Assembly (NCBI GenBank): GCA_029260255.1
Contig: JAJDDR010000111.1
Location: forward strand, 1-43,290
DNA from: Phycisphaerae bacterium
Lineage (GTDB): Bacteria > Planctomycetota > Phycisphaerae > UBA1845
Length of the DNA: 43,290 bases
Reading direction: 5' to 3'
Shown: piece by piece, positions 1 to 43,290 of the stretch
How the letters are laid out: every line of letters starts with the position of its first letter
Numbering within the stretch: the first letter of the stretch is position 1
The notes under the pieces: generated by a model
Seen by the model: the letters and a program-made list of their open reading frames with translations, nothing else
Database searches by the model: none
Told to the model about the DNA's origin: nothing
Made by a program: the position numbers and the translations under genes

Positions 1-60
1 CCGCGACTGTCGTCTGGCCTAGGAGAGGTTGCATAAGGAAATCTCGAACGTGGAAAGCGA

Positions 61-2949
61 GTGACGGACCGGCGCCACGAAGAGATCGGGGAGTTGTTCC
101 ATGCGGCATTGGAGCGTCCGCCGCGCGAGCGCTCAGGGTTCCTGAGCGAAGCGTGCTCGGATGACGGCATGCGTCGCGAAGTGGAGGCGTTGCTGGCGGC
201 GGACGAATCGGCGAGTTCGTTCATCGAGGATTCGGCGTCGAAGACGGCGGAAGATCTTCTCAAAGACTACAAGTCCGACCTCTTCAGCGGGCGCGTGATC
301 GGTCAGTATCGCATCAAGAGAAAGATCTCGCACGGCGGCATGGGTGCGGTCTACCTCGCGGGTCTCGCCAGCGGTGCGACCGAGGAGCGCGTGGCGATCA
401 AGCTGATCAAGCCGGGGATGGGCACGGAAGAGGTCGTTCGCCGTTTCCGGGCGGAACGTCAGACGCTCGCGGATCTCGATCACCCCAACATCGCCAAGCT
501 GGTGGACGGAGGCGCCACGGACGAGGGACTCCCCTATCTGGTTATGGAGTATGTCGAGGGTCGTCCGATCGACAGCTACTGCGACGAGATGGGCCTGGGC
601 GTCACAGAGCGGATGGAGCTATTCCGTAGCGTTTGCGCTGCCGTCAACTACGCGCACCAGAATCTGATCGTGCATCGCGATCTGAAACCTAGCAATATCC
701 TGGTGACCGGCGACGGCACGCCCAAGCTGCTGGACTTCGGCATCGCCAAACTGCTCAACCCCGGGAATCGGATGCTCACCACGGAACTGACACGGACCGC
801 GATGCGCCTGATGACGCCGGAGTACGCGAGTCCGGAGCAGGTTCGCGGCGAGCCCATCACGACGGCGTCGGACGTTTACTCTCTCGGCGTGGTGCTTTAC
901 GAATTGCTCACCGGGCAGCGTCCATACCGGTTCGCCAGTCGTCTCCAACGCGAGATCGAGCACGTCGTGTGTGAGACGATGCCGGAAAAGCCGAGCCTGG
1001 CCGTCGGGCGAACCACGGAATTGCGGGATACCACCGGCGAGTCGCAGAGACACATTACTCCGGACACCGTTCGGCGGACGCGCGGATTGTCGCCCGAGAA
1101 GCTCTCCCGCTATCTCGCCGGCGACGTCGACACCATCGTCCTGATGGCCCTTCGCAAGGAGCCTCAACGTCGATACACGTCGGTCGAGCAGTTCTCGGAT
1201 GATCTGCGGCGTTACCTCACCGGCATGCCCGTGATTGCCCAGAAGGACACGTTCGGCTATCGCGCCGGGAAGTTCGCACGGCGGCACAAGCGGGGGATGG
1301 CGGTCACCTGCCTCGTCGTCGCCTGCCTCATCGGTACCGCGGCGGTCACCACCTGGCAGGCCGTGCTGCTTCGCAAGTCCGAGGCACAGGCCCAGAATCT
1401 CGCTTCCTCGGAAGCGGCCGCGCGCGAATTGGCCGAACACAACGGAGCGCGCGCCGAGCAAATCAACCAGTTCCTTCAAGAGATGCTCGCTTCGGTCGAA
1501 CCGGGGCAGCAGGGGTCGGATGTTACCGTTCGGGAGGTCTTGGACGCCGCTGCGCAGAAGCTGAACGTCGGCGACGATCAGGATGCCGAAGTGGCCGCCG
1601 CCTTGCGCGGCACCATCGGCGAGGCCTACCAAACGCTGGGTTTGTTTGCCGAGGCGATCGAACACTTGACGACCGCGCTGCAACTCCGCATCGACACGAC
1701 GGGCGCTCGATCCGCTGAGACCGCACGCAGTCACGACGCGCTCGCGTTTGCGTTCAACAACATGGGAAGCTACGAGGACGCGGAGGAGCACTATCTCGAT
1801 GCGCTATCGATTCTGCGCGAACTCCATGGTGAGGAGCACGAGGAAGTCGCCCTCGTGCTGTGTAGCCTTGGGACGGTCATCGCGAACGCCGGTGACTACG
1901 CCGAGGGGGAGCGGCTGACTCGCGATGGCGTGAACATGCTGCAGGCTGCGCTGGACGCCAGCCACCCGTCCGTCGCCAAGGGGCTCCACATGCTCGCGAC
2001 CCAGCTGGCCACCAACGGCGATTACCGCGAAGCCGAGCCGCTGTTTCGTGAGGCGCTGAAGATCCGTCGCGGGCACTTCGGTGACCAGCACATCCTCGTC
2101 GCGGCTACGCTAAGCCGCCTCGGCTGGCTGTTGGTTGAGCGGCGCGATTTCGAGGCGGCAGAGCCGATTCTGATTGAGGCCGTCGCCCTGAGAAAGAAGC
2201 TCTACGGCAACGATCACTACAAGGTCGCGCAGGTCCTCAACTACCTGGGACTCCTCTGTCATCACACTGGACGCCTCACCGAGGCCGAAGCGCACTACCG
2301 GGAGGCGCTGGCCATCAACCGTGAGGTTCGGGGTGACGAGGACTACGAGGTCGCCAAGCTCCTCAACAACATCGCCGGGATCGCGTTCGATCGGGAGGAC
2401 TACGCGGCGGCCGAACCGTACTACCGCGAGGCGACGGACGTGTTCGAGAAGGTCTCGGGTCGGGAGCACCCCGTGATGGTGCATATCCGCTACAACCTCG
2501 CGCGGTGTCTCCACGAGATGGGCGATTACCAGGCAGCCGAGCCGATCTGCCGGGAGGCGCTCGAATTGGCAAGCGAGAAGCTACCCGCGACCCACCCTGC
2601 GCGGGCCAAGGTGCTCACCAGGCTGGGAATGATCCTGATCGACACCGGTCGGTCGGCGGAGGCCGAGGGTCTGTTGCGCGAAGGGCTTCGGATTCGGATC
2701 GACAGCTTCGCGGAAAACGACGCGCTGATCGGGCTGTCTCGCAGCGTGCTGGGGGAATGCCTGACCGCGCTTGGCAATTACGACGAGGCTGAGGGTCTCC
2801 TGCTGTCCGGGTACGAGATCATCGCTGAGCAACACGGAGCCGACCACAAACACACGCGCGACGCGATCCATCGCATCGTCAACCACTACGAGGCTCGGGA
2901 CAAGTCCGACGCCGCCGCGTCCTGGCGAGCGTCGCTCTCCGGCGACTAA
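61..2949 (+). CDS. Serine/threonine protein kinase with C-terminal TPR repeats
   Basis: Kinase motifs (ISHGGMGAVYLA, VHRDLKPSNILV, DFGIAKL), a TM segment (GMAVTCLVVACLIGTAAVTTW), then tandem TPRs (AEAEAHYREALAI etc.). GTG start. Confidence 0.93.
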   Translation: MTDRRHEEIGELFHAALERPPRERSGFLSEACSDDGMRREVEALLAADESASSFIEDSASKTAEDLLKDYKSDLFSGRVIGQYRIKRKISHGGMGAVYLAGLASGATEERVAIKLIKPGMGTEEVVRRFRAERQTLADLDHPNIAKLVDGGATDEGLPYLVMEYVEGRPIDSYCDEMGLGVTERMELFRSVCAAVNYAHQNLIVHRDLKPSNILVTGDGTPKLLDFGIAKLLNPGNRMLTTELTRTAMRLMTPEYASPEQVRGEPITTASDVYSLGVVLYELLTGQRPYRFASRLQREIEHVVCETMPEKPSLAVGRTTELRDTTGESQRHITPDTVRRTRGLSPEKLSRYLAGDVDTIVLMALRKEPQRRYTSVEQFSDDLRRYLTGMPVIAQKDTFGYRAGKFARRHKRGMAVTCLVVACLIGTAAVTTWQAVLLRKSEAQAQNLASSEAAARELAEHNGARAEQINQFLQEMLASVEPGQQGSDVTVREVLDAAAQKLNVGDDQDAEVAAALRGTIGEAYQTLGLFAEAIEHLTTALQLRIDTTGARSAETARSHDALAFAFNNMGSYEDAEEHYLDALSILRELHGEEHEEVALVLCSLGTVIANAGDYAEGERLTRDGVNMLQAALDASHPSVAKGLHMLATQLATNGDYREAEPLFREALKIRRGHFGDQHILVAATLSRLGWLLVERRDFEAAEPILIEAVALRKKLYGNDHYKVAQVLNYLGLLCHHTGRLTEAEAHYREALAINREVRGDEDYEVAKLLNNIAGIAFDREDYAAAEPYYREATDVFEKVSGREHPVMVHIRYNLARCLHEMGDYQAAEPICREALELASEKLPATHPARAKVLTRLGMILIDTGRSAEAEGLLREGLRIRIDSFAENDALIGLSRSVLGECLTALGNYDEAEGLLLSGYEIIAEQHGADHKHTRDAIHRIVNHYEARDKSDAAASWRASLSGD

Positions 2950-3057
2950 ACTCACAACCCACCATGAACAACGCTCGGCCTTTCCCACGTGACCGCGGTG
3001 GCGGACCGCACATGTTGTGGATAAGCTCTGCGCGTCACCTACATCGGGCGCGGTGTC

Positions 3058-6054
3058 GTGGTTGGACTTGAATCGGTTGGCAAGAGCCGAGGTGTGCCGG
3101 TGTCGGAGAAATCGGGCGTGAGCATCTGGGGAGTCGCACTTCGCGCGAAATCGGCGGAGTTGGACGTTCGTGGGCTGGGTGCCCTGGCGGACATCCGGCG
3201 GCGGGGTCTGTCGCATGTCGAGTCCGTGCGCTCTGCCAAGCTCTACTTGTTTCGTGGTCGTTTGGATGAAGCACTGGTGGCGCGATTGGCGGCGGAACTG
3301 CTCGTCGACCCCGTGGTCGAGGATCTTCGCGTGTTTGCCGGGATGGGTGGGAGCGGCGCGTTTGATGTGCCGGCGACGGACGGCGGCACGGGGGGAGAAT
3401 CGTGGGTCGAGGTGCACTACCAGCCGGGTGTGATGGACCCGGTCGCCGACACGACCCTTCGGACGGCCACGCGGATCATGCAACGATGGGGCGTCGCGGA
3501 CGAAGGCTGCGTGGAGGCGGTGCGGACGGCGTGGCGGTTTGCGATTCGCGGGGTGCGCGATCGTGGCGAGTTGGAGTGGATCGCGTCGCACGTGCTGGGT
3601 AACGATTGCATCCAGACGGCGTACGTTGAGGGGTACGATCGGTTCGATGCGCGACCGGCCGATTTCGCGCAAGCACCGCGGTCTCCATTCGTGAAGCGAA
3701 CGATTGATCTGCTGGGGCTCGACGATAGTGGGCTCGCGAAACTCTCGCGCGAAGGGCACTTGTTCCTTTCTTCTGCGGAGATGAAGGCGATTCAGACCTA
3801 CTACGCGGCGTTGAATCGCGAGCCGACGGACATCGAACTCGAGACGCTCGCGCAGACCTGGTCCGAGCATTGCGTACACAAGACGCTCAAGAGTGAGGTC
3901 ATTTACCGCGGAGCGGACTTCGGGCGCGACGGCGAGGTCGAGGTTCATTTCGACAACCTCCTGAAGTCAACGATCGTGGCCGCGACGGTGGAGCTCAACC
4001 GAGACTGGTGCCTCTCGGTGTTTGAGGACAACGCCGGGGTCATCGCGTTCGATGACGAATTCGGCGTGGCCTTCAAGGTCGAGACCCACAATCACCCGTC
4101 GGCCATCGAGCCGTACGGCGGCGCGGCGACGGGCGCCGGCGGCTGCATCCGCGACATCCTCGGGTGCGGGCTGGGCGCCAAGCCGATCGCGTCTACGGAC
4201 GTGTTCTGTCTCGCTCCGCCCGATTGGCCCGAGGAACAACTTCCGCGGGGCGTGCTGCACCCGCGGCGCGTGCTGACCGGTGTGGTCAGCGGCGTGCGTG
4301 ACTACGGAAACCGAATGGGGATTCCCACGGTCAACGGCGCGATCTACTTCGAGCCGCGCTACCTGACCAACCCGCTGGTCTTCTGCGGATGTGTCGGGCT
4401 TCTGCCCCGCGATCGGATCGCGAAGGCCGCGCGGGCCGGGGACCGAATCGTCGTGGCAGGCGGGCGGACCGGCCGCGACGGCATTCACGGGGCAACGTTT
4501 TCGTCGAGCGAACTGACGGACACGCACGTCGACGAGTTTTCGCACGCGGTGCAGATCGGCAACCCCATCGAAGAGAAGAAGGTCATGGATGCGATCCTGG
4601 TGGCGCGGGATCACGAAGACGGGTGTCTGTACAGTTCGATCACCGACTGCGGCGCGGGCGGTTTGAGCAGCGCCGTCGGAGAGATGGGCGAGACGCTCGG
4701 TGCCGTTGTCGATTTGGAGAAAGTACCGCTCAAGTATGCCGGGCTCCGGTATGACGAGATTTGGATTTCCGAAGCGCAGGAACGGATGGTCATGTCCGTC
4801 GGTGAGGATCGACTGGACGCGCTGCTGGAAGTGTTCGCAGCCGAAGAGGTCGAGGCGACGGTGATCGGAACGTTCACCGGCGACGGTCAACTCCGCCTGC
4901 GCTATGAAGGCGAGACCGTGGGCGAACTGGACATGGTGTTTCTGCACAACGGCTTGCCGAACGAGACGCGCGTCGCGGAGTGGACGGGGGAATCGCGGAT
5001 TGCCGATCGCGGATTGCGCATTGGAGAGTGCGACGATGCGTCCCTTGCGGACCGGGTGCTGGCTGCGTTGGGCGACTTGAACGTAGCCTCCAAGGAGTGG
5101 GTGATCCGGCAGTATGACCACGAGGTGCAAGCGGGCAGTGTGGTCAAGCCGCTGGTCGGGCTCGGGGCCGGACCGTCGGACGCGGCCGTCCTGCGACCTC
5201 GATTGGACAGCGACCGCGGGATCTCGTTGGCTTGCGGGCTCTGCCCGGAGCTGGCCGATCGGGATCCGTACGAGATGGCGATAGCGGCGGTCGATGAGGC
5301 GCTGCGCAACACGATTTGCGTCGGAGGCGATCCGCTGCGAACGGCGATTCTCGACAACTTTTGCTGGGGCGGTGTTGATTCACCGCGTGCGTTGGGCGCA
5401 CTTGTGAGGGCCTGCCGCGGGGCACAGGACGCCGCGGTAGCGTTCGGCTTGCCGTTCATTTCCGGGAAGGACTCACTCAACAACCAGTTCTCCCAGAGCG
5501 CGCAGGAAGCGGCTCGTCTGGGCATGCCCGAGCGCGTATCCATACCGGACACACTGTTAATCAGTGCCATCAGCGTGATTCCGGACGTGATGCGGTGCGT
5601 GACCATGGACTTGAAGCGGCCGGCGAGCCGTCTGGTGTGTGTCGGCGGGTTTGCCGAGCGGAGTCTCGGCGCGGCACGCGATATTCATCAACGTGTCGCC
5701 GGTTGGATTCACGACGGTTCGGTGCTGGCGGCGCACGACGTGAGCGACGGCGGATTGGCCGTCGCCGTTGCGGAGATGTGCATCGCGGGCAGAGTGGGGG
5801 CGACGATCGATGTGGCGCCTCTCGGCGCGTCGGTGGATACGGAAACGCTGTTGTTCGGCGAGTGGCGATGTTGCTACGTTCTGGAATGTGCCTCGGGCGG
5901 TGCGATCGGCGGTGACGCTGTCGCGGATATCGGACGCGTCGATGAGTCGCCGAGGCTCATCATTCGCCGTGGCGAAGCGATGCTTGCCGAGCTGACCGTC
6001 GAGGCGATGAGCGAGGCGTGGCGGCGGCCGCTGTCGGCCGTGGGTGGAGTGTGA
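3058..6054 (+). CDS. purL: Phosphoribosylformylglycinamidine synthase, PurS-like N-terminus fused to PurL
   Basis: PurL motifs TWSEHCVHKTLKSEV and ETHNHPSAIEPYGGAATGAGGCIRDILG; N-terminal PurS-like segments; followed directly by purQ. Start codon uncertain (GTG candidates). Confidence 0.93.
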   Translation: MVGLESVGKSRGVPVSEKSGVSIWGVALRAKSAELDVRGLGALADIRRRGLSHVESVRSAKLYLFRGRLDEALVARLAAELLVDPVVEDLRVFAGMGGSGAFDVPATDGGTGGESWVEVHYQPGVMDPVADTTLRTATRIMQRWGVADEGCVEAVRTAWRFAIRGVRDRGELEWIASHVLGNDCIQTAYVEGYDRFDARPADFAQAPRSPFVKRTIDLLGLDDSGLAKLSREGHLFLSSAEMKAIQTYYAALNREPTDIELETLAQTWSEHCVHKTLKSEVIYRGADFGRDGEVEVHFDNLLKSTIVAATVELNRDWCLSVFEDNAGVIAFDDEFGVAFKVETHNHPSAIEPYGGAATGAGGCIRDILGCGLGAKPIASTDVFCLAPPDWPEEQLPRGVLHPRRVLTGVVSGVRDYGNRMGIPTVNGAIYFEPRYLTNPLVFCGCVGLLPRDRIAKAARAGDRIVVAGGRTGRDGIHGATFSSSELTDTHVDEFSHAVQIGNPIEEKKVMDAILVARDHEDGCLYSSITDCGAGGLSSAVGEMGETLGAVVDLEKVPLKYAGLRYDEIWISEAQERMVMSVGEDRLDALLEVFAAEEVEATVIGTFTGDGQLRLRYEGETVGELDMVFLHNGLPNETRVAEWTGESRIADRGLRIGECDDASLADRVLAALGDLNVASKEWVIRQYDHEVQAGSVVKPLVGLGAGPSDAAVLRPRLDSDRGISLACGLCPELADRDPYEMAIAAVDEALRNTICVGGDPLRTAILDNFCWGGVDSPRALGALVRACRGAQDAAVAFGLPFISGKDSLNNQFSQSAQEAARLGMPERVSIPDTLLISAISVIPDVMRCVTMDLKRPASRLVCVGGFAERSLGAARDIHQRVAGWIHDGSVLAAHDVSDGGLAVAVAEMCIAGRVGATIDVAPLGASVDTETLLFGEWRCCYVLECASGGAIGGDAVADIGRVDESPRLIIRRGEAMLAELTVEAMSEAWRRPLSAVGGV

Positions 6055-6058
6055 CCGG

Positions 6059-6829
6059 ATGGCGCGTGTTCGCGTGTTGATCGTGAGGGGGCCGGGGACC
6101 AACTGCGAGTTGGAAACGGCGTACGTTTGGGAGCAGGTGGGGGCCCAGGTGCGCACGATGCACATCAACGCCGTGCGCGGCGATCCGGCGGTGCTCGCCG
6201 ATGCACAGGTCTTGACGCTCGCGGGCGGTTTCTGTTACGGAGACGATGTCTCCGCCGGCAAGATCATGGCGATGGAGATGAAACTCTATCTGTCCGACGC
6301 GCTTCGGGAATTCGTCGCCGCAGGGAAGCTGATTCTGGGGATATGCAACGGGTTTCAGGTTCTGGTGAAGACGGGCTTGCTGCCGGGCGACGCATTCGGC
6401 GACGGGCTCGCAACGCTCGCGTTCAATTCCTCGGGACGCTACGAGGACCGGTGGGTGCATCTCGCGCCGGAGAACGGGCGGTGTCGCTTTCTTGACGGCG
6501 ACGGGTTGCTGTATATGCCGGTAGCGCACGCGGAAGGGCGGGTCGTTGCAAAGGACGATGCGACGGTATCTCGGTTGCGGGAGGGTGGTTACGTCGCGTT
6601 CCGATACGTGGACGAGCGGGGCGAATCAGGCCTGTACCCGATCAATCCGAACGGGAGCGTGGGAGGCATCGCCGGTCTGACGGACGACACCGGACAGGTG
6701 CTCGGGCTCATGCCCCACCCGGAGCGGAACTCGCGTCTGACGCACCACCCGCATTGGACGCGGCTGCCGAGAGATCGCGAACCCGATGGTCTACGCCTGT
6801 TCAGGGCTGCCATGGCAAGTTTACGTTAG
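6059..6829 (+). CDS. purQ: Phosphoribosylformylglycinamidine synthase, glutaminase subunit PurQ
   Basis: Class-I amidotransferase: RVLIVRGPGTNCELETAYVWE, GGFCYGDDVSAGKI, LGICNGFQVLVKTGLLPG, LGLMPHPERN. ATG at 6059 chosen over the track start at 6044. Confidence 0.95.
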   Translation: MARVRVLIVRGPGTNCELETAYVWEQVGAQVRTMHINAVRGDPAVLADAQVLTLAGGFCYGDDVSAGKIMAMEMKLYLSDALREFVAAGKLILGICNGFQVLVKTGLLPGDAFGDGLATLAFNSSGRYEDRWVHLAPENGRCRFLDGDGLLYMPVAHAEGRVVAKDDATVSRLREGGYVAFRYVDERGESGLYPINPNGSVGGIAGLTDDTGQVLGLMPHPERNSRLTHHPHWTRLPRDREPDGLRLFRAAMASLR

Positions 6830-7677
6830 CGCGACGTGTACGCGGTCGGGTCGGATAGCCACTCGATGAGATCATTGAAGTACGCCTCCCGATCCGGGTC
6901 GAACTCCAGCGTGTGGCGTGAGTTGTTGTAGGTCGTGATGACGGTCTGTTCCCAATGAAGATCGCGCACGAAGGCGCGCGTCTTCTCGTTGTCGATGATG
7001 CGTTCGTCGGTGGCGAGCATGACGTGCAGTGGAACGGCGGCCGCCTCACCGAGCTTGAGGCTGACCTTGTCCATGCGCCGGGACGCCAGGAAGAACCCGG
7101 CGGTGGCCTGGTGAATCTGATGTTGGTCCTCGGCCAGGTAGCGAATCCACTCGGGAACGCTGGTGAACAACTCCGGGTCATTCAGCGGGATGTCGTACAG
7201 TCGGTGGGGAGCCGCCACCATCGACATGCCGATGCGAAACATCTCAGCCTTCGAGACACCGACGACCGGGAAAAGCCCCGGCGTGATGAGCGTCAGCGAT
7301 GCGGTCTGAGTCGGGTCGGTGTGGTGAATGGCGGGGACGAGTTTCCCTCCCCAACTGACCCCCAGCAGGTGGATTCTCTCGCTTTGCGCGCGCTTCGCCA
7401 GAAAATCGCGACAAACCAACCCGTCCTGGATGAGTTGCGTTGCGGATTCGGCGTGCCCGCGCTGCTCGGTGTTTCTTCCGCAACCGCGTCGATCGGGCTG
7501 CAGGACGGTGAAACCCGCCTGTGCCAGGCGTCGCGCAGAATCTTCATACCAGCCGCAATGCGATTGGATACCGTGGAAGAAGAGCACGGCGCCGCGCTGT
7601 GGGGAGGCCTCCCACAGGCGAGCGTAGGCGGCGTAGCCATCGGGAAGGCGGATCGTAAGCTCCTCAAACTCGCGCAT
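6826..7677 (-). CDS. Alpha/beta hydrolase (monoacylglycerol lipase/lysophospholipase-like)
   Basis: AVLFFHGIQSHCGWYEDSARRLAQAGFTVLQPDRRGCGRN and nucleophile elbow LLGVSWGGKL. Start chosen at the internal ATG (MREFEELTIRL). Confidence 0.8.
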   Translation of the reverse strand: MREFEELTIRLPDGYAAYARLWEASPQRGAVLFFHGIQSHCGWYEDSARRLAQAGFTVLQPDRRGCGRNTEQRGHAESATQLIQDGLVCRDFLAKRAQSERIHLLGVSWGGKLVPAIHHTDPTQTASLTLITPGLFPVVGVSKAEMFRIGMSMVAAPHRLYDIPLNDPELFTSVPEWIRYLAEDQHQIHQATAGFFLASRRMDKVSLKLGEAAAVPLHVMLATDERIIDNEKTRAFVRDLHWEQTVITTYNNSRHTLEFDPDREAYFNDLIEWLSDPTAYTSR

Positions 7678-7765
7678 GGGGCGGATGATACCGCCATCTT
7701 CGGTGGACGCCCATGCAAAAACGGGGTATCCGTATGAGGTGACGGCTTGAGGAGAAACGACCGGC

Positions 7766-8530
7766 ATGAATGACGGCGGCGGCGAGTTCGAAAGTCGAAA
7801 GAGGTCTGCCGTGTTGGGTGCGCTGGCTCAGCAGCTTGCGTCGGATCGCCTGCTTGGCGTACGGGAAGTGCCGTTCGTTTTGTCGGAAGCCGCCTTCCGC
7901 CCGGTTGGAGCCTTGTGCGTGGCAGACGTCGCGGACAAGTCCGGCGCGCTCGTGCGGCTGGACCGAGAACGCGTCCAAGGTTGTCGGGCGTGCTCGCTGT
8001 GTGAGACGCGGACGAATACGGTGTTCGGATCCGGCAGCTCGGCCGCGCGGCTGGTATTCGTGGGCGAAGCGCCGGGTTTTCATGAGGACAAGCAGGGCAA
8101 ACCATTCGTCGGTCGAGCCGGTGATCTGTTGACCAAGATGACCGATGCCATGGGGCTGCGTCGGGACGATGTCTACATCTGCAACGTTCTCAAGTGCCGC
8201 CCACCGAACAACCGCGACCCCGCCCCCGACGAGATCGTTGCGTGTAGCGCCTACCTGCTCGAACAGCTCTCGATCATTCAGCCGGAAGTGATCGTGGCGC
8301 TGGGCGCGCCGGCGGCCCGCACGCTGTTGAACACCAGTGATTCGATCGGTCGACTCCGTGGGCGCTTTCATGATTTTCATGTGTCGGGGAAGCCGACGAG
8401 CGGTTCGCCGACCCCGCTCATGCCGACCTATCACCCGGCGTATCTACTTCGCAACCCGGCAGAGAAACGCAAGGCCTGGGCCGACCTGCAGATCGTGATG
8501 AAGCTCCTCGGTTTGCCTACCGTCCGCTAG
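7766..8530 (+). CDS. Uracil-DNA glycosylase, family 4 (Fe-S type)
   Basis: GCRACSLCETRTNTVFGSG, LVFVGEAPGFHEDKQGKPFVGRAGDLLTKM, CNVLKCRPPNNRDP, TYHPAYLLRNP. Confidence 0.93.
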   Translation: MNDGGGEFESRKRSAVLGALAQQLASDRLLGVREVPFVLSEAAFRPVGALCVADVADKSGALVRLDRERVQGCRACSLCETRTNTVFGSGSSAARLVFVGEAPGFHEDKQGKPFVGRAGDLLTKMTDAMGLRRDDVYICNVLKCRPPNNRDPAPDEIVACSAYLLEQLSIIQPEVIVALGAPAARTLLNTSDSIGRLRGRFHDFHVSGKPTSGSPTPLMPTYHPAYLLRNPAEKRKAWADLQIVMKLLGLPTVR

Positions 8531-8543
8531 AGAACAAGGCACG

Positions 8544-10211
8544 CTACTCGACCGGGCCGTGCGTTTCATCGGACTCAGCAAGGTCAGGATGGGAAGTGTT
8601 GAGCCGAACGGTGAACGTGGTTCCGGAGATTGAACTCCCTACTTCGATCGTGCCGTTCAACTCGTCGACGATCTTCTTGGCCGCGGCCAGTCCGAGCCCG
8701 GTGCCCCCGTGCCCTTTTGTCGAATGAAACGGGTCGAAGATCCGATGGCGAAGCTCTTCGGGGATTCCGTCTCCGTTATCAGAGATCGACAACACCACGT
8801 GGTCCGCGTTCTGTTCGTACTCCGTGCGGACACACACACGACCGCCGTCTTTGGGGCACGCGTCGATGGCGTTGATGAGGATGTTGCTGAGCACTTGGTG
8901 CATGCCGTCGAGATCGAGGGGCATTGGAGGCAGATCGGTGAGTTCGGTCTGAATGACCACCCCGCTCTCCCTGGTCTGCCACTCGAGCAGGCCCACGGCC
9001 TCCGCGACCAGCTCGTTGAGTCGGGCCATTTCGATCAGCGGCTGCCGGTCTTTGCTGAAGGTCAGCATGTCGGTGGCCATGCGGTAGGTTCTGTCGACGT
9101 TCCCCTGCACGATGCGCCAACCGTCGCGGACGTTGTCGAGCGAATTCCGCGCGAGTGCCATGTCGATGACGTCGGCACCGCTGCGCATGCCCTGGAGGAT
9201 GTTGCGGATGTTGTGCGATAGATGAGCGACGGTCTCGCCGACCGCGGCGAGGCGCTCGTTCCGGACGCGCGACTCGATCAACCGTGCGTTCTCGATGGCC
9301 ATGCCCGCCATCTTGCCGATCGCGGTCGTCAGCAGGAGTTGCTGCTGGGTGTACGTGTGGTTGGCCACGCCGCAGTCCAGGTGGATGACACCGACGACCG
9401 AATCGTGCGAGAGAATCGGCACGCAGATCACGCTCCTCAGTCCCATGCGGTGGACGCTGGCATCCCTCTGATCGGCGCCGAATCGAGAATCGGCCTGCGC
9501 GTTCGCGCACAGGACTCCCTCCCTGGTGTCGACAACGTGGTTGATGATCCGGCGGCTCGTCACGATCTTGTCCTGCAGACCCACGAGGTGGTGATTCCGG
9601 TGGCGGACCACGAATGGTACGAGTTCGGTCGTATCGGGCTCCCGCATGAGCACGAAGAGCCGATCGACCTGCAGGTGCCGGAAGATGATCTCGACCATGC
9701 GATCGATGAACTCGTGCACCGATGCGAACGTGCCGATCGTCTCCACCAGCTGGTACATCACGTTCCACGCGTGGACGGCGTCGTATGTGTCGGGGGACGC
9801 CAGGATGACGCTCTCGTCGCTGGCGCTGGCACTCGCGAGGATCGATGAATCGATGTTCGTGTCTTCGGGTTCCAGCTTGATCAAGTCGCGCGTGCACGGC
9901 GGACGCCCCAGCGGATTGGAGGAATCATCGTCCTTGAACATCATCACGCTGCTGCCCAGCCTGACACGGTCGCCGAACTTCAGCCGTGTCGGACCATGGA
10001 TTCGCGTGCCGTTGATGTACGTCCCGTTCGAGCTTTGGCTGTCCTCGATGATCCAGAACCCACCCTCGTGTCGAAGCTCGGCGTGTTGTCGGGAAATCGA
10101 ATGGTCGGAGAGCGGCACGTCCGCTGACCGGCGGCCGAGCACCGTGGGCTTACGCGTCGTGTAAAACGTCGCCCCCTTGTCGGGACCTTGAAGAATGTAT
10201 ATCGACGGCAC
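8544..10211 (-). CDS. FHA - GAF - sensor histidine kinase
   Basis: FHA (LGRRSADVPLSDHSISRQHAEL...SSNGTYINGTRIHG), GAF-like middle, H-box HLSHNIRNILQGM, ATPase boxes (NILINAIDACP, DNGDGIPEE, GGTGLGLAAAKKIV). Confidence 0.9.
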   Translation of the reverse strand: MPSIYILQGPDKGATFYTTRKPTVLGRRSADVPLSDHSISRQHAELRHEGGFWIIEDSQSSNGTYINGTRIHGPTRLKFGDRVRLGSSVMMFKDDDSSNPLGRPPCTRDLIKLEPEDTNIDSSILASASASDESVILASPDTYDAVHAWNVMYQLVETIGTFASVHEFIDRMVEIIFRHLQVDRLFVLMREPDTTELVPFVVRHRNHHLVGLQDKIVTSRRIINHVVDTREGVLCANAQADSRFGADQRDASVHRMGLRSVICVPILSHDSVVGVIHLDCGVANHTYTQQQLLLTTAIGKMAGMAIENARLIESRVRNERLAAVGETVAHLSHNIRNILQGMRSGADVIDMALARNSLDNVRDGWRIVQGNVDRTYRMATDMLTFSKDRQPLIEMARLNELVAEAVGLLEWQTRESGVVIQTELTDLPPMPLDLDGMHQVLSNILINAIDACPKDGGRVCVRTEYEQNADHVVLSISDNGDGIPEELRHRIFDPFHSTKGHGGTGLGLAAAKKIVDELNGTIEVGSSISGTTFTVRLNTSHPDLAESDETHGPVE

Positions 10212-10411
10212 GGGCTTATCCTTCTCCCCGCCGGGCCTCGGCGGATCGTTGTCGGACTATGCCGGACGTGCGAAGCGCGAACAACGAGACGATGCGGCTA
10301 TCCCACCTGCGTTGATTGTACGCGTCCTCGGTTTTTCCCACCTACCTGTCCGTAGGATTGTAGAATGGGGTGGTGAGGGTGTCAATCGACGACGTTGCTG
10401 GCCCGCTGCGG

Positions 10412-10525
10412 GGGTGTGGCCAGGGATTTTGGCATGCCAATGGCGGGTTCCACCCGCCTTCTTGCTCGGTTGCGGCGGGTAAAACCCGCCCTACCCGGAC
10501 GGTGCCAAGAAGAACAGCCACACCC
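10412..10525. mobile_element. Diverged copy of the MITE-like palindromic element
   Basis: GGGTGTGGCC...CCACACCC ends; internal GGCGGGTTCCACCCGCC and GGCGGGTAAAACCCGCC hairpins; flanked by CCGCTGCGG at 10403-10411 and 10525-10533 (one boundary C is ambiguous). Confidence 0.75.
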
Positions 10526-10753
10526 CGCTGCGGCCCCGAAACGCCGGTCCGATAGTCTCGAGCCACGCGTCGTTGGCGGGGCGTCCTAAAGGAATCGCTC
10601 GCCGAAACCGACGATGTAGGCGTGCGCACGGCGAACGGTGGGCAGCCGCGATTCGTTTGCTTCGCCCTCGGTGTGCGCTTTGGCGAGTTGCCGAAACCGA
10701 AACGCAGGAGTGATGGCGTGAGCGGACCCCGCAGCCTCGATTCTCTCCACAAG

Positions 10754-11233
10754 ATGCCCCACCGCGACGGCAGTGCCTCCGAGTCGTCCGACGAATTCGA
10801 GGCGGCGCTCGATTCACTGTTGTCGGTTCAGAAGGATGCCGCGGAGGCTGGCGACGCGACGCGGGACGCCGAACTCCAGCAATCGCCCCTCGATCGCCTG
10901 CGGGCGATATTCAGCGAAGATCTCGTTCCGCTGGTCTGCTCCATGGGGCAACGGTACGCAAGCAAGGGCGTCTGCGTTCACATGGACGCCTCGGATTTCC
11001 TCGCCGGCGGCCGCGGATTGCAGATCGAGATCCGGTTTCGTGACAATCGTCTGTGTCTGGACGGGACGGTCATGCCCGACTCCATCGCGTTTCACGAGAC
11101 GCGATTCACGAGCGACCTCGGCGGGACCGTGGTCGGTGGTCCGATGCTGCGTGCACGACACCTCACCAAGAAGGCGTTCGCCGATTTCCTTTACGATCGC
11201 ATTATCAAGCTCGTAAAATCGGTCAGCCGCTGA
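10754..11233 (+). CDS. Hypothetical protein
   Basis: Open frame with coding-like composition; ATG at 10754 preferred over the track start at 10622. No family recognised. Confidence 0.55.
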   Translation: MPHRDGSASESSDEFEAALDSLLSVQKDAAEAGDATRDAELQQSPLDRLRAIFSEDLVPLVCSMGQRYASKGVCVHMDASDFLAGGRGLQIEIRFRDNRLCLDGTVMPDSIAFHETRFTSDLGGTVVGGPMLRARHLTKKAFADFLYDRIIKLVKSVSR

Positions 11234-11260
11234 GCCGGTTCACAACGTCCGCCGCGCAAC

Positions 11261-12139
11261 TCAGCCGCGCTCGCCGTAGTCGATTTGCGTCTTGGGCACA
11301 TCGTCCACCGCATTGTTCTTGCGGTGCTCTTCCATGCCGGGCGGCTCGGAAAACGCCTTCTCGGAATCCAGGGGCGGCTCATTGGAGTCGCACAACTGCC
11401 TGAAATACGGAGCGAGTTGGTCGTACGTCGCCAGGCGCGACGGTTTGTCCAGCCGCGACCACAGGCGCGCCTTGTGCATGATGTTGATGTCCGGTTTCTG
11501 CAGGAACTGAACGATCGAATTGTCGCGCATGTTCTTGAGCGGCGCGAGGTGGCGGCGGGCGGTTTGCCCCGGTTCGATCTGCTTGTCCTGCATGTAGTAG
11601 GTCCAGCCCTGTCTGGCCCGCGCCATCGCCGCGATGCTCTGGTCCACTTCGCCGAGGCTGAGGTGTTTTAGCGATCGGTGGATCCACGAGCCGATGATCG
11701 CGTTGGCCCGCTTGTAGCTGTCGAACTCGCCTTTGAACTCGCTGAACACGAACGCATCGAGAGGTTGCCGGTACCGTTCCTGTACTTCGCCGGTGTCCTT
11801 GTCGGGATTGTACTTCCTCAGGTACGCGTAGTATTCGCGGGCCAGCGCGAGATTCTTCGGTCCGCCTTCGGTGTAGAGCTGGCGAACGCCGTCCTCCAGA
11901 TTCGTGACATGACCGGTGTGGTAGTTGGGTCCCGCGGTGCCCTCCACGAAGCTCGGATCGTCGCCGAACTGTTCCTTTCCCAGTCGCAGATACGTTTCGT
12001 GCATGTGCTCGATGAAACGCGAATCCGGCAGCAACTCGATATGAGATCGCTTGGGATCGTCAAAATCGGGCTCGAGGATCAGTTTGCCCCGCTTTATGGT
12101 AAACGCCAGCCCGAAGAATATGTATCGGACGGTGTTCAT
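11261..12139 (-). CDS. Hypothetical protein, in-frame continuation of the upstream ORF after one TAA
   Basis: Same reading frame as 12149..13249, separated by TAA plus three sense codons; TPR/helical character. Confidence 0.7.
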   Translation of the reverse strand: MNTVRYIFFGLAFTIKRGKLILEPDFDDPKRSHIELLPDSRFIEHMHETYLRLGKEQFGDDPSFVEGTAGPNYHTGHVTNLEDGVRQLYTEGGPKNLALAREYYAYLRKYNPDKDTGEVQERYRQPLDAFVFSEFKGEFDSYKRANAIIGSWIHRSLKHLSLGEVDQSIAAMARARQGWTYYMQDKQIEPGQTARRHLAPLKNMRDNSIVQFLQKPDINIMHKARLWSRLDKPSRLATYDQLAPYFRQLCDSNEPPLDSEKAFSEPPGMEEHRKNNAVDDVPKTQIDYGERG

Positions 12140-12148
12140 CGAGTCGTG

Positions 12149-13249
12149 TTAGTCGAGATCGTGCCGGCCGTTTGTGTCCATGTCACCGCGCGTGGACCAG
12201 TACAGCGAGTGCGAGTACGGAACGCGCCAGTCGAGGGGCCCGAACTGGTTCATGAGCTGGAGCATCCAGTCGGGATCCATGTTGTAGCGATCACGCAGGA
12301 CGCGCTTGCGCAGGCACGCGAGCACCCGATCGCGCGGTTCGACGTTCGCCTTGTCGGTCAAGTACTCGATCCGCGACTCATGAAGCGTACGGACGGTGTC
12401 TTCCTCGACGTTCTTGAGGAAGTCCGTCACCTGCAGATCCGAACGGAGGTTTCGGGCGGCGAATTCGAGGAGCGTTTCGTCGGCACTCAGTGCGACATCA
12501 CCCAGGCCTGCGGCAAACTGCGCAACCTCTCCGTCCGCGGCCAGCAAGTCGTCGAGGCGTTCCGGCGCGTCAGCCACTTGCGCGAAATGTTCTATGATCT
12601 CCGCGTCGTTGAGCACCACCGGAGGCGCGCCCAACACGCGCTCCATCTCGACCGCCAGCTCCTTCTTGTACGTCCAGTGGTAGTCGTCGAGAAAATCGCC
12701 GACCTTGTGCCAGAACATCCAGGCCAGCTCCAGGTACAGCCCGATGGACTTGTCATTGTAGCGCAGCCCCTCGTTTCGGATGAGGTCGATCCCCTTGCGA
12801 ACCCAGTACCATCGTCCCTGCGGCGTGTACTGCATCACGCTGATGTTGTACGCTTGGTTCCACGCGGCGTACTTCCAGACCGAGGGAAAACGCGGCGAGA
12901 GCTTGCAAATGATGCTCGATAGTTTGTTCAGTTCGTAGTACTTGTTATCTTCCTTCAATCGCTCCAGCCGGATGAAAAGAAAATCGATCGCCAACGCCCG
13001 AAAGGTTCCCATTTTGGTCAACAGCGCGATGTCGGCCGGTAGGCCCTGCGTTGACTCGGCGTCCAGCGTCAACTGGTGTTCGAGGCGCTGGCTGTCGATC
13101 GGGGACACCAGCACGCTCCCGAATCCAACACAGACCACCGCCACGATGACCGCGCCGATCTGCACCGTACGTTCGCTCCGTTTCGCCTGCTGGCGGCGGA
13201 GGAGGTATTCCGGGATGTCGTGTTGTGTGACCTGTGACATTGAACCCAA
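12149..13249 (-). CDS. Hypothetical membrane-anchored helical protein
   Basis: N-terminal TM (VQIGAVIVAVVCVGFGSVLV) then a long helical region; follows the ABC permease gene in the same direction. Confidence 0.75.
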   Translation of the reverse strand: MGSMSQVTQHDIPEYLLRRQQAKRSERTVQIGAVIVAVVCVGFGSVLVSPIDSQRLEHQLTLDAESTQGLPADIALLTKMGTFRALAIDFLFIRLERLKEDNKYYELNKLSSIICKLSPRFPSVWKYAAWNQAYNISVMQYTPQGRWYWVRKGIDLIRNEGLRYNDKSIGLYLELAWMFWHKVGDFLDDYHWTYKKELAVEMERVLGAPPVVLNDAEIIEHFAQVADAPERLDDLLAADGEVAQFAAGLGDVALSADETLLEFAARNLRSDLQVTDFLKNVEEDTVRTLHESRIEYLTDKANVEPRDRVLACLRKRVLRDRYNMDPDWMLQLMNQFGPLDWRVPYSHSLYWSTRGDMDTNGRHDLD

Positions 13250-13278
13250 AGCGTATTACCCTCGCCCACCGTGAGCGA

Positions 13279-14661
13279 CTAGAAAGATGTCTCCGCGACC
13301 TCGCGACGCTGGAATAGAAAGCACGCCGCCAACCCCGTGCCGAGTGTGCCCAAGCCGAGCTTCCCGACCGCAGTCAGGACCCACATCAAGGTTACGTTTC
13401 GCCCGTTCACCAGCAGGCTCGTGCCGTCGTATTGCGAGAAGTTCGGGATGATGAAGAACGCAACTTTGTAAAGCAAACTTGCGGCCATCTTGAATGCCCA
13501 GTAGACGCCTTCGTCCTCGAAGTGGATCAGCGAGTCAGTCAGGAAGCCCGACATCGTCGCGAGTGCCAGGAAGGCGAAGGTGACCAGGCAGGCCACCGGA
13601 AACGAAAACACGCAGACCATCGCCAGGGCGAACGCCGCGAGCAGCATCAGCTTGCACATGATCATCGTCATCTGCCGCGCGAGGTTCCCGCCAAACGTAC
13701 CCACCGTAAACAGCACCTCGATGTCGCTCGGAGACGTGAAGCTGATCGTATTGCCGTACTGCGGCTCGCCCTCGAAAGGGTTGCGATTGTGCAGTTCCGC
13801 CCGGAGCGTTCGGTAGGGTGTGACCGCGTCGGCCGGAACGAACAGCGAATGGTATCGGTTGATCACGTCACGCCGCTGAAACTGATAGACCGGCGTTCCC
13901 AAGTCGGGATCGCCCACGTACCACTCGGCCCGCAGGATCTCGTCCATGGCGTAGGCCCACACCTCGGCCTTGTACCGGATCTGAATCGTGCGGTCGGCGG
14001 TGCGGTCACAGCGGATGTTCTCGAATTCGAAGACGCGTGCCTCCAGTGGAAACAGCGTGCGGTAACGTTGTGCCATCTCCGTCTTGAGGCGCGCCTTTTC
14101 CGTCTTGGGGTCGATCTTCTGGACGACGGCATCATACGCCCCGGTTTCGAGTTTCTCGTTGAATTGAGCCCCGGCTTGCTCGCTGAAATCGATCTCGATC
14201 ATCGAAACTGCGTGCCGCGCCGTGAGCACTTCGTCGCGGAGTCGAAGTTCATCGTACTCGTCGGCGGGTGTCCGGGTAGCCATCCACTTCGCAGTGCCGT
14301 AAATGGCGACGCCGGACCCGGCAAGCATGACGCCCGTCAGCGTGATGATGCCGACCCACTTTCCGACGACGAACTGCCAGCGGGGGATGGGCTTGGCCAT
14401 CAACGTCATGATCTGCCCGCCGACAATCTCCTGCGAGAGGGTGCGTGCCAGAAAAATCGTCAGCACGCTGAGGAAGAACTCGACTCCGCCGATCGAGAAC
14501 GACAGAAAAGCCTGAACGGCCGAACTGACCGAGTCCTCCCGCCGCAGCGTGAGAGGGAGCCCCACGACCAGAATGAGGATCAAGGCGATGAACACCAGGG
14601 CGATCTTCATACGCAGACTCTCGGCGATGGTGTGCCGCGCGATGGCACCAATTCTACGCAT
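13279..14661 (-). CDS. ABC-2 type transporter permease with large extracytoplasmic domain
   Basis: TM segments, LSQEIVGGQIMTLMAKPIPRWQFVVGKWVG, C-terminal FQRREV; overlaps the ABC ATPase gene. Confidence 0.85.
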   Translation of the reverse strand: MRRIGAIARHTIAESLRMKIALVFIALILILVVGLPLTLRREDSVSSAVQAFLSFSIGGVEFFLSVLTIFLARTLSQEIVGGQIMTLMAKPIPRWQFVVGKWVGIITLTGVMLAGSGVAIYGTAKWMATRTPADEYDELRLRDEVLTARHAVSMIEIDFSEQAGAQFNEKLETGAYDAVVQKIDPKTEKARLKTEMAQRYRTLFPLEARVFEFENIRCDRTADRTIQIRYKAEVWAYAMDEILRAEWYVGDPDLGTPVYQFQRRDVINRYHSLFVPADAVTPYRTLRAELHNRNPFEGEPQYGNTISFTSPSDIEVLFTVGTFGGNLARQMTMIMCKLMLLAAFALAMVCVFSFPVACLVTFAFLALATMSGFLTDSLIHFEDEGVYWAFKMAASLLYKVAFFIIPNFSQYDGTSLLVNGRNVTLMWVLTAVGKLGLGTLGTGLAACFLFQRREVAETSF

Positions 14662-15856
14662 CGTCGCCGTCCTTCTTGTCCTTGATCAGTGCGTCGATGA
14701 CGCTGCGATCGGCCTCCGGCGCGGGCGGCGCTGCGGGTGGCACATCCGACGCCGCGGGAAGTTCCTCTTCCGCGTGCCGCGTCGAAGCGGCATCCACCCG
14801 TGTCAATTGCTCGATGATCTGCTTGGCGGGTTCGTCCGACGCCTTCCGGCGGATTTCAACCGGCGTGACGGGCATGACCGGAACCTCCCGGTCAGCGGCG
14901 GACACGAGCTGGTCGACGACGTTGACGGGCTTCGTCTCACCCAGGAAATCGGCAATCGCGCCGGCGCGGCGGGCGCCCGAACTCCTGGCGTTGGTCTGCT
15001 CGGCACGCTCGATCGTCTCCATGAAAAACTTCTCGAGGCGGTCCGAGGGGGCGCCAACGCTGAGTATCTTCTTCTGCCCCGATCGCTGCAGGAGGTTCCG
15101 CACCTCCTCGATTGTCTCCGAAGAGAGTTTCTCGGAGGTGATCTGCGTTCGGTCCTCGCGGCACAGCAAGTCCGTGATCGATCCGGTCGATCGTTCCCGC
15201 CCGCCATAGAGAATCGTGATGCGGTCGCAAACATCCTCGACATCCGCGAGCAGGTGGCTCGACAGCAGGATGGTCTTGCCCTTGCTCGCCAGTTCCCGAA
15301 TGACATCCTTGATCTGTCGAATCCCGATCGGATCCAGCCCCGCCGTGGGCTCATCGAGGATGAGAAACTCCGGATCGTTGATCAACGCCTGAGCGAGACC
15401 GATGCGCCGAGCCATGCCCTTGGAGTACTCGCCGATTCGACGCTTGGATTCGGCGGCGAGCCCCACCATATCGAGGAGCTTGTCGATGCGTTCGCGGCGT
15501 TGTTTCGAATGCTGTTGGAAGATGCGACCGTATAAGTCCAGCGTCTCCCGCGCATTGAGGAACCGATAGAGAAAGGACTCCTCCGGAAGGAAGCCGATCC
15601 GCGCTTTGACCGCGACGTCCGTCGGGGGGCGGCCGAACAAGGAAATGCGGCCGCGCGTCGGGTACAGGAGCCCGAGGAGCATCTTGATGGTCGTGCTCTT
15701 GCCCGACCCGTTGGGACCCAGCAGACCGAACACCTCGCCGCGGCGGACCTCCAGATTGAGGTCGTCGACGGCAACAACGCGGTCTCGCCGCCAGAAGTCC
15801 TTGAAAATCTTGGTCAAACCGGCGGTCTGGGCTACCGGGAATTCAGTCGGGTTCAT
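14654..15856 (-). CDS. ABC transporter ATP-binding protein
   Basis: Walker A GPNGSGKSTT, signature YSKGMARRIGLAQAL, Walker B FLILDEPTAGLDP, switch His LLSSHLL. Confidence 0.95.
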   Translation of the reverse strand: MNPTEFPVAQTAGLTKIFKDFWRRDRVVAVDDLNLEVRRGEVFGLLGPNGSGKSTTIKMLLGLLYPTRGRISLFGRPPTDVAVKARIGFLPEESFLYRFLNARETLDLYGRIFQQHSKQRRERIDKLLDMVGLAAESKRRIGEYSKGMARRIGLAQALINDPEFLILDEPTAGLDPIGIRQIKDVIRELASKGKTILLSSHLLADVEDVCDRITILYGGRERSTGSITDLLCREDRTQITSEKLSSETIEEVRNLLQRSGQKKILSVGAPSDRLEKFFMETIERAEQTNARSSGARRAGAIADFLGETKPVNVVDQLVSAADREVPVMPVTPVEIRRKASDEPAKQIIEQLTRVDAASTRHAEEELPAASDVPPAAPPAPEADRSVIDALIKDKKDGDDA

Positions 15857-15926
15857 GATACGCCATTGGCCCTTGAGTGTACCTGTCGCGGCGCGCGCCC
15901 TATCGGCGTTCGTTTCGATCTCAGGG

Positions 15927-17246
15927 TTACCAGGGAACCGTCAACGGTCCACCCGGGTTTATTTGTTGCCACTGACGCGGCGATCCGTCTTCTATCTCTT
16001 TGAGGTACGCGTCACGCTCTTTCTTGTCGCGTTGCTTCGGATCGAGCCCCACCTTCAGGCGGAATTGCGAACCGGGTGGGCGATAGATCTTCGTAAGTCC
16101 GGGGCGGCTGAGAAAGACGCCTTTCGTGTCCTGCCACAGTCGTGTCATCAGAAGTTCGGGGTCGGTTCGATACTCGGCGAGAAGCCCGTTGTACTGCTCG
16201 GCGTCCGCGCGCATGCTCTGCACGACAGCGCTGTAGTGGCCCTTGGCGTTGCGCACCATCGTCCCGGCGGTGCCCGACGCCTCGAACTCGATGATGCGGC
16301 CGATCTCGGCGGTCAGGTTCCCGATCTCGGCGTCATCGCCATCGGCCTGCGCCGCCTCCAGAGCATCCAGTTTCGAGATCAACAACACGTGCGACGTGCC
16401 GGCAACCGCGTTGAGCATCTCGGTCGCCTGCTGCTCGGCGCTGCGAATCTTGGTTCGCTTGTTGTTCTCTTCGCGCGTCACGTTGGCGAATGTGAGCAAC
16501 GTTTGAATCGGCGGCGTCGATTTTTGGATCTCCACGGATTCCACGACGATCCCGGTGTCCAGCCCCGCGAGCCTCTTGTCCACCTCACGCTTCACCGCGG
16601 CGCGCAACTCCGACAGTCGCTTGACCGTGGCGTCTTCCGTGGTGTAGCCGCCCACCACGTCGATGGCCGCGTTTTCGAGCACCTTGGTGATGAGCTTCTC
16701 GGCGTGCTTCACGTCGGTGTCGGATACCAGCGAGACGTACTTGGTGAGGTCGTCGATCGCGTAGGTCACTTCCCAGAGTGCGTGAACGAATCCGTTGTCT
16801 CCAGTGAGCAACGCCCCGTCGCGCATGGGGTGCAGCCCCTTCCCTCCGCGGCGCAACTCGGCCAGCGGGATGCCCTGTTCGTTCTCCTTGAGGTCCATCC
16901 AGTGGCTGCGAATCGTGACCGTGCTGCTCTGCTTGACGGGGATCTTGACGACCTCGTCGATCGGAGCGGGAAACGCCCAGTTGAACCCGGCATCGCGTAT
17001 GCCACCAACCGGCTTGCCCAGCCGAAGCACGATGGCTTGCTCGTTCTGGTCGACGACGAAGGTGCCGGACGCCAGAAAAAGCATGACCAGCACCACCATG
17101 GCGAGCTTCAGAATCCTGAAGCTGGTGCTCAACGCTTCGGTAAGCGACTGGCCGGCGGAGTCCATCGGAACGCCGCCGGGGGCGGGCGTCGACGTTGGGT
17201 TTTGGGGGTCACTGCTCATGTACTTGTCACTTCCGCGATACCGCAT
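15927..17246 (-). CDS. SPFH/Band-7 protein (HflK-like)
   Basis: TM then GTFVVDQNEQAIVLRLGKPVGGIRDAGFNWAFPAPIDEVVKIPVKQ, typical of HflK/HflC. Confidence 0.87.
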   Translation of the reverse strand: MRYRGSDKYMSSDPQNPTSTPAPGGVPMDSAGQSLTEALSTSFRILKLAMVVLVMLFLASGTFVVDQNEQAIVLRLGKPVGGIRDAGFNWAFPAPIDEVVKIPVKQSSTVTIRSHWMDLKENEQGIPLAELRRGGKGLHPMRDGALLTGDNGFVHALWEVTYAIDDLTKYVSLVSDTDVKHAEKLITKVLENAAIDVVGGYTTEDATVKRLSELRAAVKREVDKRLAGLDTGIVVESVEIQKSTPPIQTLLTFANVTREENNKRTKIRSAEQQATEMLNAVAGTSHVLLISKLDALEAAQADGDDAEIGNLTAEIGRIIEFEASGTAGTMVRNAKGHYSAVVQSMRADAEQYNGLLAEYRTDPELLMTRLWQDTKGVFLSRPGLTKIYRPPGSQFRLKVGLDPKQRDKKERDAYLKEIEDGSPRQWQQINPGGPLTVPW

Positions 17247-18195
17247 CGATAACCGTCAGTTCATCATGGTTGGATGCACCGACCGCCGCGCCGTCAAGCT
17301 TGAACAGGTCGATGGGGGGATCGTTCTTGTCCAGAATCAGCGTCGTGTCATCCTGGAGGGACTCCCGAAATGCGCCGAGCTTGTCGAGGAAGATGCGCAG
17401 TTCGGGGTATTCCTCGAACTGCGCGTAAATCTCGCTGATCTTCTTCTGCCCTTCGTTGCGGATCTCGTCGGCCTTGCGTTGGGCGACGGACATGATGCGC
17501 ATCTCCGCGGCCCGGGCGGCCGCGACGATCTGAGCCGCTTGCGCGTTGCCCTCCGCCTCGTAGTTCTTGGCTTTGTTCTCTTCGTTTTTCTTCATGCTGT
17601 CGAAGATGGCCTTGGTGACCGATTCGGGCAGCGTGAGCTTGGTGATGCCGAAGTACTTCACGTCGACGCCGTATTGTTCGCGCCAAACGTCGCGCACCGG
17701 CTCGAGCATCTCGTGCTCCACTTCGCGCAGCTTGCGATTTTCCGGGTTCGTGGAGACGAAGTTCGAGAAATCGTATTGCCCGATGACGGCTTTCTTCTGG
17801 GATCGGATCGCGTTGCGCAGTTGCTTCTCGCCATCCTCTTCGCGCTCGAATCGCTTGTGGAACAGATACGGATCCTCGATCGTCCAGAACGTCGCCGTGG
17901 TGACGATCACGTTCTTGCTGTCGGCGGTGATCGTCTCCTCGGTTCGATCCTCCAGAACGCGGATGCGCGTATCGAACTTGACGACGCTCTGGATCGGCCA
18001 CGGCCATTTGAAGTACAGCCCGGCATCCTGAATGGTGTCGTCGGACTTCTCCCCGAAGGTCTTCTTGATGGCCACCTCGGTGAACCGGACCTGGAACGTG
18101 CACATGTAGAATCCGAGGATCAGGACAACGACGGCCGCTGCCGCCAGCGTGGGTAGATTTCGCATGGGTTCTTCCTCTGAGGCGTCACCGCTCAA
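17227..18195 (-). CDS. SPFH/Band-7 protein (HflC-like)
   Basis: TM then FQVRFTEVAIKKTFGEKSDDTIQDAGLYFKWPWPIQSVVKFDTRIRVLEDRTEE; coiled coil rich in A/E/R. Confidence 0.87.
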   Translation of the reverse strand: MSGDASEEEPMRNLPTLAAAAVVVLILGFYMCTFQVRFTEVAIKKTFGEKSDDTIQDAGLYFKWPWPIQSVVKFDTRIRVLEDRTEETITADSKNVIVTTATFWTIEDPYLFHKRFEREEDGEKQLRNAIRSQKKAVIGQYDFSNFVSTNPENRKLREVEHEMLEPVRDVWREQYGVDVKYFGITKLTLPESVTKAIFDSMKKNEENKAKNYEAEGNAQAAQIVAAARAAEMRIMSVAQRKADEIRNEGQKKISEIYAQFEEYPELRIFLDKLGAFRESLQDDTTLILDKNDPPIDLFKLDGAAVGASNHDELTVIDAVSRK

Positions 18196-20375
18196 GGCTG
18201 GTGGTCAGGCGCCGCCGGGTTGGACGTTTCGAGATCCAGCGTGGCGCGTTGTTTCGTTTCGTATTCAACGATCAGTTCACTGGGGTCGCCGGTGTAAATA
18301 AACTTGCGCACGCCGGGCAGCGCGTCACGCAACGTGGCGAGGTAGCGGCGCATCTTGAAGAGCTCCGGCGCGGCTACGTACGCGGCGACGTCGTTCTCAA
18401 ACGACCGCAGTTTGCTTTCGGCCGTCGTGACGGCCCGAGCGCGTTCGGCACGAGCCGTCAAGACCGTCACGGCCGCCAGCCCGCTGGTCGGTGCGATGCC
18501 CTTCGCCGGGTTTCCCAGCAACAGGTCATCGACGCGTTGGGCGGCTTCGGCTGCGCGATCGGCGGGTCCTTCGCCGTCGACCGCGTTCGCCGCGCGGTTC
18601 ATCTCACGGATGGCGGCGTCGAGTTCGTTCGCCCGCTCCAGGCTGCCGGTGGCAAACGTCAGGATGCGACTGTGCGCGCCCATGGCGTGTTCGATCGTCG
18701 CCTGCTTGCGGATTTCCGCGGCGATGACCGCTTGATAATTCGCGGCGACCTCGTCGCGTGACGGCGGGTGGGCGTGCAAACCCACCAGGGTGATGGCGAC
18801 GCCCAGGTGCATGTCGTCGCACCGCTGCTGCAAGCTGATCTTCATCTCCCGGCTGAACGCCGCGCGACCCTTGCCCATCAGATATGCCGCGTCGTGACCG
18901 GCGGCGTAATCGGACAGCTCCTGATAGGCGACCGTCTCGAGCACGCGCTCCGGTTCCCGATAGCCGTACAGATGATCGTGGAGATCGCTGATGTGATACT
19001 CGATTGTCGCTGAGACCATCAAGAGGCTCACGCCCACGTCCTCGGCTGACGGTCGCTCCTGCCCCGGCGACGGTACTACGGCAGGATGGCTTTCGATTTC
19101 CTGATTGGCTACGACCATGAGCATCCCGGATACCAGGTGGGTGTGCTCTTCCGTCCACAGCACGGCGTGCCCCATCTCGTGCTCTTCGACTTCGTCGGCC
19201 GAATGATCGTCGACGTGTTCGCGCCGCTTCCACAACTCCTCGTGCTTCGTTCCGACCGTCGTCATGTGCATGCGCTGAACACGGGCACGCACCACGCGGT
19301 CGATCGGCCACGGGTACTTGAGACCGAATCCCGGTCCCAGCGGCGTCGCGCTTGCCTGCTGGATCTTGCCGAATCGTTCGATGTAGGCCTGTTCGTCGAC
19401 GTCGACGATGACGATGCTGGACAGCAGAATCAACGCCACGACGGTCAGCGTGACCAGTGGAAACACCGAACGCTGCAAGAGCTTGTAAAACCACGTGCTG
19501 CTGACTTCAAACCCGAACTGGTAGTTGATCGTGTCCGCGATCGAACGAACGATGCCGCCCGGCTCGCCGAAAAGGGCCAACAAACGGCTGTCGAACGCCG
19601 GACGGATCTCGTCGTCGGTGCGACGCGGCCTATAGAACTCCAGAATGAAGTTCACCGTGAACTCGACGCCGAGCAGCAGCAACATGAACCGAACGACGTA
19701 CGCCGCCAGGGATTCGGCCCAAACCTGAGTCGTCTGGCTGCCCGCCATCGCCATCGACACCGCCAGCACAGTTGCGGTCAGGGCGCTGCCGATCAGGTAG
19801 CTGCCGCCTGCGCGCAGCAGGCGCCAGTTCGGCTGGCGAGACATCCCGATGACATAACGTGCGTACACGAAGCAAACGAACGCCGCCGCCGCCGCGAATA
19901 TCATCGCGATCAGAGGCTGCGGCGAACGGTGCCACCCCACGTCATCCAGTGGCCGACCAACAGGCCACGTCCACGCCAGGAACGTTCCACCCACGTGGTA
20001 GACGATGGTGAGGACCGTGAAAAACGGCAGGAGAAACCGGACCGTCCACGTCAACCTGCGGCGCTCGAGCAGGAGCGATTCATCGGAAGCGTCAAACAGA
20101 TTCGTCGACAAACCGGCGGTTTCCGCGCGCTTTAGTTGTTCGGTCTCCATGTCCTCAAGACGGCTTCGCCGGCGCTGCCTGAACACCAGGAAGAGGATGA
20201 GCCAGATGAGCACGCCACCGAGCAGGTGCCGCGCGACGGCAACCACCGCGTCGGACCGCGTCTCAGACCACAGCCCGACCGTCAGGACGACTCCAAAGAG
20301 AACAAGTTGGATCAACAGCCCGGTGAGACACGCCAGTTGGGCACGCCGGTCACGGGGAGGGGCGGCATCGCTCAT
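18192..20375 (-). CDS. Polytopic N-terminus fused to an SPFH/Band-7 (HflK-like) domain
   Basis: Several N-terminal TM segments followed by SSIVIVDVDEQAYIERFGKIQQASATPLGPGFGLKYPWPIDRVVRARVQRMH; overlaps the next gene by 4 bp. Confidence 0.83.
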   Translation of the reverse strand: MSDAAPPRDRRAQLACLTGLLIQLVLFGVVLTVGLWSETRSDAVVAVARHLLGGVLIWLILFLVFRQRRRSRLEDMETEQLKRAETAGLSTNLFDASDESLLLERRRLTWTVRFLLPFFTVLTIVYHVGGTFLAWTWPVGRPLDDVGWHRSPQPLIAMIFAAAAAFVCFVYARYVIGMSRQPNWRLLRAGGSYLIGSALTATVLAVSMAMAGSQTTQVWAESLAAYVVRFMLLLLGVEFTVNFILEFYRPRRTDDEIRPAFDSRLLALFGEPGGIVRSIADTINYQFGFEVSSTWFYKLLQRSVFPLVTLTVVALILLSSIVIVDVDEQAYIERFGKIQQASATPLGPGFGLKYPWPIDRVVRARVQRMHMTTVGTKHEELWKRREHVDDHSADEVEEHEMGHAVLWTEEHTHLVSGMLMVVANQEIESHPAVVPSPGQERPSAEDVGVSLLMVSATIEYHISDLHDHLYGYREPERVLETVAYQELSDYAAGHDAAYLMGKGRAAFSREMKISLQQRCDDMHLGVAITLVGLHAHPPSRDEVAANYQAVIAAEIRKQATIEHAMGAHSRILTFATGSLERANELDAAIREMNRAANAVDGEGPADRAAEAAQRVDDLLLGNPAKGIAPTSGLAAVTVLTARAERARAVTTAESKLRSFENDVAAYVAAPELFKMRRYLATLRDALPGVRKFIYTGDPSELIVEYETKQRATLDLETSNPAAPDHQP

Positions 20376-20591
20376 GGATTAGGTATCCGTTTCATCCGGC
20401 CCGCCGGCCGTCCGAACACTTTTTTTGCTCGCTGGTCCGCGAACCTCGCCGCGGGCCTGGACGTCTTACTCCTGGTGGGAAGCTTGCCCGAGGCGGCGCG
20501 AAGCCTACAATAAAAGAATACGCTTGCCAAGGGAGCCGGGTTCGCGGCAGGCGTTCTTAATCGATTCCTGGCAAGAGTTTGCGTTTCTTTC

Positions 20592-21560
20592 ATGTTCAGA
20601 CCGCTGCTCGGCATCGCCGGAAACACCTTCGTCGAAACGATTCGCCAGCCCATCTACGGCGTCTTGCTGGCAGTTACGGTGCTGCTGCTGATCCTCAATA
20701 TCTTCCTCGCCGGCTTCACGCTCGAGGACGACAACAAACTTCTCATGGACCTGGGCCTCTCTACGATGCTGCTGAGCGGTTTGTTCTTGGCCGCCTTCTC
20801 CGCGACCGGCGTTCTGACCCGAGAGATCGAGAACAAGACGGTACTCACCATCATCAGCAAGCCGATCAGCCGCCCTGTCTTCATCATCGGGAAGTACCTG
20901 GGGCTCATGGGTGCGCAAGGCGTGGCCTTCTACATCACGTTCCTCATCTTCATCCTGTGCATGCACCACCGCGTGTTGATGTACTCCACCGACCCGTTCG
21001 ACTGGCCGGCGATCATCTTCGGGGGCGGAACACTGACACTCGGGATATTCCTCGCCGCGGGCGCTAACTACTTCTATGGCAAGGAGTTCTCGTCGACGGC
21101 GATCGCGCTTGTGGTCCCGCTCCTCACCGTCGGGACGCTGATCACCGCGTTTTTCGACCGCGAATGGGAACCCGTCGATTTCACCCGCGCCTTTGCCGGG
21201 GGGCAACTCGTGATCGCGGCGCTGCTGCTTCTGATGGCCATCATGATCATCACGGCCGTCGCGCTGGCGGCTTCCACCCGCCTCGGACAGCTCATGACCC
21301 TGATGATCTGCATGGCGGTTCTGGTGGCGGGGTTCCTCTCCGACTCCGTGCTGGCGGACGTCAAGGACGATACCTTCGTGGGCGCCGTTGCCTATCGTGT
21401 CATTCCGAACATCAACTTCTTCTGGGTGGTCGACGCCATCACCGCCAGCATCGACGTCCCGGCCGGCTATCTGCTGTACACGTGTGGATACGCGATGCTC
21501 TTCGTCATCGCTTTCCTCGCCATCGGTGTCGCGCTCTTCCAGAGACGCGAGGTCGGCTAG
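20592..21560 (+). CDS. ABC-2 type transporter permease
   Basis: LTREIENKTVLTIISKPISRPVFIIGKYLGLMG, six or so TMs, ends ALFQRREVG; paralogous to 13279..14661. Confidence 0.83.
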   Translation: MFRPLLGIAGNTFVETIRQPIYGVLLAVTVLLLILNIFLAGFTLEDDNKLLMDLGLSTMLLSGLFLAAFSATGVLTREIENKTVLTIISKPISRPVFIIGKYLGLMGAQGVAFYITFLIFILCMHHRVLMYSTDPFDWPAIIFGGGTLTLGIFLAAGANYFYGKEFSSTAIALVVPLLTVGTLITAFFDREWEPVDFTRAFAGGQLVIAALLLLMAIMIITAVALAASTRLGQLMTLMICMAVLVAGFLSDSVLADVKDDTFVGAVAYRVIPNINFFWVVDAITASIDVPAGYLLYTCGYAMLFVIAFLAIGVALFQRREVG

Positions 21561-21561
21561 A

Positions 21562-22458
21562 TCAGCCGTTGAGGCGACGCGGGTCGAATTGGCTGCGGGC
21601 CGCGTCGACCGCGCTGCGCAGCAGAATCGCGACCGTCACCGGACCGACGCCGCCCGGCACCGGAGTGATGGCCGAACATACCTCCGCCACCTCGTCGTAG
21701 CGGACGTCACCGACGGTCTTGAAACCACCGTCACGCGAGTCATCCGGCACGCGGTTGATACCCACGTCGATGACAATCGCGCCTTCCTTGACGTGCTCGG
21801 CGCCGATGAGATGCGGCTTGCCCACGGCGACGATCAGCAGATCGGCGTTACGTGTGTGAGCGACAAGGTCGCGCGTCTCGGCGTGGCAGGCCGTGACTGT
21901 TGCCAATTCGTGCTGCAGGAACAGCGTGATCGGTCGACCCGCGATCGAACCCTGCCCGACCACCACGGCGTCCAGCCCCCGAGGCTCGCACCCGGCGTGC
22001 CGCAGGAGTTCCATCACCGCGAGCGCCGTGCACGGCGCGATGATCGGAGCGTCGTAGAACAAGAGACCGATGTTGGCCGGGTTGACGCCTTCCACGTCTT
22101 TGTACGGATCGATCGCGTATTGCATCGCCGGGGTGTCGATGTGGTCGGGCAGCGGAAGGTTCAGCAGGATGCCGGTAACGTTGTCATCCGTGTTGAGTTG
22201 ATCGATCTTGGAACGGATTTCTCCCTCGGTCGCGTCGACGCCGAGCGCGTGCAACGCGTAGTCGATCTGCACGGAATCGCAATGTCGCGCCTGTGATTTC
22301 GCGTAGAGCGCGCCGGCCGCGGGGTCTCCCACCATCACCGCGTCGAGGCGCACCTTGTGCCCCTCGTCCGCCATCTGTTCCGTCATGACGCTCGTCTGCC
22401 GCTTGATCGCCGCGGCGATCGCCTTCCCGTCAATCACTTTCGCGGCCAACACCAACAC
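21562..22458 (-). CDS. folD: FolD-like methylenetetrahydrofolate dehydrogenase (divergent active site)
   Basis: LAAKVIDGKAIAAAIK, GILLNLPLPDHID, DPYKDVEGVN, APCTALAVMELL, GQGSIAGRP, PVPGGVGPVTVAILL. GTG start inferred. Confidence 0.87.
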   Translation of the reverse strand: MLVLAAKVIDGKAIAAAIKRQTSVMTEQMADEGHKVRLDAVMVGDPAAGALYAKSQARHCDSVQIDYALHALGVDATEGEIRSKIDQLNTDDNVTGILLNLPLPDHIDTPAMQYAIDPYKDVEGVNPANIGLLFYDAPIIAPCTALAVMELLRHAGCEPRGLDAVVVGQGSIAGRPITLFLQHELATVTACHAETRDLVAHTRNADLLIVAVGKPHLIGAEHVKEGAIVIDVGINRVPDDSRDGGFKTVGDVRYDEVAEVCSAITPVPGGVGPVTVAILLRSAVDAARSQFDPRRLNG

Positions 22459-22514
22459 TCCGATTTGTGGGATCCCGAACCGACTGACTTCGCGGGCTCG
22501 ACAACGCGTGTTCG

Positions 22515-24047
22515 TCACCCGCCCGACGCGGACGACGTCATTCTTGCCAACTCAGTCCACACGTAAGGTTGAACATAGTAGGCCGATATCCCGAGGCCGA
22601 CAACGCAAACGGCTATCAGCGTTTTTTTGATCCTGCGTATCGACCGCTCAAACCGCTCGACGCCGCCGGGGTCCGCCGCCAGGCTGTGAAGGAACGCAAT
22701 CCTGCTGGCAATCGACGAATGTCGCCAACTCGGCTCTTCCACCGGAATGCCATTGAGTAGCGCCACCCGATCCAGCGCGGCGGCGAAGATGCTCGCGCCG
22801 GTGGAACACAGCGCGTATGACGGGGCGGCTCTCTCGCCGGCGCCGGCATGCACGCCGCAAGGCACGGAACATCCGGCGTCACCTACAGCGGACACGCACC
22901 GCGCGCCGAACAGGTCCGCCTGACGCTCGAATCGTCTGGAAATAAACCCGAAACCGACCCCCCAAAGTGCGACGATGGCTACGAATCCGGCGCTTTGGAT
23001 GACCGCTTCGTTTAGAAACCGCGGTCCCGCAGCAGCCAGAGACCACCGGTAAAGAAGCTCCATCACGCCCGCCGCGATGAGCATGCTGGCCAACGCGAAC
23101 AACAGGAAAAACTGAATGTGCCGGTGCCGGATGTGCCCGGCTTCATGCCCAAAAACGGCCTCGATCTGCTTGTCATCCATAGACTCCAGGAGTCCGTCCG
23201 ACAGCATCACGAAACGGACCCGCGGAAAAAGCCCCATGACCGCCGCGTTCACCATCATCTGACCACTGCGCCACACGAGGATGTCCCGGCAACGGAGCCC
23301 GATCTTTCCGCACATGCGATCAAGCTCGTCACGCAGAATCCCGCCGGGAAGCGAATGGGTCGTCCAGATGCGCTTCAGAAACAGCGGGGCGACCACGAAC
23401 ACAGCCGCCGCCGAGATGCCCAGCCCGAAATCCGGCAGCCATGGAACCTGCATCGACGCAGGCATTCGGTCCTCGAGGTCACGGGCGATATCGTAGGCAA
23501 TCAAGATCATGGTCATGGGAACGACCACGACCAGCAGTTGGTGCCGAACGTTGAAATCCAGATACGACCTTAGTCCACCCGTCGCGGCTGTCTCCGTCGC
23601 ACACGGCGTGGCCGCGATGCCGGTGTGCAGCCTGAGCAGCCGATCAACAGGGTACGCCGCCACGAGCACCAGGACGCTGCCCACCAGGAACGGTAGGACG
23701 ATGATGATCTCCGCCATCGCCGGTACGATCGAAACCGGACGAAACGAGGCCACCATGTCCGGCCACCCGGTCAACGTGAGGTCGACCGCGAAGGTCGCCA
23801 GAACAATCCACCGGAGCATCAGGGTCGTGCGGTGATAGCGATGCTGCGCGTCCTCCAGACCCCGTGGCTGATCGCGAAGCACGCGAAGCGCGCGCGACGT
23901 TGCCACAGTGCTCAGGAGCCAAACCGCGGCCAGCTGCCCCAGCACGACCAGCCACACTCCCGCGGCAGACGTGACGATCGGGTCGATCGGGCGCTCGCGA
24001 GGCCACCATATCAGAATCGCGAATGCCATGACCACGTGTAAGTGCAT
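22515..24047 (-). CDS. M48 family metalloprotease (HtpX/Ste24-like) membrane protein
   Basis: Zinc motif VFGHEAGHIRHRH within a multi-TM protein; downstream FERQADLFGAR. Confidence 0.88.
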   Translation of the reverse strand: MHLHVVMAFAILIWWPRERPIDPIVTSAAGVWLVVLGQLAAVWLLSTVATSRALRVLRDQPRGLEDAQHRYHRTTLMLRWIVLATFAVDLTLTGWPDMVASFRPVSIVPAMAEIIIVLPFLVGSVLVLVAAYPVDRLLRLHTGIAATPCATETAATGGLRSYLDFNVRHQLLVVVVPMTMILIAYDIARDLEDRMPASMQVPWLPDFGLGISAAAVFVVAPLFLKRIWTTHSLPGGILRDELDRMCGKIGLRCRDILVWRSGQMMVNAAVMGLFPRVRFVMLSDGLLESMDDKQIEAVFGHEAGHIRHRHIQFFLLFALASMLIAAGVMELLYRWSLAAAGPRFLNEAVIQSAGFVAIVALWGVGFGFISRRFERQADLFGARCVSAVGDAGCSVPCGVHAGAGERAAPSYALCSTGASIFAAALDRVALLNGIPVEEPSWRHSSIASRIAFLHSLAADPGGVERFERSIRRIKKTLIAVCVVGLGISAYYVQPYVWTELARMTSSASGG

Positions 24048-24235
24048 GAATCACATCGAGTTACGTGTCTCGCGCCGACAGCTCCCCGGCACCCGGCCGC
24101 AAGCGCTGAGCTGGGTCCGCGCCCGTCGCCGCAACGTCGACCGGGCCTTCGGATTGCGGTAGATTATCTGCGTCGGTCTTCGCCAGGCGGCGACCATCGA
24201 ACTACCGTGACCGGTTGTACCTGGAGTTTGGTCAG

Positions 24236-25057
24236 ATGAAAAGGTGTGCATGGGGCAGACGTATTCTGCGGACGGCTGTGGGCTCAGCCGCGCTGGCAGT
24301 TGCTTCGGCGGTCGCGGCCGAGCCGGCCGATCGGGATGCCCAAGTCGCGGACGCCGCCCGTAATCCCGAAGCGCACGAACGCGCGGAGTTGCGGGCGATC
24401 CGCACGCTGCAAAAAACCACACTCAAGGAACTTGCACTGGCCCCTGACGTCGCGCGGCGCATCAACGATCTCTTTGACGACCACCATGAACGGGTCAAGG
24501 AGATCCTGCGCACACAAGACGAGAGTCGAGCGGGCAACGAGCGCCGAATGAACGAGTTGCGCGAGGAACTCGAGCGCGTCAAAGGCGAGAGGGACATCGA
24601 AGGTGTCCGGAGGATCCGATCCGAGATGCGCAACCTCGACTCGGGGCGCGTCGCAATACGCCGCGCAGGCATTAAGTTTGACAAGGAGGTCGCCAAGGTG
24701 CTGCCCGAGACGCTGGTCGAGCGGTATCGCCAGCTCTCCAGCCGCTACCGTCACCGCTCGGGACCGGCGCAACGAACCGGACAGGGCATCGGGTCCGTCC
24801 ACCGTATTCTCAGAAAAATCGATCTCACTGACGCGCAGCGAGAGATGATCGCCAAGATCACATCAGAAACGGCGGCAGCGTACGCCGAGGCACGCAACGA
24901 CCCCGACCGCCGGAATCGAGCCGCAACCGAGTTCCGTTCCAAGGTCATGGCGGAGTTGACCGGCGAACAGCGCGACCGATTCATCGAACTCGAGCAGGCG
25001 GAACCGGCGACCCGGCTACCACCGCCCGCGCGCCAACCATCCGACCCGAAAGACTGA
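24236..25057 (+). CDS. Hypothetical exported helical protein (Spy/CpxP-like character)
   Basis: Signal peptide (RILRTAVGSAALAVASAVAAE) followed by charged helices with repeated LT(D/G)EQR-type motifs. Confidence 0.6.
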   Translation: MKRCAWGRRILRTAVGSAALAVASAVAAEPADRDAQVADAARNPEAHERAELRAIRTLQKTTLKELALAPDVARRINDLFDDHHERVKEILRTQDESRAGNERRMNELREELERVKGERDIEGVRRIRSEMRNLDSGRVAIRRAGIKFDKEVAKVLPETLVERYRQLSSRYRHRSGPAQRTGQGIGSVHRILRKIDLTDAQREMIAKITSETAAAYAEARNDPDRRNRAATEFRSKVMAELTGEQRDRFIELEQAEPATRLPPPARQPSDPKD

Positions 25058-25261
25058 TCGGTCTGCCGCGGATGCGCTTCGCTTCCGGAAGCTGCGGTCT
25101 GGATGAGACAAAGTGAACGCCCTCCGGAAGATTCTCCGTCGCGGCAGGTGCTTGGACGGTGTGGTCCGGCACCCAAAGCTCCAGCGGCCCCGCGAAACCG
25201 CTCCTCGGCACTCACGGGCGTCGAGTCAATCCGCCAGCCGGGAAGCTCGCCCTCACAGGGG

Positions 25262-25603
25262 CTACGACCCCATATCAAATGCGTTGTCTACGAGTGCCAC
25301 GAGCGCGTCAATGGCTTCGGTCGCGTCCTTGCCTTGGACTTCGATCCGGAGGGTTGTTCCGCAAGTGGCGCCGAGGAGCATGAGTTCCATGGCGCTCTTG
25401 CCGTTGACGATCTCCGACTCGTTCCTGAGAGATGAGACGCGGACGTTGGAATCGAACCGCTGGGCGAGGTCGACGAACTTCATGACCGGCCGGGTGTGCA
25501 TGCCCTCCTTGTGGGCGATGGTCACCTCCCGCACGATCGGCTCGAACGAATCTGCCACGGTTCGCCTCAGCGTACTGGTTGAAAAATGGTCCGCGTCCAC
25601 CAC
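25262..25603 (-). CDS. HPr family phosphocarrier protein
   Basis: GMHTRPVMKFVDLAQRF (phospho-His) and NGKSAMELMLLGATCGTTLRIEVQG (regulatory Ser). An alternative GTG start lies at 25558. Confidence 0.9.
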   Translation of the reverse strand: MVDADHFSTSTLRRTVADSFEPIVREVTIAHKEGMHTRPVMKFVDLAQRFDSNVRVSSLRNESEIVNGKSAMELMLLGATCGTTLRIEVQGKDATEAIDALVALVDNAFDMGS

Positions 25604-25621
25604 GCGCGCGAAACCGCAGCG

Positions 25622-26095
25622 CTAACTGCCCGCCAAATCGTCGGCTTCTTGGATGAGGTCGATAATCGCCTCCTTGGTGTCGGCCTGTCTGAGAAAGCGA
25701 CGGAAGTTTTCGCGCTGGAGATGGCGGAAGATCTGTTCCATCGCGGCCAGGTGCGCGTCGGGATCGTCCTTGGGGCTGACCAGCAGGACAACGGTAAACA
25801 CCGGCGCCCGATCGAGGGCGGCGAAGTCGACACCCGTGCTCGACCGCCCGATCGTAGCAATCAACTTCTCGATCCCCTCGAACTTGACGTGCGGAATAGC
25901 CACGCCGTTGCCGAACCCCGTGGTGCCCTCATTCTCACGCTCGATGGCGATCTCCGAGATCCTCTCGACTTGAGATGCGTCGATCGCGCCGTGCTCGGCG
26001 AGGGACGTGACCAGCTCCCGGATGACCTGGTCGCGCGCCGTCGCCTGCAGTTCCGGGATCAGTGAATCACATACAAAGAAATCTGTCAGCTTCAT
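25622..26095 (-). CDS. ptsN: PTS system EIIA component, fructose/nitrogen type (PtsN-like)
   Basis: TTGFGNGVAIPHVKFEGIEKLIATIGRSSTGVDFAALD. ATG at 26095 (MKLTDFF). Confidence 0.87.
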   Translation of the reverse strand: MKLTDFFVCDSLIPELQATARDQVIRELVTSLAEHGAIDASQVERISEIAIERENEGTTGFGNGVAIPHVKFEGIEKLIATIGRSSTGVDFAALDRAPVFTVVLLVSPKDDPDAHLAAMEQIFRHLQRENFRRFLRQADTKEAIIDLIQEADDLAGS

Positions 26096-26162
26096 GGGCA
26101 CAGCCGATCTCGTGTTCGAAGGTCGATCCGAAGGGTCCACCTCGGATCTCGTAGTGCAACTG

Positions 26163-26468
26163 TCACTTGCCCGGATGTTTCCGGTTGCGCAACATCTCCT
26201 TGTGCTTCGTAATCTGCCGCTCGAGCTTCGCGACGGTAAGATCAACCAGCGCGAACGTGTCGGGGCCGACCTCGTGACCGACGAACTCGTTACGCGATCC
26301 CGCGTTCACGATCATCTCCACGGCGAATTCGTCGCCCTCGCAGTCCACGACGACCTTAATGGACTGAATGCGATCGTAAAACCGCAGTAGTTTCTCCGCC
26401 TTCTCCTCGGCGTACGCCTTGACATCGTCGGGGACATCGACGTGCCGTCCGGTCACCGTAATCTGCAC
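26163..26468 (-). CDS. hpf: Ribosome hibernation promoting factor, short form
   Basis: VQITVTGRHVDVPDDVKAYAEEKAEKLLRFYDRIQSIKVVVD...EMIVNAG. GTG start at 26468. Confidence 0.88.
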   Translation of the reverse strand: MQITVTGRHVDVPDDVKAYAEEKAEKLLRFYDRIQSIKVVVDCEGDEFAVEMIVNAGSRNEFVGHEVGPDTFALVDLTVAKLERQITKHKEMLRNRKHPGK

Positions 26469-26490
26469 ACCCAACCTCCTTTGCGATCGT

Positions 26491-27417
26491 TTATCCCCGC
26501 AGACCCCCAACCGGGTCGCGGCGCGCCTCCTGCGCGGTTTCAAGATCGAAAAACGCTGCCGGCGCATCGCCATCGCCGTTCGGCTTGATCATGCCCGCGC
26601 TGATCGTGTACCGCAGAGCTTCATCGATCGTCATCGGCAGTTCCAGCGCATCCGCGCGCGCGACCGTGATGGTATACCCGGTGATCGGAGTCGGCGAACT
26701 CGGAATAAAAACCGTTATCAGGTCTCGCGGGTCACTGCGTCCGATCTGCCGTATCGCAGACCCCGTCACCAGCCCGAGCGACCATATCCCCTTTCGCGGA
26801 TACTGAACCGCCACCACGCTGGAGAACTCGACCTTTCTATCCGAGATGAAGAAATCGGTCACCTGCTTGATGTTCGGGTAGATCGTTCCAATCAAGGGTA
26901 TTCGCTTGATGATCCGCTCGACCACCAGCCACGTGGTTCGCCCGATGAAGCTGGCCACAAAATGCCCAACGAAGTAGATGAGGAGGATCGCAAGCAGGAA
27001 CCCGATGCCGTTGAAGAACCGCCATTTCCGAGTCGCCAACTCCCACATCGCGGCTTCGCGGGCCTCCTGCAGCGGCTCGAGCGCGGCGTCCGCAGCGGCG
27101 ATCTCCTCTGGCGTCGCCTTCCCGCCGAGAACGGGATGCGCCGTCATGGCCTTGTATTGCGCGGTCAGGCGGCGACCGGTCTTCGGATTCCACTCGTCGA
27201 TTGGGTCACCCAGAGTCAGGGCAACCTCCTCGTCGATCCCCAGCAGCGGGCGGGGTTCGCCGCCCCAGGCGTAGACCGAGACCAGTCCGCGAGTGATATA
27301 CTGGGCGAAATTCTCGTCAACGAAGCGGTAAGCCCACACGAGGATCGCGATCGTCGCGATCGTCGGCACCAGAGCGCCTAACCCCCGCATGAAGAATGGC
27401 TTAAAGTCGCCGATCAT
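26491..27417 (-). CDS. DUF502 family membrane protein
   Basis: RGLGALVPTIATIAILVWAYRFVD...RIPLIGTIYPNIKQVTDFF...VAVQYPRKGIWSLGLVTG...TVFIPSSPTPITGYTITV. Confidence 0.88.
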   Translation of the reverse strand: MIGDFKPFFMRGLGALVPTIATIAILVWAYRFVDENFAQYITRGLVSVYAWGGEPRPLLGIDEEVALTLGDPIDEWNPKTGRRLTAQYKAMTAHPVLGGKATPEEIAAADAALEPLQEAREAAMWELATRKWRFFNGIGFLLAILLIYFVGHFVASFIGRTTWLVVERIIKRIPLIGTIYPNIKQVTDFFISDRKVEFSSVVAVQYPRKGIWSLGLVTGSAIRQIGRSDPRDLITVFIPSSPTPITGYTITVARADALELPMTIDEALRYTISAGMIKPNGDGDAPAAFFDLETAQEARRDPVGGLRG

Positions 27418-27612
27418 CGGTTAAATCCGCGAAACGAGCCTGGCGTTCCAACGGCCGACCCACGCCCGATTCGAGCAAACTGCTCACCTCATCCGTTACT
27501 CGGCAGGCGCCTTCCGGAACCGCAGCCGACGGCGGACCGCACTGTAAGGACCCCAAGGCAGATGGTCAACCGTTGTCGTGGCGATGGCGACCGGCTAGCA
27601 TCCGGGCATCCC

Positions 27613-28185
27613 ATGAACCCTGAATCCAGATCCCGAACACGCAATCCCCTCAGCTCGGCCGCGACGTGCGCCCTGCTGATGTTGTTGCTGGTGACGGCGA
27701 TGGCCGCAATCCTGTCCGCCGGGCGGCACTCCATCCCGCTGGGAGAACGCATCGCGCCGCGCGGCTGGTCGGTGAGTTTTCAGCCGCCGTCGGGGTGGGT
27801 ACCTCTCGTCCCCGATCCGGGCTACCCACTGTTGGAATTCGTTGCGCCCGATTACCGTCGCGGCGACCGAGGACTGCGCGTCCTCAACATCAAAAACCCA
27901 GATCGCATGTCGGCCGACGAGATCGCGGCGGACAAGGGCAGGGAGTGGGGATTCACTCTCCGCGACAATGCTCGCCGACGCCCGACTAAACCGCAGATCG
28001 AGCGGGCTCCGTTTGGCCCGCTCACGGGGGCTCGGCTCGAGGATGACGAGCGCGGTTTGATCGTTGCGGTCGGATTGCACGACGGCCGGGCGATCTGCGT
28101 CGGGCTGGTGCATGCCCAGACGCCGCTCAGTACACGTGACGTCGAACTCGTTCAGTCAGTCGTCGATTCGTTCGAAGTTCGCTGA
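27613..28185 (+). CDS. Hypothetical single-TM/exported protein
   Basis: N-terminal hydrophobic segment CALLMLLLVTAMAAILSA; no family recognised. Confidence 0.6.
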   Translation: MNPESRSRTRNPLSSAATCALLMLLLVTAMAAILSAGRHSIPLGERIAPRGWSVSFQPPSGWVPLVPDPGYPLLEFVAPDYRRGDRGLRVLNIKNPDRMSADEIAADKGREWGFTLRDNARRRPTKPQIERAPFGPLTGARLEDDERGLIVAVGLHDGRAICVGLVHAQTPLSTRDVELVQSVVDSFEVR

Positions 28186-28297
28186 ACGCGCCCCTGTTCG
28201 ACAGCAGGTTTCCCCGACACACACACAACCGTGCTGCCGGGCGACATTTTCCGACACATTTGATCGCCCAAGATCCCTAACTTTCCCATACTGACAC

Positions 28298-28426
28298 GGG
28301 TGTGACCATTGATTGTGGCATGCCAGGGGTAGGGCGGGTTCCACCCGCCTTCTTCCTCGGTTGCGGCGGGTGAAACCCCCTACGGCATGTCCCTGACCAA
28401 CGATGCCACAGAGAATGGTCACACCC
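28298..28426. mobile_element. MITE-like palindromic element, copy 2
   Basis: GGGTGTGACCATT...GTGGCAT / ATGCCAC...AATGGTCACACCC; nested GGCGGGTTCCACCCGCC hairpin; flanked by TACTGACAC at 28289-28297 and 28427-28435. Confidence 0.88.
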
Positions 28427-28561
28427 TACTGACACCACGTTTCCATTCCACGCTCGACATGCCGGTGGTCGCGACGCTACGATGCGCTTGCCTTCAGATC
28501 GTCGTGAATCCGTTGTGCCCCGCGCGATCCATTCTGCGTAGGGAAGCGAGGATGTCGACCG

Positions 28562-29668
28562 ATGCAAACCGGAAACCAACACCAGGGCACGCCCGCACGC
28601 AGACGCGTTGAGGCTGCCGAGCGGGTGGTTTCGCGCGCGTTCACGCTCGTGGAACTGCTGGTCGTAATCAGCGTCATCGCAACACTGATGGGCATGTTGG
28701 CTCAGTCGTTGCGCAATGCGCGGGAGCAGGCGCGCGTGGTGGTCTGCTGCGCGCATACCGCCGCCATCGGTCGCGCGGCGGCTTCATACAGCTCCGAGAT
28801 GCGGCAGTGGTTGTGCGGTTCCCCCGGCACGAGCGGCAGTGTCATGTTCTCCGATGAACAGATCGAGAGCACCGACGAGGACATCGCCACCGACCCCTCA
28901 CAGATTTGGGACTACGCCGGGGCGCTGGGTCCAACCTACATGAACAGATCGTTACCGGCCAACCGCGCGGAACGAATGCGGACGCTGGTGGAAGACGGAT
29001 TCGCCTGCCCCTCCAACAGCTACTTCGCCGATCCGATTCAAGGCTCCACCGAAGAGGTGGGACCGATCGGTTCGTTCGACCGGCAGCCGATGGCCAGCTT
29101 CAATACGATTCGCAACTTTCTGATGTGGCCTCGGACGATGGTCGATCGGGATCCGTCACAGCCGTGGGGGCCGATCGCACCGTTTCCGCAGGCCAGCTTC
29201 GACACGATCGGCGGGCGGACGCTTCGACCGAAGAACTACAAACCTCACATCGACCGCATCACCAACCCGGCCGGCAAGGTCTATCTGGCCGACGGCAACC
29301 GCTACACGGACGGCGAAGGAAACATTACCTACGACGTCGAGTGGGACGCAGAGGCCGGCGGAGCGTTTTGCAACGGCGGGCCGACGCTACCGCTTACGCA
29401 CGGCACGAACCCCCACGTGCTATCGAGTTACCAAATCGACATGAGCATCGGCAAGATCGGCTACCGTCATATCAGCGCCGGCGATCGCGGCATCGTGGCG
29501 AACTTCTTCGACGGTCACAGCACGTTCGTCTCCGAGCCGGAATCGCGCGAGCCGGACTATTGGTGGCCTCGGGGTACGGTCATTCCCTTTTCCGAATTGA
29601 ACGAATCCAGCCTCAAGTGCGTCACCGGGCGCCTTCGACCGGACTACAGCTACCGCGTCGGGCGGTAG
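28562..29668 (+). CDS. Type II secretion/pseudopilin-like protein with prepilin N-terminal methylation motif
   Basis: RAFTLVELLVVISVIATLMGMLAQSLRNAREQARVVVC; C-terminal HISAGDRGIVANFFDGHS resembles the H-x9-DG motif of planctomycete pseudopilins. Confidence 0.87.
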   Translation: MQTGNQHQGTPARRRVEAAERVVSRAFTLVELLVVISVIATLMGMLAQSLRNAREQARVVVCCAHTAAIGRAAASYSSEMRQWLCGSPGTSGSVMFSDEQIESTDEDIATDPSQIWDYAGALGPTYMNRSLPANRAERMRTLVEDGFACPSNSYFADPIQGSTEEVGPIGSFDRQPMASFNTIRNFLMWPRTMVDRDPSQPWGPIAPFPQASFDTIGGRTLRPKNYKPHIDRITNPAGKVYLADGNRYTDGEGNITYDVEWDAEAGGAFCNGGPTLPLTHGTNPHVLSSYQIDMSIGKIGYRHISAGDRGIVANFFDGHSTFVSEPESREPDYWWPRGTVIPFSELNESSLKCVTGRLRPDYSYRVGR

Positions 29669-29669
29669 G

Positions 29670-30833
29670 TCACGCGACCTTGGCGCAGACTTTGGTCGCC
29701 GCGTCGGTCAGGTCGTCGGCGCCGATGAGTTCGGCGATGGCGGCCCCCTTGAGCAACGCGCGGGCGCGTTCGACGTTCGTGCCTTCGAGCCGGACCACGA
29801 CCGGGATACTAAAGCCGATCTCCTTGGCCGCGGCGATGAGCGCTTCGGCGATGGTGTCGCACTTGGCGATTCCGCCGAAGATGTTCACCAGCACGCCCTT
29901 GACCTTCTGATCCGACAGGATGATCCGGAACGCCTCGACAGCGCCTTCCTTGGTCACCGAGCCGCCCACGTCGAGAAAGTTGGCTGGCTCGCCGCCGTGA
30001 AGCTTGATGATGTCCATGGTGGCCATCGCCAGACCGGCGCCGTTGACCAGGCACCCGATGTTGCCCTCGAGCGCGATATACGACAGTTCATGTTCTTTGG
30101 CACGCACCTCGTTCGGGTCTTCCTCGGTCGGGTCGAACATCTGCTGGAGCACCTTGTGACGGAAGACGGCGTTGTCGTCGAAGTTCATCTTGGCGTCGAT
30201 CGCGAGGATCTGCCCGTCGGGCGTGCGCACCAGCGGGTTGATCTCGGCCAGTGAGCAGTCGTAGTCGTACGCCACCTTGACCAGCCCGCGCAGGACCTTG
30301 CCGGCGGCGCGGACCTGGTCCTTGTCCGTCAGGCCGAGAGCCCGAATCAGGTTGCTCGTCTGATATCCGAGCAGACCCAAGTGCGGGTGCAACCACTCCT
30401 TGACGATCGCCTCGGGGTGCTTGGCCGCGACCTCCTCGATCTCGACGCCGCCCTCGCGCGAGACCATGACCACGGGGCATCGCTTGGCGCGATCGACGAC
30501 GACCGCCATGTAGTATTCGGACTCGATGTCGACGGCACCGGCGACGAGTAGTTTCTTGACGGTGATGCCGTCCGCGCCGGTCTGCTTCGAGACCATCTTG
30601 TTGCCGAACATGAAATCGGCCGCGGTCTTGACGTCGTCGGCGTTGTCACAGAGCTTGACGAACCCGGCCTTGCCGCGACCGCCGGCGAACACTTGAGCTT
30701 TGACAACGACCTTGCCGCCGATCTTCTCGTAGGCTTCGACGGCTTGGGCGCTGTTCTCGACTACTTCGGACGCGGGAACGGGAACGCCGGCTTCGGCGAG
30801 CAGTTGCCGGGCTTGATATTCGTGTACTTTCAT
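29670..30833 (-). CDS. sucC: Succinate--CoA ligase (ADP-forming) subunit beta
   Basis: [78 protein letters not shown]. Confidence 0.95.
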
Positions 30834-31113
30834 GGTGCAGAGATTCCTCGTTGGGTGTTGCAGCGTCGAGATCGATTTCTCCGCCGGTTCGTCAGGTATC
30901 GAGACGCCGCGATGACGGCGCGTTCCGGTGACGCAGGCGTAGTCGAATGCTAGCATGCGTCCCGCCGCACACAAGGGACGACGCTACATTTTCAGCAAGA
31001 CCGACTTACCGCGATCGTTCCATCGACCCGGGCGGCACGGGGCGGTAGAATGAGCAGCCCAGCGGCGGCGGAACAAGTAGCACGGAATACGCTTTCGGGC
31101 GGGGCATGATGGT

Positions 31114-31548
31114 ATGCGTGGGAACGGCCTGGCACCTGACATTCTATCTCTTGCGGTGTGCGATCAGATCATCACGGATCGTGTGACCGGCAAGCAGTCC
31201 CTGATCGGGCTGTTCAGCACGATTCACGCGGTTCGGTTTCCGGTGACGCACCCGCAGTTGTGCGTTCACGTCTCGATGACCGATGGGCGCGGCAAGACGC
31301 CGGTGACGATCAACATCGTGGACGGGGAGGACTCGCGTCCGCCGGTCGTGCGCGGCGAGGGCGTCGTGGACTTCAAGGACCCTCGTGCCATCGCGAACCT
31401 GTCGCTCCAGTTCCACGGGCTGGTGTTCAGCGAGCCCGGTGAGTACCGCGTCCAGATTCTCTGCGACGGCGAACTGCTGCGCGAGGCCCGCCTGCACCTG
31501 ATCCAGGCCAAACGCCGCCGCCGGCCCGATGATCCCCACGCGAACTGA
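31114..31548 (+). CDS. Hypothetical protein (DUF6941-like)
   Basis: LAVCDQIITDRVTGKQSLIGLFSTIHAVRFP... GLVFSEPGEYRVQILCDGELL, typical of small planctomycete proteins of this type. Confidence 0.65.
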   Translation: MRGNGLAPDILSLAVCDQIITDRVTGKQSLIGLFSTIHAVRFPVTHPQLCVHVSMTDGRGKTPVTINIVDGEDSRPPVVRGEGVVDFKDPRAIANLSLQFHGLVFSEPGEYRVQILCDGELLREARLHLIQAKRRRRPDDPHAN

Positions 31549-31853
31549 CCGCGCACCGCGACATGCACCCCCAAGACGTTTGCGTCGCGCCTGGTGGGCG
31601 ACGGGCGTGGAACGCCGTGTGAGGACCCGCCGGAAACAAGCTGGACTGCGGACATGGTCCGGCACAGTCCCACGTTGCGAAGTACTGGCACCCCTCCCCG
31701 AACGCGCCGGCTTGCCAAGCATCTGACGCTCATCCGCGCTCAGATGGATGGATGTACTTCTTGCACCCTGCAGCCGTGCCACCCGCCGCGAGCGCGTCTC
31801 CGCATGCCCCTAACGGTCGGGGCTTGGAAAAACGCCATCACCGAGACGCTGCA

Positions 31854-33566
31854 TTACGCCGTAGTCGCCGCGACCGCAAGCTGATTCGTTTCGCGGAACG
31901 TCGGAGGTTCGTAGGTCACGCCCTCGCGGAGGAGGCGGTCTTCGCGGGCCATGGTGAAACGCAGGTAACGGCCGATGAGCGACGCCGCCAGCCGCGATTT
32001 CAGTCCGAACTCGCGGTAGATGTCCTTCAGGATCCGCGAAATCTTCGCCGACATCGCGGCGTCGTCGCGGTACCAGCGCCGGGCCGCCCAGAGGGCGCCG
32101 GCGTACATGGTCGACAGACCACGCGTGTCCCAGGCGTACCGCTCGCGAATCCGCCGGTCGGGATGATCCTTGTAGCGTTGCCAGCCGCGGAGCATCGTCC
32201 GCGTCATCCGAACGACGCTGGGACCGTTGACCTCGAAGTCACGCCGAAAGGCGCGCAGCAGAAGCTCGGTCTCCTCGCCGTTCTTGATGTGCGGGTGCCG
32301 GTAGTTGAAACGGTACTGCCCGTGGGTGTCCGCGTCACAGAATTCACTACGATCCAGCAAGGTGCCTTTGGCCTTGTGCTCGGCATGCAGCGGCGTGCCG
32401 GGGATGGGCGTGTAGAGCATGAACTGGTGGAAGTCCGTATCGTGGCTCACGGCGTGGTCGATGGCCACATCGATGTTGTCGGGCGTGTGATCTTCCAGTC
32501 CGATGATGGTCGAGCCGAGCACGCGAATCCCGTGCGACTGGAGCGTGCGAACCAACTCGTGCGTATCGACGTTGCCGACCTTGGTGTATTGCGAGTCCTT
32601 GCCTTCGAGCCCCATCCAGATCCAAGAAACCCCCATGCCGACGAGTTGGTCCATGGAGTACGAGCGCAGCACGCCGGCCGAGCTGAAGACGTACAGCACC
32701 CAGGACTTGTCGTTCTCGATCATCAGGTCGAGCAGGCGCAGCGCCCGCTTGCGGTGCATGAGAAAGTTCTCGTCCATGACGAAGAACGACCGCACCTGCA
32801 GGTCTCTCTCCAGGTCGCACATGACGTCGAACAACTCGTCGCCGGTCTCGTAGAAGTGAAAGCAACTGCCTTTGCCGCCGAACATCGCGGAGGTCGAGCA
32901 GAAGTTGCAGCTCATCGGGCAGCCCACCGAGGGAATCAACGCCGCGGCGACTTCGCCCGGCTTTTCCGACTGGTTCACACCCATGATGCGCGAGCCGATG
33001 CCGGATCGGATTCGCGGATGCTCGATCGGGCGGTCTACGTCTTCGCCCAGGAACCGGCGCATCCAGCGCACGCCCTCGCCTTTGACAATGTGGTCGGCGT
33101 CGATCCGTTCGTCCAGGTCGGGCATGTTCGCCACGTGCCCGCCGATGACGATCGTGGCGCTGGGTTGGTGCTCGCGGATGAGCTCGCACATCTTCCGCAC
33201 CTTTTCGACGTTCGGGATGATCGCGCCGATCCCGACAATGTCGTACTCATTCGCCGTGATCTCGGCGACGAAACGTTCCATGTCGGGAAAATCCAGAACC
33301 GCGCACGGGGCGGCGATGTTCGCCTGGATCAGCATCAGCCCCCAGGAGCGGTGGAACATCCGCAACGAGAATACCCCCTGTACCCGCGTCACCTGGTTGT
33401 GGTACAGCTCCATGGGGTTGAGCTTCCGGCTGCCGTATTCGTCGTCCTGGGCATACGGTCCGAACACGCTGGTCAGCAGAACCCGGGCGCGCGATCCCAG
33501 CGGATGCGTGGGTTGCGTCGGGGCACTGAGGAAGCTCGTCGGGGTGATTGTCGCAGTCGCCGTCAT
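31854..33566 (-). CDS. B12-binding domain radical SAM protein
   Basis: Radical SAM CxxxCxxC (GCPMSCNFCSTSAMFGG) preceded by a cobalamin-binding-like region (DIVGIGAIIPNVEKVRKMCELIREHQPSATIVIGGHVANMP). Confidence 0.88.
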   Translation of the reverse strand: MTATATITPTSFLSAPTQPTHPLGSRARVLLTSVFGPYAQDDEYGSRKLNPMELYHNQVTRVQGVFSLRMFHRSWGLMLIQANIAAPCAVLDFPDMERFVAEITANEYDIVGIGAIIPNVEKVRKMCELIREHQPSATIVIGGHVANMPDLDERIDADHIVKGEGVRWMRRFLGEDVDRPIEHPRIRSGIGSRIMGVNQSEKPGEVAAALIPSVGCPMSCNFCSTSAMFGGKGSCFHFYETGDELFDVMCDLERDLQVRSFFVMDENFLMHRKRALRLLDLMIENDKSWVLYVFSSAGVLRSYSMDQLVGMGVSWIWMGLEGKDSQYTKVGNVDTHELVRTLQSHGIRVLGSTIIGLEDHTPDNIDVAIDHAVSHDTDFHQFMLYTPIPGTPLHAEHKAKGTLLDRSEFCDADTHGQYRFNYRHPHIKNGEETELLLRAFRRDFEVNGPSVVRMTRTMLRGWQRYKDHPDRRIRERYAWDTRGLSTMYAGALWAARRWYRDDAAMSAKISRILKDIYREFGLKSRLAASLIGRYLRFTMAREDRLLREGVTYEPPTFRETNQLAVAATTA

Positions 33567-33582
33567 GCGGTTGGTACCTTTC

Positions 33583-35478
33583 TCAAATCGTCGCGGGCGA
33601 GGCGCCCACGGCGGATTCTGCGGAGTGCTTGCGTGGCGCTCCCGGGGATCGAACGTTCATTTGAACGAACTCCGCCCGCGGCGTCCCCGGCAGCGCGTGG
33701 CTGGACCGCGCTCCATCCACGCCGCGCATCGGGATGCGGCTGCTGGGCGCCGCCGTCTTGTGGCGGATGTTCCCGCGCATCAGGCGGATCGTCCACCCCC
33801 ATGTTCGTCGGATCGTCTGCCCCAGTCCCCACATCCCAATCATCTGCATGCCGAGTTCTTTGAAATACAGGCGGTTTTTGGGACGGGCCAATACGACCAA
33901 GAAGCGGAGCGGATTGTAGAAATAGATGTACGCAGCCATGATGTTGAGCTGTTTCTTCCAGGGCTGCTTGTGCCCGGAGGCGATGACGTAGTTCGCGTCG
34001 AGCATGTGCGGCTCGACGCGCCGGCCGGCAACGCTCTCGTACACCAGCCCCGACGCAAACGTCTCAGCGTACAGCTTCGACCCGGTTGCGGGTGTCATCA
34101 TCAGGACCTGCAGGCTGATTGCCCCAGCCTTCCGCAGCAGCCGAACCTGGTTGAGGAGCCCGTAGGGCTTCGGACCCCGCGAAACCAACGGCTGCGCGTC
34201 GTGGTGCATCATCATCGGCATCGGACTGATGCCGTGCTGCCGAAGCATACCGAAGGCTTCCGTCGTCTTGTCCACGCTCTGGCCCTTCTTGACGAGCGTC
34301 GCGGTTACGTCTTCAACGCCCAACCAGAGGCCGCGGACGCCCGCACGGTGAATCACACGCAAATGGTCTTTCATGACCAGAGTATCGTGTACAGTGGCCT
34401 CGGTGCCCCAGCGGATTCGCTTGCGCAACGGGACGCCGTCGATCTCGGTACGGGCCAGTGTTTCCACGATATCGAGTGTACGCCGCCGGTTGTTGAAGAA
34501 GTTGTCGTCCGCCCCGAAGAAGTAACGCAGACCGTACGCGCGCCCGAGCTCGCCCATCTCCGTGGCGATGCGTTCCCCGCTTTTGGCGCGGTATTGCCGC
34601 TGGTTGTAGGCGGGGATCGGACAGTAGGGGCAGGCGAACTTGCAGCCCAGCGTCAGGACAAGCGACGCGATCGGGCTGTGTCGGCGGATCTGGCTCGCGG
34701 GCAGCGCCTTCGGACCCAACGTGGCAGTCCGGCTCGGCGGTTCGAGCGTTTGATAGCCGAGCGTCGGGTGGGGTAGCTCGTCGAGATCACCCAGAAGACG
34801 TTGGATACCGGTGTCGACCAACTCCTCCACCACTCCCTCGCGATCGGTTCGTGCGTAGACCAAACCCGGGATGTCGTCGAGCAGGCCGCTGTCGCGGACC
34901 CGAACGAACGCCGATCGTAGCGACTCGTCGCGCGCCCGATTCGACAGCACGACCTCCAGCAGGCTCAGCAGGATGTATTCCTCGCCGGTGACGGCGACAT
35001 CCGCGCCCCACGGGTCGAGCGGGTCGACGCTGAAGACGTCCCACGGTTCGTAGATCGTCTTCGGCCCGCCGGCGATAATCAGCGGACGGCGGGCCGGATC
35101 GATCCGGCACGCGTCGCGGATCAGTGCCTCGCACTCAGCCGAGTGAATCTGCATGCTCGAAACCATGAACACGTCCGGGATGCGTCCCTCCAGACGCATC
35201 TGCGACGGGCGGAAGTTCCGATTCCACTGCTGGAGCACGATGCGGGTCTTGGCGAACCCGCAGTCGAGCATCGCCGACCCGATGGCCCGCACGCCGGCCG
35301 GTGCCATGCGGTTGTCCGCATAGATGAACGGCAGCATCCGCGTGCGATGGTCGAACGCGCACGCAATCACCGTGGTCAGGTCATGTTTCCGGGCAACGTT
35401 CCGCAAGCGCCGCCGCAGGCCGAGCAACTCGCCCGGTCTCAGCAACTCATCACCTCGGTCACGACGAGGAAGTTCCAT
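33583..35478 (-). CDS. B12-binding domain radical SAM protein
   Basis: CxxxCxxC (LGCKFACPYCPIPAYNQRQYRAKSGERIATEM); ATG at 35478 (MELPRRDRG). Confidence 0.86.
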   Translation of the reverse strand: MELPRRDRGDELLRPGELLGLRRRLRNVARKHDLTTVIACAFDHRTRMLPFIYADNRMAPAGVRAIGSAMLDCGFAKTRIVLQQWNRNFRPSQMRLEGRIPDVFMVSSMQIHSAECEALIRDACRIDPARRPLIIAGGPKTIYEPWDVFSVDPLDPWGADVAVTGEEYILLSLLEVVLSNRARDESLRSAFVRVRDSGLLDDIPGLVYARTDREGVVEELVDTGIQRLLGDLDELPHPTLGYQTLEPPSRTATLGPKALPASQIRRHSPIASLVLTLGCKFACPYCPIPAYNQRQYRAKSGERIATEMGELGRAYGLRYFFGADDNFFNNRRRTLDIVETLARTEIDGVPLRKRIRWGTEATVHDTLVMKDHLRVIHRAGVRGLWLGVEDVTATLVKKGQSVDKTTEAFGMLRQHGISPMPMMMHHDAQPLVSRGPKPYGLLNQVRLLRKAGAISLQVLMMTPATGSKLYAETFASGLVYESVAGRRVEPHMLDANYVIASGHKQPWKKQLNIMAAYIYFYNPLRFLVVLARPKNRLYFKELGMQMIGMWGLGQTIRRTWGWTIRLMRGNIRHKTAAPSSRIPMRGVDGARSSHALPGTPRAEFVQMNVRSPGAPRKHSAESAVGASPATI

Positions 35479-35686
35479 GGTCAAATCGCTCCAGCCGACA
35501 AACCCAGCCCGGGAGTCTATCGCATTTCCGCACGCGACGCACCTGCCGTCGTCCACCCCGGCGGGATGGCGGCAAAAAAAATGCGCCCGAAGCCTCCCAC
35601 CACCCGATTCCAGGCAACGGCACACCATACACGTGCATCGGCGACGATCCCCCGCAATGTTCCGTTGAAGTATCAGTCGCCAAGTG

Positions 35687-37372
35687 TCAGAGCTTTGTCA
35701 CGACGGTCGCGAGAATCTCCCGCTCCGAGGCGTTTGCCTGGTTCTCGATCTCCGCGCCCTTTGTGATGAGGTCGTTGACCCATGCCTTGTCTTTGATGTC
35801 TTTGGCGTTGATCTTGACGTTGAGGAAGGCGCCCATGACGGCGCTGCGGGCGGCGAGGGCGGCCACCCCGACGTCGGAGATGCTCGCGGGCAACCCGCTG
35901 TCGGCCATGGCGCGGATGATCTCGAAGCAATCGAGCGACCGCTGCATGATGCGGAACGGGATCTCGATGGCGCCCTTGGTCGCGCATTGAATCGCCGCGG
36001 TCCGAGCGACCTTCTCGGTATCGCTGCCTTTGGGAAGACCGAAGGCGTCCATGATCTTGTTGAACGCGTCGGTGTCGGCGTCGATCAGATGAAGCAGTTC
36101 ATCGTGCAGCGCCTTGCCCTTTTCGGCCCAGACGCTGAACTCTTCCCAGCGGTCATCCCAGCCGCGTTTGTGGCTGCTGAGGTTGGCCACCATGGTGGCG
36201 AGAGCGGCGGACATGGCGCCCAGGGTTGCGGAAATCGAACCGCCGCCGGGGGCCGGCGACTCGCTGGCGGTTTCGTGGACGAAGCTCTTGAGGGTCTGCT
36301 CGACGAGGCGTTCGCGTTTCTCCTTACCGGCGATCGCGTACTCGATGATCTTCTCTCGAGGATCGAAGGGCGTCAGCTCGTCGAGTCCCATGGACTTGAT
36401 GGCGATCTTGATCAACTCACTGTCGGAGACGCCGAGCGACCGATGTTGTTTTCGGAGGAAGTACTTGCCGGCGTCGAGCATCGCGGCGAGCGGGATGAGC
36501 CCCACGAGTTCCGAGCCGGTGACGCGGATGCCGCGCCCGTCGGCGCGCTTGCAGCATTCGTCGAAGGCGACGTGTACCGGCGTGACACTGATGTTGGTGA
36601 GGTTCATCGAGATCTGGGCGATGCCGTACTCTTCGATGAACCAGCCGATGCCCTTGACGCATTTGAGGGAGCCCGGTGTCCAGAGCTTCTTGCCGTTCTC
36701 GTCGAGGACGGGCTTGCCGGTGGCCGTGCCGTCGTCGGTCTTGACTCTGCCTTTCTCGCGGACGTCGTAGGCGATGGCGTTGGCCCGGCGGGTGCTGGTC
36801 GTGTTCAGATTGACGTTGTACGCGACGAGGAAGTCGCGGGCGCTGACGGCCGTCACGCCGTAACCGGGGTCGAACGTGCCGGGACCGAAGTCGGTCTTCC
36901 AGTTCGGGTCCTTGAGTCGGTTGGGGAGGGCTTCGTACTCGCCTGCGCGACAGACGGCGAGGTTTCGGCGGTCGGGTTTCTTGGCGGCGTTCTCGTAGAA
37001 GTAACCGCTGATGCCGGCGTCTTCCCCGAGTCGCTCGCCGAGTTTGTGGGCGTGGGGGACGACCTCGTCCATGGTGATGTTCGCGATGGGCACGAGCGGG
37101 CAAACGTCCATGGCGCCGAAGCGGGGGTGCTCGCCCTTGTGCTTGCTCATGTCGATGAGTTCTTTGGCTTTCCTGCCGGCACGCACAGCCGCTTCGATGA
37201 CCGGCTCGGGCGAGCCGACGAAGGTGACCACGGTGCGGTGGGTGCCTGCGCCGGGGTCGACGTCGAGGAGCGTGACGCCGTCGACGGATTCGATGGCGTC
37301 GGTGATTTGTTTGATGATGCTCATGTCCCGCCCTTCGGAGAAGTTGGGGACGCATTCGATGAGTTGGTTCAT
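35687..37372 (-). CDS. ftcD: Bifunctional glutamate formimidoyltransferase / formiminotetrahydrofolate cyclodeaminase
   Basis: IECVPNFSEGRDMSIIKQITDAI...LLDVDPGAGTHRTVVTFVG; C-terminal FVHETASESPAPGGGSISATLGAMSAALATMVANLS cyclodeaminase. Confidence 0.94.
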   Translation of the reverse strand: MNQLIECVPNFSEGRDMSIIKQITDAIESVDGVTLLDVDPGAGTHRTVVTFVGSPEPVIEAAVRAGRKAKELIDMSKHKGEHPRFGAMDVCPLVPIANITMDEVVPHAHKLGERLGEDAGISGYFYENAAKKPDRRNLAVCRAGEYEALPNRLKDPNWKTDFGPGTFDPGYGVTAVSARDFLVAYNVNLNTTSTRRANAIAYDVREKGRVKTDDGTATGKPVLDENGKKLWTPGSLKCVKGIGWFIEEYGIAQISMNLTNISVTPVHVAFDECCKRADGRGIRVTGSELVGLIPLAAMLDAGKYFLRKQHRSLGVSDSELIKIAIKSMGLDELTPFDPREKIIEYAIAGKEKRERLVEQTLKSFVHETASESPAPGGGSISATLGAMSAALATMVANLSSHKRGWDDRWEEFSVWAEKGKALHDELLHLIDADTDAFNKIMDAFGLPKGSDTEKVARTAAIQCATKGAIEIPFRIMQRSLDCFEIIRAMADSGLPASISDVGVAALAARSAVMGAFLNVKINAKDIKDKAWVNDLITKGAEIENQANASEREILATVVTKL

Positions 37373-37485
37373 GCTCGGCGCTCCTGCGTCTGTCGCTGTT
37401 GTTGACCCAATTCGTGCGTGGGGATTATGGGCGAAAAGGCGTGACAGTGGTAGACGCGTCGGTCGCTGATTTGACGCGATTTCTC

Positions 37486-37515
37486 AACGCCCACGGGTGG
37501 CAACCCGTGGGCGTT
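37486..37515. repeat. Perfect 13-bp-stem palindrome immediately downstream of hutI
   Basis: AACGCCCACGGGT-GGCA-ACCCGTGGGCGTT. Confidence 0.9.
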
Positions 37516-37521
37516 CGCGCT

Positions 37522-38772
37522 TCACGGTTTTGGATGGACGGGGAGTACTCGACCTTTCTTGATAACGCGACGTACGCAGTTTCTTCCTGCATTGTAGGGG
37601 AGTTGGTCGTAGTTCTCCACGTCGAGGATGACGAGGTCTGCTTGCATACCTCGGGCGATCGTGCCGATGCGATCCGCTCGGTTGAGGGCGGCGGCGGCGG
37701 TCGCGGTGACGCCGGCGAGGCACTCGGCGGGCGTCATTCTCATCTGCGTGCAGGCGATGGACATGACCAAGGCGAGCGATTCGACCATGGATGACCCGGG
37801 GTTGTAATCGGTCGCCAGCGCCACGGGCAACCCTGAGTCAATGATCTTGCGGGCGGGAGCCTGCTCGACGCCCAGGAACCACGAGCAGCCGGGAAGCAGG
37901 ACCGCAATGACGCCCGCCTCTTTCATGGCGGCGATGGCGCCGTCGTCAATGGCCTCCAGGTGATCTGCTGATATCGCTCCGACTTCCGCAGCCAAACGTG
38001 ACGCGCCGATCTGCGTGATCTGATCGGCGTGCAGCTTGGGCGTCAGCCCGTACTCCTTCGCCCTGAGCAGGATGCGGCGCGATTCGTCGACGGTGAAGGC
38101 GGTGCGTTCGGTGAAGACGTCGCAAAACTCCGCAAGCCCCTCGCGTGCAACGCGGCCCATCATCTCGTCGCTGCACACGAGGTCGATGTACGCGCCGCGG
38201 CGGTCCGCGTACTCAGCCGGGACGGTGTGCGCGCCCAGAAACGTCCCGACGAGTTCGATCGGTTGCATTGGGTTGAGCTTCTTGACGGTGCGGAGCATCT
38301 TGAGTTCGTCGTCGATGCTCAGACCGTAGCCGCTCTTGATTTCGACAGTGGTGACGCCGCCGGCCAGCATGCGTTCCAACCGCGGAAGCGCCAGGGCGAC
38401 GAGATCGTCTTCGCTTGCCTCGCGAACGGCTCTGACGGTCGTCTTGATCCCGCCGCCTTCTTCGGCAATCTGTGCGTAGCTCTTGCCTTCGATGCGCTTG
38501 ACGAACTCGTCCTCGCGCGAGCCGGCGAAGACGGTGTGCGTGTGGCAGTCGATCAGACCGGGCAGAACGCACTTGCCCCCCGCGTCGATGACTTCGTCGC
38601 CGGGCGGCTTGGCTGGCCCGTCCCCGTTCCCAAACGATTCAATCCGCTCACCCTCGATCCGCAACCAAGCGTTGTGAAGCACATCGACCCCGTAGGGCGG
38701 GCTCTGCCCGCCGTCTTCTGCGAGCCGAGCACGCGGCATGGCAAGTTGCCCGATGTTCTGAATAATGATCAT
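37522..38772 (-). CDS. hutI: Imidazolonepropionase
   Basis: GGKCVLPGLIDCHTHTVFAGSREDEFVKRIEGKSYAQIAEEGGGI, TVEIKSGYGLSIDDELKMLR, FLGAHTVPAEY, ALATDYNPGSS. ATG at 38772. Confidence 0.94.
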   Translation of the reverse strand: MIIIQNIGQLAMPRARLAEDGGQSPPYGVDVLHNAWLRIEGERIESFGNGDGPAKPPGDEVIDAGGKCVLPGLIDCHTHTVFAGSREDEFVKRIEGKSYAQIAEEGGGIKTTVRAVREASEDDLVALALPRLERMLAGGVTTVEIKSGYGLSIDDELKMLRTVKKLNPMQPIELVGTFLGAHTVPAEYADRRGAYIDLVCSDEMMGRVAREGLAEFCDVFTERTAFTVDESRRILLRAKEYGLTPKLHADQITQIGASRLAAEVGAISADHLEAIDDGAIAAMKEAGVIAVLLPGCSWFLGVEQAPARKIIDSGLPVALATDYNPGSSMVESLALVMSIACTQMRMTPAECLAGVTATAAAALNRADRIGTIARGMQADLVILDVENYDQLPYNAGRNCVRRVIKKGRVLPVHPKP

Positions 38773-38861
38773 GTCCTCTGTATTCTCCCCGATTCGCGGT
38801 GCATTGCCAGACCCGCCGTCCGCGGCGGGTTTGGTCTTGGCCACTCGGCACGACAATCGAC

Positions 38862-40205
38862 CTACTTGATGCCGCTTTGATCGACAACTTGCTGTCGGTC
38901 TTCCTCACCGAATCGGCCGATGTCGGCGGCGAAGTCGAGAACGGTGTAACGGGCGCGGATGTGACGCGCCCAGCGGAGCGCGTCCGTAGCGGCGGAGTGG
39001 TCGAGCTTGAGCGCGCTCAGCGTGGTGGGGGCGCCGGCGCGGGTGAGGAGCGATCGGACCTGGTCGGCCGACTTGAGGACCGGAGAGACGGCGAACCAGA
39101 TGTCGGTCCAATGGTCCTTGATAAACGCCACGCGGCGGCGAGCATCCTGCACGGTTCGGCGTTTTTGGCGCGCCTGGGCGATGACCGCGGGGGCGGCGGA
39201 GCCGAAGTGGTCGGCGAGCTCGGCGTCGGAAGTGTCGCTGCATGGCACTTTCGGTTCGATGCCGGCGGGATTCACGGCTGAGAGGGTCTCGTACAGTTGC
39301 GCGCACAGCAGCGTGCCGAGCCCCACCTGAGCGCCGTGCAGGCGGTGCCCCTCGGGACCGCACATGTCCCAGTAATGCGAGACGAGATGCTCGCCGCCCG
39401 ACGCGGGGCTGGAACTTCCCGCGGCGGCCATCGCGATTCCGGACAGCAGGAGGGCGGCCGTCAGGGTGGCGACCCCGTGCTCGGTCCGGGCGGCGATGCC
39501 GTCGAGATCGTCGATCACGGCGTCGGCGGCCAGCGTGGCCAATCGGGCGGACGCGTCGCAGTAGTACCCGCCCTCGATGAGTCGGGCGAGGATCCAATCG
39601 GCGTTGCAAACGAATTTGCTGAGCAGGTCGGCCGCGCCGGCTGCCGTCATGTCGCGCGGGGATCGGCGGATAACGTCGAGGTCGACGACGACGGCCACGG
39701 GCGCGACGACGGGGTCGGTCACCTTCAAGCCGTCGCGCTTGAGCGATGCGACGGTGGATGTGTAACCGTTCATCGATGCGGCTGTCGGGTAGCTGATGTA
39801 GGGAATCTCGCGCTGCGTGGCGGCGGTTTTACAAATGTCGTTGATGGTCCCCGAGCCGACGCCGATGAGGCATCGCGGATTGACCGTTCCGATTGCGCGC
39901 GAAAGCGCGTCGACGGATGATTCATCCGCGACGAGGGCGGCGGATTCGAATACGTGTTCCTCTATCCCGATCGAAGTGCCACGCAGAGTCCCGGTGATTT
40001 CCGCTGCGATCTCGTGCGTGTTGATGTCGCTGACGACCAGCGGTTGACCCGCTAGGCCAAGCTCACGCAGCGTTTCGATCAAGGCGGTACCGCGGCAATC
40101 GTCGAGGCGAACCGTCTTTGTGGTAACGCAATGCGCTGTGCCGCATGGGCAGTCGCGCTCGCAAGCGAGCCACTCCGAGATCGCATGCATGAGTTTTTCG
40201 AGCAT
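38862..40205 (-). CDS. sn-glycerol-1-phosphate dehydrogenase (AraM/EgsA-like)
   Basis: GVGSGTINDICKTAATQREIPYISYPTAASMNGYTSTVASL; metal-ligand-like D/H/H in AAGAADLLSKF, SGGEHLVSHYWD and RLHGAQVGLGT. ATG at 40205. Confidence 0.85.
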   Translation of the reverse strand: MLEKLMHAISEWLACERDCPCGTAHCVTTKTVRLDDCRGTALIETLRELGLAGQPLVVSDINTHEIAAEITGTLRGTSIGIEEHVFESAALVADESSVDALSRAIGTVNPRCLIGVGSGTINDICKTAATQREIPYISYPTAASMNGYTSTVASLKRDGLKVTDPVVAPVAVVVDLDVIRRSPRDMTAAGAADLLSKFVCNADWILARLIEGGYYCDASARLATLAADAVIDDLDGIAARTEHGVATLTAALLLSGIAMAAAGSSSPASGGEHLVSHYWDMCGPEGHRLHGAQVGLGTLLCAQLYETLSAVNPAGIEPKVPCSDTSDAELADHFGSAAPAVIAQARQKRRTVQDARRRVAFIKDHWTDIWFAVSPVLKSADQVRSLLTRAGAPTTLSALKLDHSAATDALRWARHIRARYTVLDFAADIGRFGEEDRQQVVDQSGIK

Positions 40206-40248
40206 GTTGCCGTCCTGGAGGTGCCGAGTAGAGCACCACGTATCGAAC

Positions 40249-40312
40249 GTCATGCTGAGCGAAGCGAAGCATCTTACCCGGCACCTGCGAGATTCCTCGC
40301 TACGCTCGGAAA
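40249..40312. repeat. Dispersed imperfect palindromic repeat (GTCATGCTGAGCGAAGCGAAGCATCTT...GAGATTCCTCGCTACGCTCGGAA)
   Basis: Matches a remembered intergenic repeat pattern (TGAGCGAAGCGAAG / CTTCGCTTCGCTCA) seen in many bacteria; arms imperfectly complementary. Confidence 0.65.
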
Positions 40313-40335
40313 GACCGGGTCGTTCGGGGTTCCAC

Positions 40336-41601
40336 CTACTCGCCAACGCGCCGGATGTCCGCGCCGACGGCGGCCAGCTTCTCCTCGATGTTGAGGTAGC
40401 CGCGATCGATGTGGTATGCGCGACTCACGCGGGTCTGCCCCTTGGCGATCAGCCCCGCGAGGATCAGTGCGGCGGACGCACGCAGGTCCGACGCCATCAC
40501 CGGCGCGCCGATCAGCTTCTTCACGCCGTGGATGATCGCGGTGCCGCCTTCGCGGCGGATGTTGGCGCCCATGCGCTTGAGTTCCGCAACGTGGTGGAAA
40601 CGGTCGGTGTAGATTTTCTCGGTCACCACGCTGTTGCCGTCCGCCAGACAAAGCAGTGCCATGGTCTGCGCCTGCAGGTCCGTTGGGAAACCGGGGTATG
40701 GTTGCGTGGTGATTTCCACCGGCTCCAGGCGGCGGGCGGACGACACGGAGATTCCCTTTTCGGACCGCTCGACGATGACGCCGATGCGACGCAGCGAATC
40801 GACCGCCGCGATCAGATGCTCCAGCCGCCCGCCGACGAGTTCGAGTTCCCCGTTCGTAATGGCCGACGCGATCATGTACGTGCCGGTTTCGACGCGATCG
40901 GGGATGATTTCGTGGGTGCAGCCCTTCAACGAGGCGACGCCGTCGATGGTGATACGCGGCGTGCCCTGACCGTTGATGCGCGCGCCGCAGGCGTTGAGGA
41001 AATCAGCCAGGTCGGTCACCTCCGGCTCGCAGGCGGCGGATTCGATCACCGTCCTTCCTTCGGCGAGGACAGCCGCCGTAATGACGTTGGCCGTCCCCGT
41101 CACAGACGGACCGAACGCGCCGCCGAGGAACATCTCCGCGCCCTTGAGCTTCTTCGCTCGGATCATCATGTCGCCGCCGGACAACTCGTACTCGGCGCCG
41201 AGTGCTTCGAATCCTCGCAGGTGGAGATTGACCGGCCGGTATCCAATGGCGCAACCGCCCGGCATGGCAACCTGGGCACGTTTGCGCTTTGCGAGCAACG
41301 GTCCCATGACGCAGACGCTGGCACGCATCTTACTGACCAGCTCGTATTCCGCGTGACAGTTCATCTCGTCGACCACGCGGATGTGCAGCGTTCCGTCGTC
41401 GTCGCGCTCCGACTGGACACCCAGTCGGTTCAGCAGCGTCAGCATCGAACGCACGTCGGTCAGGTCCGGGACGTTTTTCAAGAGGACCTCGTCCTCGCAG
41501 AGGATGCAGGCCGCGAGGATCGGCAGCGCGGCGTTCTTCGCGCCGCCGATATCGATCTTGCCCTTCAGGCGATTTCCACCGCTGATCTCGAAATGTTCCA
41601 C
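40336..41601 (-). CDS. murA: UDP-N-acetylglucosamine 1-carboxyvinyltransferase
   Basis: EHFEISGGNRLKGKIDIGGAKNAALPILAACIL, MRASVCVMGPLLAKRKRAQVAMPGGCAIGYRPVNLHL, GFPTDLQAQTMAL. GTG start at 41601. Confidence 0.95.
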   Translation of the reverse strand: MEHFEISGGNRLKGKIDIGGAKNAALPILAACILCEDEVLLKNVPDLTDVRSMLTLLNRLGVQSERDDDGTLHIRVVDEMNCHAEYELVSKMRASVCVMGPLLAKRKRAQVAMPGGCAIGYRPVNLHLRGFEALGAEYELSGGDMMIRAKKLKGAEMFLGGAFGPSVTGTANVITAAVLAEGRTVIESAACEPEVTDLADFLNACGARINGQGTPRITIDGVASLKGCTHEIIPDRVETGTYMIASAITNGELELVGGRLEHLIAAVDSLRRIGVIVERSEKGISVSSARRLEPVEITTQPYPGFPTDLQAQTMALLCLADGNSVVTEKIYTDRFHHVAELKRMGANIRREGGTAIIHGVKKLIGAPVMASDLRASAALILAGLIAKGQTRVSRAYHIDRGYLNIEEKLAAVGADIRRVGE

Positions 41602-41673
41602 CGCGCCGTGTCCTTTCGATCTGTCGACGTTCGTCTCGCGATTGCACAAACCGACAACCGCGCGCACAGTGTA

Positions 41674-42564
41674 TCAGACTTTCGTGAATTGCATCACCCG
41701 GTCGTGCGGGTCGCTCGGAGCGCGAAACGTCCCGGAATGCACCAGCGCCCCGCCGCCCGCGAACACCGCCGCGACATCGTCACGTTGGCCGGCTCCGATT
41801 TCGACGAGGACGGCGCCGTCGGCTTTCAGCAGGCTCGTGGCGCCGGACGCGATGACGCGGAACAACGCGAGCCCGTCGCCGCCGGGGGTTAGGGCGATGG
41901 TCGGTTCGTGGTCGCGGACGTTGGGTGGCAGAGTAGCCATGTCCGCCTCGGACACGTACGGCGGGTTCGACACGATCAGGTCGAACCCGCCCTGAGGCAC
42001 GACGTCGGGAGACAGCGAGAGGTCGGCCGCCTCGACGAACCGGATGCGGTCCGCGACCTCGTGCCGGCCGGCGTTTCTGCGGGCGACGTCAAGGGCGCCG
42101 GCCGAGATGTCCGTGGCCACGCCCGTTGCTCGAGTGCAGTTCGCCAGGATGGTGACGATGATGCATCCGCTGCCCGTCCCCAGGTCGAGGATGCTGGGTG
42201 TTCCTTGGCTGCCCCGGCAACGCCCGATGGCGCGATCGACCAGCGTCTCGGTCTCGGGCCGGGGGATGAGGACGTCGGCGGTGACCTCGAACTCCAGTGA
42301 GAAAAACTCGCGAAAGCCGACCAGATAGGCGATGGGCACGTGCTGAGCCGCGCGTCGCACTGTATCCCGGAACTGCGCGAGGACGGTCTCATCGGGCACA
42401 TTGTCGAATCGGGTGTACAGTTGGATGCGCGGGCATCGCAGTGCGTGGGCGAGAAGGATCTCGGCGGACAGCCGTGGCTCGTCGAGACCGTGGTTGTCGA
42501 AATGGCCGGTGGTCCAAGTCAGCAGGCGACCTATGGTCCACGGCGTCTGTGGTTCGTCGCCCAT
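41674..42564 (-). CDS. prmC: Peptide chain release factor N5-glutamine methyltransferase PrmC/HemK
   Basis: LIPRPETETLVDRAI, ILDLGTGSGCIIVTI, DLIVSNPPYVSEADM. ATG at 42564 (MGDEPQ); the track ORF's upstream extension runs through the mobile element. Confidence 0.94.
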   Translation of the reverse strand: MGDEPQTPWTIGRLLTWTTGHFDNHGLDEPRLSAEILLAHALRCPRIQLYTRFDNVPDETVLAQFRDTVRRAAQHVPIAYLVGFREFFSLEFEVTADVLIPRPETETLVDRAIGRCRGSQGTPSILDLGTGSGCIIVTILANCTRATGVATDISAGALDVARRNAGRHEVADRIRFVEAADLSLSPDVVPQGGFDLIVSNPPYVSEADMATLPPNVRDHEPTIALTPGGDGLALFRVIASGATSLLKADGAVLVEIGAGQRDDVAAVFAGGGALVHSGTFRAPSDPHDRVMQFTKV

Positions 42565-42599
42565 CCCGCGTTTATACCGCCGGCCGAGGTCTGGGCAAA

Positions 42600-42730
42600 G
42601 GGTGTGACCATTGATTGTGGCATGCCAGGGGTAGGGCGGGTTCCACCCGCCTTCTTCCTCGGTTGCGGCGGGTAGAACCCGCCCTACGGCATGTCCCTGA
42701 CCAACGATGCCACAGAGAATGGTCACACCC
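42600..42730. mobile_element. MITE-like palindromic element, copy 3
   Basis: Nearly identical to the 28298 copy; GGGTGTGACCATT...AATGGTCACACCC; flanked by CTGGGCAAA at 42591-42599 and 42731-42739. Confidence 0.88.
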
Positions 42731-42854
42731 CTGGGCAAAGTCGGGTCGCTTTTGGAATTGAATTCGGGTGGGTTCGCGCGTACACTCCCGAAGCTGTCGA
42801 CGGCGTTTGTTTCCGTCGACGCGGTGATCGGGCCTGCGGGCGTGATTGCATGAT

Positions 42855-42928
42855 GGTGGGCGTAGCTCAGTTGGTGGAGCACCAGGTTGTGGTCCTGGGG
42901 GTCGCGGGTTCAAGTCCCGTCGCTCACC
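42855..42928 (+). tRNA. tRNA-His (anticodon GTG)
   Basis: Acceptor GTGGGCG/CGCTCAC with an extra 5' G; D-arm TAGCTCAGTTGGTGGAGCA; anticodon arm CCAGG-TTGTGGT-CCTGG; T-arm GCGGG-TTCAAGT-CCCGT; no encoded CCA. Confidence 0.95.
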
Positions 42929-43105
42929 CGTTGGTTGGATCGACATAACATAAGGTGAATCCGCGCGTTGCGAATACCCGCCTGATCGCGGCGCTTCTCG
43001 GACGGCGCGCCGGGTGGTGCTTCGGCCGCACCTGGACCGCCTTCACTACTCCACAGGGAATCGCCCGTCGGCGACCCTTCCCCCAGTCCTTTCCGCCCAA
43101 AAAAT

Positions 43106-43130
43106 TGCGCGAGAGAGGACTCGAACCTCT
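43106..43130 (-). other. tRNA 3'-end fragment (T-arm plus 3' acceptor strand), candidate att core
   Basis: Minus strand AGAGGTTCGAGTCCTCTCTCGCGCA: perfect 5-bp T-stem with TTCGAGT loop, then CTCGCGC+A; no matching 5' half (GCGCGAG + D-arm) seen upstream on that strand. Confidence 0.55.
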
Positions 43131-43290
43131 TCGGGAACCACGGGGAAAACCGCCCACTCCGGACAAGGCGGTGCAGAATCCGGTGCAGTCGGCGCACGAA
43201 ACCGCACCCATGATCCCGAATTGGCCGCCGTCGTGGCCGCGTGGGCAGACCTGCCGGAAGCCGTCCGCGCGGGCATCGTGGCGATGGTCC

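Follow-up and report, generated by a model that had tools for sequence, protein, structure and literature searches.

The 129-bp segment at positions 28298-28426 of the window (the whole analysed stretch of 43,290 nt) is in all likelihood one copy of a two-layer mobile element, in which a promoter-directed MITE moved by the ISKra4 family carries a GTAG-tagged REPIN as a passenger. As proposed here, an ISKra4-family (Mutator-like DDE) transposase would recognise the MITE ends and move the MITE in trans, and the insertion would give rise to a 9-bp (sometimes 8-bp) duplication. The targets of insertion would lie upstream of sigma-70 promoters, such that the -35 box is 26-28 bp away from one end of the inserted MITE, and the REPIN would have entered an ancestral MITE copy, apparently a single time, and then multiplied as its passenger.

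Three MITE copies, all on the plus strand, were found inside the window. The copy at 28298-28426 belongs to subfamily A, is 97% identical to the 131-bp form and lacks 2 bp of the second REP arm in comparison with it, while its TIRs (GGGTGTGACCATTGATTGTGGCAT and GGGTGTGACCATTCTCTGTGGCAT) match at 21 of 24 positions and the target duplication TACTGACAC lies on its left (28289-28297) and right (28427-28435). A first-pass annotation of the window had described these coordinates, TIRs, the inner hairpin and the duplication, all of which were reproduced. Its first REP arm, GTAGGGCGGGTTCCACCCGCC, occupies 28329-28349 on the plus strand as an exact 21-mer, of which the genome holds 63 copies and none of the backwards control. 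The copy at 42600-42730, which the annotation had pointed to as better preserved, is indeed the full 131-bp reference form, bordered left and right by a 9-bp duplication of its own, CTGGGCAAA (42591-42599 and 42731-42739), and three other copies in the genome are 100% identical to it. Its REPIN cargo, an inverted REP doublet GTAG...CTAC of 57 bp, lies at 42631-42687 on the plus strand and shares its exact borders with free copies in relatives. Besides these two copies, which had been recognised from the start, a third had been overlooked, namely a diverged 114-bp member of subfamily D at 10412-10525, the first REP arm of which is short by 5 bp and which is flanked by the 8-bp duplication CGCTGCGG (10404-10411 and 10526-10533).

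The genome, of Phycisphaerae type (Planctomycetes), is a draft assembly of 5.75 Mb in 618 contigs. A DNA search of the whole genome resulted in ~41 full or near-full copies, and 142 occurrences of the end motif GGGTGTGRCCA were counted, versus 7 for its backwards control. In total, 67 MITE copies belonging to at least four subfamilies (A, B, C and D) were curated, 47 with a perfect 9-bp flanking duplication and 6 more with a perfect 8-bp one; the flank match exceeds 9 bp in none of the 67. Randomly re-paired flanks match at 9/9 positions in 0.16% of cases, and the observation at 28298 is far beyond chance. Genome-wide copies without duplications had been named as evidence that would speak against a mobile element; the counts give no refutation, and the sequences support the earlier reading of a MITE with a 9-bp duplication that is probably moved in trans. 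Several MITE copies located at unrelated sites are identical throughout (100%), indicating that transposition was recent.

The copies are biased to intergenic positions and the 131-mer folds into one hairpin with a z of about -9, features that would also suit a static origin, with extragenic repeats or RNA elements multiplying via the duplication of larger segments. This explanation is next to impossible, as it is already contradicted by flanks that differ copy by copy and by precise duplications, and identical copies are located on different contigs. An Rfam search of the sequence returned tRNA only, with no match to the MITE, and the covariation check for an RNA role was uninformative owing to few compensatory pairs. 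Moreover, the orthologous site in the relative G016, between tRNA-His and the neighbouring gene (named prmC from its translated sequence), is without the MITE. As an empty-site comparison this confirms the absence of the MITE, although the intergenic sequence is too diverged for a single 9-mer to be made out.

Some arrangements of copies deserve separate mention. Side-by-side MITE pairs on contigs C257 (L031) and C616 (L032) reflect either a common target 9-mer or insertion at the edge of the first MITE. At L022 (C575) and L039 (C458), MITEs of different subfamilies are inserted in the same 9-mer CCGCTCCTG and adjoin the same repeat TCATTCCGAGCGTAGC, so that another dispersed repeat serves as a repeated target in this genome. 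An 84-bp TIR pair (L209 on C508, with a similar one on C222) was set aside, since it is without a target duplication.

As judged by sequence comparison, the family that mobilises the MITE is very probably ISKra4 (Mutator-like DDE). The trail leads from unpaired ends to the end of contig C121, which carries a MITE-like TIR and, after it, the start of a gene. Close copies of this IS end were found in G016 and G001, and the G016 copy runs into a partial and frameshifted protein matching NF033572, the ISKra4 transposase (E 8e-7), with a wider match at the same place reaching E 1e-24. In the genome under study, the end GGGTGTGGCCATTATTCGTGGCAT on C372 adjoins an ISKra4 transposase 3' end, and transposases in G017, G021 and G016 likewise have matching ends on their 3' side. 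Altogether, seven IS ends match the MITE TIRs at 20-23 of 24 positions, versus 19/24 for the best of 53,636 background 24-mers. Five of them adjoin NF033572-matching sequence (C372 in this genome, C594 and C183 in G016, C26 in G017 and C101 in G021), and the other two (C121 here and C278 in G001) share a 5' region with the G016 C594 copy.

Elements of the ISKra4 group feature IRs of 18-39 bp, duplications of 8-9 bp and sigma-A promoters as targets (PMC3942029). The MITE TIRs of about 24 bp, beginning GGGTGTG, are inside this IR range and have the conserved terminal C/G, the MITE duplications (9 bp in 47 and 8 bp in 6 of 67 copies) fit the 8-9 bp trait, and complete ISKra4 elements in relatives possess GGGT ends and 9-bp duplications. 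The mobilising partner would be an ISKra4-type element with GGGTGTGACCATT ends, and a living ISKra4 transposase presumably acts on the MITE in trans. From about 24 bp inward, the MITE and the IS ends are no longer similar, and simple internal deletion of those ISs therefore does not explain the MITE.

An intact ISKra4 element was not found among the 618 contigs of the assembly, which contain only end fragments and a transposase 3' remnant. C121 reaches about 140 bp into the IS before it breaks off; many copies of a similar IS in G022 are cut in the same way, and such contig breaks suggest, without proving it, a collapsed multicopy element. The G022 contig ends (L115, L117-L126) bear at least 16 copies of this IS with the left end GGGTGTGGCTATTTCC, most of them near contig ends; a search of G022 for an ISKra4 transposase gave none, and the copies are broken by the assembly where they were read, which accounts for the absence of the transposase from the G022 genome record. 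A pattern scan of named genomes for the IS end hit two Phycisphaerae MAGs and gave single matches in Methylovulum, Tabrizicola and Anaerolineales, at which a second IS end was not found. Several truncated copies of a second IS-end family, with the end GGGTGTGGCCATCTTCGTTGGCGCGG and the gene start MDHDVPMHRL, were also encountered (C234 at L086/L127, C400 at L129, C551 at L130 and C100 at L132), possibly representing another ISKra4-type element. The sequence behind the GGGTGTGG end at C234 is presumably IS66-like, by reading of its translation.

The copies show a preferred distance from promoters. Among the MITE flanks, a sigma-70-like score of at least 8/12 was reached by 24% at exactly 27 bp from the MITE end, by 6% at 28 bp and by a mean of 0.25% elsewhere. 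The promoter test was defined as such a score at 26-28 bp outside the MITE end; both threshold and window were set after a first scan had revealed the peak, which is the single one over 150 positions. By this test, 39 of 67 copies possess a promoter with its -35 box 26-28 bp from one end, versus 1.2% of random sites. Both sides could be scored in 62 copies, of which 38 have the promoter on one side and none on two, and in the other 24 a recognisable promoter was not found at the expected spot. In subfamily D the promoter is always at the same MITE end.

All three copies in the window obey the 27-bp rule. The -35 box of a sigma-70-like promoter (TCGACA-18-TACGAT, 28454-28483, plus strand) starts 27 bp past the end of the 28298 copy, directed toward the ORF at 28562. 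Likewise, TTGAAT-17-TACACT (42758-42786, plus strand) lies 27 bp past the 42600 copy and upstream of tRNA-His (42856-42929), and TTGACA-17-TACAAT (10357-10385, minus strand, score 11/12) has its -35 box 26 bp from the end of the 10412 copy. The MITE-free prmC/tRNA-His site of G016 shows the same arrangement with conserved -35 and -10 boxes, demonstrating that the tRNA-His promoter is older than the insertion.

The same spacing was found for ISKra4 itself. Complete ISKra4 elements of G038 exhibit a promoter peak at 26-27 bp (7 of 10 copies, 6 scoring at least 8), in every case next to the transposase-3' end, and copies in G012, G021 and G016 show the 26-28 bp spacing, in G021 and G016 on the transposase-3'-end side. 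The left ends of ISKra4 in relatives, as a group, gave no promoter spacing signal. Part of the ISKra4 group is known to insert upstream of sigma-A promoters, and the published promoter distance, for TnGBS-type elements, is 15-17 bp (PMC3942029). The -35 spacing of about 27 bp from the IR is roughly one helical turn above that value, and the target site of this lineage may lie about one helical turn farther upstream.

The second layer of the element is its inner palindrome. Positions 32-88 of the 131-mer consist of GTAGGGCGGGTTCCACCCGCC, a spacer and GGCGGGTAGAACCCGCCCTAC, in which a GTAG-tagged REP forms an inverted doublet. The first-pass annotation had seen a single nested-palindrome MITE; the MITE stands, but the inner palindromes do not belong to the MITE proper and constitute a mobile repeat of their own, namely a REP doublet with GTAG tags (REPIN). 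In relatives, chiefly G024, the doublet also occurs free, with homology stopping exactly at GTAG and CTAC. In the genome under study, 55 of the 63 exact REPs are located inside MITEs or MITE remnants, and two of the eight outside are at a RAYT gene. This gene, on C489 (NF047646, 175 bits at a cut-off of 80), bears the identical REP on both flanks, and the REPs beside its orthologues are the same in G016 and near-identical in G021 and G024. A RAYT of G002 (C156, L244), 67% identical to that on C489, is flanked by the changed GTAG REP GTAGGGCGGGCAYTGCCCGCC, a pattern suggestive of REP-RAYT co-divergence. Outside any MITE, the window also contains a solitary, diverged REP-like hairpin, GTAGGGCGGGCTCTGCCCGCC, at 38690-38713.

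The presence of a cognate RAYT with the same flanking REP raises the question of whether RAYT, a Y1 HUH enzyme, moves the whole unit as an overlong REPIN, the outer palindrome being an insertion target for REP only, as in Anabaena. REP dimers inside palindromes are indeed already described (PMC3733652). This route is highly improbable, as it is already contradicted by the 8-9 bp duplications, which differ from copy to copy and lie outside the outer TIRs; in addition, the outer ends agree with those of ISKra4, as does the promoter rule, while free REPINs stop at GTAG/CTAC, without the arms. Duplications of 8-9 bp are not known to be a product of the single-strand Y1 mechanism. With an ISKra4-moved MITE carrying the REPIN, most REP copies in this genome would now spread by the ISKra4 route rather than by the RAYT route.

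Between copies, the REP arms are 94-97% identical, the TIRs 87-88% and the arms between them 64-84%, making the REP arms the best-conserved part of the MITE, and a REP-less MITE (44-74 bp) was not found in 40 genomes. These observations, together with the single hairpin of the 131-mer and the adjacency of MITE copies to promoters, would fit a cooperative element of which the REP doublet is a working part, its hairpin shielding the promoter by insulation, supercoiling relief or the ending of transcripts, with intact REPINs being kept. Such cooperation is unlikely, since copies with damaged REPINs persist (28298, 10412 and those on C49, C337 and C257), the constant REPIN position is explained by one ancestral capture, gene conversion or young copies could underlie the higher REP conservation, and a clear terminator was not found at the 42600 copy. 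For the passenger reading, it is possible that the REPIN aids the persistence of the composite. That two unrelated transposition systems live in stable partnership, the REPIN being kept intact because it alters or buffers the effect of insertion on the promoter, is a doubtful further view; if it were true, a promoter-seeking ISKra4-type MITE would disperse the REPIN and place REP hairpins systematically at a fixed 27 bp upstream of sigma-70 promoters.

The MITE layer and the REPIN layer are both of known kinds, and the combination seems to be without a known report, as neither a REPIN-MITE composite nor an ISKra4 MITE was found in the open-access literature. The element provides a case, supported by sequence, in which a DDE-type MITE spreads a REPIN. 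REP dimers in fixed palindromes, formerly noted without a mobilising family, gain both a probable family and a landing rule, and the promoter targeting of ISKra4 now includes a non-autonomous element of high copy number. As one genome offers dozens of natural insertions at one spacing, the effect of a REP hairpin on neighbouring promoters becomes directly testable.

The outer layer resembles ISKra4 (p-MULT 4, Mutator-like DDE; PMC3942029) in its GGG/CCC IR ends, its 8-9 bp duplications and the one end facing a sigma-A promoter, and, both here and in relatives, matching ends adjoin transposase sequence. The MITE differs in that it is non-coding, 131 bp long and loaded with a REPIN, with the -35 box at 26-28 bp from the IR versus about 16 bp. 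The inner 57 bp form an inverted doublet like the REPINs and GTAG-tagged REPs associated with RAYTs (PMC3116915, PMC3733652), and in this genome as in relatives the REP also borders a RAYT gene; the cargo differs in spreading here mainly within a DDE-type MITE and not as free units.

The closest parallels are the GTAG-15 dimers of Anabaena variabilis and the CGTC-1 dimers of H. neapolitanus, which are likewise REP dimers within a fixed outer palindrome that is not seen alone (PMC3733652, section 7). That section assigns the palindrome neither a transposase family nor a target duplication or target rule, whereas all three are given here for the MITE. Two different mobile elements are also joined in one unit in the group I intron-MITE of Thiomargarita, termed 'MITEtron' (PMC4853749), in which the MITE is inside the intron, in contrast to the present element, where a REPIN resides inside a MITE and the unit is dispersed in dozens of copies.

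Follow-up and report, generated by a model that had tools for sequence, protein, structure and literature searches.

Promoter-spaced copies of a putative ISKra4-type MITE carrying a REP dimer in an uncultured planctomycete genome

Introduction

Promoter-directed insertion is rare among bacterial transposons. Several transposases of the ISKra4 group and of TnGBS/ISLre2 insert upstream of sigma-A promoters and produce 8-9 bp duplications (PMC3942029). The ISKra4-group insertion sequences, classified as p-MULT 4 by Guerillot et al. 2014 (PMC3942029), have GGG...CCC ends and 8-9 bp duplications, are inserted in front of sigma-A promoters with either end towards the promoter, and are present in Planctomycetes. 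TnGBS and ISLre2 (p-MULT 3) likewise keep a fixed distance, 15-17 bp, upstream of sigma-A promoters, mostly in one orientation. GTAG-type REPs and their RAYT genes are known as GTAG-tagged palindromes that form dimers and flank RAYT genes (Di Nocera et al. 2013, PMC3733652). In a few genomes such dimers were seen inside longer palindromes, the outer part of which was left unexplained (PMC3733652).

Here we describe a repeat from the draft genome of an uncultured planctomycete (5.75 Mb, 618 contigs) that resembles all of these systems. For prmC of this DNA, the best named match is in a Phycisphaerae genome, with other Planctomycetota next, and the host is thus probably a planctomycete. It lies between prmC and tRNA-His in the window, the whole stretch of 43,290 nucleotides that was analysed. 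Unlike the p-MULT 4 insertion sequences, it is a gene-less 131-bp copy, occurs in high number and encloses a REP dimer. That ISKra4 elements target promoters has already been published; the literature searched gave no case of a high-copy MITE that has inherited this targeting.

Element structure

The element at 42600-42730 is an inverted repeat over almost its whole length and is bracketed by a perfect 9-bp target duplication. Its parts are as follows.

42591-42599, no strand: left 9-bp target duplication CTGGGCAAA, by direct reading
42600-42730, no strand: putative ISKra4-type MITE of 131 bp, from reading, fold, genome-wide copies and three other copies that are 100% identical
42600-42623, plus strand: left terminal inverted repeat GGGTGTGACCATTGATTGTGGCAT, the same as the right end at 21 of 24 positions and similar to the ends of full-length ISKra4-type insertion sequences
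42631-42651, plus strand: GTAG-type REP unit 1 (GTAGGGCGGGTTCCACCCGCC), from genome-wide matches of the unit
42667-42687, minus strand: GTAG-type REP unit 2, inverted, pairing with unit 1 as the inner hairpin (REP dimer)
42707-42730, minus strand: right terminal inverted repeat GGGTGTGACCATTCTCTGTGGCAT, from comparison of copies
42731-42739, no strand: right 9-bp target duplication CTGGGCAAA, by direct reading

An earlier note on this DNA had read it as a MITE with its own 9-mer on both sides, and CTGGGCAAA is indeed perfect at both flanks. At 131 bp and with no gene of its own, the element has the small size (under about 300 bp) and non-coding nature of a MITE, and it combines terminal inverted repeats, a target duplication and many copies. 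Agreement between the two ends at 21 of 24 positions holds in the main subfamily. Folded as single-stranded RNA, the element reaches -86 kcal/mol (z = -9.4). Comparison with Rfam returned the tRNA and one below-threshold miRNA match and nothing else. The MITE gave zero matches to plasmids and phages, as did its 24-bp end to viral contigs.

Copies in the window and the genome

The combined pieces of the genome contain at least 65 complete copies, which fall into several subfamilies. A 9-bp duplication with at most one mismatch flanks 49 of the 63 testable copies, and several further copies have the same kind of repeat displaced by one base. At up to one mismatch, the 13-bp end has 113 matches in the genome and its reversed control has 2, a difference far beyond chance. 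The window contains two other copies.

28298-28426, no strand: second copy, 129 bp, with duplication TACTGACAC; promoter-like TCGACA-N18-TACGAT at base 28 to the right (28454)
10412-10525, no strand: third, diverged copy; near-consensus TTGACA-N17-TACAAT at base 27 to the left (minus strand, 10385)

The second copy is 97% identical to the element at 42600-42730, with two substitutions and a 2-bp deletion, all within the inner arm. The earlier note had paired these two as almost identical, with differences only near the right inner hairpin. That similarity is confirmed; the closest kin are three other copies, on contigs C538, C369 and C200, which are 100% identical to the element and all have different duplications. 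Identity among four copies whose duplications differ points to recent movement of the family, in agreement with what had been suggested from the window.

Ends shared with ISKra4 elements

The consensus of the MITE end is GGGTGTGRCCATTnnnnGTGGCAt. Similar ends are carried by full-length insertion sequences of the ISKra4 family (prokaryotic Mutator-like) in related genera of the same family. One such element (L222/L354) is 1,550 bp long with ends GGGTGTGGCCAT..., and the presumed parent type (L223) encloses between ends of this kind an intact ISKra4 transposase of 417 aa (NF033572 at 3.7e-57, with a score of 194 bits that is just under the NCBIfam cut-off of 205). The genome of the MITE itself contains a relic (66 aa) of an ISKra4-family transposase, next to which the same end is found (C372). 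Since its ends are common to full-length ISKra4 elements and to this relic, the repeat is, as judged from its sequence, an ISKra4-type MITE (Mutator-like, p-MULT 4 group). The MITE also shares its GGG/CCC ends and a duplication of 8-9 bp with other ISKra4 elements of the phylum.

In the draft assembly, the search for a full-length ISKra4 element with these ends yielded only the relic and a contig-end fragment (L043, C121:5467-5606). In this fragment 13 bp identical to the MITE end are followed by other sequence with a possible start codon. The contig stops after 140 bp and a second copy was not found; the fragment may belong to the autonomous element that is missing. ISMich2-type and IS1/IS4 origins were abandoned after ISKra4 elements with the same ends had turned up. 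At L142 (C558, 418-1991) the inner hairpin of a MITE is split by an IS4-family element with its own ends, CAATGGCCCTAAG; this insert, once considered as a parent, lies inside the MITE and is not its parent.

REP core

The REP unit, at up to two mismatches, has 167 matches in the genome and 0 in the control. It is a GTAG-tagged palindrome in the 20-40 bp range, in high copy number, and occurs also outside the MITE, both as solo units (e.g. L269, L275, L277, L279 and L286) and as one REP dimer found without MITE ends. A RAYT gene is associated with it: on contig C489 (L280, 340-885, minus strand; REP_Tyr_transpos, 6.1e-52) the gene has the GTAG-REP of the MITE core on both sides, and this RAYT likely mobilises the REP units. 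Beyond what was described for REP dimers within palindromes (PMC3733652), the surrounding palindrome can here be assigned to an ISKra4-type MITE, with the REP pair travelling along.

Distance to predicted promoters

Promoters of this uncultured host were predicted from a sigma-A-like consensus, and 97 outward flanks of copies with duplications served as the test set. TTG begins at base 28 from the element end in 21 of the 97 flanks, against 1.4 expected per offset (p=7e-19; the offset was noticed in the same data, and other genomes are the check on it). In 26 flanks a -35-like hexamer with at least four of six matches to TTGACA begins at base 28, where the average offset has 3.1; the maximum for -10-like hexamers is at bases 50-52. 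The combined promoter score is at least 8.5 at bases 26-30 in 35 flanks, compared with a mean of 1.4 in equal-width windows elsewhere, and removal of similar flanks leaves 34 versus 1.4. Counted by element, 34 of 49 have such a promoter next to one or both ends, and about 15 of the 49 have no convincing one at the expected distance; all three copies in the window fit. TnGBS and ISLre2 share the fixed distance but not the freedom of orientation, as here either end may face the promoter (21 vs 13).

The check in other genera, made on nine REP-less MITEs and the 1,550-bp insertion sequence, gave the same spacing for nine of the 10 elements. Full-length ISKra4 elements with different ends, from other planctomycete families, peak at bases 27-28. 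The copies thus appear to have been inserted at an almost fixed distance of about 27 bp ahead of predicted host promoters, and a distance this constant points to a transposase that finds promoters and not random DNA. The ISKra4 group likewise inserts upstream of sigma-A promoters; the distance here is 27 bp (18 bp past the duplication), compared with a published 13-17 bp for p-MULT 4, a figure that may or may not count the duplication.

The prmC/tRNA-His locus

The genes and candidate promoter boxes around the element are as follows.

41674-42564, minus strand: prmC (release factor glutamine methyltransferase; Pfam PrmC_N and MTS)
42571-42576, minus strand: TATAAA, putative -10 box for prmC, at 6 bp from the start codon
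42593-42598, minus strand: weak candidate prmC -35 box (TTGCCC), found by eye inside the left target duplication and missed by the consensus scan
42758-42763, plus strand: TTGAAT, putative -35 box for tRNA-His, at base 28 counted from the element
42781-42786, plus strand: TACACT, putative -10 box for tRNA-His, after a 17-bp spacer; the same TACACT is present in L203
42856-42929, plus strand: tRNA-His (GTG)

The start codon of prmC is the ATG at 42564 (minus strand), the element boundary is 36 bp upstream of it, and similar TATA boxes are found at the prmC start in many relatives. On its other side, 27 bp separate the element from the putative tRNA-His promoter downstream, TTGAAT-N17-TACACT. 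A strict consensus scan of 42500-42900 returned no promoter, including none of the element's own, because its threshold was 9/12 and the tRNA-His site scores 8/12. The promoter call is based on conservation and on the genome-wide offset: a relative (G004, L203) has the same divergent prmC/tRNA-His pair without the element, with TTGCAA-N17-TACACT at the same spacing. Judged by its spacing to the predicted promoter, which is shared with dozens of copies, the position of the element at this locus is not accidental.

Both predicted core promoters lie outside the element and point away from it, and neither transcript should therefore contain it. As both also appear intact, disruption of prmC or tRNA-His by the element is unlikely. 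The location between the two genes had been recognised in the earlier note and stands; the proposed effect on transcription of both is weakened, as the predicted promoters appear intact and resemble the layout in L203. As to an empty site with a single CTGGGCAAA, no relative was close enough: the only same-genus genome searched (G001) is without prmC, and the other relatives are too diverged for an empty site at base level.

Proposed mechanism and alternatives

We consider it very probable that the repeat is a MITE moved in trans by a promoter-directed ISKra4-group transposase, with the REP dimer carried along. A DDE transposase of this prokaryotic Mutator-like group would act on the non-autonomous element, recognise its GGGTGTGRCCATTnnnnGTGGCA ends and cut with a 9-bp stagger. 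In either orientation it would place one end 27 bp away from a sigma-A -35 box (18 bp when the 9-bp duplication is left out of the count), most likely through contact with the promoter or with RNA polymerase bound there. At this locus the tRNA-His promoter would have been chosen, and the insertion would have gone into the short space between divergent promoters with both cores left intact. The inner GTAG-REP dimer, itself a RAYT-type mobile repeat, would be copied along with the MITE. We infer from the sequences the mobilisation in trans, the contact with promoter or polymerase, and a neutral effect on the two genes.

Most copies are intergenic on inspection and selection against gene disruption is universal, as would be expected of an ordinary MITE that inserts at random, its in-gene copies being lost and those in front of promoters surviving. 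Selection for intergenic positions, however, cannot yield a peak of 1-3 bases at offset 28, and the same offset is found in full-length insertion sequences and in other genera. Nor does random insertion agree with double insertions on the same 9-mer, such as that on contig C616, where one promoter is preceded by the series 9-mer, MITE, 9-mer, MITE, 9-mer; a site set by the promoter would give this pattern. The fixed spacing already contradicts random insertion, which we regard as very unlikely. The core of the element is a GTAG-REP dimer and the C489 RAYT is flanked by the same REP, which would suit a REP/BIME-type element moved by a RAYT tyrosine transposase, with the outer repeats as mere flanks. 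The copies, however, stop at the outer repeats and are flanked by 9-bp duplications, which to our knowledge are not expected from the RAYT route, and REP-less MITEs with the same kind of ends exist. For the whole 131-bp unit this origin is already contradicted, and we regard it as extremely improbable.

A use to the host would be another reason for copies to be kept at promoters, the element serving as a transcribed hairpin or an insulator that tunes prmC and tRNA-His. The very strong fold and the location between two divergent promoters agree with this, and such inverted repeats can act in RNA. Yet the element is expected in neither transcript, a promoter of its own was not found in it, the locus lacks it in the relative L203, and the four identical copies with different duplications speak for recent spread; a regulatory role is improbable, if less so than random insertion. 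Within transposition by the ISKra4-group enzyme, it is a tentative proposal, somewhat short of an even chance, that the transposase finds the promoter-bound RNA polymerase holoenzyme and not a DNA word, and that the lodged REP dimer has thereby been spread to promoters. If this were true, every MITE copy would mark a promoter used in the cell with near single-base accuracy.

Since 131 bp are enough to keep the full target rule, the rule resides in the transposase and the short ends, and it is therefore testable with tiny substrates. Targeting of this kind explains why the repeats are found in promoter regions that they leave unbroken, and it offers a route from sequence alone to promoters in uncultured planctomycetes, here that of tRNA-His.

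Further observations

Adjacent MITE pairs that share the 9-bp duplication between them, with one promoter ahead, are present at L251 (C616, 1064-1322) and L028 (C257, 1501-1760) and speak for more than one insertion into one site. At the ends of contigs C170 and C199 (L018/L019) a MITE and one flank are common and the other flanks differ; this may reflect variation between strains, a recombination event at the MITE or a fork in the assembly. At L281 (126-209) and at L150 (near 1566) there is an 84-bp relative that has the MITE ends and lacks the REP core. In the window, the prmC frame is open over 41674-42882 (minus strand). It crosses the MITE and reaches a GTG at 42882, which could lead an automatic gene caller to add about 106 residues to the protein wrongly.
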